This document shows positions 1 through 62,604 of a stretch of 62,604 bases of DNA, in pieces. The position numbers and the translations under genes were made by a program. Numbering within the stretch: the first letter of the stretch is position 1; each line of letters opens with the position of its first letter. This stretch comes from Pirellula staleyi DSM 6068 (lineage in GTDB: Bacteria; Planctomycetota; Planctomycetia; Pirellulales; Pirellulaceae): the NCBI GenBank assembly GCA_945900945.1, contig CAMDKL010000012.1:1-62604 (forward strand), read 5' to 3'. The notes beneath the pieces were generated by a model that did not search any database, was not told the DNA's origin, and saw nothing but the letters and a program-made list of their open reading frames with translations.

Positions 1-120
1 TGCCGGCACTTGCCGGCACTTGCCGGCAACCGGCCGGCAACCGGCCGGCAACCGGCCGGCAACTGGCTGTATGGATGGCGCCTGTGGCGCTGGCTCTGTG
101 GCGCCGATGGCCCCTGTGGC
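1..120. repeat. GC-rich short tandem repeats at the window edge
   Basis: The first 63 bases are built from the palindrome TGCCGGCA: two copies of a 10-base unit (TGCCGGCACT), then three copies of an 11-base unit (CCGGCCGGCAA). After this CTGTGGCG recurs three times to about position 120. Frame 1 of the plus strand is open from the window edge to a TGA at 160-162, but the translation is low-complexity and rich in Arg, Gly and Trp, so I do not call a gene. The rest of 121-311 shows nothing I can name; it lies downstream of the efflux-pump stop codon and has no clear terminator hairpin. Confidence 0.7.
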
Positions 121-311
121 GTTACCCCGGCAACACGGCCCAGGCAAACCATAACTGGTTGAGCGGCTGCTCGCGTGACCTCCCCGAAACAACGGATGAG
201 CCTCAAAGATTTGAATGTCAGGGATAGTTTGCATCATTGCTGGTCTTGCTCAATTTGGTTTTGTTACCTAGGGCAAATCAAGATCGACCAGATAGTTCGA
301 TGGTATCATCT

Positions 312-3300
312 TCATCGCTTATGTCCGAATCGGTAGAACAAGGCTGGTGTGACCAATTGGTCTAAAAGCGTCGACGTCAGCATTCCACCGAAGACAACCA
401 GGGCAAGCGGATAAAGTATTTCCTTTCCGGTCTGTCCGGCACCCAAAATCAATGGCAGCAATCCTATGAAGCTGGTCGTGGCGGTCATCATCACTGGGGC
501 CAATCGTTCGAGGCTCCCTCTTATGATCATCGCTTCGCCGAATTCCTCGCCTTCGTGCTCCATCAAGTGGATATAATGCGAAATCATCATGATGCCGTTG
601 CGGCTGACGATTCCGATCAGAGTGATAAAACCGATCCAATGGGCAACCGACAACGTTGTCGCACCGATCCAAACACTGGGCCATTGCCACCATGGCACGG
701 CGGCCAAAGCTTGTGTCGACGGCTGATTGACGATCAAGAGCGTGAGAATAGAACCCATGGCGGCCAACGGAATATTGGCCAAAACCTGTAAGGCAGCTCG
801 CCAGGATTCGAGGCATTTTACGAGCAACAGAAAAACACCGACCACCGATAAACTACCGAGAATGAACAATCGCAAATTTGCATCGCGCTGTGCTTCGAAC
901 TGCCCGCCATACTCGATGTGGTAATCGCCGGGCAGATTGCGAAGCCGCTCCTCGATGGGTTGCGTCAATTTGCGAATGTCCGTCACGACGCTTGTAAGGT
1001 CGCGGCCTTGGACATTGCAGAACGCGACTATGCGCCGCTGAACGTGCTCTCGATTGAGCGTATTGGGGCCGGTCGTATCAAGTACGTCGACCACTTCGGC
1101 CAGAGAAACGCGACGTCCCGAGGGAGTGTCGATAATCGTTTGGGCAATCACATCGGGATCGCTACGGGACGCTTCGTCATACCAGACAACCAATCCAAAG
1201 TAACGATCTTCATCCAGTACCTGCGATACGACTCGACCTTTGTAGGCGGTCTCCAACAAGTCAGCGACGTCTCCCGGAGCTAATCCATATCTAGCCGCAT
1301 CTTCGCGCCGAACCTGCAATCGAATTTGCGTCACTTCGACTTGAGGTTCGAGTTGCAGGTCGACGACACCTGCAACCTGGCTCATGGCTGTGTAAATGTC
1401 TTGACTGGCATTGCGCAGTTCACGCAGATCGTTGCCAAAAACCTTGACTGCGATCTGAGCACGCACGCCGGACATGATGTGGTCCAAGCGATGTGAAATC
1501 GGTTGCCCTATGTTGGCTTTGATCCCCGGTATGAGTGTCACTTTATCTCGAATGTCCGCCATCACCGCTTCGTTTGGACGGCCAACCGTCTCGAAACCCC
1601 ATAAGTGAGCAATCGGAATCAACCGAATCACTGAGGCTATGACCCCCGGCTTTGCACGCTGATGTTCTTGGATCCGCACGTCGATCTCCGAGGAGTTCAC
1701 ACCTTCGGCATGCTCATCCAACTCGGCCCGTCCGGTTCGTCTGGAGACAGCAATTACTTCAGCAATATCGAGAAGCATCAGTTCTGCTCGCTCAGCGAGC
1801 CTCTGGCTTTCGATCAGACTTGTACCCGGCTCCGTTTGAAAGCTGATCGTAAAGGTACCTTCATTAAATGGTGGGAGAAATTCCCCACCCATCCAATACA
1901 ACGTGGTTAGCGACAGCGCGACGCATAGCATGGTTACTACAAGAACTGCGTTTGCATTTCGCAAAGTCATTTGCAACACTCGTCCGGCGACACTTTTTAA
2001 GATTCGAAGCAAAAAAGGATCCTCGCGTTCGTCGAGGAACTTTGCGCCTGGCAATAGGTAGTACGCAAGGACCGGTGTGATGGTCAGCGAGACGGCGAGC
2101 GAAGCCAATAGAGATACCATGTAGGACAAGCCCAGTGGTGCGAACATTCGCCCTTCCAGTCCGCTCATCGAAAACAAAGGCAACACCACCAACGCGACAA
2201 TCAACGTTGCATATACAATCGAATTACGAACCTCACTCGATGCATCGTATATCACATCCAGTGCCTGCCGTTGCTGTTCGATGGGCAATTGTCGATTTTC
2301 CTTGAGCCGACGATAAATGTTTTCGATATCAACAATCGAATCATCGACCAAATCGCCGATGGCGACCGCGATTCCACCAAGCGTCATGGTATTGATAGAG
2401 ATCCCAAACCAATGGAATATCATGAACGTCAGAAAGATCGACATTGGCATGGCCGTTAGCGAACTGATACTTGTGCGGAAGTTCCACATGAACAGGAATA
2501 GTACAACCACAACCCAGATCGCTCCATCGCGAACCGCCTCGACCACATTGTCGATCGCGGAACGAATGAAGTCGGCCTGCTTAAAAATTCTTCGTTCGAT
2601 CAGAACATCCGGTGGTAAATCGGCTTGTAAGGCATCCAGGACAGTACCGATCTCACGATCCAATTGAAGCGTATCGGCACCAGGCTGCTTTTGGACCGCA
2701 AGAATAACCGCCGATCCTCCCTTTATACCATCATCTGTTTTGACGCGGACACTGCCATCGCCACGTTTAACTGGACCGCCAAAACGGACTTCAGCGACTT
2801 CTTTAATGAGTACAGCCCGCTTGCCTCTCCATAGGACCGGCGTATTTTCGATATCTTCTAAAGACAGACTCTGACCGCTAATTCGAATTAACGATTCGCG
2901 AGGCGGGCGAACCATGATGCCACCACCAGCGAGGACGTTGGCTTTTTGTGCGGCATCGGTCAATTGCTGTAGCGTGATGTTTTGCGCCGCCAGCCTCGCC
3001 GGTGAAGTGATGATTTGGTACTGCTTCAATGTTCCGCCCATGACGGTGACTTGCGAAACGCCTTCAACAGCTAACAAACGATTCCGAACAGTGAACTCAC
3101 CAAGGGTTCTTAATTGCATCCGCTGCGTCTCCGCCACGTTTTCATTCTCGGGAACTGCGCTCGATCGCAAGCCGAGCAACATGATTTCGCCCATGATCGA
3201 CGAGATTGGAGCCATGACTGGATTGACACCCGCTGGCAGTCTCGCATTCAGCATTTGCATTTTTTCCGTCACGATCTGCCGGTCGCGATAGTTATCCGTC

Positions 3301-3599
3301 CCCCATTCGAATTCAACCCATACAATGGATAGCCCGATCCCCGACGCAGAGCGTACGCGCTGAACGCCTGTCGCACCATTCAGTTGATATTCGATTGGGC
3401 GAGTTACTAACACCTCGACTTCCTCGGGTGCCAATCCCGGCGCTTCGGTCATGATCGTGACCGTCGGTCGATTCAAGTCGGGAAAGACGTCGACTGGCAT
3501 TTGGCTAAGATTGTAGCCACCGTAGAGAAGTATCAACAACGCAACGATCAGCACGAGGCCTCGGTTGTGGAGTGAGAATCGGATAACGGCGTTGAGCAT
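312..3599 (-). CDS. Heavy-metal efflux RND pump, CusA/CzcA family
   Basis: This is the inner-membrane proton-driven pump of a tripartite heavy-metal (HME-type RND) exporter. It is 1095 residues, slightly longer than the usual 1020-1060. The N-terminus (IRFSLHNRGLVLIVALLILL) is the first membrane helix, followed by the conserved MPVDVFPDLNRPTVTI start of the first porter domain. Around residues 410-425 is the family signature with acidic TM4 residues, GDLVDDSIVDIENIYRRL. The second half repeats the pattern of a periplasmic porter region followed by a helix bundle. It lies 39 bases downstream of the adaptor gene and is the last gene of the operon. The substrate (Cu/Ag against Zn/Co/Cd/Ni) cannot be assigned from what I can see. 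No outer-membrane channel gene is in the window. Confidence 0.95.
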   Translation of the reverse strand: MLNAVIRFSLHNRGLVLIVALLILLYGGYNLSQMPVDVFPDLNRPTVTIMTEAPGLAPEEVEVLVTRPIEYQLNGATGVQRVRSASGIGLSIVWVEFEWGTDNYRDRQIVTEKMQMLNARLPAGVNPVMAPISSIMGEIMLLGLRSSAVPENENVAETQRMQLRTLGEFTVRNRLLAVEGVSQVTVMGGTLKQYQIITSPARLAAQNITLQQLTDAAQKANVLAGGGIMVRPPRESLIRISGQSLSLEDIENTPVLWRGKRAVLIKEVAEVRFGGPVKRGDGSVRVKTDDGIKGGSAVILAVQKQPGADTLQLDREIGTVLDALQADLPPDVLIERRIFKQADFIRSAIDNVVEAVRDGAIWVVVVLFLFMWNFRTSISSLTAMPMSIFLTFMIFHWFGISINTMTLGGIAVAIGDLVDDSIVDIENIYRRLKENRQLPIEQQRQALDVIYDASSEVRNSIVYATLIVALVVLPLFSMSGLEGRMFAPLGLSYMVSLLASLAVSLTITPVLAYYLLPGAKFLDEREDPFLLRILKSVAGRVLQMTLRNANAVLVVTMLCVALSLTTLYWMGGEFLPPFNEGTFTISFQTEPGTSLIESQRLAERAELMLLDIAEVIAVSRRTGRAELDEHAEGVNSSEIDVRIQEHQRAKPGVIASVIRLIPIAHLWGFETVGRPNEAVMADIRDKVTLIPGIKANIGQPISHRLDHIMSGVRAQIAVKVFGNDLRELRNASQDIYTAMSQVAGVVDLQLEPQVEVTQIRLQVRREDAARYGLAPGDVADLLETAYKGRVVSQVLDEDRYFGLVVWYDEASRSDPDVIAQTIIDTPSGRRVSLAEVVDVLDTTGPNTLNREHVQRRIVAFCNVQGRDLTSVVTDIRKLTQPIEERLRNLPGDYHIEYGGQFEAQRDANLRLFILGSLSVVGVFLLLVKCLESWRAALQVLANIPLAAMGSILTLLIVNQPSTQALAAVPWWQWPSVWIGATTLSVAHWIGFITLIGIVSRNGIMMISHYIHLMEHEGEEFGEAMIIRGSLERLAPVMMTATTSFIGLLPLILGAGQTGKEILYPLALVVFGGMLTSTLLDQLVTPALFYRFGHKR

Positions 3600-3638
3600 A
3601 TTGGTTAAATCAAGTTTTCGAATGCCACAGGCTCAAGA

Positions 3639-5864
3639 TCACTTCAGCGCTGCGTAGCCAGATTGAAGTGCCGCTGCGCCACTCACTGCAATCGACTCTC
3701 CGAATGACAATCCGTTGACGATTCCGATCTGCAAATCGTTCGAACGTCCCGTGACAACAAATCGACGTTCAAATGTTTTATCGGCCCCCTCAACAAACAC
3801 ATACGAATGCAACCCTTCGTGAACAATTGCTTTCAGTGGGACTGACAGCGAGTTTCCAGCTTTGCCGGTTTCAATGTGGATTCGTGCAAGCATGTTGTGT
3901 TGCAATGGGAACGACGGTTTTCCCTGAAGTTCAATCCACACGGAAAGGGTTTGGTCACCCACGGATATGGATTGACCGCTGCGTGTGATGGTCCCGACTA
4001 CGACTTCGTCAGGAGAAGCTACAAATCGCATTCGCACCTGTTGTCCTATTCGAATACGCGGAAAGTCCCGCTGCGAGATGAAACCTTGAACCCAAGCGTG
4101 GCTGACGTCATGGATTTCGAAAAGTGGTTCATCCGGCCGCACGACATGCCCTAGAAACTTATCGAAGCCTACAATGACTCCGTCCATTGGAGCGAGCACC
4201 GGCAAGGTAATCATCAGTCGTTTGCTGCTCAATAACCCTGCGATTTGCTCATCGGTGATGCCCGCCGTCTTCAATTGTTGGATGACAACATCGCGGCGGC
4301 TGACAAATTGATTGAGCTGACTTTCGTACTCCCAAAGTTGTCGCGGAGCAACTGCCTCGTTTGCTGAACGTAGGTTTTTCACCATCGTTTGTTTCATGTT
4401 GAAGTTCAAACTACTTTGTAGCAACTCGAGCTGCAAATTCTGAAACGCTTGACTTGTGACCTCGGCAAGTACTTGGCCACGGCGCACTCTTTGGCCACGA
4501 TCGACCAATATCTCATAGATTGTTCCACCGAGTTGCGCTGATGCAATACTACGATTGGTAGCGGGAACATCGACCACTCCATCAATCGTAATCGTTTCAT
4601 TGATCGAATCTGTGGAAACTGGTGCCGTCCTCAAACCAATGTCGCGAGCCGACTCGGGACTCACTTTGAGAACTCCCTTTGCAAAGAAGCTACCCAATTC
4701 ATGGCTCCCTCGCGTGACAACGCGATCGCCGGGATAGAGGCTGCCACCTGCAACTTCGATGAAATCTCCTGATCGTTTTCCAAGCACAAGGGTCTGCTTC
4801 TTGTAAGTCGAAGCGACTGCTGTTTGTTCTTGCTCGACAAGAACAAAGCGTTCCGCACCGTCTCGAATCACGGACGAAACGGGCACCACGAGGCGATCGC
4901 TGCCCTTCATGGAATCAACCTTTACCTGGCCCGTCATTCCTGGCAGCAAAATGGGCTGACTATTCAATTCATTCTTCATGGTCGCCCAGACCGTCCCTAA
5001 ATGTGTGTCTGGATTCAAATAAGAATCCACCACATCTACTATGCCACGATAGGAAATGGATGAATCAGTGGTTATTTGAAATTCGATAGATTGTCCAACA
5101 AAAACAGTTGTGAGATCTTTCTCCAAAACTTGGATTTTCAGCCACACACTTCTTAGATCGATGATCTCGAACAGGTGCTCCTTTGGATCGACAACCTTGC
5201 CAAGCGATAAATCGGCGTGAGTTACAACACCATCGATGGGTGATCGAAGCTGGAGGAGTTGTCGATGATTCTGCTGAGGCAACTGCAGGATGGTATCGAG
5301 CATCGTGACTGGAAGTTGTAATGATCGCCACTTGACTGAGGCCAACTCGACGGATGTCTTATCTTGGTCCTGCTTTAGCTTCGCTTCGATCAATCGAACT
5401 GCTGGGATAGAACCACTTCGGCTGGCTTGCCCAATGCTCTCTACCAATTTCGATGACAGTAGAAGATCTACTTGTGCGGCTCTCAACTCTAGAATAAGCT
5501 GTTCCAGCTCTGGACTTTCCATCTCGGCTAGCACTTGACCCTCACTCACGGTCTCTCCTGGGCTCACTTTCAAGTCAACGATTCGACCTGTCAAGGGTGA
5601 TGCTATAACGGCATGTCGGTCCCAGGGCATTACAATGGAACCGTAGGCATTCAAAGTTTGGTGGAGCTCCTTCGCTTCAGCTTCGACGGTTTTTACGTCG
5701 AGCGTTTCGCGTGCAGCCTTAGTTAGGATCATACTCCCGGTTTCGACGTTTACTTCCATGCCTCGCGTTGGCAAAGGACGGTGGCCTTCGTGCGCATGGA
5801 CGTGCGAAACGATCAGCAACGAAGTAACGAGAGCGATGAATCGTGATGGCATGGCTGCGATCAT
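3639..5864 (-). CDS. Tandem (double) RND periplasmic adaptor, CusB/HlyD type
   Basis: This membrane-fusion adaptor links the pump to an outer-membrane channel. It has a signal peptide and then a His-rich mature start (HAHEGH). At 741 residues it is about twice the family length. The sequence holds two adaptor modules in series. Residues about 55-400 carry a lipoyl/barrel-sandwich half-motif (GRIVDLKVSPGETVSEGQVL), a helical hairpin and beta-barrel segments. Residues about 400-741 repeat the pattern (GTIYEILVDRGQRVRRGQVL, helical hairpin, GVIVGFDKFLGHVVRPDEPL, barrel). The gene lies between the lipoprotein gene (15-base gap) and the pump gene. The alternative ATG at 5852 would also leave a usable signal peptide. 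The function as an adaptor is secure; the meaning of the duplication is open. Confidence 0.9.
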   Translation of the reverse strand: MIAAMPSRFIALVTSLLIVSHVHAHEGHRPLPTRGMEVNVETGSMILTKAARETLDVKTVEAEAKELHQTLNAYGSIVMPWDRHAVIASPLTGRIVDLKVSPGETVSEGQVLAEMESPELEQLILELRAAQVDLLLSSKLVESIGQASRSGSIPAVRLIEAKLKQDQDKTSVELASVKWRSLQLPVTMLDTILQLPQQNHRQLLQLRSPIDGVVTHADLSLGKVVDPKEHLFEIIDLRSVWLKIQVLEKDLTTVFVGQSIEFQITTDSSISYRGIVDVVDSYLNPDTHLGTVWATMKNELNSQPILLPGMTGQVKVDSMKGSDRLVVPVSSVIRDGAERFVLVEQEQTAVASTYKKQTLVLGKRSGDFIEVAGGSLYPGDRVVTRGSHELGSFFAKGVLKVSPESARDIGLRTAPVSTDSINETITIDGVVDVPATNRSIASAQLGGTIYEILVDRGQRVRRGQVLAEVTSQAFQNLQLELLQSSLNFNMKQTMVKNLRSANEAVAPRQLWEYESQLNQFVSRRDVVIQQLKTAGITDEQIAGLLSSKRLMITLPVLAPMDGVIVGFDKFLGHVVRPDEPLFEIHDVSHAWVQGFISQRDFPRIRIGQQVRMRFVASPDEVVVGTITRSGQSISVGDQTLSVWIELQGKPSFPLQHNMLARIHIETGKAGNSLSVPLKAIVHEGLHSYVFVEGADKTFERRFVVTGRSNDLQIGIVNGLSFGESIAVSGAAALQSGYAALK

Positions 5865-5879
5865 TAAAGTTGGGCTAAC

Positions 5880-7073
5880 TCAAGGCTCCACTCCGTTCTC
5901 ACCGCGAAGTTTAGCGACCGTTTTCAAGGTCGCATCTGTATCCCGAAACGCCTTCATTTTACAGCCCTTGCAGCACAAGAACACCGGCTCGCCATGGATA
6001 TCGACTTTCAATGGGGTTCCCATGGATCCAAGCAAGCTTTCGGTCATGACGGCGCAGTACTTCTGCGAGTCGACCAAAGATCGGTCTTCCTTGTTCAAGC
6101 CTGCGAGCGTTTCTGCAATTTTCGGATCGAGCTTGTTGTTTGGAGAGGTAGTGTTCGGCGAAGTCGGTTCCGTCTTTTCACCTCCACTGGTTTGCTTTGC
6201 TCCGAGCACATAGTCTCCCGGTGCCTTCAGGCTATCAGGCTCTTCTTTTGCCATGCGAACAAATTCGTCGACGCAAGGTGGGCAACAGAAAAGGTACTTC
6301 TTGCCATCGATTTGCCATTCGACTTTTGGATTTGACTTGGTAAACGTAACTGGACAGATAAAGTCACCGGGCATCGGGGCCATATCATGTTTGGTCATTA
6401 GCCCGCGAAATTTAGCACCAGCCGGCAGCTTTCCATTCGCATCGATATCGGCTTGCATGTATTTGCCACCAGGCGTGAAATAGAGTTTTTGTTCCTCGGC
6501 ACCACTCACTGCCGCAGGCATCCCGATATCGTGTTGCTGAACAGCGGTGGTAAATCCGACGCGAAATCGTTCCGCACCGATTCGCAAATTCGGAATGGTG
6601 ACGTCGATCGCTTTGCCCATTGCTGTCTCTGGCAACTGCCCAACGAATTGCGATGTCTTGCCACCAGCATCTCCATCTTGTGGGACTGCTTTCATTTCGA
6701 TTGGCGTAGCGTCAGTCTCGCCTGCCGCCTTGATGTAAGCCTTCACTGCCTGAACATCAACCTCTTGGATGCGAGTCTCGTCCGCACCTAGCATGAGCAA
6801 TCGAAACTGGCCATCTTTTTCAATGACCGCTTCAGCATGATAACTATCGGAACCGATTGGAATCACAATCCCACCATGAGCTCCCGCAATATGCGGATGC
6901 TCGACTTCCGCAGGTGTATTTCGAACCGTTTTTGAAGTCTTTGAATTGCCATCGACTATGGGATTTGCAGGTAGCTTCGCAGTAGTAGGGGATTGGTTGC
7001 AGCCCACTAGAACTAGGCCGGTTACCGCGAATACGGACAAGGTTACGGCAAAAAGACTCTGATTTCTCGACAT
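5880..7073 (-). CDS. Metal-binding lipoprotein with two YHS/TRASH-like Cys motifs
   Basis: This is a secreted lipoprotein at the head of the efflux operon. The N-terminus is a type II signal peptide with lipobox LVGC near residue 25. The first part (about residues 60-200) has no motif I can name, although HPHIAGAHGG gives His ligands. The second half has two cysteine modules: ICPVT...YLFCCPPCVDEF near residues 240-275, and YCAVMTESLLGSMG...VFLCCKGCKMKAF near the C-terminus. Each pairs one Cys with a CCxxC group, as in YHS/TRASH-type heavy-metal-binding domains. Inference: it binds metal in the periplasm and may pass it to the adaptor. It starts about 57 bases downstream of a dyad shared with the sigma-factor promoter region. 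Confidence 0.8.
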   Translation of the reverse strand: MSRNQSLFAVTLSVFAVTGLVLVGCNQSPTTAKLPANPIVDGNSKTSKTVRNTPAEVEHPHIAGAHGGIVIPIGSDSYHAEAVIEKDGQFRLLMLGADETRIQEVDVQAVKAYIKAAGETDATPIEMKAVPQDGDAGGKTSQFVGQLPETAMGKAIDVTIPNLRIGAERFRVGFTTAVQQHDIGMPAAVSGAEEQKLYFTPGGKYMQADIDANGKLPAGAKFRGLMTKHDMAPMPGDFICPVTFTKSNPKVEWQIDGKKYLFCCPPCVDEFVRMAKEEPDSLKAPGDYVLGAKQTSGGEKTEPTSPNTTSPNNKLDPKIAETLAGLNKEDRSLVDSQKYCAVMTESLLGSMGTPLKVDIHGEPVFLCCKGCKMKAFRDTDATLKTVAKLRGENGVEP

Positions 7074-7438
7074 GTTGGATTCCAGGAACGAGCGTAAAAA
7101 AGGTCCATGAACGGGGATAAGCTGCCTAAAACTAGCATTTTAGACGCGACTAAGGAACATCAACGTAGGATTGGATGCTGTTCTAACAAGAATCCTTCAA
7201 CTAATTGTGCGATTCCTGCTTCGCCCGAAGGCCCATCTTTGGTCTCGTATTGATTTTCATTGGCCACATTGCGCTTCTCGAAATGGGAAAATCTCATCTA
7301 AATGGAAAGTTTCGTGAAGGCAGCCGACGGCTAGGGCATCCAAAAGCTTAGCGGTAGACCAAATAACGCGCAGTCCGAAGGACACCGATGGCAAATCGGA
7401 AGGCGAATTGACGAGTAAGCCGGTGCCCTCTGCTTGTA
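7074..7438. other. Spacer between anti-sigma gene and efflux operon
   Basis: This 365-base stretch has no convincing gene. A 69-codon minus-strand frame (7257-7466) runs into the anti-sigma gene and resembles nothing known to me. The side next to the lipoprotein gene contains the dyad at 7126-7143 (separate entry) and probably the efflux-operon promoter. No strong terminator hairpin is visible after the anti-sigma gene. Confidence 0.6.
7126..7143. promoter_or_regulatory. Candidate operator/promoter dyad upstream of efflux operon
   Basis: On the minus strand this reads CTAAAATGCTAGTTTTAG, a perfect inverted repeat (CTAAAA ... TTTTAG) around TGCTAG, about 50-70 bases upstream of the lipoprotein start. 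The 12-base core AACTAGCATTTT (7130-7141) occurs again, identically, upstream of the sigma-factor gene at 9012-9023. This suggests that one regulator, or the ECF sigma factor itself, acts at both places. Confidence 0.45.
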
Positions 7439-8266
7439 TTAAAACAACTTCAGCGTTGCAACCCATTGACTGACTTCATCAACGTCGGTCGCTCCGACCA
7501 TCGTGAACTGCCGATCGTTTTGACGCCAACTCACCGCCAACTGGCCCGCTGACTCAATTATTCGGCATTGGTTTCCAGAACATTGCGTTTCGATCGAGGG
7601 CAATTCCCCAAACCAAACCGGTTGCTCATCCTTATGCTCAAACACGATCAATGACGTCCCATTCGGGCGTTGACAAACCGATGCCGTACATTTGCAGCAT
7701 GGCATATTAAGTATATGAGTGGAAACTCGCTGAAACCCATCGGGTACACTGCTGAACAGCGCCGGGCGGTAGCCGATGTATTTCGTGGCCGATTCGGTAT
7801 CAAGCTGCTTTCCTTCGTACTTTTCAACGAGACTGGAAATCGCTTTCTGCGGTTCCGATTGCGCGAACTCGATCACGTTTCGAAAATCGACAGCTGACGA
7901 ACCATGTTCGTGAATCGCATGCTCATGCGGTGTGTCCGTTCCATTTGTGGGATACCATACTACACTCGCCAGGACGAATCCTACCGATGCAGACAATGCA
8001 AGTGCAGGAACGATCCACTTCATTGACCGCCGCTCACTCAATCTCAGTTTGGAGGAGATAGCCGCTTCGATACGACCCCAAGTTACTTCCGTATCGACGG
8101 GGGCCTCGACTTCTCGCATCCACACGCCGATTCGACGAAAGGATTCAAGATTTTTTTTGCATGAATCACACGATTCGATATGCAGTGATAGCCGCTCATT
8201 CAACGCGGAGTCTATTTCGCCATCCATGAACCGGGAAAGTTTATCAGTAATATCTTTGCAGTTCAT
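7439..8266 (-). CDS. Zinc-binding anti-sigma factor with cysteine-rich periplasmic sensor part
   Basis: This membrane protein should hold the neighbouring ECF sigma factor inactive until a periplasmic signal arrives. I use the ATG at 8266 (MNCKDITDKLS) because the typical ZAS domain begins there; a start at 8284 would add six residues and overlap the sigma gene. Residues 1-45 form the zinc-binding anti-sigma domain with the HIESCDSC motif. One membrane helix follows (WIVPALALSASVGFVLASVV, about residues 82-101). The C-terminal periplasmic part contains a cysteine cluster, PCCKCTASVCQ, and a second pair, CSGNQC. The Cys groups are unusual for a generic anti-sigma factor and, next to a metal-efflux operon, suggest direct metal or thiol sensing (inference). 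Confidence 0.85.
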   Translation of the reverse strand: MNCKDITDKLSRFMDGEIDSALNERLSLHIESCDSCKKNLESFRRIGVWMREVEAPVDTEVTWGRIEAAISSKLRLSERRSMKWIVPALALSASVGFVLASVVWYPTNGTDTPHEHAIHEHGSSAVDFRNVIEFAQSEPQKAISSLVEKYEGKQLDTESATKYIGYRPALFSSVPDGFQRVSTHILNMPCCKCTASVCQRPNGTSLIVFEHKDEQPVWFGELPSIETQCSGNQCRIIESAGQLAVSWRQNDRQFTMVGATDVDEVSQWVATLKLF

Positions 8267-8271
8267 GGCAA

Positions 8272-8868
8272 TCAAAACTCCCATCCCAATTGAAAAAGCG
8301 CGGACCTCAGTTCAGACCTAGCTTTGTTCAGTCTGGAACCAACCGTTCCTTCTGGTACACCGAGCACATCGGCAATTTTTTGATAGCCGAAGCCCTCGAC
8401 CTCTTTCATGTGCAATAGTGCACGTTGATCGCCCGACAAATGGTTCAGCGCAATCGCGAGTGCTTCTGCATCCTCACGCGAGGAATTTTCATCCGTAAGC
8501 ATGGTCTGCGAGGCTCCTTCACCCGCATATTGGCGTATCCGTTCTTGCTCGCGAGTTGACTTGCGAAGGTGCTGCAGGGATTGATTGACGGCCATACGGT
8601 GAACCCAGGTCTCAAAGCAAGACTCAAATCGAAACTGGCTGATTTTGGAAAACAATGCCACGAAAAAATCTTGAACCACATCATCGACGTGGTCCTGCCC
8701 TACGATCCGTCGCACAATGCGAACTATTTGGGCGGAGATGCGTTGGTATACCTTCTTCTGTGATTCCTGGTCACCGAGAGCAGCTCCGCGAATCCATTCT
8801 TCCAACTCGGCATTGAACTGATTATCGGACTGCTCGTTACTCGTCAAATGGTACTTTTTGGATGTCAT
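8272..8868 (-). CDS. ECF RNA polymerase sigma factor
   Basis: This is a 198-residue extracytoplasmic-function sigma factor of the sigma-E class. Region 2 (about residues 40-100) contains VDDVVQDFFVALFSKISQF and FETWVHRMAVNQSLQHLRK, which recognise the -10 element and melt DNA. Region 4 (about 140-190) contains the helix-turn-helix GYQKIADVLGVPEGTVGSRL, which binds the -35 element. The anti-sigma ATG lies 5 bases downstream of its stop, so the two are translated together. Position and orientation suggest that it drives the downstream lipoprotein-adaptor-pump genes. The dyad at 9010-9027, 140 bases upstream of its start, matches the one before the efflux genes and hints at autoregulation. Confidence 0.95.
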   Translation of the reverse strand: MTSKKYHLTSNEQSDNQFNAELEEWIRGAALGDQESQKKVYQRISAQIVRIVRRIVGQDHVDDVVQDFFVALFSKISQFRFESCFETWVHRMAVNQSLQHLRKSTREQERIRQYAGEGASQTMLTDENSSREDAEALAIALNHLSGDQRALLHMKEVEGFGYQKIADVLGVPEGTVGSRLNKARSELRSALFQLGWEF

Positions 8869-9309
8869 TATGGGACCGGAACTTCACGCAACAACTGCAA
8901 TCAAATGGACTATTTTCGCCTCGTAAAAAAGCATATTTCCTCTTCGAATTGGTGTGCTTGAATTGAGGATTCGTATGTTTGGATGCATGGATCAACCGAA
9001 ACCTTCATGATAACTAGCATTTTCAGGTCGCTCAATTGGAGCTTCGGCCTGGACCTTTTCGAACAGCGAATTGCGACAAATGAACCGCAAAAGTTTCGAC
9101 CCTTACGATCGAATTGGACTAGCCCGACCGATAACTCCTGCCTAGAATCTTGTTCGGTGGCAGCGATTTGGGCTGATTTTTGGGACAGACGGGATTCGAC
9201 TTCCTGAATTCCCTGGGATTTTGAACTGTTTTCGAGTTCCTCTTCGCTCCTTTTGATTTTGGTCCACATTTTGGCGTTTTACACAAGCGAACGCTTCTAA
9301 AAAAACATC
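8869..9309. other. Divergent promoter region between sigma factor and rpmE
   Basis: This 441-base stretch separates the minus-strand sigma gene from plus-strand rpmE. Several 70-120 codon frames cross it, but none resembles a protein family; the longest (minus, 8910-9269) begins in a charged run and then loses any pattern. It holds the shared dyad at 9010-9027. The rpmE start at 9310 has no Shine-Dalgarno-like sequence. Confidence 0.6.
9010..9027. promoter_or_regulatory. Candidate autoregulatory dyad upstream of ECF sigma gene
   Basis: On the minus strand this reads TGAAAATGCTAGTTATCA, an imperfect inverted repeat (TGAAAA against TGATAA, 5 of 6) around TGCTAG. The core AACTAGCATTTT (9012-9023) is identical to that at 7130-7141. 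It sits about 145 bases upstream of the sigma-factor start, so it could be an operator or part of a promoter. Confidence 0.45.
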
Positions 9310-9555
9310 ATGAAAAACGATATCCATCCCAATTACAGTGAAACCAAAGTAACCTGCGGTTGCGGAAATACCTTTCAGACTCGCAGCATTCGCAAAGAGC
9401 TCCGGGTCGACATTTGCAATGTTTGCCATCCGTTTTACACCGGCAAACTGAAGTTCGTCGACACGGCCGGACGCATTGAAAAGTTTCAGACGAAATTCGC
9501 TGCGGGTACTTACGCGAGTCTGGGTACCAAGAAGCCAGCCGCCAAAAAGAAGTAG
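9310..9555 (+). CDS. rpmE: Ribosomal protein bL31, zinc-binding type
   Basis: This is large-subunit protein L31, 81 residues. It begins MKNDIHPNY, as in the family, and carries the zinc ligands in VTCGCGNTF and [12 protein letters not shown]. The zinc-free paralog would lack these cysteines. The C-terminal tail is short and Lys-rich (KKPAAKKK). It is followed by a clear intrinsic terminator at 9632-9676 and then prfA, the usual rpmE-prfA neighbourhood. Confidence 0.97.
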
Positions 9556-9631
9556 CTGCTCGAGCCAATTGGCGATGCTCTTGTATTAAGCTTCGCTGTC
9601 ATGAAGTGGCTCTGGCAATCAGAATTCAAAG

Positions 9632-9676
9632 ACCGTCGCAGATTGCCAACTGAGGCCTGCGACGGTTTTGTTTTTT
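9632..9676 (+). terminator. Intrinsic terminator after rpmE
   Basis: A perfect 10-base-pair stem (ACCGTCGCAG at 9632-9641 with CTGCGACGGT at 9657-9666) encloses a 15-base loop and is followed by TTTGTTTTTT. It can be extended by further A-T/G-T pairs. The run of T overlaps an apparent upstream TTG start for prfA at 9668, which supports the ATG at 9695 as the real prfA start. Confidence 0.88.
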
Positions 9677-9694
9677 ACCAAGCCAAGACTACGA

Positions 9695-10771
9695 ATGAAA
9701 ATACGCGAACAACTCGAGCAAACCTTAACTCGATTTAACGAACTCGAAGCAATGATGTCCGACCAGGCAATCTTGTCTGGCGATTCGTCTAAAATGGCCA
9801 GTATTATGCGAGAACATGGTGGGCTACTCAAAGTTGCAACCATGTTTCGCAACTACGAGCGCATGGCCGCAGAACTAAAGGAGCTGGCTCCGATGCTTGC
9901 ATCGGCAGATCCGGACGAAAACGCCATGGCTCTCGAGGAGTCCACTCGATTGAAGGAGGAGCGCCAAGAGATATGGAACGGATTGCTCGACATGAGCATC
10001 GGCGGTGAGGATGCCGCTCGTACCCGATGTGTGCTTGAAATCCGAGCTGGAACCGGCGGCGAGGAAGCGGCCTTGTTCGCCCGCGATTTGTACTCCATGT
10101 ACAAACACCATGCCGACGCCAAGGGTTGGAAAGTCGAAATCATGGACTCCAGCACCACAGAACGAGGCGGCTTCAAAGAAATCATCCTCGGCTTCGAGGG
10201 GGAAGGGGTCTTTCGTGAATTGCAGTTCGAAAGCGGTGGCCACCGAGTTCAACGCGTCCCCGAAACCGAAGCACAAGGACGCATCCATACTTCTGCTGCT
10301 ACGGTTGCAGTCATGGCTGAACCCGAGGACATCGAAATCGATCTAAAAAAGGAAGACTACCGCGTCGATAAATTTTGCGCGTCTGGACCTGGAGGTCAGC
10401 ACGTTAATAAAACCGAATCCGCAATCCGACTAACTCATTACGAAACCGGGGTGGTCGTCCAATGCCAGGACGAAAAAAGCCAGCTTAAGAATCTGGCAAG
10501 AGCCCTACGCGTTCTCAAAACACGCCTCTACGAAGCCAAACGTGAAGCAGAGTTGAAACAGCGATCCAACGAACGCATGTCCCTCATCGGGTCCGGGGAC
10601 CGCAGCGAGCGCATTCGGACCTACAATTTCCCGCAGAACCGACTCACAGACCATCGTATCAACTTGACTTTGTACAAACTCGATCAAATCGTAGCAGGTG
10701 ACTTGCAACCCGTTTCCGACGCACTGATCGAATACGAACGTTCGACCCTGAGAGACGACACCGACGCATAA
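9695..10771 (+). CDS. prfA: Peptide chain release factor 1
   Basis: RF1 recognises UAA and UAG in the ribosomal A site and triggers peptide release. The protein begins [14 protein letters not shown]; the ATG at 9695 is preferred to the TTG at 9668, which lies inside the rpmE terminator. The N-terminal helical domain is followed by the RF core ([20 protein letters not shown] region) and the catalytic loop [13 protein letters not shown] near residue 231, whose GGQ motif is essential and is the target of PrmC methylation. Length (358 residues) is normal. Its methyltransferase gene prmC follows about 100 bases downstream, separated by two repeat units. Confidence 0.97.
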
Positions 10772-10832
10772 TGTTTAACCCGCGCAGCGGCTTGTGCAAC
10801 AATGTTTAACCCGCGCAGTGGCTGGCGCAACT
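10771..10832. repeat. Two tandem 31-bp copies of the GTTTAACCCGCGCAGCGG element
   Basis: Positions 10771-10801 and 10802-10832 are two 31-base copies that begin ATGTTTAACCCGCGCAG and differ at a few later positions. They fill most of the 99-base spacer between prfA and prmC. The same motif recurs, in either orientation, near 11872-11946 and 16185-16202, and inside the DUF1501 gene at 46854-46895. Confidence 0.85.
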
Positions 10833-10870
10833 AGGCACCGTAAAAAAGCATTCACCCAAAGGACGACCCA

Positions 10871-11776
10871 ATGACCGCCACGAGCACGACGCAATCGGAT
10901 CCGTGGACGATTTTGCGTCTGCTCCAATGGACAACCGAGCATCTGAAAAAGACTGGTTCGCCGTCGCCTCGCCTCGATGCAGAAGTCCTCTTGGCCCATG
11001 CTCGCGGCTGCGAACGCATTGACCTTTACACTGCCTTTGCAGAAGAGCCCGACGAAACGGTGAAAGCCAAGTTTCGTGAAGTCGTAAAACGTCGGGCCCA
11101 AGGTGAACCGGTCGCTTATTTGGTCGGCAAGAAAGAGTTTTACTCTCTTCCATTCCAAGTCTCGAAAGACTGCCTTATCCCTCGCGGCGAAACCGAACAT
11201 ATCGTTGTCGAATGCCTGGATCGTGCCAAACCTATTCTAGCAGCGGAACCGACTAAGAATTTCAATATCGTCGACGTTTGCACAGGTAGCGGTTGCATTG
11301 CGATCAGTGTCGCCAAACACCTGAGCCAATGTACGATCACCGCAATCGAACTTAGTCCGGCTGCCGCTGCAATCGCGAAAGCAAACGTGGAACTACACAA
11401 AATGACCGATCGAGTCTCAATCATTGAGTCCGACTTACTAGCCTCCATCCGCGACAACAGTGTCGATTTTGTATTGAGTAATCCGCCCTACGTGTCCGAA
11501 GCCGAGTATGCGACTCTTGATAAAACAGTTCGTGAACATGAGCCACGCATGGCCCTTGTCGGAGGCACCTCGGGCACTGAAATCATCGAACGGTTGGCTT
11601 CCCAAGCAGCCGACAAGCTCCTTGAGAACGGCTGGTTTATCTGCGAACTGTCACCCATGATCGCGGACCAAGTCGAAAGCCATATGGCCAGCACCCAAAA
11701 CTGGACGAACATTACCCTTATTAAGGATCTTGCCCGTCTTAAGCGACTCGTCGTCGCCCAACGACTTCCCAAGTAG
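10871..11776 (+). CDS. prmC: Release-factor glutamine N5-methyltransferase
   Basis: PrmC (HemK) methylates the glutamine of the GGQ motif of release factors using S-adenosylmethionine. The 301-residue protein has the N-terminal helical substrate-binding domain (about 1-90, with SPRLDAEVLLAHARG), the SAM motif VDVCTGSGCIAISVAKHL (about residues 135-152) and the hallmark NPPY (SNPPYVSEAEY near residue 204), which positions the target amide. It follows prfA, its substrate gene. Start and length match the family. Confidence 0.95.
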   Translation: MTATSTTQSDPWTILRLLQWTTEHLKKTGSPSPRLDAEVLLAHARGCERIDLYTAFAEEPDETVKAKFREVVKRRAQGEPVAYLVGKKEFYSLPFQVSKDCLIPRGETEHIVVECLDRAKPILAAEPTKNFNIVDVCTGSGCIAISVAKHLSQCTITAIELSPAAAAIAKANVELHKMTDRVSIIESDLLASIRDNSVDFVLSNPPYVSEAEYATLDKTVREHEPRMALVGGTSGTEIIERLASQAADKLLENGWFICELSPMIADQVESHMASTQNWTNITLIKDLARLKRLVVAQRLPK

Positions 11777-11786
11777 CGTTTGCATT

Positions 11787-11888
11787 GATGTTTAGCCGAC
11801 CTTGATGTTTAGCCGACCTTGATGTTTAGCCGACCTTGATGTTTAACCGACCTTGATGTTTAACCGACCTTGATGTTTAACCGGCGCA
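11787..11888. repeat. Six tandem copies of a 17-bp unit
   Basis: The unit is GATGTTTAGCCGACCTT (three copies, 11787-11837), then GATGTTTAACCGACCTT (two copies, 11838-11871), then a sixth that starts GATGTTTAACCGG and merges into a longer element at 11872-11946. The head ATGTTTAACC equals the head of the 31-base repeat between prfA and prmC, so this looks like tandem amplification of a truncated element. Positions with A/G variation fall in blocks, which suggests stepwise expansion. Confidence 0.9.
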
Positions 11889-11946
11889 GCCGCGGGAACC
11901 CAATTCCACAATCGCCAACTCGGCCCCTCCGCTTCGCGGGTTAAAC
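11872..11946. repeat. Inverted pair of the GTTTAACC...CAGC element upstream of glyS
   Basis: A plus-oriented copy (GTTTAACCGGCGCAGCCGCGG, from 11875) and a minus-oriented copy (CCGCTTCGCGGGTTAAAC, 11929-11946) face each other about 30 bases apart. RNA from this region could fold into a long hairpin in the leader of glyS. The element belongs to the same dispersed family as 10771-10832. Confidence 0.7.
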
Positions 11947-12022
11947 GAATCGCAGTCACATCACCGTAAAATCATCCACCGTTCCTTCATAACCACCTAA
12001 ACCTCCTAGAAACATACTCATA

Positions 12023-13636
<1,614 letters not shown>

Positions 13637-13639
13637 TGT

Positions 13640-13675
13640 AGCACGGCACTCCGTGCTGTGATTTTTTGTTTTTGA
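13640..13675 (+). terminator. Intrinsic terminator after glyS
   Basis: A 7-base-pair stem (AGCACGG, 13640-13646, with CCGTGCT, 13651-13657) with loop CACT is followed by GTGATTTTTTGTTTTT. It begins 4 bases after the glyS stop codon. Confidence 0.85.
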
Positions 13676-13684
13676 TTAACTTGA

Positions 13685-13748
13685 ACTGAAGGCGCTAGCC
13701 GCGATGGAATACCGTTGCGTTCCCTAATGCGGCTAGCCCGCAGCTCAG
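13685..13748. repeat. Dispersed palindromic CTAGC element, copy 1
   Basis: Inverted arms containing GGCGCTAGCCGC (near 13691-13702) and GCGGCTAGCCCGCAGCTCAG (ending 13748) enclose about 27 bases. The outer CTGA...CTCAG ends and the GCTAGC cores match the copies at 21579, 28879, 37692 and 62308. It lies in the glyS-priA spacer, upstream of the priA start at 13778. Confidence 0.75.
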
Positions 13749-13777
13749 AAAACATTACTCATTACACCTTACCACAC

Positions 13778-16066
13778 ATGGATTACCAACAAGGAGAATT
13801 GTTTTCACATAACCAAGCTCCTTGGGAGATCGATGCGGCAGCGGAGACTCCTTGCGCATCGGTCGCATTTCCCGAAGCGCCCTTCGGACCGTACGACTAT
13901 CGGATCCCGGACGAACTGGGCGGGTTGATCCGACCGGCCATGCGAGTCGTTGTGCCACTCGGCAAAGGAAATCGGGAGATAGTCGGATACACGATAGCTG
14001 TTCACATCAGCCAGCATCCGCGGGAGCTCATCAAGCCGATCCTGCGAGCCATCGATCCGGAGCCCCTTTGCAACGCCAATCTGTTGCAACTGATTCAATG
14101 GATGAGTCGCTATTACCTCGTCCCGCTCGGCCAAGTTTTCGAAGCGGTCATTCCGGCAGGCGTACGAGCCGGAGCAGGAACTCGCAATCAAACGCTCCTC
14201 AAGCCATCGCTCAAAGCCAGCGATGACAAGCAATTAAACTCGTTATCGGTAAAACAGCGTCAGACGCTGCAACAATTGATCTTAGCCGACGAGCCACTAT
14301 CACAAGAACAACTGCGCCATCTAGCTCAATGCTCCGATGGTGTTATTAAGAAACTATGCGAACTCGAATTCGTTGAATCGTACACGGAACGCGTGATGAC
14401 GTTCGGTAAAGACGTCGCGGCCGAAGTCTACGAACGAGTCATGCCACCGGCACTATCGTCCGATCAACGAGTCGCATTGCAAACCATTTATGCTGCAATC
14501 GACTCGGGCGAACATGAAACGATCCTATTGCATGGTGTCACCGGTAGTGGCAAGACCGAAGTTTACATGCAATCGATCGAACAAGTGATTTCCTACGGAC
14601 GACAAGCCATTGTTCTTGTTCCTGAAATTAGCTTAACTCCACAAACTCGTTCGCGATTCCAAAACCGGTTTGCCAGCGTTGCCGTCTTGCACTCGAAAAT
14701 GAGTGGACCGGAGCGTCACTACCAATGGAAACGGATTGCCGAGGGTGGCGCTCAAGTTGTCATCGGCCCTCGTAGCGCGATCTTTGCACCAGTCCCTTAT
14801 CTCGGCTTGATTATCCTCGATGAGGAGCACGAAAATTCGTTCAAGCAGGAAACCATCCCTCGCTATCATGCTCGCGACGTCGCCATCCATCGTGCGTCAT
14901 TGGATCGCATCCCGCTCGTTCTGGGCTCTGCAACTCCGTCGTTGGAGACATTCCATCGAGCCACCATCGGCCAATACAAGAAAGTTACCTTACCTCGACG
15001 TATTTTAAATCGCCCTCTCCCCGAAGTAACCACGATTGACTTGCGATCCAATCGCATCAACGTCGATCGAGGCAGCCTTTCCCAACCGCTCGTTCAAGCT
15101 ATCGAGAAAACTCTAGCTGAGAATGGACAGACGATTCTGCTACTGAATCGCCGCGGCTTTGCGACTTCGATTCAATGCCCAGCTTGTGGTCACGTCGTCA
15201 CGTGTCCTGATTGTGATTTGGCACTCACTCATCACCGCGAAGGGAGTAAAGCGTTATGCCATTTCTGCGATTACACCATCGCGGTCCCGCAAGTTTGCCA
15301 AAAGTGCGGCTTCGAAGCGATTCGTTTCGCAGGACTCGGGACTCAGAAGTTAGAGATGGAGGTTCAGCAACGGTTTCCGGATGCCGTGATTGCTCGCATG
15401 GATTCCGACACGATGAAGAAGCCGGGCAGCCACGAGCGAGTTCAAGCCGAGTTTCGGTCGGGTCGCATTCAGATTTTGATGGGAACGCAGATGATTGCCA
15501 AGGGGCTGGACTTTCCAAATGTGCTTTTGGTGGGTGTGATCAACGCCGATACGGCCCTTCATTTTCCGGACTTCCGCGCATCCGAAAAGACGTTCCAGTT
15601 GGTCACGCAAGTCGCAGGCCGCACGGGTCGAGGGGAACGCGGTGGCGAAGTGCTCGTGCAGACCTATTCGCCGGACCACCCGGCCATCATTGCGGCGTGC
15701 AAACATGATTACAAAAGTTTTTCGGAACAAGAGCTAGTGCAGCGGGAGCAGTTCGGCTACCCACCGTATGCATCGTTGGCTCGGATCATTATGCGAGGGC
15801 CAATCCAACGAGATGCGGAAGAGTTTGCGGATGGGATCGTAAAGAAGATTCAGCTTGAGATAGCCCGAACATCGGCACCGGTACGGGTGTTAGGTCCCGC
15901 ACCACCGCCGATCGCGAAACTCAGGGGCCACTACCGTTTCCACGCAATGCTCATCTCCAAGGAACCTGGCGCTTTAAACACAATCCTAGCCCGAGTGCAA
16001 TCGAGCACGAAAGCCACTGGTGATAACCTCTACCTCATCGATATCGACCCAATCGACATGCTCTAA
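13778..16066 (+). CDS. priA: Primosomal protein N' (replication restart helicase)
   Basis: PriA recognises stalled or repaired forks and reloads the replisome. I choose the ATG at 13778 (MDYQQGELF); a start at 13715 would begin inside a dispersed repeat. The 762-residue protein has the N-terminal 3'-DNA-binding domain (PEAPFGPYDYRIPDEL region), helicase Walker A LLHGVTGSGKTEVYMQ (about residue 254), Walker B ILDEEHENSFKQ (about 347), and a zinc-binding domain (about 466-517) with CPACGHVVTCPDCD, CHFCDY and CQKCG. Helicase motifs V and VI appear in GTQMIAKGLDFPNV and TQVAGRTGRGERGGEV. All expected motifs are intact. Confidence 0.95.
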   Translation: MDYQQGELFSHNQAPWEIDAAAETPCASVAFPEAPFGPYDYRIPDELGGLIRPAMRVVVPLGKGNREIVGYTIAVHISQHPRELIKPILRAIDPEPLCNANLLQLIQWMSRYYLVPLGQVFEAVIPAGVRAGAGTRNQTLLKPSLKASDDKQLNSLSVKQRQTLQQLILADEPLSQEQLRHLAQCSDGVIKKLCELEFVESYTERVMTFGKDVAAEVYERVMPPALSSDQRVALQTIYAAIDSGEHETILLHGVTGSGKTEVYMQSIEQVISYGRQAIVLVPEISLTPQTRSRFQNRFASVAVLHSKMSGPERHYQWKRIAEGGAQVVIGPRSAIFAPVPYLGLIILDEEHENSFKQETIPRYHARDVAIHRASLDRIPLVLGSATPSLETFHRATIGQYKKVTLPRRILNRPLPEVTTIDLRSNRINVDRGSLSQPLVQAIEKTLAENGQTILLLNRRGFATSIQCPACGHVVTCPDCDLALTHHREGSKALCHFCDYTIAVPQVCQKCGFEAIRFAGLGTQKLEMEVQQRFPDAVIARMDSDTMKKPGSHERVQAEFRSGRIQILMGTQMIAKGLDFPNVLLVGVINADTALHFPDFRASEKTFQLVTQVAGRTGRGERGGEVLVQTYSPDHPAIIAACKHDYKSFSEQELVQREQFGYPPYASLARIIMRGPIQRDAEEFADGIVKKIQLEIARTSAPVRVLGPAPPPIAKLRGHYRFHAMLISKEPGALNTILARVQSSTKATGDNLYLIDIDPIDML

Positions 16067-16126
16067 CTCCTAAAGCAAGCGTCAGGCTTGTCGGCTAGAC
16101 GCAAGCCTCGCAGCGTGCTCATGCTC

Positions 16127-16149
16127 CCAGACGAGCTTGCCTCGTCTGG
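16127..16149. terminator. Perfect hairpin between convergent priA and acyl-CoA dehydrogenase
   Basis: CCAGACGAG (16127-16135) pairs perfectly with CTCGTCTGG (16141-16149) around a 5-base loop. It lies between the convergent ends of priA and the acyl-CoA dehydrogenase gene. There is no T run on either side, so it may be a non-canonical bidirectional terminator or just a repeat hairpin. Confidence 0.4.
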
Positions 16150-16184
16150 ACCAAAGGTTCTCTGGGTAAGGACCTGTCTGCCCG

Positions 16185-16202
16185 CCGCTGCGCGGCTTAA
16201 AC
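16185..16202. repeat. Dispersed GTTTAA..CGCGCAGCGG element, single copy
   Basis: CCGCTGCGCGGCTTAAAC is the reverse complement of the element seen between prfA and prmC, with one change (GGGTT to GGCTT). It sits 16 bases beyond the stop codon of the downstream acyl-CoA dehydrogenase gene. Confidence 0.7.
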
Positions 16203-16217
16203 AAGTCGCGCCGGTCG

Positions 16218-17330
16218 CTACAAAATCAGTTTGGCGATCTGCTCTCGCTGCCACGTGGCATTGCCGAAGAGAAACTCGCAAACCTTGATGCGTTTCAGGA
16301 AGAGATGCAAGTCGTGCTCCCACGTAAAGCCGATGCCGCCGTGGACTTGCACGCCACGGTGCGCAACCTCGCGACCGGCGTCGGAGCAATAAGCCTTTGC
16401 GATCGCAACTGCCTTGTTGCCGTCGGGTGCGTTCACCGTGAGAGCCCATGCGGCATAATAGGTTGCCGCGCGTGCGCTCTCGGTCATTAGCAGCATATCC
16501 GCACACTGATGCTGCACGGCTTGATACGAACCAATCGTTCGATCAAACTGCTTGCGAGTTTTGGCGTAGTCGAGAGTTGCCTCACGAATCCATTGCATCG
16601 CGCCAAGCATCTCAGCACAGGTGGCAAGTGTCGCCACTCGAGTAGCGTATTCGAGAGCCTCGCGTGCTTGGTCGCCCACGGCGACAATGTCTTTTTGCGA
16701 TAGTGAAACGGCGTCGAATGAGACGTCGAACAGCTTATGCGTCGCATCCAGACTTCGTGTCTCGGTACAGTGGACACCAGAGGATGTCGTCGATACCAAT
16801 ACGACGGCAAGCTCCAAGCCTTGCCGCACCACGCACAATAGGATGTCCACCTCAGCCGCGTCGAGCACGAGTGTTTTGCGTCCAGTCAGCTGCCAGCCTG
16901 CTGGCGTTGGCTTCAATTGTGTCTGAACATGTTCGATGTCCCAATCGCTATTTTGGTCCATTAAAGCAACCGTCGCTTTGAGCGAGCCTGCAGTAATCGA
17001 TTGCAGAGTCGATGCGTGTTCGGAGTTGGCGGCCTGGTCCAAGAGTGTGGCGGCCCAGGTCGTCGCTAAAAACGGACATGGCAAACACGCGCGGCCCATC
17101 TCTTCGGCCACCACCGCAAGTTCGACAAGGCCGAGTCCCAATCCACCGCAGCTTTCGTCGAGATTCAGGCCGACCCAACCTTGATCGGTAATAATTTGCC
17201 AAAGTGACTCATCATGGATGGCGTCGCTGGCCATCCTTTCGCGGACGCGTTCTAGTGGATAATTTTGCGTTAGGGTCGCTCGAGCCGTTTCACGCAAAAG
17301 CTTTTGTGGTTTGGAGAGATCGAATTCCAT
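16218..17330 (-). CDS. Acyl-CoA dehydrogenase, shorter subunit-like paralog
   Basis: This FAD enzyme family oxidises acyl-CoA to enoyl-CoA and passes electrons to ETF. The 370-residue protein has the N-terminal helical domain (WVGLNLDESCGGLGLGLVEL) and the C-terminal helical domain (FDRTIGSYQAVQHQCADML; VQVHGGIGFTWEHDLHLFLK). It lacks the TSEIQR-type C-terminal motif of its neighbour and diverges in the middle domain. It starts 21 bases after the other dehydrogenase gene. Such unequal adjacent pairs form alpha2beta2 heterotetramers in actinobacterial steroid catabolism, so a joint enzyme is possible here (inference). The substrate is unknown. Confidence 0.88.
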   Translation of the reverse strand: MEFDLSKPQKLLRETARATLTQNYPLERVRERMASDAIHDESLWQIITDQGWVGLNLDESCGGLGLGLVELAVVAEEMGRACLPCPFLATTWAATLLDQAANSEHASTLQSITAGSLKATVALMDQNSDWDIEHVQTQLKPTPAGWQLTGRKTLVLDAAEVDILLCVVRQGLELAVVLVSTTSSGVHCTETRSLDATHKLFDVSFDAVSLSQKDIVAVGDQAREALEYATRVATLATCAEMLGAMQWIREATLDYAKTRKQFDRTIGSYQAVQHQCADMLLMTESARAATYYAAWALTVNAPDGNKAVAIAKAYCSDAGREVAHRGVQVHGGIGFTWEHDLHLFLKRIKVCEFLFGNATWQREQIAKLIL

Positions 17331-17351
17331 TGGATGTTTTTCTTTCTAAGC

Positions 17352-18530
17352 TCAATAGCTGCGTGGAAGGCCGAGTACGCGTTGTGCAATAATGTTTCGT
17401 TGAATTTCGCTAGTGCCCGCCTCGATAGTGTTTCCACGCGAACGCAGATAGTTGAACGCCCAACGCCCCTCATCGAAGTCCCAGGACTGTCCGATTAGGC
17501 CGAGTACTTCTAAGGCAATTTGTGCGTTCCGCTGATTCATTTCACTCCAATAGAGCTTGAGGATCGAGCCCTCCGGCCCAGGCGCATGTGTGTTGTTCAT
17601 TCCAGATAATGTCCTCAAGGAATTCAAGCGAAAGACTTCGAGATCCAGATGGGCTTGCGCGAGCTTCTGTCGAACAAGTGGATCTTTGGTAACGGGTTGT
17701 CCATTGCGCTCGATCGTTGCCGCCAGCACGATCAACGCGTCACAGTCTCGCTTGAACATCAAATACAACGCCGTTCCCAAATTGGCGCGCTCGTTTCCAA
17801 GAGCAGTAAGTGCCACACCCCAGCCTTCGTTGACTTGGCCAAGAACATTCGATGCGGGGACACGAACGTCCGTAAAAAACATTTCATTGAATTCCGCGTC
17901 TCCCGTCATCATCTTCAATGGTCGAACGGCAACGCCTGGACTTGTCATATCGACCAACAAACAGGTTAGGCCTTTATGCTTAGGCGCCGTGGGATCTGTG
18001 CGGACGACCAGCAAACACCAATTGGCGACATGGCCAAAGCTGGTCCAAATCTTTTGGCCATTGACGACATAATGATCGCCGTCAAGAACAGCCTTCGTAT
18101 TCAAAGCAGCCAAGTCGCTTCCGGCATTCGGCTCCGAAAAACCTTGACACCATATATGTTCGCCCATCAACAACGGCTTCAAAAACTTCTGTTTCTGCGC
18201 TTCTTTCCCAACCGCGATGATCGTTGGACCGACTAAGCCTTCGCCAATGACCCCTAGCTGTTGCGGTGCTCCTGCTAACGCAAGCTCTTCTTGAAAAATC
18301 GATTGCTGGATAATGGTAACACCCCGTCCCCCGTGTTCCTTGGGCCAAGATATTCCTGCCCAGCCGCCGTCGAACAACGTTCGTTGCCACGATCGCAAGT
18401 ACTCAAGATGGGCCCGTTTAGAGTCATCATCTTTTAAAGAAACCGTCCACTGTGCTGGGACATTGGCTCGAAGCCAACCACGTACCGTGTCGCGAAATGA
18501 GAGTTCTTCCGCAGTTAATGTCAGATCCAT
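17352..18530 (-). CDS. Acyl-CoA dehydrogenase
   Basis: This 392-residue flavoenzyme should carry out the first step of beta-oxidation or a related acyl-CoA oxidation. It shows the N-terminal ISWPKEHGGRGVTIIQQSIF, the FAD/substrate segment WCQGFSEPNAGSDLAALNTK, and the C-terminal signature GNTIEAGTSEIQRNIIAQRV. It lies 12 bases downstream of the EtfD-like gene and 21 upstream of a second dehydrogenase, so all are likely one transcript with etfBA. The chain length or type of substrate cannot be told. Confidence 0.93.
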   Translation of the reverse strand: MDLTLTAEELSFRDTVRGWLRANVPAQWTVSLKDDDSKRAHLEYLRSWQRTLFDGGWAGISWPKEHGGRGVTIIQQSIFQEELALAGAPQQLGVIGEGLVGPTIIAVGKEAQKQKFLKPLLMGEHIWCQGFSEPNAGSDLAALNTKAVLDGDHYVVNGQKIWTSFGHVANWCLLVVRTDPTAPKHKGLTCLLVDMTSPGVAVRPLKMMTGDAEFNEMFFTDVRVPASNVLGQVNEGWGVALTALGNERANLGTALYLMFKRDCDALIVLAATIERNGQPVTKDPLVRQKLAQAHLDLEVFRLNSLRTLSGMNNTHAPGPEGSILKLYWSEMNQRNAQIALEVLGLIGQSWDFDEGRWAFNYLRSRGNTIEAGTSEIQRNIIAQRVLGLPRSY

Positions 18531-18542
18531 ACATGCCTTCCT

Positions 18543-20552
18543 TTAAAATGTTGTTGATTGATCACGCACCGAATCCCATAGCAACTCGGCAACATCCAAT
18601 ACTTTGGTCGGACGAGTCGACGGGTCGGAAGACCGGACGGCATTCACACCATCCTCGAGCATCGTCATGCAAAATGGGCAGCCAACGGCGACCACGTCGG
18701 CACCGGTTTCCAAAACCTGCCGAGCACGTTCTTGATTGACTCGCTGGTTGGCTGGCTCGTCGACAAAACTCATTCCGCCACCGCCGCCGCAACAAAAACT
18801 CTTCTCACGACTCTTTTCCATTTCGACGCTCGCTGGACGAACCGATATTTGTACTAACTGCCGGGGTGCATCGAAGATATTATTCTGTCGGCCCAGATAA
18901 CATGGATCGTGAAACGTCACCTTTGCTTCCGATTGAGCCTTGGGCGACAGTTTGCCTTCGCTAACCAAACGCTCGAGAAATTGACTATGGTGCAAAACCT
19001 CAAAATTCCCACCCAACTCGGGGTACTCATTGCGAAGGGTATTGAAGCAATGGGGACAAGCCGTAACCACTGTTTTGACTTGATATCGCTGCAGTGTCGC
19101 GATATTTTCGCCAGCTAGCTTTTGAAACAAAAATTCGTTTCCCATTCTTCGGGCTGGGTCACCGGTGCAGCGCTCTTCGCGACCGAGAACCGCGTAATTG
19201 ACTCCCGCTTTATCGAGCAGTTGGGCCATGGCCCGGGTAACTCGTTGATTGCGTTCGACTAGCGCACCGCCACAGCCGACCCACAACAAAACGTCGCACT
19301 CCTGAATATCGGCTCGCTGAGGAACTTCGAGGCCTTTCATCCAATCCAGTCGCGAGAATTGCGTTCCCGCGTACGGATGCCCTCGAGCTTCCAGCGATCC
19401 GATGGCTTTTTCCATCGTGTCAGGCAAGACCGCCTCCTCCATCGCCAAGTGCCGTCGCATATCTACAATCTTTGGCATCTGAGCGATCGAGACCGGACAG
19501 GATTCGACGCAGGCTCCGCAGGTCGTGCAGGCCCACAACGCTTCGGGCGAAAGGGCGGGCGTCGCATCAATAATCGGTTTCGAAAAATCGTCTTGAGTAC
19601 GCGATAGATGTCGAAGATCCAAAATCAAATCGCGAGGCGAAAGCAGCTTACCGACTGCATTCGCCGGGCAAACGGCCGTACAGCGTCCACACTCAGTGCA
19701 AGCGTCCAGATCTAGCAGATCCTTCCAGGTGAAGCTCGATAATGCATTTACGCCGAGGCTCTCGTTCTTATCGAAATCGATCGCATGTAACGAGCCTCCT
19801 ATCGGTGACAGCGGTGCTGTATAAAGATTGAGAACTGCGGTCAGAGGATGCAAGAGTTTGGTATAAGGTGCCCATGCCAAAAAGCCGAAAACCAAACCCA
19901 TGTGAAACCACCAAGTTACTGCATGCGTCCACTGCATTGCAGGTATCGACATCCAGGATAGCGACGCCATGGCAATCACATATCCAAACGGCGACCACAT
20001 TCCCCAAGGATCATTGGTCGCAGCAATCCGCCAACCCTCCAGCAAAAAACCACTGAAGAGAATCGTCAGCAGCAGAATCAAGATCATTGACGCTTCCCAG
20101 CTATGTACCAATGGCATCGACGGGCTCGTCCAGCGGCGTACGGCGGCGAGAGATAACCCAAGAATCGTCAGAGCGCCAAAAATATCGACCGTCAGCGACT
20201 GAAACCACAGATAGAACTGGCCCTGCATGATCGGTAGACCAAAGTCGTGATGAACAAGGACTACTGTCGTTGCAACAGTCAGGTTGACCATGCCCCAGAA
20301 AATCAAAGCATGAAAGAAGCCCGCAAAACGTTTTTGCCATGTCGCTTGTTGAACGACTGCGTGCCGAAATAGGAATTGAATTCGTACCCAAGGTTGATCG
20401 AAACGCTGCTCGGGACGACCTCGTCTCCACGTGCGAAAACGCCGATAGATTCCGTAGCCAGCCACGAGCATCGTTGGAATCAACAACACGTACATGACCC
20501 AAACCTGAGACACATTCCAAAAGACTTCTCGAGTTGCGTGTTCGCCGTTCAT
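18543..20552 (-). CDS. EtfD-like membrane Fe-S oxidoreductase (heterodisulfide-reductase type)
   Basis: This 669-residue protein probably takes electrons from ETF and gives them to the quinone pool. The first about 250 residues contain several membrane helices of the nitrate-reductase-gamma/HdrE type (VWVMYVLLIPTMLVAGYGIY; AGFFHALIFWGMVNLTVATT). A dicluster ferredoxin region follows (CTECGRCTAVCPAN, about residue 284; CTTCGACVESCPVSI, about 340). The C-terminal half has two CCG-type domains (LLWVGCGGAL, TACPHCFNTL; HDPCYLGRQN, SFCCGGGGGMSF). This layout matches the EtfD family known from mycobacteria. Its ATG overlaps the etfA stop (ATGA), so the two are translationally coupled. Confidence 0.9.
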   Translation of the reverse strand: MNGEHATREVFWNVSQVWVMYVLLIPTMLVAGYGIYRRFRTWRRGRPEQRFDQPWVRIQFLFRHAVVQQATWQKRFAGFFHALIFWGMVNLTVATTVVLVHHDFGLPIMQGQFYLWFQSLTVDIFGALTILGLSLAAVRRWTSPSMPLVHSWEASMILILLLTILFSGFLLEGWRIAATNDPWGMWSPFGYVIAMASLSWMSIPAMQWTHAVTWWFHMGLVFGFLAWAPYTKLLHPLTAVLNLYTAPLSPIGGSLHAIDFDKNESLGVNALSSFTWKDLLDLDACTECGRCTAVCPANAVGKLLSPRDLILDLRHLSRTQDDFSKPIIDATPALSPEALWACTTCGACVESCPVSIAQMPKIVDMRRHLAMEEAVLPDTMEKAIGSLEARGHPYAGTQFSRLDWMKGLEVPQRADIQECDVLLWVGCGGALVERNQRVTRAMAQLLDKAGVNYAVLGREERCTGDPARRMGNEFLFQKLAGENIATLQRYQVKTVVTACPHCFNTLRNEYPELGGNFEVLHHSQFLERLVSEGKLSPKAQSEAKVTFHDPCYLGRQNNIFDAPRQLVQISVRPASVEMEKSREKSFCCGGGGGMSFVDEPANQRVNQERARQVLETGADVVAVGCPFCMTMLEDGVNAVRSSDPSTRPTKVLDVAELLWDSVRDQSTTF

Positions 20553-21520
20553 GCAAGCAACTCGATGAGCTTCTCTCTCAATGGACCGACCACCTGACGA
20601 TAGTCTTCGACGAGCCCGAATTGACAGTGTTGAAAGATCGGGGCATCCGGATCAAGGTTGATTGCAGCGATCGTTTTGGCATCAGCAATCCCCATGATGT
20701 GTTGACTAGCTCCGGAAATCGCGATCGCTAGATAAAGTTGTGGCGAAACTTTCTTACCGGTTTGCCCGACTTGCCATTCCGCAGGTACCCAACCGGCATC
20801 GCATGCGGCGCGGGAAGCCGCCATTTGCCCACCCATGATTTCTGCCAATGCTCTCAACTGTGTAAAAGGCTCAGAACCACCCAATCCACGACCGCCCGAG
20901 ACGATAACGCGAGCATCTTCCAGTCTCGCCGTCCCTTGCATTTCAGTTTGGCGATCGACTAACTTAATCTTCGTGTTCGGTTCTAGAGTGAGAGTCAAGC
21001 GGGTGAGATCGGTGGTCAGGGCCTGCTGCTGAGCGGGCTCTTGAGCGCGCGCGCGAACCCAAAGGATTGCTGGCGCACGACTCAGTTTGATTGTAGCTTG
21101 GGCTTTGCCTCCGTAAACCGAACGTGTTACCAAGACCGTCTCGTTCCGTCCCGACAGCTTCAATGCATCCCCGGCAGCCGATCCGCCCAAACGATGTGCC
21201 AACCTCGGAACCAGCTCCTGACAATAGGTATCATTACCCAACAGGACCGCTTTTGGATTCAATTGCTTACACACTTCGGTCAGGGCCGTGAGTGTGGTTT
21301 CGCTGTGATAGCTGTCCAGCAGTGGATGATCTGCGACGGCAATACTATCAGAGAACTTCGTGGCTTCGGCGATCAGGGCATCCGAAGCAGGACCAACAAT
21401 CAACCCAACATGCTTGTATGCAAGATCACGCGATAGTCGCTGGCCTGCGCCGAGGACTCCCAGGGCGGCCCGATCGATTCCGGTCCAGCCGAAAATACAA
21501 CTCACTACAACGGATGTCAA
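20549..21520 (-). CDS. etfA: Electron transfer flavoprotein, alpha subunit
   Basis: EtfA binds FAD and, with EtfB, carries electrons from acyl-CoA dehydrogenases. I choose the TTG at 21520 (giving MTSVVVSCIFGWTG), preceded by AAGGGG at 21527-21532 at good spacing. The longer frame to 21601 would run into a dispersed repeat. This gives 323 residues, the normal length. The C-terminal FAD domain is complete: VIVSGGRGLGGSEPF, ASRAACDAGWVP, QVGQTGKKVSPQLYLAIAIS, GASQHIMGI and INLDPDAPIF. The stop overlaps the ATG of the EtfD-like gene. Confidence 0.93.
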   Translation of the reverse strand: MTSVVVSCIFGWTGIDRAALGVLGAGQRLSRDLAYKHVGLIVGPASDALIAEATKFSDSIAVADHPLLDSYHSETTLTALTEVCKQLNPKAVLLGNDTYCQELVPRLAHRLGGSAAGDALKLSGRNETVLVTRSVYGGKAQATIKLSRAPAILWVRARAQEPAQQQALTTDLTRLTLTLEPNTKIKLVDRQTEMQGTARLEDARVIVSGGRGLGGSEPFTQLRALAEIMGGQMAASRAACDAGWVPAEWQVGQTGKKVSPQLYLAIAISGASQHIMGIADAKTIAAINLDPDAPIFQHCQFGLVEDYRQVVGPLREKLIELLA

Positions 21521-21578
21521 ACTTGACCCCTTATAAAATGTTGGTAATAACCGAAAAGCGATTACTTTGTTCTCAACT

Positions 21579-21647
21579 TGAGCCGCAGGCGCTAGCCACA
21601 TTTGTAAATCGTGACGCTTTTCTAAGCGGCTAGCGCCCGCGGCTCAG
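21579..21647. repeat. Dispersed palindromic CTAGC element, copy 2
   Basis: TGAGCCGCAGGCGCTAGCC (21579-21597) and GGCTAGCGCCCGCGGCTCA (21628-21646) are inverted repeats matching at 18 of 19 positions, with a 30-base interior. It fills the spacer between etfB (stop at 21660) and etfA. RNA of it would form a long hairpin within the etf transcript, which could set the ratio of the two messages. Confidence 0.85.
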
Positions 21648-21659
21648 TATTTTATGGTG

Positions 21660-22472
21660 TTATGCCGATTGAACTACAGTTGCGATTCTTTTGGCAAGTA
21701 AACTAATCCGATCGTCGAGCGTTTCACCCGTGACCCATTCGCAATGCGTTTGTTTGATGGGAATCGCTAATTCAACGACTTCGGTGCATGCCAAGTCCTC
21801 AGAAATCGATTGGGCATCCACGCCAAGTTCGGCCAAACTCCAAGTGGTGAGCGGTTGACGGAAAGCCTGCATCACATCGCGGGTCTTGGCAATTCGCGGA
21901 ACGTTGTGTTCGTTGTTTGTCACGGTGATTACCAATGGAGTGGAAGCCTCAAGGGCCTCCCAGCCTTGATCGGTCTGCCGGCGAATGCGAACTAATGCGG
22001 TGTTAACGGTATCAGCCTTTAGTTCGTCTGCTAGGCTGACGCAGGGCCGGCCAAGCTCTTCCGCTAAGAGGGCACCCGTTTGCCCATCTCCCCAGTCCCC
22101 GGATTCTCTTCCTGTTAATACGAGATCGAAGTCACCCAGTTTTCGAATGGCTGCCGCCAATACTCGGGCGATGCACCATGGATTAGGTCGCTGCGAAAGG
22201 TCACTGCGAATGAGGACCGCACTATCGACTCGAAGCGCAAGTGCTTTCCTTAAGATCTCTTCGGCGGATGGAACTCCAAAGGTTATCACCGTGATCTTGC
22301 CGCCATGCTTCTCGCGAAACTGCAAGGCCGTCTCCAACGCATTGGCACAAAAGATATTCATGACAAGCCCGGCGGTGTTGCGATCAGCGTCTCGTCCGGC
22401 CGCATCGATTCGAAAATCTCGTGACGGCAACTCGGGGTCAAGAATCTGCTTCAAGCAGACAAGTATGTTCAT
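21660..22472 (-). CDS. etfB: Electron transfer flavoprotein, beta subunit
   Basis: EtfB pairs with EtfA and binds AMP or a second flavin. The ATG at 22472 (MNILVCLKQILDPE) matches the family start; the longer frame adds 11 unlikely residues. Upstream, AAGGGG lies about 11 bases from the ATG. Motifs include TVITFGVPSAEEILRKALAL, the family region DLVLTGRESGDWGDGQTGAL and LVITVTNNEHNVPRIAK. It is the first gene of the etfB-etfA-etfD-dehydrogenase run. Confidence 0.93.
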   Translation of the reverse strand: MNILVCLKQILDPELPSRDFRIDAAGRDADRNTAGLVMNIFCANALETALQFREKHGGKITVITFGVPSAEEILRKALALRVDSAVLIRSDLSQRPNPWCIARVLAAAIRKLGDFDLVLTGRESGDWGDGQTGALLAEELGRPCVSLADELKADTVNTALVRIRRQTDQGWEALEASTPLVITVTNNEHNVPRIAKTRDVMQAFRQPLTTWSLAELGVDAQSISEDLACTEVVELAIPIKQTHCEWVTGETLDDRISLLAKRIATVVQSA

Positions 22473-22680
22473 CAAATGCGTTAACCCCTTCGCTGGAGAA
22501 ATCAAAAGTTCTCCAGGATACAGCTTGGTTATTTGCTAAAACGTCTGGTCGGCACTCAGCATTCCACCACGCTTCCATATCAATGTAGCTGGCTGGCAAG
22601 TGTCCGTCAACAAGCCGTAGTGGGACGATATTATTACTTACTGTTCAATCGCTAACTTGCGAGCCATGCTTCGAAGCAGA

Positions 22681-23556
22681 TTACCAAACGACTTTTTTCG
22701 CATCGAAAACAGGGCCATCGATGCAGGTTCGCTGGTAATCCCACTCGCCATCAAGTTGCTTAATTTTTGCGACACAGGTAAAACAAATTCCGATACCACA
22801 GGCCATGGGGGTTTCTAAGGATAGCTCGCACTGCACTCCGTATTCCAATGCGATCCGGCTAACTGCTTCCATCATCGACTCTGGCCCGCAACATGCGATC
22901 CGACAATTGACACTTGATTCATCCAACATGGAACACAAAAGGTCTGTTACGCGTCCATGATGTCCAAACGATCCGTCATCTGTAGCGATCCGAACCTGCG
23001 AGCATGTCTTTTCGAAATCGGCGAGGCCAGCCAGATATTCTTTCGTTCTTGCACCGTAGCAAAGGGTCACACGTTTTGCGTAACCGTTTGGTTGCGTTGG
23101 AGTGCCGTATTGTGATTTACCAAGCGCTGCGGATGCCAGCGTTAACATGGGTGTCTGTCCGACGCCGCCCGCGACCAAGATGAGATGGTCGGTCGGCAGA
23201 ATCGAAAAACCGTTTCCGAGCGGACCCCAGAATTCGACCTGATCCCCTACCACACATTGCGACAATGCCTGAGTGAATTTCCCTTTGACTGTGTAGACGA
23301 CACTGACCCCTTCCGGCTGTTCGTCCCTGTCCAAATTTCGGTCGTACATGGCCAATGCTCGCCCGATCAAAGGATCCGTCCGGCCAGCGATACGAACCAT
23401 AAAGAATTGACCCGGCACGGTATGACGAGCCAACTCAGGTGCCTCGACCGTCAGCTGCCAAGTGTCCTTTGCAATACATCGGTGAATTGCAATTCGAGTC
23501 GATACGAAATCAAACTTGGCCGAGCACACTTCGGTATTTGAAAGTGCGGTGCTCAT
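22681..23556 (-). CDS. PyrK-like NAD(P)H-flavin/2Fe-2S electron transfer protein
   Basis: This protein resembles the electron-transfer subunit of dihydroorotate dehydrogenase B. The 291 residues contain the FAD barrel (VPGQFFMVRIAGRTDPLIGR), the NAD-binding domain (LILVAGGVGQTPMLTLASAA; CCGPESMMEAVSRIA) and a C-terminal 2Fe-2S site (ACGIGICFTCVAKI ... DYQRTCIDGPVF). It begins 2 bases after the CcsBA stop codon. No pyrD is next to it, so its partner is not visible: it may serve a distant PyrD, or another reductase as in the related sulfhydrogenase/NfnA-type proteins. The fold is secure, the partner is not. Confidence 0.85.
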   Translation of the reverse strand: MSTALSNTEVCSAKFDFVSTRIAIHRCIAKDTWQLTVEAPELARHTVPGQFFMVRIAGRTDPLIGRALAMYDRNLDRDEQPEGVSVVYTVKGKFTQALSQCVVGDQVEFWGPLGNGFSILPTDHLILVAGGVGQTPMLTLASAALGKSQYGTPTQPNGYAKRVTLCYGARTKEYLAGLADFEKTCSQVRIATDDGSFGHHGRVTDLLCSMLDESSVNCRIACCGPESMMEAVSRIALEYGVQCELSLETPMACGIGICFTCVAKIKQLDGEWDYQRTCIDGPVFDAKKVVW

Positions 23557-23558
23557 GG

Positions 23559-26500
23559 CTACTTGAGTTCAGCCTGTGACTTTGCTCCGCGAAGCACGAC
23601 TAAACCAACTCCAAGAGCGATCACAATAATTTGGCTCAGGGCAAAGAATGCGAGATAGTTGAAAGTGGTCGCATTGAAACCGTAACTATGCAGTCCAACA
23701 CCAAGCAAATTGGTTCCGAACATCGACCAAGCGGTGATGATATTGCCAAACACCGCGAGTATTCCAAAACCCAGCGCTGCAATTATTTTGTCCCATCGAG
23801 CATGCAGCAAGAGCGCATTCCAAAGGACGATCATCATTGCACCGTTTTCTTTGGGATCCCATCCCCAGAATCGACCCCAACTATCGTCACCCCAAAGGCC
23901 GCCCAATACCGTCCCAACAAAGCTAAAGAACAACCCGAAGCAAACCACTCCGTAGCAGATGCGATACAAGGTTGGAATTGCGTCCGCCGCCGATTGCCCC
24001 AATCCTTGATTTTCCGCAGACTTAGGTCCAACTTTGAGTAGATGCGAGGAAGTGGATGTTTTGGGTGTCGGTGACATCCTCGCGATGAGTGTTGCTATGA
24101 CAATTCCTATCCCGAGAAAACCAGCGACGAACGTCGCGCTATAGCCGAGAGACACACTCACAACATGTGTTGCCAGCCAAAACTGAGTGTCGAGCACGGC
24201 CTCAAGTACTGGCATGGAGTCACCCATAGCCAGGGCGTTTGCGACCAGAAGCGTCAAGAATCCGGTTACCGACGCGACCAAAACCGAAATGGAAACAGGG
24301 AATAACAACTCGGTGATCGTGCAGAAAAGAACCATGGCCCAACCGATAAAGACAGCAGCCGAGTAGAGCGTTGCAACGGGTGGACGTTCGGATATATAGA
24401 CTCGGCAAACGATTGCCGCCGTGTGAACCAAAAGTGTAATGACACATAACCAAAACGCGGTGCGTCTCAACGTATTTCTAGCAAATGCAAAACTCAGAAA
24501 TGCCAGAACTCCACACACGACATATAGCCATGTCGCGATCATGATCGGTGCAAAGTGCTCATACCAGGCTTCAAACGGGACTTTGCCGACCCGGATCGTA
24601 GAACCAAATTCCTCGTTTACGCTAGTCTTGAAACCGGCTACTTGTTTATTGATCTCAGTCGGATTCTTTCTTTCTGTGGAGAAGCTCTCGATGATCGCCA
24701 AGAAGCTTAAGACGGATTCTTTTTTCGGTTCAACACCGGTAGCTTTGGACTTAACCGTCTCAAAAAGAGCTGGTCCAAAGGCATCCCATTTCGCCGGCGG
24801 TGCTTTTTCGCCTGGTTTGACGGCCACGTTGGCAACTGGCGGGATAATCGCAATCGGACTTCTCTCTCGAATACGATCCACCTCTGTCTGAAGGCTACGG
24901 ATGGCCGCAATCATTTGATTAGGATCCGAGTTGACTCGCGGTGTAAGCGGCGTATATGCATCGAACAAATTATCAAGCGTAGATAACTTCTCGATCGTTT
25001 CGGCCAGCTTCGATTGTTCGAAACTCCAGTCCTCCCGCTTGGTCTTAAAAAGACTTTCAACTTGCCCACGAATTTTTACTAGCCCCTCACGAATCTGGTT
25101 ATAGGAATAGCGATTGGATTTGTGACGATTGAGCCCCAAAGCGGTCGTTGTCTCAGCAGCGTCGATTCGAATAAGTGGGCTATCCAGGACCCAGCCTTCT
25201 CGAGCAAAGACACCCATGATCCACTTGCTTGCTTCAACTGGTTTGCCCGTCTTGTGAATCGGTTCGTACTCGTGACCGTCATTGCTCAATGCATAGCGTT
25301 TGTTGGAAAGTATCTCGAGAACCTCACCCGCTGCGGATGCGAGCGGCTTGACTCTGCCACCAAACTGAACAGGTATTTCTCCAATGGCGTACCAGTTGAT
25401 TTCGTCGCGATCGATCTTGGGCGTAGCTGCACTCTTTGCAATCCAAACGACAACAATGCCGCAAATGATCGCAGGGACCACGATCCCAAAGATCGGATAC
25501 TTAACGAGCGTGGATACAGGCATTTCTCCACTAGAAAACTTTAATCGATCGTACCGCGAAGCGAAACGACCAAATGTTCCACCGAAGTGAACGAGCATTC
25601 CTAACCCTGATAGAACACACGCTACATACGGGATCAACCAACCTGCGTTGGTTACCACCTGAAGCGTGGTTTGCTCCACACCATACGGGTTCTGGCTCCC
25701 ATTCATATAACCTGATTGGTAGAAGGTTTCGCCTCGAAAACGCATGGGGTTGTTCATCCAGATCCGGCCTTGTTGCAGCGTATCTCCCTGAGTATCCGTG
25801 ATCTTGACGAACGACGAATAGTCCTTGGGCTTGGATGTCCCCGTGTACTGCTCAAGTACAACGTCATCCAATACAACCGAATAGGGTTTATAGTTTCGGC
25901 GGAAACGAAGTCCGAAGTCCCAAGTCTTGCCAGCCACTTCGGCTTGCTCGTATTCTGACTTGTACATGATCGCGTCATCGTTGAGGAGTTGGCTCACTGC
26001 ATAGGAGCCAATCGGTTTTTCATCCTCTTTGTTGCGGAGTGTGATATAAGCGGTAGCAAAGTTTTGTTCGCTTTTAGCTCCACCTGCCTTCGGGACGTCT
26101 AGAAATCTATATTCGCGAATGCCAACCCCCGTTAATTGAAAATCGTCCTCCGATGGCTGGGCTGGACGCTTGCGTTCTTCGCGCGTGGAGTTGGTCATCC
26201 ATCGGTCGACACGGACTTCAAAAGGAAGTTCTGGCGACGAAAGGAATTTGCCATTTGCTGCCGATTTTTCCAACATAGGGTGGTCAAAAGCAATCACATG
26301 GTTTTTATCGTCAGCGCTTTTATCTACAAACGCCAATTCGACCGTATCCATCTCATAAGCAACTTGTGTCCGTTGCCCTTCGAAAATAGCGATCCGTTCT
26401 TCACGCTGAGCGTCACCGAAAATGAATTGGCCGAGCATCAGCAGGCCCACCCCTAAGTGGATCAACACGTTTCCGCCTCGATTGCCGAACAACAGCAACA

Positions 26501-27242
26501 AGCCGACCAACAGTACTACACTAACGACTAAGCTTTTAGTCAGTTGCCAAACGATCCGAAGACCAGGGTCAGGAATTCGATACGCATCGTTCGTCGAAAT
26601 CAGGAAGTAACTGACGCCGAGAAGAATTGCAGTCACGGTCCAGATGGTCCATCGAATGACGCGAGTCTTTGGGTTCCAGCCAACGCACCAAACCAAGGCG
26701 CCTGCCGCAAGGCCCCAAACGCTCGCCTTCACTCCAGTCCATAGCCAATCGTAACTAAAGGGCGGTTCACCTTGCAATCCGTCTCCTAAATGTGCACTCA
26801 AAACGATTAAACCAACCAAAGCAAAGCCAATGATCGTAAAGAACAATCCCGCAACGAATCGCCCTCCTTTTGCGTTCATCGCAAAGCGAGTCATTTTGGC
26901 GGCGATCAGATTAATGAGCAGAATCAACCCAATAGATGCCCCACCCGGAATGGCAAAAGCATAAGGGACAATGTCCTTGTGAGGCCAAATGGTCTGGGGT
27001 ACAAAGACATCGAAAGGGACTTTTGCGACCCAACTGTTAAAATACTGTTTCTTGACGTCGACGATTGTTTCTGTGTCTTGAGCAAGCGTACCGACGAAGA
27101 GGATCATGGTTCCCAATGCAAACATGGTTACCGTGATCTTGAGCGAGCCTATCGCGCGCATCACGAGCCATGCCACTCTCGCTATGTCCAGCGGAGCGAC
27201 CGTCGTTGCTACTCTACCACTACTAAAAGTTCCAGTTGCCAC
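23559..27242 (-). CDS. ccsBA: Fused ResB-CcsA cytochrome c synthase (system II)
   Basis: This membrane enzyme exports heme and attaches it to apocytochromes c at the outer face of the membrane. The start is GTG at 27242, 6 bases after the lipoprotein stop. The ResB half (about residues 1-600) has membrane helices near the N-terminus, a large periplasmic loop with FRGETFYQSGYMN, and another helix. A hydrophilic segment (about 620-880) follows, then the CcsA half with the heme-handling WWD region WGRFWGWDPKENGAMMIVLW (about residues 1110-1130). At 1227 residues it is longer than usual fused forms, mostly because of the periplasmic linker. Confidence 0.93.
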   Translation of the reverse strand: MATGTFSSGRVATTVAPLDIARVAWLVMRAIGSLKITVTMFALGTMILFVGTLAQDTETIVDVKKQYFNSWVAKVPFDVFVPQTIWPHKDIVPYAFAIPGGASIGLILLINLIAAKMTRFAMNAKGGRFVAGLFFTIIGFALVGLIVLSAHLGDGLQGEPPFSYDWLWTGVKASVWGLAAGALVWCVGWNPKTRVIRWTIWTVTAILLGVSYFLISTNDAYRIPDPGLRIVWQLTKSLVVSVVLLVGLLLLFGNRGGNVLIHLGVGLLMLGQFIFGDAQREERIAIFEGQRTQVAYEMDTVELAFVDKSADDKNHVIAFDHPMLEKSAANGKFLSSPELPFEVRVDRWMTNSTREERKRPAQPSEDDFQLTGVGIREYRFLDVPKAGGAKSEQNFATAYITLRNKEDEKPIGSYAVSQLLNDDAIMYKSEYEQAEVAGKTWDFGLRFRRNYKPYSVVLDDVVLEQYTGTSKPKDYSSFVKITDTQGDTLQQGRIWMNNPMRFRGETFYQSGYMNGSQNPYGVEQTTLQVVTNAGWLIPYVACVLSGLGMLVHFGGTFGRFASRYDRLKFSSGEMPVSTLVKYPIFGIVVPAIICGIVVVWIAKSAATPKIDRDEINWYAIGEIPVQFGGRVKPLASAAGEVLEILSNKRYALSNDGHEYEPIHKTGKPVEASKWIMGVFAREGWVLDSPLIRIDAAETTTALGLNRHKSNRYSYNQIREGLVKIRGQVESLFKTKREDWSFEQSKLAETIEKLSTLDNLFDAYTPLTPRVNSDPNQMIAAIRSLQTEVDRIRERSPIAIIPPVANVAVKPGEKAPPAKWDAFGPALFETVKSKATGVEPKKESVLSFLAIIESFSTERKNPTEINKQVAGFKTSVNEEFGSTIRVGKVPFEAWYEHFAPIMIATWLYVVCGVLAFLSFAFARNTLRRTAFWLCVITLLVHTAAIVCRVYISERPPVATLYSAAVFIGWAMVLFCTITELLFPVSISVLVASVTGFLTLLVANALAMGDSMPVLEAVLDTQFWLATHVVSVSLGYSATFVAGFLGIGIVIATLIARMSPTPKTSTSSHLLKVGPKSAENQGLGQSAADAIPTLYRICYGVVCFGLFFSFVGTVLGGLWGDDSWGRFWGWDPKENGAMMIVLWNALLLHARWDKIIAALGFGILAVFGNIITAWSMFGTNLLGVGLHSYGFNATTFNYLAFFALSQIIVIALGVGLVVLRGAKSQAELK

Positions 27243-27248
27243 GCGGAA

Positions 27249-28472
27249 TTACTCCCAACGCAATGAGTTAACAAAGCTTAAAAAGGTTGACTTCACTTCT
27301 TTCATCATCCGCAATTCACAGTTGAGTTTCACGAACATGCACATTCCATCGTTACCCATAGGAATAGCCACGACCAAGAGAGCCCGGGCATCGGGTTGAT
27401 CGGACGCACGAATCGAATAGAGCCTAGCAGCTATTTTGCCAGCTTGAATTGTTTCCGCTTCCGCTACAGTCTTCCTTGCCAAAGACTCCAAAGTCGTTGG
27501 GGCGCTATTTGGCACGACTTGTCCGATCCACATTGCGGCATTTTGAACCGGTGAATCTTTTGCAGTGCTGACTGTTACCTCCCCCTCTTTGGCATCCTTC
27601 GTTACTTTGAAAGTCGCTTCACGGTAGGCACGGGCGGCTTGCAGCTGCCAACCGTCGGGTTTGTCGTAAACCAATGTGAGTGGCGGTCTTGATGGAGGTT
27701 GGTCCAATTGAGTTGAGGGCGGAACAGTGGGAACAATGGGATTTTGGATAGTCTTAGAGGATGTTTTTGCCCCGCCACCGTTGGCGTCAAAAAGGTAAGC
27801 CGGCAATGCCGCTCCATCGCGTGGAATGGTCGGCAATTCTTTTTGAAGATCGGGAACGCCGATTGGCGACAGTTCCAATTGCCCTCGCCATCGATTGATT
27901 TGGCTTAGCAGGTATTCGTCCCACATTGCTTGTTCGGTGGGCATGTTGTACTGAGAGATAGTAAACCTAATGGGTCCGCCCACAGCCTCGAAGTTTATTT
28001 CAGCAATCATTTCCGATAAACCAATCCCGGCGTTAGCATTGTCGAGCAATTTCAAAGACCAGCCTGGTGGTAGTTCCAATTTTGGTGACCCCGATTCGGG
28101 ATCGATGGCAAACTGTTCTACAATCGAACGGAAGGATGACTCCGCCGAAGTAACCCGGGCGATGTTGTCGGTAGCTTTGACGAAATAGACATTACCACCA
28201 TCTGGGATGACTGCTCCTAGAATTCGACGATTTTCTAAGGGGATGCGGCTGGCTCCCATCATGGGTGGCGAAGAACGCCGAGGCTGTGGCTCTCGCCCTT
28301 TTACAAATTCGCTTTCAATTTTGGGCGCGTCGTAGGAACGTTCTTTTAGTTCGCTCCAGCAGCCCGAAAGCGTAACGAATGCGACATAGCAAGAAATATT
28401 TAAAAATCGAAGAAATTGGGACGCGGGCAGCAAAATCGGCGTGAGCTCACAGAATTCGTGGAATGCAAACAC
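27249..28472 (-). CDS. Uncharacterised lipoprotein upstream of ccsBA
   Basis: I do not recognise a named domain in this 407-residue frame. The N-terminus contains a hydrophobic stretch ending in a lipobox-like LSGC (about residues 35-38), so it is probably an outer- or inner-membrane lipoprotein. The start is uncertain: 28472 is GTG, and a TTG some 12 codons downstream would give a more normal signal peptide. The middle has a Pro-rich segment (about 230-265); the C-terminal half reads as a folded domain (VYDKPDGWQLQAARAYREAT, KIAARLYSIRASDQPDARAL). It lies 6 bases upstream of ccsBA, so a role linked to cytochrome maturation is possible but not shown. Confidence 0.7.
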   Translation of the reverse strand: MFAFHEFCELTPILLPASQFLRFLNISCYVAFVTLSGCWSELKERSYDAPKIESEFVKGREPQPRRSSPPMMGASRIPLENRRILGAVIPDGGNVYFVKATDNIARVTSAESSFRSIVEQFAIDPESGSPKLELPPGWSLKLLDNANAGIGLSEMIAEINFEAVGGPIRFTISQYNMPTEQAMWDEYLLSQINRWRGQLELSPIGVPDLQKELPTIPRDGAALPAYLFDANGGGAKTSSKTIQNPIVPTVPPSTQLDQPPSRPPLTLVYDKPDGWQLQAARAYREATFKVTKDAKEGEVTVSTAKDSPVQNAAMWIGQVVPNSAPTTLESLARKTVAEAETIQAGKIAARLYSIRASDQPDARALLVVAIPMGNDGMCMFVKLNCELRMMKEVKSTFLSFVNSLRWE

Positions 28473-28580
28473 AGGTGGGGAAAGCGTTTACGGATTATTC
28501 AGCGAGTAGCATGGTGGGTGGGATGAATTCTATGATTGAGCGAATCGTCCCAGCGTTGGTGCTCACACCCACCAGTATAA

Positions 28581-28856
<276 letters not shown>

Positions 28857-28878
28857 GCGAATTCGCCAGCGAATTTAG

Positions 28879-28950
28879 GCCCGGTGCTAGCGCCCGCCGG
28901 TTCACGAAATCGCAAAGTGAGGGCCATTTGGCTAGCGTCGTCGGCTCAAG
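28879..28950. repeat. Dispersed palindromic CTAGC element, copy 3
   Basis: The element runs from a GCTAGCGCCCGCCGG arm, through TTCACGAAATCGCAAAGTGA, to a CCATTTGGCTAGCG arm and TCGGCTCA. Positions 28886-28921 are identical over 36 bases to the reverse complement of 62337-62372. It lies between the IS110 remnant and the mechanosensitive-channel gene; 28951-29050 shows nothing else. Confidence 0.9.
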
Positions 28951-29050
28951 TCGTAAAAGCTTTTCCTTGCGACATTCGTCGTGTACCCATGAGTCCAGCA
29001 TTGTGCTCGCGGGCTTGATCGCATTTTGAAAATCCCCTATTTACCCAACT

Positions 29051-32000
29051 ATGGGAAACGATCTGGGTAATTCAAAATCTGAATTTGTAGGGCCGGCGTT
29101 CAGCAAATGGCGATTGGTTCTTTGTTTTTTGACCTTTTGGATCGGGTTAGAGGGTGGGTTGAACGCGCAGATCAATCTGATTCCTCCGACGCAACCTCAT
29201 GCACCCCAATATCCTTCTTTTCCGAACAATCTATCGCCTCAGCCACCGATTTCTGGCTTTCCCGCAAGCAATCCGCCTGGCAAGCAGCCATTTGTTGAGA
29301 GCCCACAATTCCGTTCGGCTAGTCAACCTACCTACCGAACGCAGCCACCATCAACGCCACAGAATCCTTCGGTTGTTCCAAATACTGCGGTAGCGATTGG
29401 ATCCAATCCAGGGCTGCCGGCTACGGCTCAAACATCAACGCCGGTCAGCGATGCAGTTTCCATCACTCCCGAATCGATCAGCACGTTTTTGCAGCAGTTG
29501 CAAGTTGCAACCGATCTGGAACCAACACTCAAGCAAACGCTGATCACGACCTACGAAGCGATCTATGCGGAATTGAAGAGCCGAGCAGAAAGCGAAAAAA
29601 TCCTCAAGGAGTTTATCGTTGCGTACGAAGCCGCATCCGCAGCGACGGCCGAGGCAAAGAAGCGGCAAGAAAACCCGCGACCTCGAATCGTTTTCTCCGA
29701 AGGGACTCTTGAATCCACATTGCTAATTGAAACTTTGCAAACCTATCAACTGGAAGTCCAAGCGCTGGCTCAAGCTGCAACGGACGGTCGCGTCCGTGTC
29801 GAAGCAGCGATCGTCTCAAGGGAAGCTAAACGCAAAGAGCTCCCGGGTTTACTTGACCAAGACAAGACTTCGATCACGAAGCTGAACGAGGAATTGGCTT
29901 TGCCTGCCATAGACGGAATTGATCCAAAAGTTCGCGAGGCCAATACGCTACTGTTACGAGCCAAGCTACTGGCCCGCACGGAACGAATTCGCCGTCTGGA
30001 ACAAGAGCAACGCACCTATGACGCTGAACAAGAACTACTGCCAGTGAAGAAATTGGTCTTGCTGGCCGAAGAAAAATTCCAGCAAGCAAAACTAAAGGAA
30101 GTGAACGACCAACTGAGCAAACGTCGCGAAATCTTGATCGCAAAACAAAAGAGCGCTGCAGAAGGCTTGGTGGTACAGGCTACGCCTGAACTCAAGAAAA
30201 TGGCGGAGCAATTGGTTAAGCGTTCTGACGAATGGCTTCAGTTAGTCAAGCAGAATTCATCTCTTGGAGTGGATGTGGATTCCGCCAGTAGTGAGTTGAA
30301 ACTCTGGACGGATCGTTACAAGATCATGTCCGACCGTATCTCGCCCAAGAGCAGTAAGCACGTCTCCAATTTCAACAGATGGGTAGGGCTGATGCTTCGC
30401 AAGCAGCGAAATGAGTTGCCTGATATTGGCCAACTCGGTCTTAGGCAGCGTGACTACCAAACGCGTATCCTTGCCACTGAAACGCTCATTTTAGAGCTTG
30501 ACGATTGGAAGGCATCTTCCGCATCGTCCTTGGACACCGCACAGCTCTCACCGCTGACAAACAACGCGATAGATCAATTTGCAAACGCTCCGTACCATGA
30601 TCAACAGCGCATTCTTCAAGCATTGGAACACAAACTGGTTGATGAGTTTCGGCGGGATGCAGACAAATACTTTGATAGTCTTTTCAACCTAGCGGAGACG
30701 AATCAAAAAACAATTGACCAAGTTCGGCTCTACCGTTCGTTTATTGATGAACATGTGCTTTGGATTCGCTCCAGCGAGCCGATCAACAAGTCTGATTTTC
30801 GGCAACTCTGGCCATCCTTTAGATGGCTTTTTGATTTGCAGAATTGGCGAGTTATTCCCATCCTGTTGTGGAATGATTTTTTATCGCATCCATGGGGGTA
30901 CATGCTCGGAGCGTCGTGCTACATACTATTGCTGATCAATCTGAAACGTTTCAAGAAACACATCCAATCCCAGGGTGCAACTGCGATTAAATCCAACTGC
31001 ACTTCTTTTCTACCTACGGCCAAAGTAGTTGTAGATTGTGCGTTACTCAGTTCTCCACTTGCGTTGATTCATCTGATTTTCGGATGGAGATTGTTGAGCA
31101 CTTCGGAGGGTAACGCATTCGTCAATGCAATCGCTATGGGCCTGCTGGTGAGCGCTAGGTACTTTTTCCCATTGGAGATGATACGGCAAATCAGTCGCAC
31201 AGGCGGCCTAGCAGAGAGTCATTTCCAATGGCCTAGTCGTTCAACTCAATTGCTTCGTAAGAACCTGCGGTGGTTTATCGATTTGGCCATCCCAGCGGTA
31301 ACGGTCGTTGGGATCGTGGTGCAATTCGGCGAATCACGATGGGAAAACTCGCTTGGACGATTGACCTATTGCATACTGATGTTCCTTTGTTTCGTCTATC
31401 TGTTGGTTTTACTCCATCCAGGCAGAGGAGTGTTCAGCGATTTTTTGAGTCGTAATGCAGGCGGCTGGATCGACAGGCTCAAATACATTTGGTATTCCGG
31501 CATCGCAATCGGACCGTTGGCTTTGATGACGATGAGCCTAATGGGGTATCATTATACCGCCATTCGTTTAACGATGCTTTTGCATACTACTTTTATTACC
31601 TTAGTGGGCTTATTGCTGCTATCTAGTTTGATACGTCGATGGCTCCTGCTGAGACGGCGTGAAATTGTCGTTTCACAAGCTAGGCAAAGGCTAGAAGAAG
31701 CAAGAAGGCGCGACCCAACTTCTGCATCAGCAAATAGCTTGAACGCAATTGCAAGTGCCACCGACTCAAGGTCTGACCTCGCTCAAATCAACGCTCAAAC
31801 CATTCGATTGGTGAGAAGTACTCTAGTCTTTGCAGCCATCGGAGCAGTGGCTTTTATTTGGTCGGGAGTTTTGCCTGCGGTAGGTGTATTGGAATCGATC
31901 GAACTCTGGAAAGTCGAGGGTGCAACATCCGACACGACCACTCCAATCACTCTAGCGCACCTATTTGTCGCTGTCCCGATCGCCATAATGACGGCGGTAG

Positions 32001-32878
32001 CCGCGAGGAACTTGCCTGGACTACTTGAAATAGCATTGCTGCAGCACTTGCCAATTGAGAACGCTGTTCGATATGCCATCGCATCGTTATCGCGATATAC
32101 ATTGTTAATTTTTGGCATTGCGATGACCTTCAACGCCATCGGCGTTCGCTGGGCGAGCATTCAATGGCTTGTCGCAGCGTTGGGTGTTGGATTGGGGTTT
32201 GGCCTACAGGAGATCTTTGGCAATTTTGTTTCAGGTTTGATCTTGCTATTCGAGCAACCCATCCGTGTAGGAGATGTAATCACCCTGGGCGACATGACCG
32301 GCAGCGTGTCGCGGATTAGGATGCGAGCGACTACCGTTACGACTTTTGATTCACAGGAGTTGATCATTCCAAACAAGGACTTGATCACAGGTCGGTTGTT
32401 GAACTGGACGCTCTCGGATTCGACCAACAGGATAATTATTCAGGTAGGCGTTTCCTACGATTCGGATCCCGAGCTCGCCTGCTCGCTCCTGCGAGAGGTC
32501 TGTTCAAATCACCCGAATGTGCTGAGCGAACCAGCCCCGACAGCTTATTTCGAACAGTTTGGTGACAGCACATTAGACCTCAAAGCGAGATTGCATTTAG
32601 CAAATCTGGACCAACGACTCCCTACCCGGCATGACTTGCATACCCAAATCCTAAAGCGTTTTGCTGCAGCGGGAATCGAGATATCGTTCCCGCAAAGAGA
32701 CCTTCATTTGCGATCGATTCCGAAAGACTTGGTTTCGATATTGAACGGCCAAAAAGACGACGAAGTCGCTTCGAAGCCGGAAACGGCAATTGCAGCTTCG
32801 CAAAACACGACCGAGCCTCCCGTTTCGGTTTCACCCGCGATACGGTCGCAGGCTGGTGGGAAATACCAAGGCGAGTAG
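29051..32878 (+). CDS. Large mechanosensitive channel, MscS/MscK type
   Basis: This channel should open under membrane tension and release solutes during osmotic downshock. The 1275-residue protein has a signal-like N-terminus (LVLCFLTFWIGLEG), a Pro/Gln-rich secreted linker (about 40-150), a long charged helical periplasmic region (about 150-590), many membrane helices, and a C-terminal MscS domain. In that domain the pore helix region reads WLVAALGVGLGFGLQEIFGN, followed by FEQPIRVGDVITLGDMTGSV, RATTVTTFDSQELIIPNKDL and a beta/alpha-beta cytosolic cage. The size and layout match MscK/KefA and YjeP-like members rather than small MscS. It converges with the rhomboid gene. Confidence 0.92.
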   Translation: MGNDLGNSKSEFVGPAFSKWRLVLCFLTFWIGLEGGLNAQINLIPPTQPHAPQYPSFPNNLSPQPPISGFPASNPPGKQPFVESPQFRSASQPTYRTQPPSTPQNPSVVPNTAVAIGSNPGLPATAQTSTPVSDAVSITPESISTFLQQLQVATDLEPTLKQTLITTYEAIYAELKSRAESEKILKEFIVAYEAASAATAEAKKRQENPRPRIVFSEGTLESTLLIETLQTYQLEVQALAQAATDGRVRVEAAIVSREAKRKELPGLLDQDKTSITKLNEELALPAIDGIDPKVREANTLLLRAKLLARTERIRRLEQEQRTYDAEQELLPVKKLVLLAEEKFQQAKLKEVNDQLSKRREILIAKQKSAAEGLVVQATPELKKMAEQLVKRSDEWLQLVKQNSSLGVDVDSASSELKLWTDRYKIMSDRISPKSSKHVSNFNRWVGLMLRKQRNELPDIGQLGLRQRDYQTRILATETLILELDDWKASSASSLDTAQLSPLTNNAIDQFANAPYHDQQRILQALEHKLVDEFRRDADKYFDSLFNLAETNQKTIDQVRLYRSFIDEHVLWIRSSEPINKSDFRQLWPSFRWLFDLQNWRVIPILLWNDFLSHPWGYMLGASCYILLLINLKRFKKHIQSQGATAIKSNCTSFLPTAKVVVDCALLSSPLALIHLIFGWRLLSTSEGNAFVNAIAMGLLVSARYFFPLEMIRQISRTGGLAESHFQWPSRSTQLLRKNLRWFIDLAIPAVTVVGIVVQFGESRWENSLGRLTYCILMFLCFVYLLVLLHPGRGVFSDFLSRNAGGWIDRLKYIWYSGIAIGPLALMTMSLMGYHYTAIRLTMLLHTTFITLVGLLLLSSLIRRWLLLRRREIVVSQARQRLEEARRRDPTSASANSLNAIASATDSRSDLAQINAQTIRLVRSTLVFAAIGAVAFIWSGVLPAVGVLESIELWKVEGATSDTTTPITLAHLFVAVPIAIMTAVAARNLPGLLEIALLQHLPIENAVRYAIASLSRYTLLIFGIAMTFNAIGVRWASIQWLVAALGVGLGFGLQEIFGNFVSGLILLFEQPIRVGDVITLGDMTGSVSRIRMRATTVTTFDSQELIIPNKDLITGRLLNWTLSDSTNRIIIQVGVSYDSDPELACSLLREVCSNHPNVLSEPAPTAYFEQFGDSTLDLKARLHLANLDQRLPTRHDLHTQILKRFAAAGIEISFPQRDLHLRSIPKDLVSILNGQKDDEVASKPETAIAASQNTTEPPVSVSPAIRSQAGGKYQGE

Positions 32879-32968
32879 TTGTCTTGGGAAGCATGGGAAA
32901 GAAATCTAGGTCGTTCATGAGCATGGGAGAAAACCCCATACCCCAGCAAATAGCGACTCGAAGGCCTA

Positions 32969-33919
32969 TTAGCTTCGCCGGTCGAAGCGTCGGTCGCTCA
33001 TGATGAATCCGATCGCGACGCCACTGACAAGGCCACCCAAGTGGGCGAGGTTCGCCATCGGGAAGTCTTGCATACTGCCACTGAATCCAAACACCAAGAT
33101 CAACGCGGTCATAATGTAAACTTGACCTGGTAGCTGAAATCCAAGGTCCGGTCTGAGCGTGGTTTTCATTCCCAGGTAACCAAGCAATCCAAACACAACT
33201 CCCGAGATCCCGACAAAGTTAGGTGAACCAAACCATTTGATCGGCATCAGACCTTGGGGCAGATGGGATCCAATCGCGATTATCAAAATAATCACGGCAA
33301 ATCGACCGATCCCTTCAAGCCGTTCAGTGAATCGTCCAAGCGAAGCCAGGGACAGCATGTTGAAGAGCAAGTGAATCGGATGCCCGTGCAAAAATGCGGG
33401 AGTGAGGATGCGCCAGAGTTCACCTTGTTTAAGGGACGCCGCCGCATCGCCGGTCAAATTGTATAACTTCATGTCGACAAACATGAGCTGCTTCATTACG
33501 AAGTTGCCCAGCATGTTCTCCCGTCCTGGATCAGAAAAATTTGAGACCAGGCCGAGGAAGACACACAAAATAATCAACGTTAGAGTCAGCGGTGGTAAAG
33601 ATCCGCCGAATAAGTTGGGGCTCACCCGCGATGGTGGGAACTGAATATTCTTCTGGCGTTCAGAGGATTTCTGTTTTTTCTCTTTGATGATCACTTTGGC
33701 ATGATCGACCGCTTGTCGGTACTTTGCATCCTCTGGATAGGCTGAAAATTGTTGGAACTCCTTTTTCGCGATTTCAAGTCGGTCTTCATCCCTAACCCAA
33801 ATATCCCATCCGTTCTGGTCTGTGGTTGGTTCAACGTGCGTTGGAATGTCCAGCGTCAGCAAATAAGCAACCAAAGATTCGGCCTTGGATTTTCCGGTGA
33901 TCGTGGTCAGATGTCTCAT
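32969..33919 (-). CDS. Rhomboid-family intramembrane serine protease
   Basis: Rhomboids cleave substrates within the membrane. I choose the ATG at 33919 (MRHLTTITGKSKAESL), 4 bases after the SprT-like stop; the longer frame uses a TTG overlapping that gene. A cytosolic N-terminal domain (about 1-75, VAYLLTLDIPTHVEPT) resembles the rhomboid_N type. Membrane helices follow. The catalytic Ser lies in VGISGVVFGLLGYLGM (about residue 237) and the catalytic His in NLAHLGGLVSGVAIGF (about residue 290). HPIHLLFNMLSLASLG is the conserved helix-2 block. All active-site positions look intact. Confidence 0.92.
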   Translation of the reverse strand: MRHLTTITGKSKAESLVAYLLTLDIPTHVEPTTDQNGWDIWVRDEDRLEIAKKEFQQFSAYPEDAKYRQAVDHAKVIIKEKKQKSSERQKNIQFPPSRVSPNLFGGSLPPLTLTLIILCVFLGLVSNFSDPGRENMLGNFVMKQLMFVDMKLYNLTGDAAASLKQGELWRILTPAFLHGHPIHLLFNMLSLASLGRFTERLEGIGRFAVIILIIAIGSHLPQGLMPIKWFGSPNFVGISGVVFGLLGYLGMKTTLRPDLGFQLPGQVYIMTALILVFGFSGSMQDFPMANLAHLGGLVSGVAIGFIMSDRRFDRRS

Positions 33920-33923
33920 ACGG

Positions 33924-34808
33924 TTAGTCAATTGGCCTAAGTTGATGGATCGGAACGTAGTATTTCAAGTAGCATTTCCCATTGCTGTATCGAACACCGC
34001 GAAGGTCTTCAACCAGGATGGTAGCTCGTCGAGTGATGCGATTCACAACGCCTCGGAGCATTGTGCCCTCGAACGGAAAAGCGACTTGAGCGCCAGCCCG
34101 AATATTAAACTCTTTGGCTGCTCGCTCTTGTTGTGTGATCAGCTCGTGTCGATGCTCGGTATGCCCAAACAGTTTGCGAGCGATCGATTGAAATCGGCCT
34201 GCCGAGCAATCGCTTTGGATCCAAGCGAGCATTTCACATAAATGGATCATTTCGTGTTCGACAATTCTTTGCATAGCCGTCAACCGATCACGGCAATCAT
34301 GCCCACAAACCCGTATCGAGTCGCCTGGTTTTCGGAACGATTGAAATAACAGCGACGTGGACAAGGCGATCTCGAAATGCGTGCTGCTGGGCTTTTTAGT
34401 AGTCCCACGGAAAATGGTTCGAGTGGTTTTGCCGCCGGCGCGTGTCATCCGTGAGCTTAATCGAAACGACAACCCATAGGAGCGAGCCAAAGGCAGGCAC
34501 AGGCCGCTTAAAAACTGTTGGTCGTAGGCCTCGGCCATGCGCTCGAGATCTTGCTTGGCAACCCTTTGAAAATTGGGCCGCTCCATCGCTTTGGACGATT
34601 CCAAAACCCGCTTCCCGATATTCTGCTGCCAGGAATCTCGATGGGTCCATTCCGTGTGTGGTCTGTAAAGGAGTTCTGCTAAGTTCCTCTGGTACTCTAG
34701 CCGACTGGGTACTGCCGCTACCGGAACCGTGGATTGTAGCGCAGGCGGAGATGCCAAGTCAGACACTCGTTTTTGATTTGCTTTTGGACTACCCCGTGAA
34801 TGGGTCAT
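33924..34808 (-). CDS. SprT-like zinc metalloprotein
   Basis: The core is a SprT-like domain: FRLSSRMTRAGGKTTR, then the metal-binding RIVEHEMIHLCEML (HExxH near residue 184), then a third His region FGHTEH. Members of this superfamily include the DNA-protein crosslink protease Spartan and uncharacterised bacterial SprT proteins. The 294-residue length includes an N-terminal extension (about 1-95) and a small C-terminal domain (about 230-290) without the usual zinc ribbon. Upstream is a strong Shine-Dalgarno (GGAGGT) and an 18-base palindrome at 34833-34850. Protease activity is an inference from the motif. Confidence 0.88.
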   Translation of the reverse strand: MTHSRGSPKANQKRVSDLASPPALQSTVPVAAVPSRLEYQRNLAELLYRPHTEWTHRDSWQQNIGKRVLESSKAMERPNFQRVAKQDLERMAEAYDQQFLSGLCLPLARSYGLSFRLSSRMTRAGGKTTRTIFRGTTKKPSSTHFEIALSTSLLFQSFRKPGDSIRVCGHDCRDRLTAMQRIVEHEMIHLCEMLAWIQSDCSAGRFQSIARKLFGHTEHRHELITQQERAAKEFNIRAGAQVAFPFEGTMLRGVVNRITRRATILVEDLRGVRYSNGKCYLKYYVPIHQLRPID

Positions 34809-34832
34809 TTTTACCTCCGTTCTGAAATACGA

Positions 34833-34850
34833 CGAAAATCCTGATTTTCG
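34833..34850. promoter_or_regulatory. Perfect 18-bp palindrome upstream of the SprT-like gene
   Basis: CGAAAATCCTGATTTTCG has 8-base perfect arms around CT. It lies 25-42 bases upstream of the SprT-like start, in the divergent spacer towards the DUF2760 gene. Its size and place fit an operator for a dimeric repressor. It could also be a small hairpin in the leader. Confidence 0.45.
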
Positions 34851-34980
34851 CTGTGCCGATGGGACAATATAGCATGGAAAGCCAAATTATCGCACCTGCA
34901 ACAATCGGCCAGACATCGATATACTGTAACGTTCATCATTTCAAGTGCTTTTGTGCCGTCCACCAAGTTATTTGTATCCC

Positions 34981-35544
34981 ATGCGTTTGTTCTTCGCTTT
35001 TCGTGTGTTTTTCATCGTCCTGTTCCGTCGCGATTCCGCTTTGCGAATACGCGATCTATTGAACGGTAATTCAACCGTCCTCGTTCCCACGGAGACGCCC
35101 AGGCTATCTACACCGGCTGAATCGAAACCGATTACAGCCAAACTACCTGCACCACTGCGTAAAGAGTCGGTTCGCCGTAGCGAGGCCCTAACACTGCTGA
35201 GCGCATTGCAGCGAGAATCGCGTTTATTAGACCTAGTGAGTGAATCGCTGGATCCATTCAGTGATGCCCAAATCGGAGCTGCGGCCCGCGATGTGCTTCG
35301 TGACACCCGAAAGTCACTCGACCGAATATTTGGACTCCAACACTTGATCCATTCGCCAGAAGGTGATGTAATCGAGATTCCTAGCGATGCGTCAACTGCC
35401 CGTTGGCGTATTGTAGGCAAGGAATCGGGCGATCGAGGCACTCTCAGCCATCCAGGTTGGCAAGCCACGAAACTAGACATGCCGCAATGGTCGGGTAACG
35501 CGGACGACTCGATGGTGATCGCCGCCGCTGAAGTGGAAACCTAG
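34981..35544 (+). CDS. DUF2760 domain protein
   Basis: The ATG at 34981 (MRLFFAFRVFFIVLF) gives a 187-residue protein with an N-terminal hydrophobic, arginine-spaced segment and a C-terminal DUF2760-like domain (about 65-187). Recognisable stretches are ALTLLSALQRESRLLDLVSE, SLDPFSDAQIGAAARDV and LSHPGWQATKLDMPQWSG. The family function is unknown; members often neighbour Hsp70-like genes, but that is not the case here. It is followed after 28 bases by the beta-RFAP synthase gene. Confidence 0.82.
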   Translation: MRLFFAFRVFFIVLFRRDSALRIRDLLNGNSTVLVPTETPRLSTPAESKPITAKLPAPLRKESVRRSEALTLLSALQRESRLLDLVSESLDPFSDAQIGAAARDVLRDTRKSLDRIFGLQHLIHSPEGDVIEIPSDASTARWRIVGKESGDRGTLSHPGWQATKLDMPQWSGNADDSMVIAAAEVET

Positions 35545-35572
35545 TCGTAGTGGGACACTCCCAAAAATAGAA

Positions 35573-36661
35573 ATGTTTGACCCGAATCCATTGCCGGTAT
35601 CACCAAACAGCGAACAACTCTTCGTTCGCTCTCAGGGGCGCATTCACTTCGGCTTGCTTGAAATATCCGAGCGTCAGCCGAACTGCTATGGTGGCATCGG
35701 ACTAATGATCGAACATTCCTTCGCAAAAATCCAAGCAACCCTCGGTCGGTCCTCCTTCGGTCAATGCGGTATTCATGCTACCGATCACTGGCGGCCTCGC
35801 ATCGAAGCAGTCGCCAACCAATGGTCGAAAGCTAACTCGCATCTTCCCGTTCAGTCTATTATCGTGACCGAGTCACCACTTCCACATCAAGGACTTGGGT
35901 CAGGTACTCAAATGGCGTGCACGGTTGCCGCTTTGCTAACTGCCGCCGATCGTTTTCACTTGACCGACGTCCCCATTTCTGATGTACCAATGTCTAAGTT
36001 ATTCACTTCCGACGATCCAATATTTTCAGGAACTTGCCAACCCAATTCTCTGGAGGTACTTGCGAGTCTCAGTCAACGAGGCAAACGCTCCAACATTGGC
36101 TTATGTGGTTTTATGGAAGGAGGCTTTATCTTCGATCATGGGAAATCGATTCCCAATGGCGGTAGTGCACCCTCCGGAACGAGGACGGAGCGAGTTACTT
36201 TTCCGGAATGGCCCGTTTTGATTATTCAGGATATCAAGTCGCTGGGTGATTCAGGAACAGACGAAGCGGCAATGTTCGAACGCTGTTCACGCTGCCCCAA
36301 TCCAAACCGAGTTGCAATGCTCCAATTGGTTCAACAGGAAATGCTACCCGCGATTGCAGCGAGAGATTGGAAGCAATTTGACATTGAATTAGGACAATAC
36401 GGCAGATGGGCTGGTCAGGTTTTTCAGTCAGTGCAAGGTGGTATCTACCGTACTCCACAAATCGCAGCGACCATTGATATTGCGAAGCAGCTTGGGATAG
36501 CAGGTGCGACTCAAAGCAGTTGGGGGCCAACGGTATGTGCGATCGCCCAAGACGACGCGCATGCGAGTTGGTGCCGAGATCGCATCCAACGCTTGTTGCC
36601 TGATGCCATTGTTGTATCGACGAAAGCAGCAAATGTTTCGGCCCAAGTTCGATGGACATGA
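35573..36661 (+). CDS. Beta-ribofuranosylaminobenzene 5'-phosphate synthase-like
   Basis: This GHMP-kinase-fold enzyme type condenses PRPP with p-aminobenzoate (or a hydroxybenzoate) in the first committed step of tetrahydromethanopterin synthesis. The 362 residues show QGRIHFGLLEISERQ at the start, the phosphate-binding PLPHQGLGSGTQMACTVAAL (about residue 102) and the C-terminal SSWGPTVCAIAQDD. Planctomycetes are known to carry H4MPT-linked C1 genes, which fits. The stop codon overlaps the start of gluQ (ATGA at 36658-36661). No other H4MPT gene is in the window. Confidence 0.85.
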   Translation: MFDPNPLPVSPNSEQLFVRSQGRIHFGLLEISERQPNCYGGIGLMIEHSFAKIQATLGRSSFGQCGIHATDHWRPRIEAVANQWSKANSHLPVQSIIVTESPLPHQGLGSGTQMACTVAALLTAADRFHLTDVPISDVPMSKLFTSDDPIFSGTCQPNSLEVLASLSQRGKRSNIGLCGFMEGGFIFDHGKSIPNGGSAPSGTRTERVTFPEWPVLIIQDIKSLGDSGTDEAAMFERCSRCPNPNRVAMLQLVQQEMLPAIAARDWKQFDIELGQYGRWAGQVFQSVQGGIYRTPQIAATIDIAKQLGIAGATQSSWGPTVCAIAQDDAHASWCRDRIQRLLPDAIVVSTKAANVSAQVRWT

Positions 36662-37638
36662 GTTACGTTGGTAGGCTAGCACCCTCTCCTACCGGAGCTC
36701 AACACGTTGGCAACGCCAGAACGTTCTTAGTCGCTTGGCTCGCATGCAGGCAGGTTGGAGGCGAACTACTGTTGCGAATCGAAGACCTAGACACTCCGCG
36801 GACCAAGCCGGGGGCAACGGCACAAGCTATCGAAGACTTGCGATGGCTCGGGCTCGATTGGGATGCCGTTGGACCCGAGATGACCTTTACTATTCAATCG
36901 AATCGCGAGGAACGGTATGCTGGGGTGCTTAGACAACTCAAGGAGAGGGAGTTCGTGTATCCATGCACTTGCACACGCGCTGAAATAGAGGAGGCCGCCA
37001 GCGCTCCGCATGAGTCGATTCTAGACGGTGCGATTTATCCTGGTACATGCTCAAATAGAAATGCGATCGACTCCGAAGAGCTTGACCATAATGGAATTAA
37101 ATACGCTTGGCGCTTCCGAATGCCGAGCGGTATCCGATCATGGACGGACAGTCTATTTGGCGAACAGGCTCTGAACGCCAAAGATCAGCTTGGCGACTTT
37201 GTAGTTGGTCGCAGTTACGGCGTGACAGCTTACCAACTCGCTGTGGTTGTTGACGATCATGACTTCGGGATCAATCACGTTGTTCGCGGGAACGACTTGA
37301 TGTTCAGTACCTATCGGCAAATCGCCCTTTACGAAGCTCTTGGATGGGAGGTTCCAGGTTGGTTGCATTTACCATTGGTGGTGGGTCCAGATGGCCGACG
37401 GCTTGCAAAAAGACATGGTGACACCCGTTTAAGTCGTTACCGCGAGCAGGGTATACAGCCAGAGCAAATAGTTGGCTATCTGGCCGAGACGCTCGGCTTG
37501 CGAGATCACGCTGAATCGGTAACGCCGATGGCCCTGCTCTGTGAGCTTGGACAGGACCAAGACTGGATTGAGCGGATGCCGCGTGAGAATGTGATCAAGC
37601 TATCAAAAAAAATGGGTAATGTGAGGTTCTGGCACTAG
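36658..37638 (+). CDS. gluQ: Glutamyl-queuosine tRNA(Asp) synthetase
   Basis: GluQ attaches glutamate to the queuosine base at the wobble position of tRNA-Asp. It is a truncated glutamyl-tRNA synthetase: 326 residues, catalytic domain only. The ATG at 36658 overlaps the preceding stop (ATGA). It has the HIGH-like RLAPSPTGAQHVGNARTF, RIEDLDTPRTKPG, cysteine ligands in YPCTCTRAEI and YPGTCSN, and the KMSKS-like RRLAKRHGDTRLS. The last codons run into sequence related to the dispersed palindromic element (GGCACTAGCGCC at 37631-37642), so the original C-terminus may have been altered. Confidence 0.92.
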   Translation: MSYVGRLAPSPTGAQHVGNARTFLVAWLACRQVGGELLLRIEDLDTPRTKPGATAQAIEDLRWLGLDWDAVGPEMTFTIQSNREERYAGVLRQLKEREFVYPCTCTRAEIEEAASAPHESILDGAIYPGTCSNRNAIDSEELDHNGIKYAWRFRMPSGIRSWTDSLFGEQALNAKDQLGDFVVGRSYGVTAYQLAVVVDDHDFGINHVVRGNDLMFSTYRQIALYEALGWEVPGWLHLPLVVGPDGRRLAKRHGDTRLSRYREQGIQPEQIVGYLAETLGLRDHAESVTPMALLCELGQDQDWIERMPRENVIKLSKKMGNVRFWH

Positions 37639-37691
37639 CGCCAATGAATAATCGGGACTGGCCTCGGACTGCGTTTATAGCCGGCAAAATC

Positions 37692-37768
37692 AAGCCCGGG
37701 GCTAGCGTTCGCCGCTTCACGAAGCCAGAAATGCGAGTTCCATTTGGCTGACGCAGTCGACTCAGCAC
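37692..37768. repeat. Dispersed palindromic CTAGC element, copy 4
   Basis: The order of blocks is GGGGCTAGCGTTCGCCG, CTTCACGAAGCCAGAAATGC, GAGTTCCATTTGGCTGACGC, then GACTCAG. It is a diverged copy of the elements at 28879 and 62308. It fills the gluQ-HNH spacer; 37639-37691 contains no gene. Confidence 0.75.
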
Positions 37769-37882
37769 GGAAGAACTTCTTTCGCGGATGTTGGCGCGCA
37801 GCGTGGAAATTGGTTATGCTAGAAAAGCGGTTGACCTTCAGTGTTTCGAATGATGAGCGATCACCCACCGGGAGGAGTCAGG

Positions 37883-38497
37883 ATGAGCGAAAGCTCTGCG
37901 TTAGATTGCAGTGTGTTGGTACTGAATCGTTTTTACATGGCAGTGCGAGTCGTTGACGTTCGCCGGGCGATGACGTTGCTTTACCGCGGCTGCGCGGAAG
38001 TCATTGTGATCGAAGAGGAACAGTACTCCAATTACGATTTCGAGAATTGGTGCGAGTTGTCTGATTTGCATGCTCTGGAAAAGCAGCTAGGAGAGGACTT
38101 CATTCGCACGCCAACGAGGGAGCTGCAAGTTCCACGCATCGTTCGCTTGGTTCTCTATGACCGGGTCCCAAAGTCCACCGTTCGATTTAATCGCAAGACG
38201 CTTTTTGCCAGAGACGGGTATCGGTGTCAGTATTGTTCGCAGACCCGTCCGATGAGTCAGTTGAGTCTAGATCACGTTGTACCTCGATCGCAGGGAGGGA
38301 GAACGACTTGGGAAAACGTCGTCTGCTCATGCACATCGTGCAATAGCAAGAAAGGTGGTCGCACGCCGCTCCAAGCTTCAATGAAGTTGCTAACCACACC
38401 GATTCGACCGCATACCAATCCGGGTATCTCGATAACGCTCAACGATCCGCGCTATGTATCTTGGAAGACATTTCTACCCAGTGCGGCCAGCAACTAG
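37883..38497 (+). CDS. HNH endonuclease family protein
   Basis: The 204-residue protein has a C-terminal HNH nuclease fold: FARDGYRCQYCSQTRPMSQL with CxxC, LSLDHVVPRSQGGRTTWEN with the DH and N positions, and CTSCNSKKGG with the second CxxC. The N-terminal part (VLVLNRFYMAVRVVDVRRAM, GCAEVIVIEE) is typical of the common bacterial single-gene HNH family whose role is unknown. The ATG at 37883 is preferred because GGAGG lies at 37871-37875. It is not obviously part of a mobile element or phage gene set. Confidence 0.9.
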   Translation: MSESSALDCSVLVLNRFYMAVRVVDVRRAMTLLYRGCAEVIVIEEEQYSNYDFENWCELSDLHALEKQLGEDFIRTPTRELQVPRIVRLVLYDRVPKSTVRFNRKTLFARDGYRCQYCSQTRPMSQLSLDHVVPRSQGGRTTWENVVCSCTSCNSKKGGRTPLQASMKLLTTPIRPHTNPGISITLNDPRYVSWKTFLPSAASN

Positions 38498-38684
38498 GTA
38501 GAATTGCGTTCTTCAGTTTCCATTCAAATGGTTTGCAGGATGCTTGTTTTCAACCGCTGATAGCTATGAAGTCGAAATACTGCCGACAAGCAAAATCATG
38601 GATATCGTAGTTCCGCATGCCAAGCCAACACCAAACCGGGGTTAGTGAATCACTCTACCCTCCCCTTACTTCGCTCGACACCAT

Positions 38685-39956
38685 ATGGCTCAACTATTCC
38701 GTTTGGCAGTGTTAGCCGGATTGATGCTGGATTCAACGGTCCTTGCTCAGTCATCACCAAAGTCGAGTCCTTTGCGGCGAACGGCTTGGACGACTTCTCG
38801 TATGGCAGGAACTCCGGTCCCGCCGGCCCCGTATCGAATTCGCCCCGCCTTTCCTGAAGTGCGATTCGATCATCCGACTAGCCTCCAAGAAATCCCAGGC
38901 CAAGATCGACTTCTCGTAACGGAAATGAGTGGCAAGATTTTTAGCCTTTCCAAGTCAGTGGCTACCGCCAAACCCGAATTGATTATCGATTTAGAGAAAC
39001 ACACCGGTTCGCAAGTCTCAGTAATTGGTGGGCCTGTCTATCGAGGCAATAAGCTAACCGAACTGCAGGGAGCATTCGTCTATGGCGACTATATAATAGG
39101 TACGATCTGGGCTCTCTGGCCAGATGCGACAACGAGCGAGCCAACAAAAACATTTAAACACGCGACGCTTGTCGACACCGATCTTCAAATCGTTTCCTTT
39201 TCCGAAGGCTCAGCGGGCGAATTGTATGTGTTGGATTACGACTTTACTGGCCAGATTTACGAACTGCTGCCATCTGGGCTGAAAGACAACTCCGCAAAGT
39301 TTCCGAGAAAATTGAGCGAAACTGGTTTATTCAAATCGCTCGATGACCTCGAACCGTCTCCCGGCGTTGTTCCCTACAGCGTTACCGTCAGCCGATAGAT
39401 GGACGGTGCCGATGCAAGTCGATGGATCGCGATTCCAGGTCTAGGATCAGTTGATTTATCCGTTCAAGATCAGGGCCGAGCGTTTCCTGACGGGACAGTT
39501 CTGGTCAAACATTTGAGTCTGCCGATTCAGGATAAACAACCTATTCGCTTGGAAACACAACTGCTCCATCTTCACAGATACTCAGTTTAAAAGGGGATAT
39601 TGCACGCGGAAAGTTGATCTATATCGTTGGGACCGACCTTGGCCGAGATCAACAAGAAATATCCGGAATCGTCTGAGATGCTGCTGCACGTACTGGAGCC
39701 GTCTCGCAAGATCGAGGACCGTTTCGCGACAATAACGATACTCACCTCGAACGGACAGACCGTTTCAGGATTGCTTGTCGCTGAGGATGAAAAATCAGTA
39801 AGCGTTAAGAACAATGAATTCAAGGTAGTACGAATTCTGCGGGGCGAAATCGAGGATTCAAAGAAAAGCCTGAAATCCTTGATGCCCGATGGAATCCTAA
39901 GTGACCTAACCGCCCAGGAAGCAGCCGACTTAGTAGCTTATATCCGTGGATTGTAA
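38685..39956 (+). pseudogene. Decayed PQQ-type sugar dehydrogenase with heme-binding C-terminus
   Basis: Pieces of one large planctomycete secreted protein remain in order. 38685-39395 holds a signal peptide, the block TSRMAGTPVPPAPYRIRPAF, PGQDRLLVTEMSGKIFSLSK, then after a deletion the propeller end AFVYGDYIIGTIWALWPD. An in-frame TAG at 39396-39398 interrupts VTVSR-MDGADASRWIAIPG, where a Trp codon is likely in intact relatives. After 39590 another frame reads GDIARGKLIY, then VGTDLG, without the heme motif CxxCH. 39627-39956 holds the C-terminal Pirellula-type heme-binding tail (LLHVLEPSRKIEDRFATITI; LTAQEAADLVAYIRGL). Deletions, a stop and frameshifts make function unlikely. 38498-38684 shows no gene. 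Confidence 0.8.
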
Positions 39957-39994
39957 AAGCGTAATTGGGGCAAGCCACGGGCGAGCGGACACTT

Positions 39995-40651
39995 CTAGCG
40001 TAAAAGTTCCTCCAGCGATGTATCCTCATCGGTAGCGTCGTGATAATCTTCGGCGAAAGGCAACCCGGCGACTCGCAGCGTCACTATGGCGGTGTTAGCC
40101 GGACCGTTAATGCTGCGAATTGTATGTTACAACGCGTTGAATTCCTGTCCAAGTATTGCGAATTCCGACGTGCGCACGTACCGCAGTACTACGCCCACCA
40201 ACTCGTCAAATGCTTGTACCTCCAACTCTAACCGATTCAATCGTTCCTCCAGTTGCTGATCGTTTTTCGCATCGAGAACCTGGTCGATCGCATGGTGAAG
40301 GCGGCTAAGCGGGGTGTGCAGTTCGTGCGACACGGCTTGAAGCAGCATGCGTTGTGTCATGTGCATTGATTCTACCTGCTCCGCCATTTTGTTGACGGCT
40401 CTTGCCAGTGTCACAGCAGATTTCGCCTGACGCACGTCCACGCGAGCACTAAACTCACCGCCAGCGATCACTGTTGCGGTGCGTTCCACAATGAGCAAAT
40501 GCTTGGCGACCGGTCGCAGCACGAGGGCAATCGACCCGGCCGCTAGTAACAGAACACCACCTAAGCCTGAAATAATATCGAGTTGCCCTGGCCCTTCCAA
40601 CAACGGAATTCCACCAAACAGCAATGCTCGGTATGCTGTCCCCGTATTCAT
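39995..40651 (-). pseudogene. Truncated sensor histidine kinase (HAMP-HisKA only)
   Basis: The open frame 40127-40651 encodes one membrane helix (LDIISGLGGVLLLAAGSIAL), a HAMP-like linker (LRPVAKHLLIVERTATVIAG) and a dimerisation/phosphoacceptor domain with LLQAVSHELHTPLSRLHHAI. The stop comes where the ATPase domain should begin. After the stop the same frame stays open from 40126 to a TAG at 39995-39997 (TAIVTLRVAGLPFAEDYHDA), but this is not an ATPase domain and I do not recognise it. The N-terminal sensor part is also missing. No response-regulator gene is nearby. It could still make a small membrane protein, but a remnant is more likely. Confidence 0.65.
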
Positions 40652-41179
40652 TGAACCTAGCCTCGATTAGGCTTGATGATGCCCGCATCCCCCGTGCTGG
40701 TTGGAAATCAAAATACCGCAAATCCGAACAAGTCGTTGGAGCTCGCGAGTTAATCAAGAATTTTTCGCCAGACAGCCTATCCTGCTGTTGATCGGATGGA
40801 ACATTTTGCCAAGGCGATAGCGTCTCGAAGAGTCTAAGCAGTGGAGTAGTCCGTCTCTTCGTACCCGTGGCAACTGATACAAACGGTTACAATTTTCTTA
40901 CAGAAATCCAACTGAAACGAGCCCGGCTTTTTGTAGGATTAGTTTTGCCGGAACACGCTCAGATCGCCTTCGGTTTGTTCGAGCATTCTTTCACTTCGGT
41001 TTCTTTGGAGCCCCGACTAGCGCTTGGTCGTCGGTGAGTACTAACGCACCCTCGAAATGAATGCAGATACGGCCTCCTGCAGTGATGTCTGCCCGCAGAA
41101 GGCCGCTTGGACCGATGGTCGATCCGGACATGGACATACCCGTTCTTTATCTTCTAAACATCTTTACGGTGATTTTTCC
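40652..41179. other. Apparently non-coding decayed stretch
   Basis: I see no gene, strong hairpin or repeat in these 528 bases. Short frames occur on both strands, but none shows a family pattern. Position and neighbours suggest eroded former genes. Confidence 0.5.
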
Positions 41180-41275
41180 ATGCAACAGCTACCTGCCCAC
41201 CCCCATTGTCGGAGTTCAAGATTCATCCTGTTGGTGCCTGTGTTGTCAGCAACATTTCTCTTTGGTGGATGTTGA
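41180..41275 (+). pseudogene. Orphan lipoprotein signal peptide ending at its lipobox
   Basis: A 31-codon frame encodes a complete type II signal sequence (FILLVPVLSATFLFGGC), and the very next codon after the lipobox cysteine is TGA. Either a lipoprotein gene has lost its body, or a nonsense mutation or frameshift struck immediately after the cysteine. It lies in the decayed 38.6-41.6 kb region. Confidence 0.45.
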
Positions 41276-41284
41276 TTTGTATGT

Positions 41285-41608
41285 TTACTCAGGAATGTGT
41301 TTTACTGCTTTGCTTAACAAAAAACTGAGCAGGTCGTCGAGGTCCGATGGTTTCAAAGCCTCACCAAAGTTGGAGGGCATCGCCGAGCCATTTAGAAGAT
41401 GCCGCTGGTCGATTTCAGACATCGGAATCTGCTGTAGTTTTTCGTTCGGATCGACGAGTAACAACACCTGGCCTTCTTGACCGGTCACTAGGCCTGTGAA
41501 AACTTGACCGTCTACCGTTAGCACAATCGTGGCTCGGAAATTTTTGTCGACGGTCCGGTTCGGATCGAGGATGTCTTCCGACGAACACCGTGCTGCAATT
41601 TTAGCCAT
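41285..41608 (-). pseudogene. C-terminal tail of a Pirellula-type heme-binding protein
   Basis: The 107-residue frame matches the end of the planctomycete heme-binding domain: DILDPNRTVDKNFRATIVLT, DGQVFTGLVTGQEGQVLLLV, SEIDQRHLLNGSAMPSNFGE and LDDLLSFLLSKA. The CxxCH motif and everything before it are missing. It is a second, differently diverged copy of the tail found at 39627-39956, on the opposite strand. Confidence 0.75.
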
Positions 41609-41750
41609 CTACGCCGAAGCTCGTGCAGTTTACCAAACGCTGCTCGATTGGAAATCAATATAGCGCGCCGTTTCGTCAAACCTGCTACGATAACAGAAAC
41701 AGATACCTTTCAATTTGCAGGTGAATAACGTGGATACGGATAAGGATACG

Positions 41751-42170
41751 ATGGGTCGAGTCTTAACCACAGCCATGATTGAGAACCTGGAAGACATTTG
41801 GGCCGCCAAGCGAGGTCTTGTCGGTGCTGACCAAATTCGGCGGATCGAAGTGCAAGACGCATTGGTCGATTCAGGTGCAACGCTGCTGTCTATTCCGAGC
41901 CGACTCATTCAGAAGCTTGGCTTAGAACGAGTCACGACCAAGAAAGTGTCGAGTAGCATCGGGCCTGGTGAGGCAAACATCTACTCGGCTGTTCGCCTGA
42001 CAATCCAAGGCCGGTCATGCACGATGGATGTTATGGAAGTGCCGGATGGCGTCCCTATCTTGATCGGCCAACTGCCTCTGGAGCATCTTGATTTTGTGGT
42101 CGATATGCGAAGCCATTCGCTTATCGGAAATCCAGCTCATGGAGGGGAACATGTCTATGAACTGATGTAG
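41751..42170 (+). CDS. Retropepsin-like (clan AA) aspartic protease
   Basis: The 139-residue protein from the ATG at 41751 has AAGGA at 41742-41746 as a ribosome-binding site; upstream GTG/TTG starts would add up to 12 residues. The catalytic motif is ALVDSGATLLSIPSRLI (DSGA). The second family feature is the hydrophobic-hydrophobic-Gly segment VPILIGQLPLEHLDFVVD. Single-domain bacterial proteins of this type are thought to act as dimers. No reverse transcriptase or integrase is nearby, so it is not a retroelement piece. It may be involved in cytosolic peptide processing, but no substrate can be named. Confidence 0.85.
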   Translation: MGRVLTTAMIENLEDIWAAKRGLVGADQIRRIEVQDALVDSGATLLSIPSRLIQKLGLERVTTKKVSSSIGPGEANIYSAVRLTIQGRSCTMDVMEVPDGVPILIGQLPLEHLDFVVDMRSHSLIGNPAHGGEHVYELM

Positions 42171-42225
42171 GTAAGAAATTCCTGCAGTCCTGGCAACTCA
42201 ACAAAATAAAAACACAATTCATGTA

Positions 42226-43440
42226 TCAACCTATGTTAGTCAGCAATCGTTCGACACAGCGCTCAGCGAACATGGCGTCGTTGATCTCGCAGTCCAGCTC
42301 TTCGCAGACGATATCTTTTCTCAAGTTTCTTTTAATCGCCGTAAACAGCGATTCATCGGCCTGCGGGTCGTGAAACGGCTGTCCTATTGCGGAGACGATG
42401 CTGATAGCACGCTTAGGAATCAACACAGTGATTGGCCCCACGGATAAGTTTACTTTTGATGCCAGGATTTCGCCGAGGCGGTTGCATTCCTCCGGCGTGG
42501 TGCGCATCAACGTGATCTGTGGATTATGTTGGTAGAAACGGCGTCCCGAAAACTTATGCGGGACCGAGTTTCTCTCGCCGAAGTTCACCATATCTAAACA
42601 TCCTGGCGCAACGACCGCCGGAATCCCTCTTCGGGCTGCAGCTTCCAATCGATGTGGCCCCGCCCCCAAAATACCGCCCACCAACTCATCGGCCCATTCG
42701 GTGGTCGTCACGTCCAACACCCCACTTACCAAGCCGGCATCAATCAACGATTCCATCGTTCTCCCACCGACACCGGTCGCGTGAAAGACAAGCACCTCGT
42801 AGCCCGCCTGCTCTAGCAGGTTCCTCGCCTGCTCCACGCATCCTGTTGTATTGCCGAACATGGACGCCACAATGAGTGGCTGACTATGGCTTTCTTCCTT
42901 GAGGTCGATGTTCGCCACGGCCATGCCGCAGACTGCGGCGGCGGCACGTGCAAAAACACCTCGCGAAACCCGATTGAGGCCGGCTACATCCACGATGCTT
43001 GGGAACATAACGATGTCTGCGATATCGACGTATCGCGATACATCTCCACCTGCGACCGTGGATACCATCACCTTTGGAAACCCCATTGGCAAAGCACGCA
43101 TGGCTGCGGTTCCGATTGCGGTTCCTCCCGATCCCCCTAACGAAATAATTCCGTGAATCCGGCCTTGATTCGCAAGCCTCGCAAGGAATTTCGGGGCTGC
43201 TTGCACCATGGCAGCAATAGCTTGACCGCGATCCGTGTTGGTGCCGCTTGGTTGCTCTGCTTGCATTGGCCCATCTTGAATAACTTCTGCCCGCGAACAA
43301 TCCGGCACAATTGTGGGTGGGTCGTAGGAACCAACATCGATCAACAGCGGTTGATGTCCAGCTTGGCGAATGCAATCGGCCACAAACGCATGTTCTAGGC
43401 CCTTCGTATCCAGTGTCCCCAAGACCGCGATCGTTAGCAT
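42226..43440 (-). CDS. Tm-1-like ATP-binding protein (UPF0261)
   Basis: The 404-residue protein starts TIAVLGTLDTKGLEHAFVAD and has GIISLGGSGGTAIGTAAMRA, HATGVGGRTMESLIDAG and GIPAVVAPGCLDMVNFGERN, all typical of the Tm-1-like ATP-binding family. In tomato, the Tm-1 resistance protein joins this domain to a C-terminal TIM-barrel domain. Here the two are separate genes 8 bases apart. The bacterial function is not established; a metabolic enzyme role is likely. Confidence 0.9.
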   Translation of the reverse strand: MLTIAVLGTLDTKGLEHAFVADCIRQAGHQPLLIDVGSYDPPTIVPDCSRAEVIQDGPMQAEQPSGTNTDRGQAIAAMVQAAPKFLARLANQGRIHGIISLGGSGGTAIGTAAMRALPMGFPKVMVSTVAGGDVSRYVDIADIVMFPSIVDVAGLNRVSRGVFARAAAAVCGMAVANIDLKEESHSQPLIVASMFGNTTGCVEQARNLLEQAGYEVLVFHATGVGGRTMESLIDAGLVSGVLDVTTTEWADELVGGILGAGPHRLEAAARRGIPAVVAPGCLDMVNFGERNSVPHKFSGRRFYQHNPQITLMRTTPEECNRLGEILASKVNLSVGPITVLIPKRAISIVSAIGQPFHDPQADESLFTAIKRNLRKDIVCEELDCEINDAMFAERCVERLLTNIG

Positions 43441-43448
43441 GGTAGTAT

Positions 43449-44294
43449 CTAAAGGTTGAGGGCCGTGAATTTCTTCATCTCACTGGTGATCGCCAGTTCC
43501 GTGGGCAAGCGTTCCATCGAACTGGCACCATAGAACCCATCGATATCGTTGCAGTGTTTCAACATATAGGCTGCGTCCTCGGGCGTCGCGATCGGTCCTC
43601 CGTGGCATAGCACGAAAACATCAGGGCGAATTCCCTTGCAAATATCGATGATGGCCTGGACCTCATGGACGCATTGCTCCAGTGTCTTCGACGTCCGAGC
43701 ACCAATCGAACCACTCGTGGTTAGACCCATGTGTGCAACGATGATGTCCGCTCCCGCTTTGGTCATGTGTTCAGCATCTGTTTCGTCAAACACATAGGGT
43801 GTTGTGAGCAACCCGAGTTCGTGAGCCGCAGCAACACACTCGATTTCCATCTGATAACTCATTCCCGTCTCCTCTAAATTCGCGCGAAAGACGCCGTCGA
43901 TAAGTCCGACCGTAGGAAAGTTTTGGATTCCAGCAAATCCCATGTCCCTCAGTTCGCGAAGGAAGCGATCCCGCAAAAAAAACGGATCGGTCGCACAAAC
44001 ACCTGCTAAAACAGGCGTGTGTTTGACTGCTGTCAGAATCTCCTTACCCATATCCATGACGATTTCATTGGCATTGCCATACGGCATTAGTCCTGCCAAG
44101 GAGCCGCGACCTGCCATTCGAAATCGGCCCGAGTTATAAATCACGATGAGATCGACGCCACCAGCCTCTTCGCATTTTGCCGAAATTCCTGTCCCTGCAC
44201 CCGCGCCCAGTATGGGACGTCCTTGACGGACTTTGCTCCGTAGACGATCCAGTATTCGGGTTCGACAAGTCTCGTTTCGTTCAGACTCGGGCAT
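43449..44294 (-). CDS. TIM-barrel protein of the PEP-hydrolase-like family
   Basis: I use the ATG at 44294 ([10 protein letters not shown]), giving 281 residues; the longer frame relies on a GTG. Recognisable blocks are [60 protein letters not shown] and [19 protein letters not shown]. It matches the TIM-barrel family annotated as phosphoenolpyruvate-hydrolase-like, which is also the C-terminal domain of plant Tm-1. It is the first gene of the pair and lies downstream of the TGTCA dyad at 44356-44386. The biochemical reaction is uncertain. Confidence 0.88.
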
Positions 44295-44355
44295 AGATCT
44301 TTGCGGTGGTTCGATGGATTTATTCTTCGTTGGATACCTCTCCAGGAGCACTAAG

Positions 44356-44386
44356 CTGTCAGAAATACTGTTGAGATATTTGACAG
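44356..44386. promoter_or_regulatory. Candidate operator with TGTCA/TGACA half-sites
   Basis: CTGTCA (44356-44361) and TGACAG (44381-44386) are perfect inverted half-sites 19 bases apart in the divergent spacer between the TIM-barrel gene and the DUF1549 gene. A third half-site, CCTGTCA, lies at 44425-44431. The remaining spacer to 44540 holds no gene. Confidence 0.35.
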
Positions 44387-44540
44387 GGGATAGTGACGCC
44401 GCTAACGTAGGCTATGGATTAAATCCTGTCACCTGTTAGTTCAAATTATTGTTGTAATCTGTCTCGCGAGGGAGTGGACCAAAGATGCATAACGTTCAGG
44501 TATTTGGTTTTATCGCTGAGTACGGAGGCACAGGATCCAA

Positions 44541-46652
44541 ATGATTTCTTCAGTTGGCTGGATGGTTGTGGCGATTTTGTTCGGTTCGGTTCCGGTAGAT
44601 TTCGATACCGACATCGTTCCGATACTGACGAAATCGGGTTGCAATTCCGGTGCTTGCCATGGAGCCGCTGCGGGTCGTGGTGGATTTCATCTATCCTTGC
44701 TGGGCGGTGATCCAACCGCCGATCACGATTCTATTGTTAACGCCCTCGAAGGGCGACGCATCAATCTCACAAAGCCAGAGTTAAGCATTCTCCTGCAAAA
44801 GCCGACTGGTCAGCTGGACCATGGCGGCGATACCGTGTTGGATTCGGACGACGAAGGAGCCGCGAAGTTGATCGCTTGGATTTCTGCCGGTGCTCCAGTC
44901 GGCGGCAAACGGAAACTGACTGGCTTTCAAGTTTTGCCCAAAAGCAGGTTAGTTGAAGCGATTGGTGACACGGTGCCCGTAAAGGCGCTGGCGGAGTTCG
45001 ACCACGGACCGCCCGAGGATGTTACCAGGTGGACGGTCTTTACGGTCGGCGATGCCTCGGCGATCGAGTTGGATCCCAATTCGCTCGTAGCGAAAGTCAA
45101 TCGTCCGGGCCAACATGTTGTGGTCGCTCGCTTTCTTGATCGAGTGGTTCCGATTCAATTGTTGCTGCCATTAGGATCTCAGGTAGTGGACCTATCGCGT
45201 GAACCAAAAGGAAACTTTGTCGACGAGGAAATTCAAAAGACGCTTTCCGTCCTGAGGCTGCCGGCTTCGCAACCGGTAAACGACTTGGGATTCCTGCGTC
45301 GAGTGACTGTGGACTTGACCGGGCGATTGCCGACACGCAAGGAAGTAGAGGATTTTTTGGCGGACAATGATTCTGGCAAACGAGAAAGGTTAGTCGAGGC
45401 TTTACTGCACAGTGATGCCTATGTTGATATCTGGACGCATCGTTTGGCAAATCTCCTGAGAGTCCGTCCATTACCCAATGAGAGTGAGATTGCAGGCGTG
45501 TATCATGGCTGGCTAAGAGAACAAGTGCGAACAGGGGCGGGACTCGACGATGTGGCGCTTGCGCTGCTGACCGCAGAGGGTGATTCTCATGAGGTGGGGC
45601 CTGCCAATTTTGCGCGCACGACAGCGGACGCTCGAGGTCAAGCCGAGCTGGTCAGCCAAGTATTCATGGGCGTGCGTATGCAGTGTGCCAATTGCCACAA
45701 CCACCCGCTGGATCGCTGGACTCAAGACGATTACCACGGTTTGGCAGCGATCTTCGCTCGCTTGGATCGCGGTAGAATTGTCAAGCTCGGTTCGCGAGGG
45801 GCAGTTACCAATCTGCGAACCGGAGAACCCGCGATTCCTCGAATACCTGGTACTGGGTATTTGGACGAGGATGTCGACGGCAGACGAGAAATGGCCCATT
45901 GGTTGATTGCTAAAGACAACCCGTACTTTGCCAAAGCGATGGTCAACCGGCTGTGGAAGGCCATGTTCGGACGCGGCTTGATTGAGCCCACGGACGATAT
46001 GCGAGAAACGAATCTCGCAACCCATCCCGAATTGTTAAGTAGGTTGGCGGATGATTTCATAGCCAGCGGCTTCGAACTGCGGCATACATTGCGATTGCTC
46101 GCAACCAGCATTGCATATGGTCGCAGTGGAGTTACTTGCCATGAGAATGAAGCGGACGATCGTTTTTACTCTCATGCGTATCGTAGACCACTGGAGCCCG
46201 AGGTGCTGGCGGATGCTCTGGCGGATGTAACCGGCGTTTATGACCAGTACGGCGGATTGCCTCTCGGCACTCGCGCGATTAAGTTGGTTGATCCGCTCAC
46301 CCCGTCGGTATCGTTGGACGTATTGGGACGTTGCACGCGGCAAGCATCCTGCGAAGCTGCTGAATCAAGCGTTGGATTGCCGACAAAACTTCATCAATTG
46401 AACGGTGCTTTGATTAACCGAAAGATCACTGACCCCAAAGGTCGCCTTCATGTGATGCTCGACAATGGGCAGAATTCAGAATCCATTTTGAGCGAGCTGT
46501 ACCTCACCGCTTTGGGACGCAGACCGACTGACCTAGAGACACAGTTTTGGAAGCAGCAGATCGGCACATCGGAACAGTCGGAGATCGCCGCTTATTTTGA
46601 AGATATTTTATGGAGCTTGTTGAGTTGCAGCGAGTTCGCGATGAACCATTGA
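44541..46652 (+). CDS. Planctomycete DUF1549/DUF1553 protein with cytochrome-like N-terminus
   Basis: This 703-residue secreted protein starts with a short hydrophobic signal, then VPILTKSGCNSGACHGAAAG, a Cx4CH motif (Cys34, Cys39, His40) of the planctomycete cytochrome-like PSCyt type. DUF1549 follows (about 230-420; FLRRVTVDLTGRLPTRKEVE, YVDIWTHRLANLLRV, and CANCHNHPLDRWTQDDY with CxxCH at residues 382-386). DUF1553 is next (about 450-690; REMAHWLIAKDNPYFAKAMV, NRLWKAMFGRGLIEPTDDMR). These proteins are nearly specific to planctomycetes and relatives and are always paired with DUF1501 genes; their activity is unknown. It heads a three-gene operon. Confidence 0.93.
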   Translation: MISSVGWMVVAILFGSVPVDFDTDIVPILTKSGCNSGACHGAAAGRGGFHLSLLGGDPTADHDSIVNALEGRRINLTKPELSILLQKPTGQLDHGGDTVLDSDDEGAAKLIAWISAGAPVGGKRKLTGFQVLPKSRLVEAIGDTVPVKALAEFDHGPPEDVTRWTVFTVGDASAIELDPNSLVAKVNRPGQHVVVARFLDRVVPIQLLLPLGSQVVDLSREPKGNFVDEEIQKTLSVLRLPASQPVNDLGFLRRVTVDLTGRLPTRKEVEDFLADNDSGKRERLVEALLHSDAYVDIWTHRLANLLRVRPLPNESEIAGVYHGWLREQVRTGAGLDDVALALLTAEGDSHEVGPANFARTTADARGQAELVSQVFMGVRMQCANCHNHPLDRWTQDDYHGLAAIFARLDRGRIVKLGSRGAVTNLRTGEPAIPRIPGTGYLDEDVDGRREMAHWLIAKDNPYFAKAMVNRLWKAMFGRGLIEPTDDMRETNLATHPELLSRLADDFIASGFELRHTLRLLATSIAYGRSGVTCHENEADDRFYSHAYRRPLEPEVLADALADVTGVYDQYGGLPLGTRAIKLVDPLTPSVSLDVLGRCTRQASCEAAESSVGLPTKLHQLNGALINRKITDPKGRLHVMLDNGQNSESILSELYLTALGRRPTDLETQFWKQQIGTSEQSEIAAYFEDILWSLLSCSEFAMNH

Positions 46653-46745
46653 TTTTCCTAAAAGTCGTTATTCCGTCGACGAAATCACGTTCGTGTGAGG
46701 AGCGAGAAACCGTAACCCTTAGATACACTCAGCAGGCGAATTACA

Positions 46746-48119
46746 ATGACTGTTTATTATGATCACTTGCTTCGCAATTCGCTTCCGTCGCGACGCGACG
46801 TGATCCGAGCTGGTGGATTGACCGCGCTGGGATTGTCGATGTTTAGCGGCACGCCGCTGCGCGGGTTAAACGAGACGCCGCTGCGCGGGTTAAACGTGCA
46901 GCCGTTGCGAGCCGTTCAACCAGGCGTTGGGAAGGCCAAGTCGTGCATCTTGTTGTGGTTGAACGGTGGTCCCAGCCACCTTGAAACGTTCGACATGAAG
47001 CCCAACGCACCGAGCGAAGTCCGAGGGCCGTTCCAGCCGATCAAAACCAACGTGCCTGGAATCGAAATCTCCGAGTTGCTCACCAGCACCGCCAAGATAG
47101 CCGACAAGATCGCGATTATCCGGTCGGTAACATCGCCGTTGGGGGAACATGGACTGGCGAATCACTTCATGTTGACCGGTTACAAACCCTCTCCGGCGCT
47201 TGAGTATCCAAGCTACGGCGCGGTTTTGGCGCATGTGCGTGGCGGGGCTCACACGCTGCCTCCCAATGTATCCGTTCCGAACGACGCATATACGGCAGGT
47301 GCGGGGTATCTCGGTGCCGAGAGCAGCCCGTTTGCTGTAGGAGGCGATCCAGCCAAGCCGGATTTCCGAGTGCGAGATTTGGACTTCTACGCTGGAGTCA
47401 CTGTGGGCCGCTTGGAGCGTCGCCGAGCCTACTTGAGTCAGCTGGAGCGGTTTCAGCAAGCGAGCGAGAGCCCGTTAAGCGAGCCCGATCCGGGATTCGA
47501 ACAAGCGTACCGACTGGTCACTTCGCCGGACGCTAAGAAGGCTTTCGATCTATCTCAGGAATCGGACGCCACACGAGCGCGGTACGGCAGTCGCACCTTC
47601 GGGCAAAGTTGTTTGCTTGCCAAGCGATTGGTCGAGCAGGGAGTTCCGTTCGTCACAGTCAATTACACCGGCTGGGACACTCACGAAAACCTCGTTGTGC
47701 AGCTCAAGGAAGGCTACACAGGAGCAAAGGTCGGAGTCGGGCTTGTGCCCACATTTGATCAGGCTTTTGCGGCCTTGATCAACGACTTGAGCGCATCTGG
47801 CAAGTTGGATGAGACGTTGGTGATTGCGATGGGCGAGTTTGGACGAACTCCCAAGCTGAACATGCGCGGCGGTCGCGATCATTGGCCTCGGGTCTTCAGT
47901 GTGGTCATGGCGGGTGGCGGCGTACGCGGTGGACAAGTGATTGGTAGCAGTGACAGTATTGGTGAAAGCCCCAAAGATCGGCCCGTTACACCCTACGAGC
48001 TGGCTTATACGATTTACGAGTTGCTAGGGGTCGATCCCAACAGCGATTTGCACACTGCCGACGGTCGTCCAGTTCAAATCAACCAAGGTGGAAAAACAAT
48101 TAGTGAGTTGATCGTATGA
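46746..48119 (+). CDS. DUF1501 protein, Tat-exported, with in-frame repeat insertion
   Basis: This sulfatase/alkaline-phosphatase-fold family member has a twin-arginine signal (SRRDVIRAGGLTALGLSMF, Arg16-Arg17). The mature domain shows CILLWLNGGPSHLETFDMKP, SPLGEHGLANHFMLTGYKPS, NYTGWDTHENLVVQLKEG and VIAMGEFGRTPKLNMRGGRD. Length (457) is normal. Between the signal and the domain (codons about 35-58) lie TPLRGLN, TPLRGLN and QPLRAVQ at an exact 24-base period. The first two are encoded by copies of the dispersed CCGCTGCGCGGGTTAAAC element at 46854-46871 and 46878-46895. The stop overlaps the start of the WD40 gene (ATGA). Confidence 0.92.
   Translation: MTVYYDHLLRNSLPSRRDVIRAGGLTALGLSMFSGTPLRGLNETPLRGLNVQPLRAVQPGVGKAKSCILLWLNGGPSHLETFDMKPNAPSEVRGPFQPIKTNVPGIEISELLTSTAKIADKIAIIRSVTSPLGEHGLANHFMLTGYKPSPALEYPSYGAVLAHVRGGAHTLPPNVSVPNDAYTAGAGYLGAESSPFAVGGDPAKPDFRVRDLDFYAGVTVGRLERRRAYLSQLERFQQASESPLSEPDPGFEQAYRLVTSPDAKKAFDLSQESDATRARYGSRTFGQSCLLAKRLVEQGVPFVTVNYTGWDTHENLVVQLKEGYTGAKVGVGLVPTFDQAFAALINDLSASGKLDETLVIAMGEFGRTPKLNMRGGRDHWPRVFSVVMAGGGVRGGQVIGSSDSIGESPKDRPVTPYELAYTIYELLGVDPNSDLHTADGRPVQINQGGKTISELIV
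46854..46919. repeat. In-frame copies of the dispersed GTTTAACCCGCGCAGCGG element
   Basis: Two perfect copies of CCGCTGCGCGGGTTAAAC (46854-46871 and 46878-46895) and one degenerate copy (from 46902) follow each other at a 24-base period within the DUF1501 reading frame. The element is otherwise intergenic in this window. It falls in the linker just after the Tat signal, where extra residues are likely tolerated. Confidence 0.85.
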
Positions 48120-49147
48120 AGCGAAAGTTACTATCAGGCTGGAGACAGCCGGAACTACGCGGGGTTCTGGACGTCGCCTCATGGTTGATCCTATTCACTG
48201 GTGTTGTCGTGCAAACGGCGGCTCGAGGTGTCGAGTCGTTGCCGCCAATTACAGCGTTAGCTGTTGCTCCCAGTGGCATGGAGGTCGTTACAGGTTCGCA
48301 AGCCGGTCTGGAATTGAGGCGGATCCCCCACGTAGGTCCGGCTGTCCTCAGCCGGACAATTCCCCAGTTCGATTTGCTTCGCAGGCTACCGACCGAGTTA
48401 GAACACATCCATGACATAAAGTTCTCGCCGGACGGAAATCTGCTCTGTGTGGTGGGCGGCTCGCCTTCACAACATGGGGCAGTGGAGCTGTACCGTTGGC
48501 CGGATGCCATTTTGCATGCCCGCAGAGAATTGCACGAAGATCTCAACTATTCAGTAGCTTGGCAGGCTGATTCGAAGTCGTTTGCCGTCGCTAGCTCAGA
48601 TACTCGCGTTAGCATTTGCGACATCAGCCAAGAGGCTCCGCTACGCATCATCGAAGGACACTCGCGAAGTGTTCTTGCCATAGCCTACTTGCCAGGCGAG
48701 TACGGATTGGTAACAGGCGGTGTCGACGAAAGCATACGACTTTGGGAGCCAGCAACAGGCAAGCTCTTGCGATCGCTTTCAAACCACACCAAATCGGTAA
48801 CCGGTCTTGCCGTTCGCCCAGGCGATTGGCCAGGGCCGCCAACGCTTGCATCCATCGGCTTGGACCAAACTGTTCGATTGTGGCAACCAACGATTGGACG
48901 CCTCATGCGTTTCGCAAGATTATCCAGCCCACCACTGGATGTCGGTTGGTTGAACGATGGCGATTCGATTGTAGTTGTATGTAAGGACGGCAAGCTGCGA
49001 GTCATCGATCCCGATTCGATGGAAGTGCTTAAAGAAATTCCCGCGATCGACGGCATCGCCTATTGTTTGGCGGTTTTGCCCAACGGAAAGGTAGCGGTCG
49101 GCGGTCAGTCAGGGCAATTGATTTTGCTGCACCCCACTAAGCGGTAG
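48116..49147 (+). CDS. WD40-repeat protein with N-terminal signal/anchor
   Basis: The 343-residue protein has a hydrophobic segment near the start (VASWLILFTGVVVQTAARG) and then about six to seven WD40 blades. The clearest are IIEGHSRSVLAIAYLPGEYG with ESIRLWEPATGKLLRSL, and SNHTKSVTGLAVRPGDWPGP with QTVRLWQPTIGRLMRF. The propeller is probably periplasmic and serves protein binding. It overlaps the DUF1501 stop by four bases. WD40 genes commonly complete the DUF1549-DUF1501 operon in planctomycetes. Confidence 0.9.
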   Translation: MKRKLLSGWRQPELRGVLDVASWLILFTGVVVQTAARGVESLPPITALAVAPSGMEVVTGSQAGLELRRIPHVGPAVLSRTIPQFDLLRRLPTELEHIHDIKFSPDGNLLCVVGGSPSQHGAVELYRWPDAILHARRELHEDLNYSVAWQADSKSFAVASSDTRVSICDISQEAPLRIIEGHSRSVLAIAYLPGEYGLVTGGVDESIRLWEPATGKLLRSLSNHTKSVTGLAVRPGDWPGPPTLASIGLDQTVRLWQPTIGRLMRFARLSSPPLDVGWLNDGDSIVVVCKDGKLRVIDPDSMEVLKEIPAIDGIAYCLAVLPNGKVAVGGQSGQLILLHPTKR

Positions 49148-49364
49148 GGGCGAATAGGTAGCGAATAGGGCTATCCATGTTGCTATTTTGGCGAATCACT
49201 GGATTGTGGTGCGACTTGGTAAAGCGGATCGGCAAGATCTTCAAACGTGTCGCAGGACGAAAATGAAATCTTATCTTTAGGAACTGGGGATGCTATAAAG
49301 GAACGCTCACCTGAAGGAGTCCGACAATGAACAAGATCATTCAAGCCGTCGTTCAGCATCTGTC
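49148..49364. other. Spacer upstream of the VapC remnant
   Basis: I see no gene or clear hairpin. Together with 49545-49745, which is also empty, it separates the WD40 gene from the metallohydrolase gene. Confidence 0.5.
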
Positions 49365-49544
49365 GTCTACGGTCGATTGACTGCGGATCTACGTCGCAAC
49401 GGGCGTCCGATGCAAACCATCGATATTAGGATGGCCGCGATCGCATTATCGATTGGCGATTGCACCGTCGTCACTACTGATTCAGATTTGTCAGCGATCC
49501 AAGGTTTATTGGTCGAAAACTGGGAAGTGGATGAACGTGCATGA
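49365..49544 (+). pseudogene. C-terminal remnant of a VapC-type PIN toxin
   Basis: A 59-codon stretch without a start reads YGRLTADLRRNGRPMQTIDI, RMAAIALSIGDCTVVTTDSD and LSAIQGLLVENWEVDERA, then TGA. This is the second half of a PIN-domain VapC toxin, including the conserved D-x-x-x-A-A and T-D-S-D acidic positions. The N-terminal half and any VapB antitoxin gene are missing. An ATG-led frame at 49327 ends after 17 codons at TGA 49378-49380 and is in a different frame. Confidence 0.75.
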
Positions 49545-49745
49545 ACGAACACATGAAATCTCGTTGCGAACCGTGCCGCATTAGGCTCTTCAACTCTTCC
49601 AGCTTAGTTCGGCAACTCGTCCTTGCTTGCAAGACTTTATTTCCGATATTATTTTAACCATCACACGAATTCCGATGCAGAAAAAGATTATCATTCAAAG
49701 GACCATTTCGCAGTTTGTAGGACTTCAATCGCAGAGGGTGATTCG

Positions 49746-52043
49746 ATGATTGTCAAAGCGTTCGCATCTGTCATATTTATGTTCTTGATGCTGGCCTGTT
49801 GTTTGTCGCTAGTCAGCGCTCAGGACAACAGACTTCCGCTGGTCAGCAATGTTGCTGCTCAGCCCGTCTCGGTCCATGCAAAACAGTTGATCGAGGCGCT
49901 CGACTTTACCGGCACGCCGTTGCAGTCGACGGAGCGAAAGGCATTGGAAGATTCGCTGAAGTTGGACGACGACGCAAAGCTGGTCGCCGGAGTTCAGGCT
50001 GTCTTGGACAAGCTCTGCCTGCTGTCCGTCAATATCAATCCGGAGTCTCGCGTCAAAGTAGCTCCTGGTCCGGCTAGACCTGACCTGGTCGAGCAAGGTT
50101 GGACGCAGTTCCTCGTAAAAGTTCACAATGAAGCAGGTGTGACAGCCGAGCTTAAGGTTTCGAGTCCGCAGGCCGGCAATGTTTATCAGACGAAGTATCC
50201 TGAGCCCGTAGATAAGATCAGCCAACGAGAGATTCGCGACCGTTGGTGCGATTTGAAAATGTTCAATGGACGGCCGCTTCGCGAAACACTTTCGGGCCTA
50301 GAACTGGAGTATCGGATAATTCAAGTCTATAGTCGTGACCTAGGCAAACGCGCCGCAATTGTTTCCTTTGACGTAGGTCAGGGAACGCAAGATGTTGGAT
50401 TTCGATCGGAGGCCAGCATCAACTTTAATGCGGCCGCGGCAATCAAGGTGACGTTTGATATACGAGACGAAGAGGGCCAACCGGTGACAGCCGGATTGAC
50501 CATCCGCGACAAGAAATTGAATGTTTACCCCTCGCAGTCCAAACGCTTGGCACCCGATTTCTTTTTCCACCCTCAGGTCTATCGTGAGAGTGGCGAGTCG
50601 ATGCTGCTGCCGGCTGGTGAATACACTTTGGAATACTCGCGCGGTCCTGAGTACCTCATCGGGCACTCCACTTTTCAAGTCGGCGATGATCCCAGAACCG
50701 TCCGCGTCGTCTTAAACCGTTGGGTTGACCCTGCGAAGCGGCTATGGTGGTCTGGCGATCATCATATTCACGCGGCAGGATGTGCGCATTATACGAATCC
50801 GTCGGAAGGGGTCCATGCACCCGACATGCTTCGGCAGATTCTCGGCGAGGATCTGAAGGTCGGCTGCAATCTAACCTGGGGGCCTTGTTTCGATTACCAG
50901 AAAAAATTCTTTACGGGCAAGGACGATGTCGTTTCCACTTATCCCTATTTACTGCGCTACGACGTCGAGGTCTCGGGATTCGGCTCTCATCAATCGGGCC
51001 ACCTGTGTCTGTTGCGATTAAAAGATCAGATGTATCCGGGTGGCGAGTCGAAGCAGCACTGGCCGACCTTGGGGCTCAATACGCTCAAGTGGGCCAAGAA
51101 ACAAGGCGCAGTATGTGGACCGGCACACAGCGGCAACGGTCTAGATGTTCCTACCAAGGAACTTCCGAATTACATCATTCCGCCGTATAACGGCATTGGT
51201 GCCAACGAGTTCGTTGTGGACATCACTCACGAGGTCGAAGGGCCCGATGGCAAGCCGACTCCGGCAGTGGATTTCATCTCGACAGTCGACACGAACTACT
51301 ACTCGGAATTGAACATGTGGTATCATTCGCTCAACGTTGGCTATCGGGTCCGTGCAAGTGGCGAGACCGATTTTCCCTGTATCACCGGCGAACGCGTCGG
51401 ACTAGGGCGTTCTTATGTCAAACTCGACGGCAAGCTCGACTACGACCTTTGGTGCGAAGGCATCCGTCAGGGTCGCAACTACGTGTCCGAAGGCCGAAGT
51501 CATCTGATGGATTTCCAAGTCAACGATGTCGCGGTCGGAGAAAAAGGGAGCGAGCTTCGTCTTGCTGCATCTGGAACTGTATCGGCGAGCGCTAGAGTGG
51601 CAGCGTTCCTACCGGAAACCCCCAATACAACACCCGATCGTCGCGGGCTTGGTTCGTGGAATCTCGAACGTTCCCGTATTCCGAACACACGTAAAATAAA
51701 AGTCGAGCTGATTGTGAACGCCTACCCAGTGGCTTCGAAGGAGATCGCTGCGGACGGCACGCTCAACGACATCGTGTTCGACAACATCAAGATCGACCGC
51801 AGCAGCTGGATCGCACTTCGAATCGCTTTCTCGTCGCATACCAATCCAGTTTTTGTAATGGTAAAGGATCAACCGATCCGCGCAAGCCGGCGCAGTGCTC
51901 AGTGGTGCCTGGACGGCGTCGAACAATGCTGGAAATCGAAGGAACGAACTTACAAGGCGAACGAATTGGCGGATGCCCAATCCGCTTATGATCATGCTCG
52001 AAGTACCTTCCGTCGGTTGCTGAGTGAATCGGTAACGGACTAG
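49746..52043 (+). CDS. Secreted CehA/McbA-family (PHP-type) metallohydrolase
   Basis: The ATG at 49746 opens a signal peptide (ASVIFMFLMLACCLSLVSAQ) and gives 765 residues. The C-terminal half is a PHP-like metallohydrolase of the CehA/McbA group: RLWWSGDHHIHAAGCAHY (HxH near residues 340-342), GPAHSGNGLDVPTK and RASGETDFPCITGERVGLGR. The N-terminal half (about 40-330) is beta-rich with a carboxypeptidase-regulatory-like segment (DIRDEEGQPVTAGLTIRDKK) and probably binds substrate or partners. The family includes carbamate/ester hydrolases, but in planctomycetes it is widespread and uncharacterised. The substrate is unknown. Confidence 0.88.
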   Translation: MIVKAFASVIFMFLMLACCLSLVSAQDNRLPLVSNVAAQPVSVHAKQLIEALDFTGTPLQSTERKALEDSLKLDDDAKLVAGVQAVLDKLCLLSVNINPESRVKVAPGPARPDLVEQGWTQFLVKVHNEAGVTAELKVSSPQAGNVYQTKYPEPVDKISQREIRDRWCDLKMFNGRPLRETLSGLELEYRIIQVYSRDLGKRAAIVSFDVGQGTQDVGFRSEASINFNAAAAIKVTFDIRDEEGQPVTAGLTIRDKKLNVYPSQSKRLAPDFFFHPQVYRESGESMLLPAGEYTLEYSRGPEYLIGHSTFQVGDDPRTVRVVLNRWVDPAKRLWWSGDHHIHAAGCAHYTNPSEGVHAPDMLRQILGEDLKVGCNLTWGPCFDYQKKFFTGKDDVVSTYPYLLRYDVEVSGFGSHQSGHLCLLRLKDQMYPGGESKQHWPTLGLNTLKWAKKQGAVCGPAHSGNGLDVPTKELPNYIIPPYNGIGANEFVVDITHEVEGPDGKPTPAVDFISTVDTNYYSELNMWYHSLNVGYRVRASGETDFPCITGERVGLGRSYVKLDGKLDYDLWCEGIRQGRNYVSEGRSHLMDFQVNDVAVGEKGSELRLAASGTVSASARVAAFLPETPNTTPDRRGLGSWNLERSRIPNTRKIKVELIVNAYPVASKEIAADGTLNDIVFDNIKIDRSSWIALRIAFSSHTNPVFVMVKDQPIRASRRSAQWCLDGVEQCWKSKERTYKANELADAQSAYDHARSTFRRLLSESVTD

Positions 52044-52303
52044 TGAAGAAGCGTGGAATGAACGCGCCACAGACGATTTCGACTCCAAGAGTTGCTGAGC
52101 ATCGCGAAAAGTTTCCTTCCGATTTTCAGTTAGAACAAGAACGAAGGCCAAGAGGAGTTCTGACTGCGGCCTCTTGGAACCGATGGAAGTCAATCGAAGA
52201 ACTGGATCTCGACGAGGCGTCAACAGCAAGTGAACCGATGTCAGGCGAGGATGCATTGCCATCAGAAACCCTTTCCGTCCGGTCTAGAATTTCATCGTTT
52301 TAG
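52043..52303 (+). CDS. Small hypothetical protein
   Basis: I do not recognise this 86-residue frame. It begins with GTG overlapping the metallohydrolase stop codon (alternative ATG at 52058), is charged and Ser/Glu-rich (RRPRGVLTAASWNRWKSIEE) and has no signal or membrane segment. Its only support is the overlapping position, so it may be a chance frame. Confidence 0.3.
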   Translation: MKKRGMNAPQTISTPRVAEHREKFPSDFQLEQERRPRGVLTAASWNRWKSIEELDLDEASTASEPMSGEDALPSETLSVRSRISSF

Positions 52304-52396
52304 TTTGTGGACGACCTCTCTTCAGTCTTGAATGATCAGCAACGAACGCGGAGTGATCGGTTACTTTGGTTACCCTAACATAAAGTTGAGTTGAAT

Positions 52397-53835
52397 ATGC
52401 CCTTATCAAAAGTCTGGTTTTCGGTCGCAGCGTTGACAATCGTGAGCACTTTGACCACCGTGAATACGTCAGCACTAGAAACGAAAGACATTACGGGCGG
52501 AATGCCATTTATGGAAACGCCTGGAGGTTCGATTGCAGTACGGACCATTTTGCTTCGGCCAAAGCAAGCCGTTGCGAGTACCCTCGAGCAAACTGTTTCC
52601 AACACAAGATAGAATTCATTCAGGAAACGCTGCGCCTATTATTTTGCGGCAGAATTTCGAAGCAAACCGGCGGCTTGAGGCGCTGCGTCAGTTTAGAAAG
52701 ACGGATTACCTCAAAGTACCCCTCGAACAGCTAGACGTAGCCGAGGTAACGAATCTAACTCCAATTGGATTCGGCGACCTAAGACGAGCAGCGTTTCGTG
52801 AGCGAGCTGGGTGGGAATACCCGATTGGAGAGGGCACTCAAGGACTCGCCGTTGTCTTGCTTCCTGGTGTGGCAGAAATTCGCGGCAACTATATCAGGGC
52901 GATTGCGGTACGCGCTCGAGTCGATGTACTCCGAGGAAGTCTGAATGATGCGATGGACAAGATCTGTATCGGACTTGGGATTTCGAAACACGTTGGGGAA
53001 ACCCCCTTCGTTGTTTGCAAGCTCAATCAAGCGGCCAGCGCATCGGATATTCTTGGACCTCTCGAGGAACTGATTCAACACCCAGCTTCGGAAAATCAAT
53101 ATTGGCATCTTGCAGGAATACCAGTTCCCTTTGTAGTCACAAAACCAGCGATTCAGCTCGAAACCTACATGTGGGAAAAAACGGTAACAGAGCTCGCCAG
53201 TTTAGATTCCATTACGTCCGCCAAGCAGTGGGACTCTCGGCGTCGAAAAGGTGAAGTTCAACTTTGATAGTTTTACATCGGAGACGGTTTTAAATGAAAA
53301 GCACGTTTTTAAAGACTGGGAACGATTGTCACGCGAACGTCTACCAGCAATCTGGAAAGACGAAAATCGTCCAGTCGCATCCATGTGCGACTCCGAAGTT
53401 TGGATTCGATACTGGCATATGCGAGTTCAAGCGGTTCGAGGGGAATTAATGGCTTGGGCGTTGCCGGACTTTCACGAAGCGATCCCAAATTTACTCGAAC
53501 TAGGGCCCAAACACGAACATGAATTATCAGACGAGCTGCCAGTCAAGTTGGTTTGCGGGCCGCCATTCGGACCTTCAATCGGGTTTGTGACTTCCGCAGC
53601 GTCACTTCAGCAGCATATCGACTTGATTCGAACAATTGAATCGATTCGTGATTGGAGTGCGAAGAATGGTGGCAAGCTCCCGAAAACACTGCAAGAGCTC
53701 GATCTTCCAGCTCCGGTCGACTGCGTTGTAAACAAACCATTTGTTTATGACCTTTCGCTTGACGGCCACTCCGCAACGCTCCAGGGGGCCGTCGTTGAAA
53801 ACCGCGGATTCAAGTACGAGCTTGAACTGGACTGA
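52397..53835 (+). pseudogene. Frameshifted secreted planctomycete protein
   Basis: Three overlapping frames seem to be one gene. Frame A (ATG 52397) gives a signal peptide (VWFSVAALTIVSTLTTVNTSAL) and VRTILLRPKQAVASTLEQT, ending at 52612. Frame B (coding up to 53267) carries SGNAAPIILRQNFEANRRLE and LEELIQHPASENQYWHLAGI. Frame C (from about 53251 to the stop at 53835) carries IDLIRTIESIRDWSAKNGGK, LPKTLQELDLPAPVDCVVNK and PFVYDLSLDGHSATLQGAVV. The GNAAPI...LR block and the KLPKTLQEL...KPFVY ending belong, to my knowledge, to one single-chain secreted planctomycete family of about 450-480 residues with unknown role. Two shifts, near 52570-52615 and near 53250, would be needed to restore it. 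Sequencing error is the alternative. Confidence 0.6.
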
Positions 53836-53921
53836 ACCAATGTGGACGACCGCTCCGCGGTCGTGAAGGGATATCAACGATCGTGGAGCGATCGGACACA
53901 ATCGACATGCCATGATCCGAG
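53836..53921. repeat. Hairpin-forming spacer repeats
   Basis: ACGACCGC (53846-53853) pairs perfectly with GCGGTCGT (53857-53864) around TCC. About 15 bases further, GATCG-TGGAG-CGATC forms a second small hairpin (near 53879-53893). The first, 10 bases after the stop codon, could act as a weak terminator, but no T run follows. Confidence 0.5.
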
Positions 53922-54117
53922 CTACAGATCGCGGCTCCAGTTCTCGTCCCCAAGTGATCGAATATAGTCGATAGCTTCCTCCCGTTCCGTCGTTACCGCA
54001 CCAGGAACTCGGCCGCCGCGGTCGCATTCGGATAGCAAAAGCAAATCTTCATAGCTTTCGTTCTCTTGCAAGCGCCGATGCGCGGGTGGCTCGCTGGCAT
54101 GTACAATAACGATATCG
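53922..54117 (-). pseudogene. C-terminal remnant of an HD-domain phosphohydrolase
   Basis: The frame reads HRRLQENESYEDLLLLSECD, RGGRVPGAVTTEREEAIDYI, then RSLGDENWSRDL and TAG. EDLLLL-x-E-x-D-R-G-GR-x-PG with a following ALDYIR-like helix is the tail of a bacterial HD-type phosphohydrolase family. The HD motif itself and the N-terminal two thirds are absent, and no start codon fits. Confidence 0.6.
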
Positions 54118-54153
54118 ATTGCAAATTTGATCCTTAATAAAAAAGCCAAATAG

Positions 54154-55349
<1,196 letters not shown>

Positions 55350-55351
55350 AC

Positions 55352-56803
55352 TCAGTGTAAAATTGGGCAGACGTCAAACCAATTTCTTCCTTGAGCTTGC
55401 ATCCATTCGGTGCATTGCTCGGGTCCCCACATGCCTGCTTCGTACGGATTCAGTGTCGGCGCGGCTGGACTTTTCCAGGCAGCGATAATGGGGTCGATAA
55501 TTCGCCATGCTTGCTCGACTTCGTCACTGCGGGCAAACAATCCAGGATCACCCATCAGGGCATCTAGCAACAGGCGTTGGTATGCATCGGGCAGTTCTTT
55601 GCCACTCGTATCAAACTTAAAATCAAGTTCGCTCAGCCGCAGCTTCATATCCGAGTCTGGCACCTTGGATTGGAAGTAAAGTTGCAGGCCTTCTGCGGGC
55701 TGGATCTGAATCACGATCCTGTTGGCTTCAGGTCGGAACGATTTACGTTCTCCGAAGAGCATATGCGGCGGTTCACGAAACTGGATGACGATCTGAGTTG
55801 ATCGACAGCTCATGCCCTTTCCACTTCGCAAATAGAAAGGAACTCCTTTCCATCGCCAGTTGTCTATGTAGAGTTTTAGAGCAGCGAATGTTTCTGTTTG
55901 GCTATCGTTTGGGATCCCTTGCTCCTCGCAGTATCCTGAGTACTGCCCTCGCACGCCAAACTCAGCGAAATCGCTACCTTTGTACGGTCGAACGCTTTGC
56001 AGGACTTTTACTTTTTCGTCTCGAACCATCTCACCTGTGTATCGCACGGGCGCCTCCATGGCCGTCACCATCATCAACTGCAGGATATGATTTTGAAACA
56101 TATCGCGGAGGATCCCAGCTTTGTCGTAGTAATCGCCTCGCCGCCCGACCTTGACTTCTTCGGCCACCGTGATTTGAACGTGATCGACATAGTTGCGATT
56201 CCATAGGGGTTCGAAGATGGTATTTCCGAAGCGGAACACCAAAATGTTTTGTACGGTCTCTTTGCCCAAATAGTGATCAATACGATAGATTTGATCCTCT
56301 CGAAACGTTTGGTGAATCGATTCGTTCAAAACTTTGGCCGAGGCGAGATCGGTGCCAAACGGCTTTTCGATCACTACGCGCCGATGACCATTCTTGTCAA
56401 CATGGAGACCTGCCTTGCCCAATTGGGCAATCGCAGCAGCATAGAGCTGTGGCATTGTTGAAAGGTAGTAGACCCGATCCGTGGTCTGCGACCCTTCTAT
56501 CTCAGTCAGGAAGGCGGCTAGTTTATGAAAATCCTCCTCGCTTCCGATATCAAGAGGTTGGTAAAAGATGTTTTGCGAAAACGCTTGCCATGTTTCGTTG
56601 TGGAAGTCGTTTTTTACGTACTTGGACGTAGTCTCCGCCAATTGAGCGCGCCACTGCTCCGAAGTGAATGCGCTGCGCGATGAACCAACGATTCGCGTTG
56701 GGTTCGGCAGTCGTCCGCGTTGGAATTGACGATACAAAGCGGGAATGAGCTTTCGGCTTGTTAAATCGCCGGAAGCTCCAAAGATCACCATTGTATTTGA
56801 CAT
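55352..56803 (-). CDS. zwf: Glucose-6-phosphate 1-dehydrogenase
   Basis: This enzyme oxidises glucose 6-phosphate to 6-phosphogluconolactone with NAD(P)+, the entry to the pentose phosphate pathway. The 483-residue protein has the nucleotide-binding start MVIFGASGDLTSRKLIPAL, the catalytic RIDHYLGKETVQNIL (about residues 173-187, with the active-site His) and substrate-site residues in FYLRSGKGMS. Length is typical. It lies 4 bases downstream of the SurA_N-type gene, so both share a transcript. Confidence 0.96.
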   Translation of the reverse strand: MSNTMVIFGASGDLTSRKLIPALYRQFQRGRLPNPTRIVGSSRSAFTSEQWRAQLAETTSKYVKNDFHNETWQAFSQNIFYQPLDIGSEEDFHKLAAFLTEIEGSQTTDRVYYLSTMPQLYAAAIAQLGKAGLHVDKNGHRRVVIEKPFGTDLASAKVLNESIHQTFREDQIYRIDHYLGKETVQNILVFRFGNTIFEPLWNRNYVDHVQITVAEEVKVGRRGDYYDKAGILRDMFQNHILQLMMVTAMEAPVRYTGEMVRDEKVKVLQSVRPYKGSDFAEFGVRGQYSGYCEEQGIPNDSQTETFAALKLYIDNWRWKGVPFYLRSGKGMSCRSTQIVIQFREPPHMLFGERKSFRPEANRIVIQIQPAEGLQLYFQSKVPDSDMKLRLSELDFKFDTSGKELPDAYQRLLLDALMGDPGLFARSDEVEQAWRIIDPIIAAWKSPAAPTLNPYEAGMWGPEQCTEWMQAQGRNWFDVCPILH

Positions 56804-56807
56804 AAAT

Positions 56808-59237
56808 TTAGTCTACTCGGAAGCTAAGTTGTTTTTGTAAGTTTTGAAACCAGGGTTGAAGAGCGCGATCGCTTTCAAGCTGAGAAACAGTAGAGACGCC
56901 CTCGGTTGGCGCTGCGGCAAATTTTTCGTAGAGCAAATTGACATCTGGAATCAACTCGATTACTTGGACCACGTAGCATACGGTCTTATTAGCATCTGGA
57001 GCGACAACGGTCTCGCCGGGCTTGCTAGCAAACACCGCTTCCATAAAGGAATCATTAACGGGTTCCAAAAGCTCGACGTTGCTGAGTTGTAGCCGGCTTT
57101 CCATGCGAGTAAACATCGGATTGAACCACGTGAAAGGAGCTGGTTCTTTAATCAGGATTTTCTCCTCGGGCGTAACTAGGGAATCCGTGAGGGTCGATGA
57201 ACCGACTTTCGACGCGATTTCACGAGCACGAGCTTCGGCTAGTTTGAAGGCCTGTTGCTTGCTCCATACCTCAACGATCTGTTCGCTCACGCTATCCACA
57301 GACGGAGTCATTGGTTGTGTCTCTTCGATTTTCCAAGATAGATACCGTTTGTCCCCACCCGTAAAACCTCGAGAGATGACGGGAGTGTGCAGCTCACCCA
57401 ATCCAGAGGATGCATTGACCAACTCGACGAAGGAGAAGGGTCTTTGGCCCTGCATCACAAACGAAGTACCAATCGGAATACCTTGTATCGATTCCTGGTC
57501 CACTTGACGGATAGTTCCGTCGTCTTCTTTTCGATTGGTTGTTCCGTATTCAAAACCTAAATCTTCGCCAAGCTTCTTTAGATCAAGCGGAATGGGAGCC
57601 TTTGCGGTTTTGCTTTTTTGAGCGAAGGCTTCCTGATAGACTCGCAGTTCGGATTGGTAGATGCTCATCGGACCGACTAATTGCTCAATACGATCTTCTA
57701 TTTCTCTTTCCGAAGGACCGGTCGCTTGTTCGCGAGCAATTTGGTCCCTGACTTCTTCGAATGCCTTGGTTCGCATTGGAGTGGTGTCCGCGACTGCTCC
57801 GATTTGAAGAGCTTCGCCAGTTTGTGGAAATGTGGGCAAGCTAGGTGCTGTTTCGGTTGGCTTGGGGTCCGACAGTTGGATCGATGTAGACGCTGTGGGT
57901 TCGGCCTTCACTGCAGTTTCGGTCTGCACAGCGGGATCGTTCTTGACAGCGGGTTCGGTCTGCACAGTGGGATCGTTCTTGACAGTGGGATCGTTCTTGA
58001 CAGTGGGATCGTTCTTGACAGTGGGATCCTTCTTGACAGCAGGTTCGGTTTGAACAGTGGGGGCTGGTTTTTCTTCTTGAAACGAGACCAGTTTCATGTT
58101 CGAGCTTTTGCGTGGCATCAAAGCATTTTCTTTTGGGTCGGCCAATGCTGGAGGGACAAGCGGCGTTCCCTCGGATGTGGCGGGAGTTGCACTAGGATCG
58201 GCTTTAGGATCAACGGTTTCCTGAGGCGAACCAGGAGTAGGCGTGGGATTTTCAGTGGCTTCTTGAGCCACGGGAACACGAAACTGCTTTTCTTTGACAC
58301 GACGGTCGTATTCAGCTCGCAGTGTTTCCTCTGGCACCAATGCCATTTTTTCGGTGACGATTTTGTCAAAATCGATAGAGAGGTATTCGAAATTCGCTGT
58401 CTTGGTTCTCATGAAGGCCGGTTGTGTTGCGATGGTGGAACGCGATCGGGTAATTTCCTTTCCTTCTTTGTAGATTTCTTGAACTTCCTTTGGGGTGGGC
58501 TTGCCTTTCACCTGCGACTCGAAGTCGTTAACAAATACCGGAAACGCTTGGATTTTTGCGGCTTGATTGAATTTGAGAAAAACCTGCCAGTTCTTGCTCG
58601 GCGTGGTTAGGGCGGGGAGACGAAGCGTTTTCGAATCGCGTCGATCTTCGAATCGCAGGCCCGTTCCAGCCAATCGAAGCACTTCATTTTTGGCCAACTC
58701 CTCTCGCATCAAGCGATTGAAATCGAACAGGTTCATTTTCCCGTTGGTTGCGACCTTGAGAGCGGTTTTGATTTGCTCTCCGTTCAGTCTTCCGTCAACA
58801 AAGCGTTTCAAAAATATTTTGACGGAATCGTCGTCGAAGTGGATTCCCATTCGGTCCGCTTCCGCAACCAAAAGTTTTCTTTCCACAATTCTTTCTTTTG
58901 AGTCCAGGTTGCTGGTGATGCCAACCGAGCCATTATTTAGGTCAAACCCTGGAACATTGGGCGTGCCCCCTTTTTCGATAACATCGCTCGCCAGTTTCTT
59001 TAGGAAAATATTCGCCCAGTAAACTTGTTCCCATTCGCGTTCCAATTCATCTTGTCGAATGGAACCACCGGTCCAAGAGGCGAGGACGGGATTGGTTCCT
59101 CCTCGCGACGATCTTCGGCCTGAGCCTGAAAAATACTCGATCATGGGCGCGATGACGAACGCCACGATGGCGATGAAAACGGCTCCAGCCATCCAAAGCT
59201 TCTGGTTTTTTCGGAAAATAGCAAATGGGCTGGACAT
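56808..59237 (-). CDS. SurA_N/PpiD-type membrane-anchored chaperone-like protein
   Basis: From the ATG at 59237 (MSSPFAIFRKNQKLWMAG) the protein has 809 residues. One membrane helix lies near the N-terminus (LWMAGAVFIAIVAFVIAPMI), followed by a SurA_N-type helical domain (about 45-200; LASWTGGSIRQDELEREWEQ, NGEQIKTALKVATNGKMNLF). The layout resembles PpiD, the periplasmic folding factor, but I see no clear parvulin PPIase domain. A Pro/Thr/Ala-rich linker (about 320-490) contains tandem TVKNDP hexapeptides encoded by an 18-base repeat. The C-terminal part (about 490-809) looks folded. It is the first gene of the zwf transcript and is divergent from topA. Confidence 0.75.
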   Translation of the reverse strand: MSSPFAIFRKNQKLWMAGAVFIAIVAFVIAPMIEYFSGSGRRSSRGGTNPVLASWTGGSIRQDELEREWEQVYWANIFLKKLASDVIEKGGTPNVPGFDLNNGSVGITSNLDSKERIVERKLLVAEADRMGIHFDDDSVKIFLKRFVDGRLNGEQIKTALKVATNGKMNLFDFNRLMREELAKNEVLRLAGTGLRFEDRRDSKTLRLPALTTPSKNWQVFLKFNQAAKIQAFPVFVNDFESQVKGKPTPKEVQEIYKEGKEITRSRSTIATQPAFMRTKTANFEYLSIDFDKIVTEKMALVPEETLRAEYDRRVKEKQFRVPVAQEATENPTPTPGSPQETVDPKADPSATPATSEGTPLVPPALADPKENALMPRKSSNMKLVSFQEEKPAPTVQTEPAVKKDPTVKNDPTVKNDPTVKNDPTVQTEPAVKNDPAVQTETAVKAEPTASTSIQLSDPKPTETAPSLPTFPQTGEALQIGAVADTTPMRTKAFEEVRDQIAREQATGPSEREIEDRIEQLVGPMSIYQSELRVYQEAFAQKSKTAKAPIPLDLKKLGEDLGFEYGTTNRKEDDGTIRQVDQESIQGIPIGTSFVMQGQRPFSFVELVNASSGLGELHTPVISRGFTGGDKRYLSWKIEETQPMTPSVDSVSEQIVEVWSKQQAFKLAEARAREIASKVGSSTLTDSLVTPEEKILIKEPAPFTWFNPMFTRMESRLQLSNVELLEPVNDSFMEAVFASKPGETVVAPDANKTVCYVVQVIELIPDVNLLYEKFAAAPTEGVSTVSQLESDRALQPWFQNLQKQLSFRVD
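57926..58058. repeat. 18-bp minisatellite coding for TVKNDP hexapeptides
   Basis: The minus-strand unit ACTGTCAAGAACGATCCC (TVKNDP) is repeated several times, with variants reading TV-QTEP and AV-KNDP at the same period. It sits inside the linker of the SurA_N-type protein. Such arrays gain and lose units without shifting the frame. Confidence 0.85.
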
Positions 59238-59471
59238 TGGACAAATCAATCCTTAGGTAGTCGACATTCGAGTAAAATGGCCCGCTAAACTGGCACTCCA
59301 ACATGGATTGTAGGATTTTCGCTGATTGACGCAATTCCATTGCTGGCGGACTCGCTGGGGCTTGACAAATTAGCGACATTGCGGTGACAACCCTTGTGCT
59401 TGAGGTAGATTACCAGATTCACGGACGAGCAAATCCGATTTCGCCAATTCCATCTGCAAACCAATATTTTT

Positions 59472-62228
59472 ATGAGTGAGAAAAAATCCCTCGTCATCGT
59501 TGAGTCTCCCGCCAAAGCGAGAACGATTTCGAAGTATTTAGGGAGTGGTTTTCAGGTTGAGGCCTCGATTGGACACATTCGGGACCTGCCAGGGGGTGCA
59601 AAAGAGGTTCCTGCCGAGTTTAAATCGGAGTCGTGGGGGTACCTTGGGGTAAACGTCGAAAACGGTTTTGAACCGCTTTACATTGTTCCTGCAGACAAGA
59701 AAAAGCACGTTTCATTTCTAAAGGCTGCCCTCAAGGACGCAAAAGACCTGTATCTGGCGACGGACGAGGATCGTGAGGGAGAAGCAATTTCCTGGCATTT
59801 GCAGGAAGTTTTGAAGCCCAAAGTGCCTGTTCACCGGATGGTATTTCACGAAATTACTAAGGAAGCCATCCAAAGTGCACTCAAAAACACCCGGCAAATC
59901 GATCAGGGGTTGGTGAAGGCACAGGAAACGCGACGCATATTGGATCGACTTTACGGATACGATATTTCGCCGCTTCTATGGAAAAAAGTTCGGCCAAAAT
60001 TATCGGCTGGACGCGTGCAAAGCGTCGCGGTCCGATTGATTGTGCAACGCGAGCGCGAGCGTATGGCATTTCATTCGGCGACGTACTTTGACCTAGATGT
60101 AATGCTGGAAACCAATGGCAAAGAAAAGTTTGAAGCGTCGTTGGTCAGCGTTTCGGAGCGAAAGATTCCATCCGGAAAGGACTTTGACACTGCGACGGGA
60201 CTCCTCAAAGATCCCAAAATGCTACAGCTCGATTCCGTTTCGGCTGACGCGCTCAAGGCACGGTTGGCGATAGCAAAGTTCAAAGTCATCAGCGTGGAAG
60301 TAAAGCCGTACACGGAACGTCCGAAAGCGCCTTTCACCACGAGCACATTGCAACAGGAGGCAAACCGAAAATTGGGCATGACGGCCAAGGACGCAATGCG
60401 GGTTGCTCAGAGCCTCTATGAAAACGGCTACATCACTTATATGCGTACCGACTCGACCACTCTCTCCAAGGAGGCCGTCGATGCGTCCCGTGAGCTTGTT
60501 CGATCGCAATACGGTGATGCTTTCCTGTATTCGACACCTCGCACGTATGCTACCAAAGTCAAGAATGCTCAAGAAGCTCACGAGGCGATTCGGCCGGCGG
60601 GTAGCCCGTTCCAGCTGCCCGAAAAAATTCGCAGCGAATTGAACTACGATCAATTCAGGCTCTTCGAACTGATCTGGAAGCGTACCATCGCCTCGCAAAT
60701 GGCAGACGCAAAGAAGCAGCGAGTCGTCGTAGTGATTCAAGCCGACGACGCTCTCTTTCAGGCAACCGGTACCTCGATCGAATTCGAAGGCTTCTTAAGA
60801 GCTTATGTTGAGGGGAGCGATGATCCAGCGGCAGAGCTGGCGGAAAAAGAAAAACTCCTGCCAGATGTAAAAGCCTCGGACCCTCTCAAGGCATTGTCGT
60901 TAGATTCGGTTTCGCACACTACGCAACCACCATCGCGATTCACCGAAGCGTCGTTGACCCAGGGGCTAGAGGAACGTGGCATCGGTCGACCGAGTACTTA
61001 CGCTTCGATTATCGATACGATTCTCAAACGAGACTATGTGTTCAAGAAGGGGAACGCTCTCGTTCCGAGCTGGACTGCGTTTGCGGTTATTCGGCTTCTG
61101 GAGGAACATTTCTCATCTCTCGTCGACTACAAATTCACAGCGGAAATGGAAGATTACCTCGACCAAATCAGCCGGAACGAACGAGAGAATTTAGCCTATT
61201 TGCAAGAATTCTACTTTGGTGACGAGGGGGGGGCCGAGAACGCGGCACCAGGCGGTATTGGACTCAAACCACTTCTTGCGCTGAAGGTTGCCGAAATCGA
61301 TCCGCGGACCGCATGTTCGTATCCGCTAGGATTCCTCGATGGCAATTTGGAGCTGCCGGTTTCGGTTCGCGTTGGGCGGTATGGACCCTATGTGGAGCAG
61401 GGCGAACGCAGGGCTAGTATTTCGGAGGAAATGCCGCCTGATGAAATGACTCTTGCAATGGCAGTTGAGATGCTTGCCAAGCAGGAGCTCGGTGAGGAGC
61501 CGATGGGCCATCATCCAATAACCAACAAACCCATTTACATCAAGCAAGGCCGTTTTGGCCCCTATGTACAAATGGGGGAAGCAGACGACGAGGATAAGAA
61601 AAACGCATCCTTGCTCAAGGGCATGACTACCGAGACGCTAGATCTAGCGACTGCTATTCAGTTGCTGGAGTTCCCTCGTACGCTTGGCCTGAATCCAGCC
61701 AATGGCGAACCGATCATCGCTTCCCAGGGCAAGTTCGGGCCGTACATTAAAAACGGAACGGATACGAGATCATTAGGAGCGACACACAGTTTGCTCGAAC
61801 TGACGCTCGAGCAAGCACTCGAGTTGCTTGCACAACCCAAGGCACAGGGACGTGGACGCGGTGTGGCTGCTCCGCCACTCAAAGAACTCTCTGCGTCACC
61901 TGTCACCGGAAACGCCATTACCATTCGCGATGGTCGCTTTGGACCTTACGTGACCGATGGTGAGACCAACGCATCGTTGCCCAAGGACATGAAACCGGAC
62001 GATCTGACCTTGGAACAGGCCGTTGATCTGTTAGCAGCTCGAGCAGCAGCCGGCGGTTCCAAAAAGAAAAAGACTCCCAAACGCACTACGGCAAAAAAAG
62101 CGACGAAAAAAAAGAAGGCTACGAAATCCGCAAAGAAGGTGACCGATTCGGATACGGAATCCACAAAGAAGCCAGTCACAAAGAAGGAATCGAAAACCGC
62201 CAAGCGCACAGCTAAAAAGAAGAGTTGA
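59472..62228 (+). CDS. topA: DNA topoisomerase I (type IA)
   Basis: TopA relaxes negative supercoils. The 918-residue protein starts with the TOPRIM fold (LVIVESPAKARTISKYLG; acidic DEDREGEAISWHL near residue 98). The catalytic Tyr lies in GYITYMRTDSTTLS (about residue 321). Instead of zinc fingers the C-terminus has four C-terminal repeats (VGRYGPYVEQGE, QGRFGPYVQMGE, QGKFGPYIKNG and DGRFGPYVTDGE, about residues 630-840). A Lys-rich tail follows (KKKTPKRTTAKKATKKKK and onward), likely for nonspecific DNA contact. The 59250-59471 spacer holds the divergent promoters; TTGACA at 59362-59367 is a possible -35 site without a good -10. Confidence 0.97.
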   Translation: MSEKKSLVIVESPAKARTISKYLGSGFQVEASIGHIRDLPGGAKEVPAEFKSESWGYLGVNVENGFEPLYIVPADKKKHVSFLKAALKDAKDLYLATDEDREGEAISWHLQEVLKPKVPVHRMVFHEITKEAIQSALKNTRQIDQGLVKAQETRRILDRLYGYDISPLLWKKVRPKLSAGRVQSVAVRLIVQRERERMAFHSATYFDLDVMLETNGKEKFEASLVSVSERKIPSGKDFDTATGLLKDPKMLQLDSVSADALKARLAIAKFKVISVEVKPYTERPKAPFTTSTLQQEANRKLGMTAKDAMRVAQSLYENGYITYMRTDSTTLSKEAVDASRELVRSQYGDAFLYSTPRTYATKVKNAQEAHEAIRPAGSPFQLPEKIRSELNYDQFRLFELIWKRTIASQMADAKKQRVVVVIQADDALFQATGTSIEFEGFLRAYVEGSDDPAAELAEKEKLLPDVKASDPLKALSLDSVSHTTQPPSRFTEASLTQGLEERGIGRPSTYASIIDTILKRDYVFKKGNALVPSWTAFAVIRLLEEHFSSLVDYKFTAEMEDYLDQISRNERENLAYLQEFYFGDEGGAENAAPGGIGLKPLLALKVAEIDPRTACSYPLGFLDGNLELPVSVRVGRYGPYVEQGERRASISEEMPPDEMTLAMAVEMLAKQELGEEPMGHHPITNKPIYIKQGRFGPYVQMGEADDEDKKNASLLKGMTTETLDLATAIQLLEFPRTLGLNPANGEPIIASQGKFGPYIKNGTDTRSLGATHSLLELTLEQALELLAQPKAQGRGRGVAAPPLKELSASPVTGNAITIRDGRFGPYVTDGETNASLPKDMKPDDLTLEQAVDLLAARAAAGGSKKKKTPKRTTAKKATKKKKATKSAKKVTDSDTESTKKPVTKKESKTAKRTAKKKS

Positions 62229-62533
62229 GTCGCTTTTCGTTTTTTGTTGCCCGATGCAGTGAGAGCCCAGATGGTTCGAAGTGTTGCAGTCCTAGCAAGG
62301 ATTATTCATCAGCCGCAGGGCACTAGCCAAATGGCACTCACTTTGCGATTTCGTGAACCGGCGGGCGCTAGCCCTCATCGTACCACACAAGTCATTGGGA
62401 CCATTTTAAATGACAGCATTTGCGTTTGGAATTCGGGGCTGGACTTCTTGTTGGGGGTTGTAATTATTGCGGATCGTGGTGAGTGCCATCACGGTCAATG
62501 GAGTTCCCGATACGCGACACGGAGGGTGGATAG
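62229..62533. other. Spacer after topA with dispersed repeat
   Basis: This stretch holds copy 5 of the dispersed palindromic element (62308-62376). The rest shows no gene; a 97-codon plus frame (62244-62537) runs straight through the repeat and is probably spurious. Confidence 0.6.
62308..62376. repeat. Dispersed palindromic CTAGC element, copy 5
   Basis: Read on the minus strand this is GGGCTAGCGCCCGCCGG, TTCACGAAATCGCAAAGTGA, GTGCCATTTGGCTAGTGCCC, then TGCGGCTGATG. Positions 62337-62372 equal the reverse complement of 28886-28921 over 36 bases. It lies 158 bases upstream of a transposase start. Confidence 0.9.
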
Positions 62534-62604
62534 ATGACTTTGGAATTGGAAGTGGCTTCGGCAGAATTGGGTGATAAACGCTTGATTAAGAGGCTGAGCT
62601 TGAT
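62534..62604 (+). CDS. IS4/Tn5-type transposase, N-terminal end cut by window edge
   Basis: From the ATG at 62534 the frame reads TLELEVASAELGDKRLIKRL and then runs off the window. (A/D)-LGDKR-L-x-KRL at the extreme N-terminus is the hallmark of the Tn5-like N-terminal DNA-binding domain of IS4-family transposases. Only 23 codons are visible, so intactness cannot be judged and the inverted repeat end is not identified. Confidence 0.6.
   Translation, partial: MTLELEVASAELGDKRLIKRLSL

Follow-up and report, generated by a model that had tools for sequence, protein, structure and literature searches.

A REP-type repeat with a GTTTAAC foot is probably inserted in frame in the linker of a DUF1501 protein of Pirellula staleyi

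Introduction

How does a sequence that lies between genes come to be read as protein? In a 62,604-nt stretch of DNA from Pirellula staleyi DSM 6068 (assembly GCA_945900945.1, contig CAMDKL010000012.1; hereafter the window), an 18-mer found in several intergenic spacers also occurs inside the gene of a DUF1501 protein. The initial annotation described a dispersed element that had expanded in frame within this gene, and compared it with the palindromic elements of Rickettsia, for which in-frame insertion into genes is the usual placement.

REPs of the GTAG and CGTC kinds are reported from Planctomycetes, R. baltica by name, in the text of Di Nocera et al. (2013; PMC3733652), together with many R. 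baltica tyrosine transposase genes that have flanking repeats. The same text describes intragenic REPs, lying inside ORFs, and GTAG REPs that can supply the stop codons of upstream ORFs. It treats RPE-4 and RPE-6 of Rickettsia conorii as intragenic CGTC-tagged REPs, and reports no association of CGTC repeats with transposase genes. According to the text of PMC6006769, class 3 TnpAY1 transposases of Planctomycetes, Acidobacteria and Proteobacteria use a CnGA foot and have the motif Y----Q.

Results

Repeat copies in the window and in the DUF1501 gene

The window contained seven matches to the 18-mer at up to three mismatches, two of them exact and in frame and five elsewhere, against 0.07 expected from shuffled sequence (Table 1). 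The intergenic copies lie where the initial annotation had placed them. The tandem of GATGTTTARCCGACCTT units joins the A-type REP, as though the REP foot alone had been amplified. Rfam searches of the window at gathering thresholds returned no match, and ARAGORN found no tRNA.

Table 1. Features of the window that bear on the repeat (positions in the 62,604-nt stretch)
Positions	Strand	Feature	Basis or remark
10773..10790	+	L-type REP, intergenic, 1 nt past the TAA stop of the ORF ending at 10771	
10804..10821	+	second L-type REP, intergenic, direct orientation, 31 nt on	
11788..11880	+	tandem 17-nt units GATGTTTARCCGACCTT, continuing into the next REP	read from sequence
11875..11892	+	A-type REP core, GTTTAAC-CGGC-GCA-GCCG	compensated stem
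11929..11946	-	L-type REP core, partner of the A-type core in a REPIN-like pair that faces outward and measures 72 nt	
16185..16202	-	L-type REP, intergenic; an ORF ends 15 nt away, at 16218	one mismatch
46746..48119	+	DUF1501 protein gene with in-frame copies, 457 aa	ORF, translation, Pfam PF07394
46788..46838	+	twin-arginine-type signal SRRDVIRAGGLTALGLS (SRRDVIRAGG...)	by eye from the translation, no signal predictor
46851..46898	+	48-nt gain, two 24-nt units, TPLRGLNE TPLRGLNV	unseen in ortholog N-termini; RR-to-C distance
46854..46871	-	L-type REP core, exact copy, minus-strand foot GTTTAAC	
46878..46895	-	the other exact copy of the L-type REP core	
46902..46919	-	alleged third, degenerate copy, 10/18 identical	probably native

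In the DUF1501 protein, the Pfam domain PF07394 covers residues 64-456 (E 7.4e-104). It is preceded by a twin-arginine-type signal, which we take to be a Tat signal from its motif. The two exact copies stand between signal and domain, in frame and with a period of 24 nt, just as first described, and the inserted residues lie in the TPLRGLNETPLRGLNV region. The third, degenerate copy that had been counted with them did not hold up. At least the same agreement with the 18-mer is reached at 0.5% of the window's plus-strand positions, and if this stretch were taken as inserted as well, the RR-to-C distance would fall to 27 residues. Because this undercuts every measured ortholog, we judge the stretch to be probably native sequence.

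The RR-to-C distance is 51 residues in this protein and 33-55 in the 33 orthologs in which it could be measured (12 of the 45 ortholog loci yielded no distance). A clean gain of two 24-nt units is expected to leave 35 residues once its 16 residues are subtracted. The distances in the six best-scoring orthologs, L168-L173 (64-67% identical), were 35, 37, 37, 35, 37 and 35, and the best-scoring, L168, equals the expectation. PLRGLN was absent from the N-termini of all 45 ortholog loci, of which L043 and L193 stop short of the linker. The comparison with orthologs proposed at the outset therefore came out as predicted, with the extra length matching the two units. The best ortholog in it is 67% identical, and since ortholog linkers span 33-55 residues, length by itself is no proof of insertion.

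Nine other direct pairs of copies less than 50 nt apart had spacings of 31, 24, 25, 22, 37, 46, 46, 33 and 28 nt, only two of which are divisible by three. The 24-nt period in the DUF1501 gene keeps the frame, and other spacings are rarely multiples of three, which is weakly in line with selection for frame.

Copy number and anatomy of the repeat

A search of the whole genome (6.47 Mb in 313 contigs) found 88 copies of the 18-mer at up to two mismatches, 31 of them exact, whereas the reversed-pattern control gave 0. Both the predicted genomic excess and the picture of an amplified, dispersed element that is also read as protein, in its two in-frame units, were borne out. Any match to the 18-mer was found in 10 of 59 relatives, with one to four per genome, mostly at two mismatches, and exact only in G009. 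With so few matches, the amplification of this 18-mer is private to the species among the genomes searched. For closer analysis we used 60 stretches, 58 around copies and two around Y1 genes, which together with the window held 99 copies at up to three mismatches; copies with at least three mismatches beyond these stretches, such as those at C49:6826 and C80:23215, were left unclassified.

From the foot onwards the L end runs GTTTAAC-CCGC-GCA-GCGG, commonly with TGCGACTT/C in front, and the stem of the A type (Table 1) is compensated relative to it. A second, facing end reads GTTTAAC-CGATCGAGGC-CCTAAA-GCCTCGATCG and forms a 10-bp hairpin; it has 28 genomic copies at up to three mismatches (control: 0), and a composite of such copies folds as a DNA hairpin at z -4.1 relative to shuffles. 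An L end and a second end make up units of 143-145 nt, which are in tandem in contigs C22, C213 and C116. Copies stand singly, as short direct repeats or as outward-facing pairs.

The analysed stretches contained 145 exact GTTTAAC feet against 33.5 expected by base composition, and in 97 of the 145 the foot was followed by a perfect stem 4 bp or longer (shuffles: mean 9.1, maximum 15). Among 104 copies at up to four mismatches, each foot position was conserved in 96-103, and stem pair 2 was C-G in 73 and G-C in 24. Loop positions 1 and 3 were G and A, respectively, in 99 of the 104 each, while position 2 varied (C in 68, A in 17, G in 10, T in 9), so that 94 copies had a G-N-A loop. DNA mini-hairpins of the form C(GNA)G are unusually stable. 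In isolation neither the L end nor the A type nor the DUF1501 stretch folded better than shuffles (z -0.07, -0.75 and -0.45, respectively), and the case for their hairpin stands on the substitution pattern and the stem excess.

Placement relative to genes

The 99 copies form 68 clusters. A copy lay wholly inside a called gene in five clusters and in none of the other 63, which at a coding fraction of 0.80 has a binomial probability of 2e-38, with genes called by a home-made codon score rather than a standard gene finder. Of the clusters, 35 had the 3' end of a gene no more than 60 nt away, and 14 had a 5' end at such a distance.

In-frame placement was backed by homology in two of the 68 clusters, the DUF1501 linker and the C-terminus of a NirA-family reductase. 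In-frame copies thus exist, as first proposed, but they are the exception. In the reductase gene (L113, C63:6526, minus strand), the REP copy rewrites the C-terminal tail in frame, before an overlapping next gene; the protein ends in ...FADFSQRCDSFNPHSGWPILVATNSSNVQMERNQP, compared with ...FADFSKTADWLSLLSEQRTGVMN in the 67% identical ortholog L211. Two other in-gene clusters, C14:30069 and C233:2374, were set aside on inspection by eye, without a family search, as their ORFs look spurious. At L164 (C185:1076-1186), a frame that is truncated at its 5' end and presumably PH-domain-like lies directly against a complete REP pair; this is a possible gene disruption and ambiguous as an in-gene case.

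In four further clusters the GTTTAA or GGTTAA of the repeat supplies the stop codon of the upstream ORF. A TAA stop is provided by the REP copy at L154 (C17:19781), L156 (C40:31478), L138 (C74:28787) and L116 (C87:7537).

A RAYT-like transposase gene between the same repeats

Contig C116 carries an ORF for a transposase of 203 residues (L121:1926-2537, minus strand) with the same repeats on both sides; one of the flanking feet reads GTTTAGC. The protein matched the NCBIfam model REP_Tyr_transpos (NF047646) at E 9.2e-9 and 35.3 bits, below the 80-bit cut-off, and no Pfam model matched. A profile search of the PDB gave weak matches to IS200-type transposases (E 0.006) and to TnpAREP 4er8 (E 0.31); the single-sequence search gave one match only, which was unrelated (E 0.41).

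Matches to this type of transposase at E <=1e-3 occurred in 33 of 199 family genomes and 20 of 68 genera, its own genome included. We aligned 23 family members including the C116 protein, having left out 8 of 31 loci, three for an internal stop (L198, L201, L202) and five by choice (L203, L255, L260, L261, L262). All 23 matched REP_Tyr_transpos, 21 matched IS200 and 20 matched Pfam Y1_Tnp (E <=0.01). Residues H105, H107, Y170, V171 and N174 were invariant and P175 was conserved in at least 90%. Most members have threonine between the two histidines, so that the hydrophobic U of HUH is not kept. The invariant H and Y residues sit where the text of PMC6006769 places the HUH and Y motifs of TnpAY1.

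The repeat foot accompanies these genes. Around 31 transposase genes, including that of C116 (the counts leave aside L204-L207, L209, L263, L264 and those matches that have no locus), the 18.0 kb lying no further than 300 nt from the gene contain 126 GTTTAAC feet, or 7.0 per kb, and the 43.5 kb beyond 700 nt contain nine, or 0.21 per kb; the density near the genes is thus 34 times higher. A foot within 300 nt was found at 24 of the 31 loci, on both sides at 21, and at seven there was none. The shape near many of the homologous genes is GTTTAAC-NNNNN-GCC-GNA-GGC-G. A perfect, uninterrupted 4-bp stem followed 19 of 150 feet around homologs, compared with 14.9 in shuffles, and any hairpin there would therefore have an interrupted stem.

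The repeat across the family

Of 199 family genomes, 61 contained the pattern GTTTAACNNNNNGCCGNAGGCG in exact form, with a maximum of 411 copies in G072, whereas the reversed control gave at most one per genome. Relatives G072, G125, G021, G114, G234, G064 and G076 contained 208 to 411 exact copies each. The genome studied here has just one, so its L, A and second-end types form a separate set. In the congener G021 (293 copies), plus/minus pairs 42-44 nt apart stood at 9 of 21 sites inspected and are REPINs in form. None of its first 30 copies, from these 21 sites, lay in an ORF of more than 300 nt with coding support on both sides.

At least 10 copies of GTTTAACNNNNNGCCGNAGGCG were present in 14 of the 25 genomes that have a strong transposase match and in 14 of the 173 that do not (p 7.6e-8 at an odds ratio of 14.5, with kinship of the genomes ignored). 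The limits used (10 copies, E 1e-10) were chosen after the lists were known, and genomes with weak matches, such as G023 and G064, were counted as having no transposase. That 14 REP-rich genomes have no strong transposase match speaks against a strict one-to-one link, although gaps in the assemblies, loss or divergence may account for them.

Discussion

We consider it highly probable that the 18-mer forms the core of a mobile repeat of the REP type, which was inserted in the DUF1501 linker and was most likely spread by the RAYT-like transposase of C116. The alternatives were weighed against the same data. The heptads could be an ordinary repeat of DUF1501-family proteins, arisen by slippage in the linker and unrelated to the intergenic repeats. 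Ortholog linkers do differ in length, and some have short repeats of their own (SPCMASPCMA in L195), but both units are base-identical to a dispersed core, of which the genome has 31 exact copies, PLRGLN is missing from the ortholog loci, two of which end before the linker, and slippage leaves 86 other copies at up to two mismatches unaccounted for; we regard this origin as extremely improbable. The repeats could also be attC sites of a chromosomal integron, whose boxes are R'' = RYYYAAC and R' = GTTRRRY, and the GTTTAAC...GTTAAAC of outward-facing copies fits them. The genome has eight partial matches to the integron integrase model, the best at E 7.7e-46 and all below cut-off; matches of this kind, again below cut-off, occurred in 14 of 14 control genomes as well. 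Many copies, however, stand alone or have the direct orientation, the three integrase-like loci inspected of the eight (L295-L297 on C194, C273 and C52) have a total of one GTTTAAC foot, and the foot accompanies Y1 transposase genes at 24 of 31 loci. On these data we hold an integron to be very improbable.

A Rickettsia-type palindromic element selected for in-frame protein insertion, the kinship suggested by the initial annotation, could draw on a core that is open in four of six reading frames and on the two homology-backed genes that have it as coding sequence. Yet 66 of the 68 clusters are without such placement, none of the G021 copies inspected has coding support on both sides, and the anatomy and the linked transposase are of the REP-system type. 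With a foot and hairpin, outward-facing pairs and a flanked Y1/HUH transposase gene, the element belongs with REP/REPIN-RAYT systems, and we find the Rickettsia reading very unlikely. A REP-type element moved by another Y1 transposase of the genome is a different matter: there are eleven PF01797 matches, the C116 gene is not among them, and its protein diverges from the RAYT model. However, these 11 loci have only zero to two exact feet each (in 2.0-3.3 kb), compared with six within 500 nt of the C116 gene, so that another mover seems unlikely.

Under the favoured reading, a REP-type repeat spread by the C116 transposase, the GTTTAAC foot and the small hairpin (4-bp stem, mostly G-N-A loop) would be the unit that this protein recognises. 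The enzyme, encoded between the same ends, would most likely spread the repeats as single-stranded DNA; that it moves them is suggested by the linkage and by its family. In the DUF1501 linker, either one unit would have entered and then been duplicated or two would have entered, and the insertion would have survived through a linker, between export signal and enzyme domain, that tolerates a change of length. We infer that the insertion is neutral and that the protein with it is made.

The system resembles the GTAG REP/REPIN and RAYT (TnpAREP) systems, as presented in the text of PMC3733652 and PMC6006769, in its short hairpin with a 5' foot, its high copy number and its mostly extragenic copies. 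It also shares with them the frequent position near gene 3' ends, the single, paired or tandem arrangement, the supply of stop codons, the occasional in-frame copy and the Y1-type transposase gene between copies. It differs in the foot, which is GTTTAAC rather than GTAG or GTGG both in its own copies and in the flanks of homologous transposase genes, in the mostly G-N-A loop, and in a transposase clade with H[VT]H and YVxxN(P), of which the C116 protein falls below the REP_Tyr_transpos cut-off. Like the CGTC REPs in the text of PMC3733652 it is short and palindromic with some copies in frame in genes, but the foot is another and the linkage to a transposase is strong. With class 3 TnpAY1, going by the text of PMC6006769, it has in common the occurrence in Planctomycetes, the atypical structures beside the gene and the high-copy repeats; GTTTAAC and YVxxN(P) stand in place of CnGA and Y----Q. 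The likeness to Rickettsia palindromic elements is the in-frame presence in protein genes, and the repeats here are unlike them in being overwhelmingly intergenic, short and transposase-linked, with gene placement backed by homology in two of 68 clusters.

The initial annotation knew of no such elements in planctomycetes. For REPs in general this does not stand, as planctomycete and in-frame REPs are already known (PMC3733652). As for the foot, our literature search, which covered text outside figures and supplements (among these the R. baltica consensus of PMC3733652), found no paper that pairs GTTTAAC with REPs, and the foot looks like an undescribed one. We lean towards the view that GTTTAAC REPs are a third superfamily beside GTAG and CGTC, with a RAYT clade of their own that recognises a G-N-A triloop, with as many as hundreds of copies per genome throughout one planctomycete family, and with the DUF1501 gene as a rare protein case.

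The REP systems in the literature used here are mostly proteobacterial with a GTAG foot, to which GTTTAAC is a natural contrast. A recurring foot with its own transposase clade would offer a route to how RAYTs pick foot and hairpin, and to the co-evolution of repeat and transposase. That the G-N-A loop is fixed except for its middle base makes a sharp and testable prediction on the DNA shape that is recognised. The DUF1501 gene would be a case of a repeat turned protein in the linker of an exported protein.
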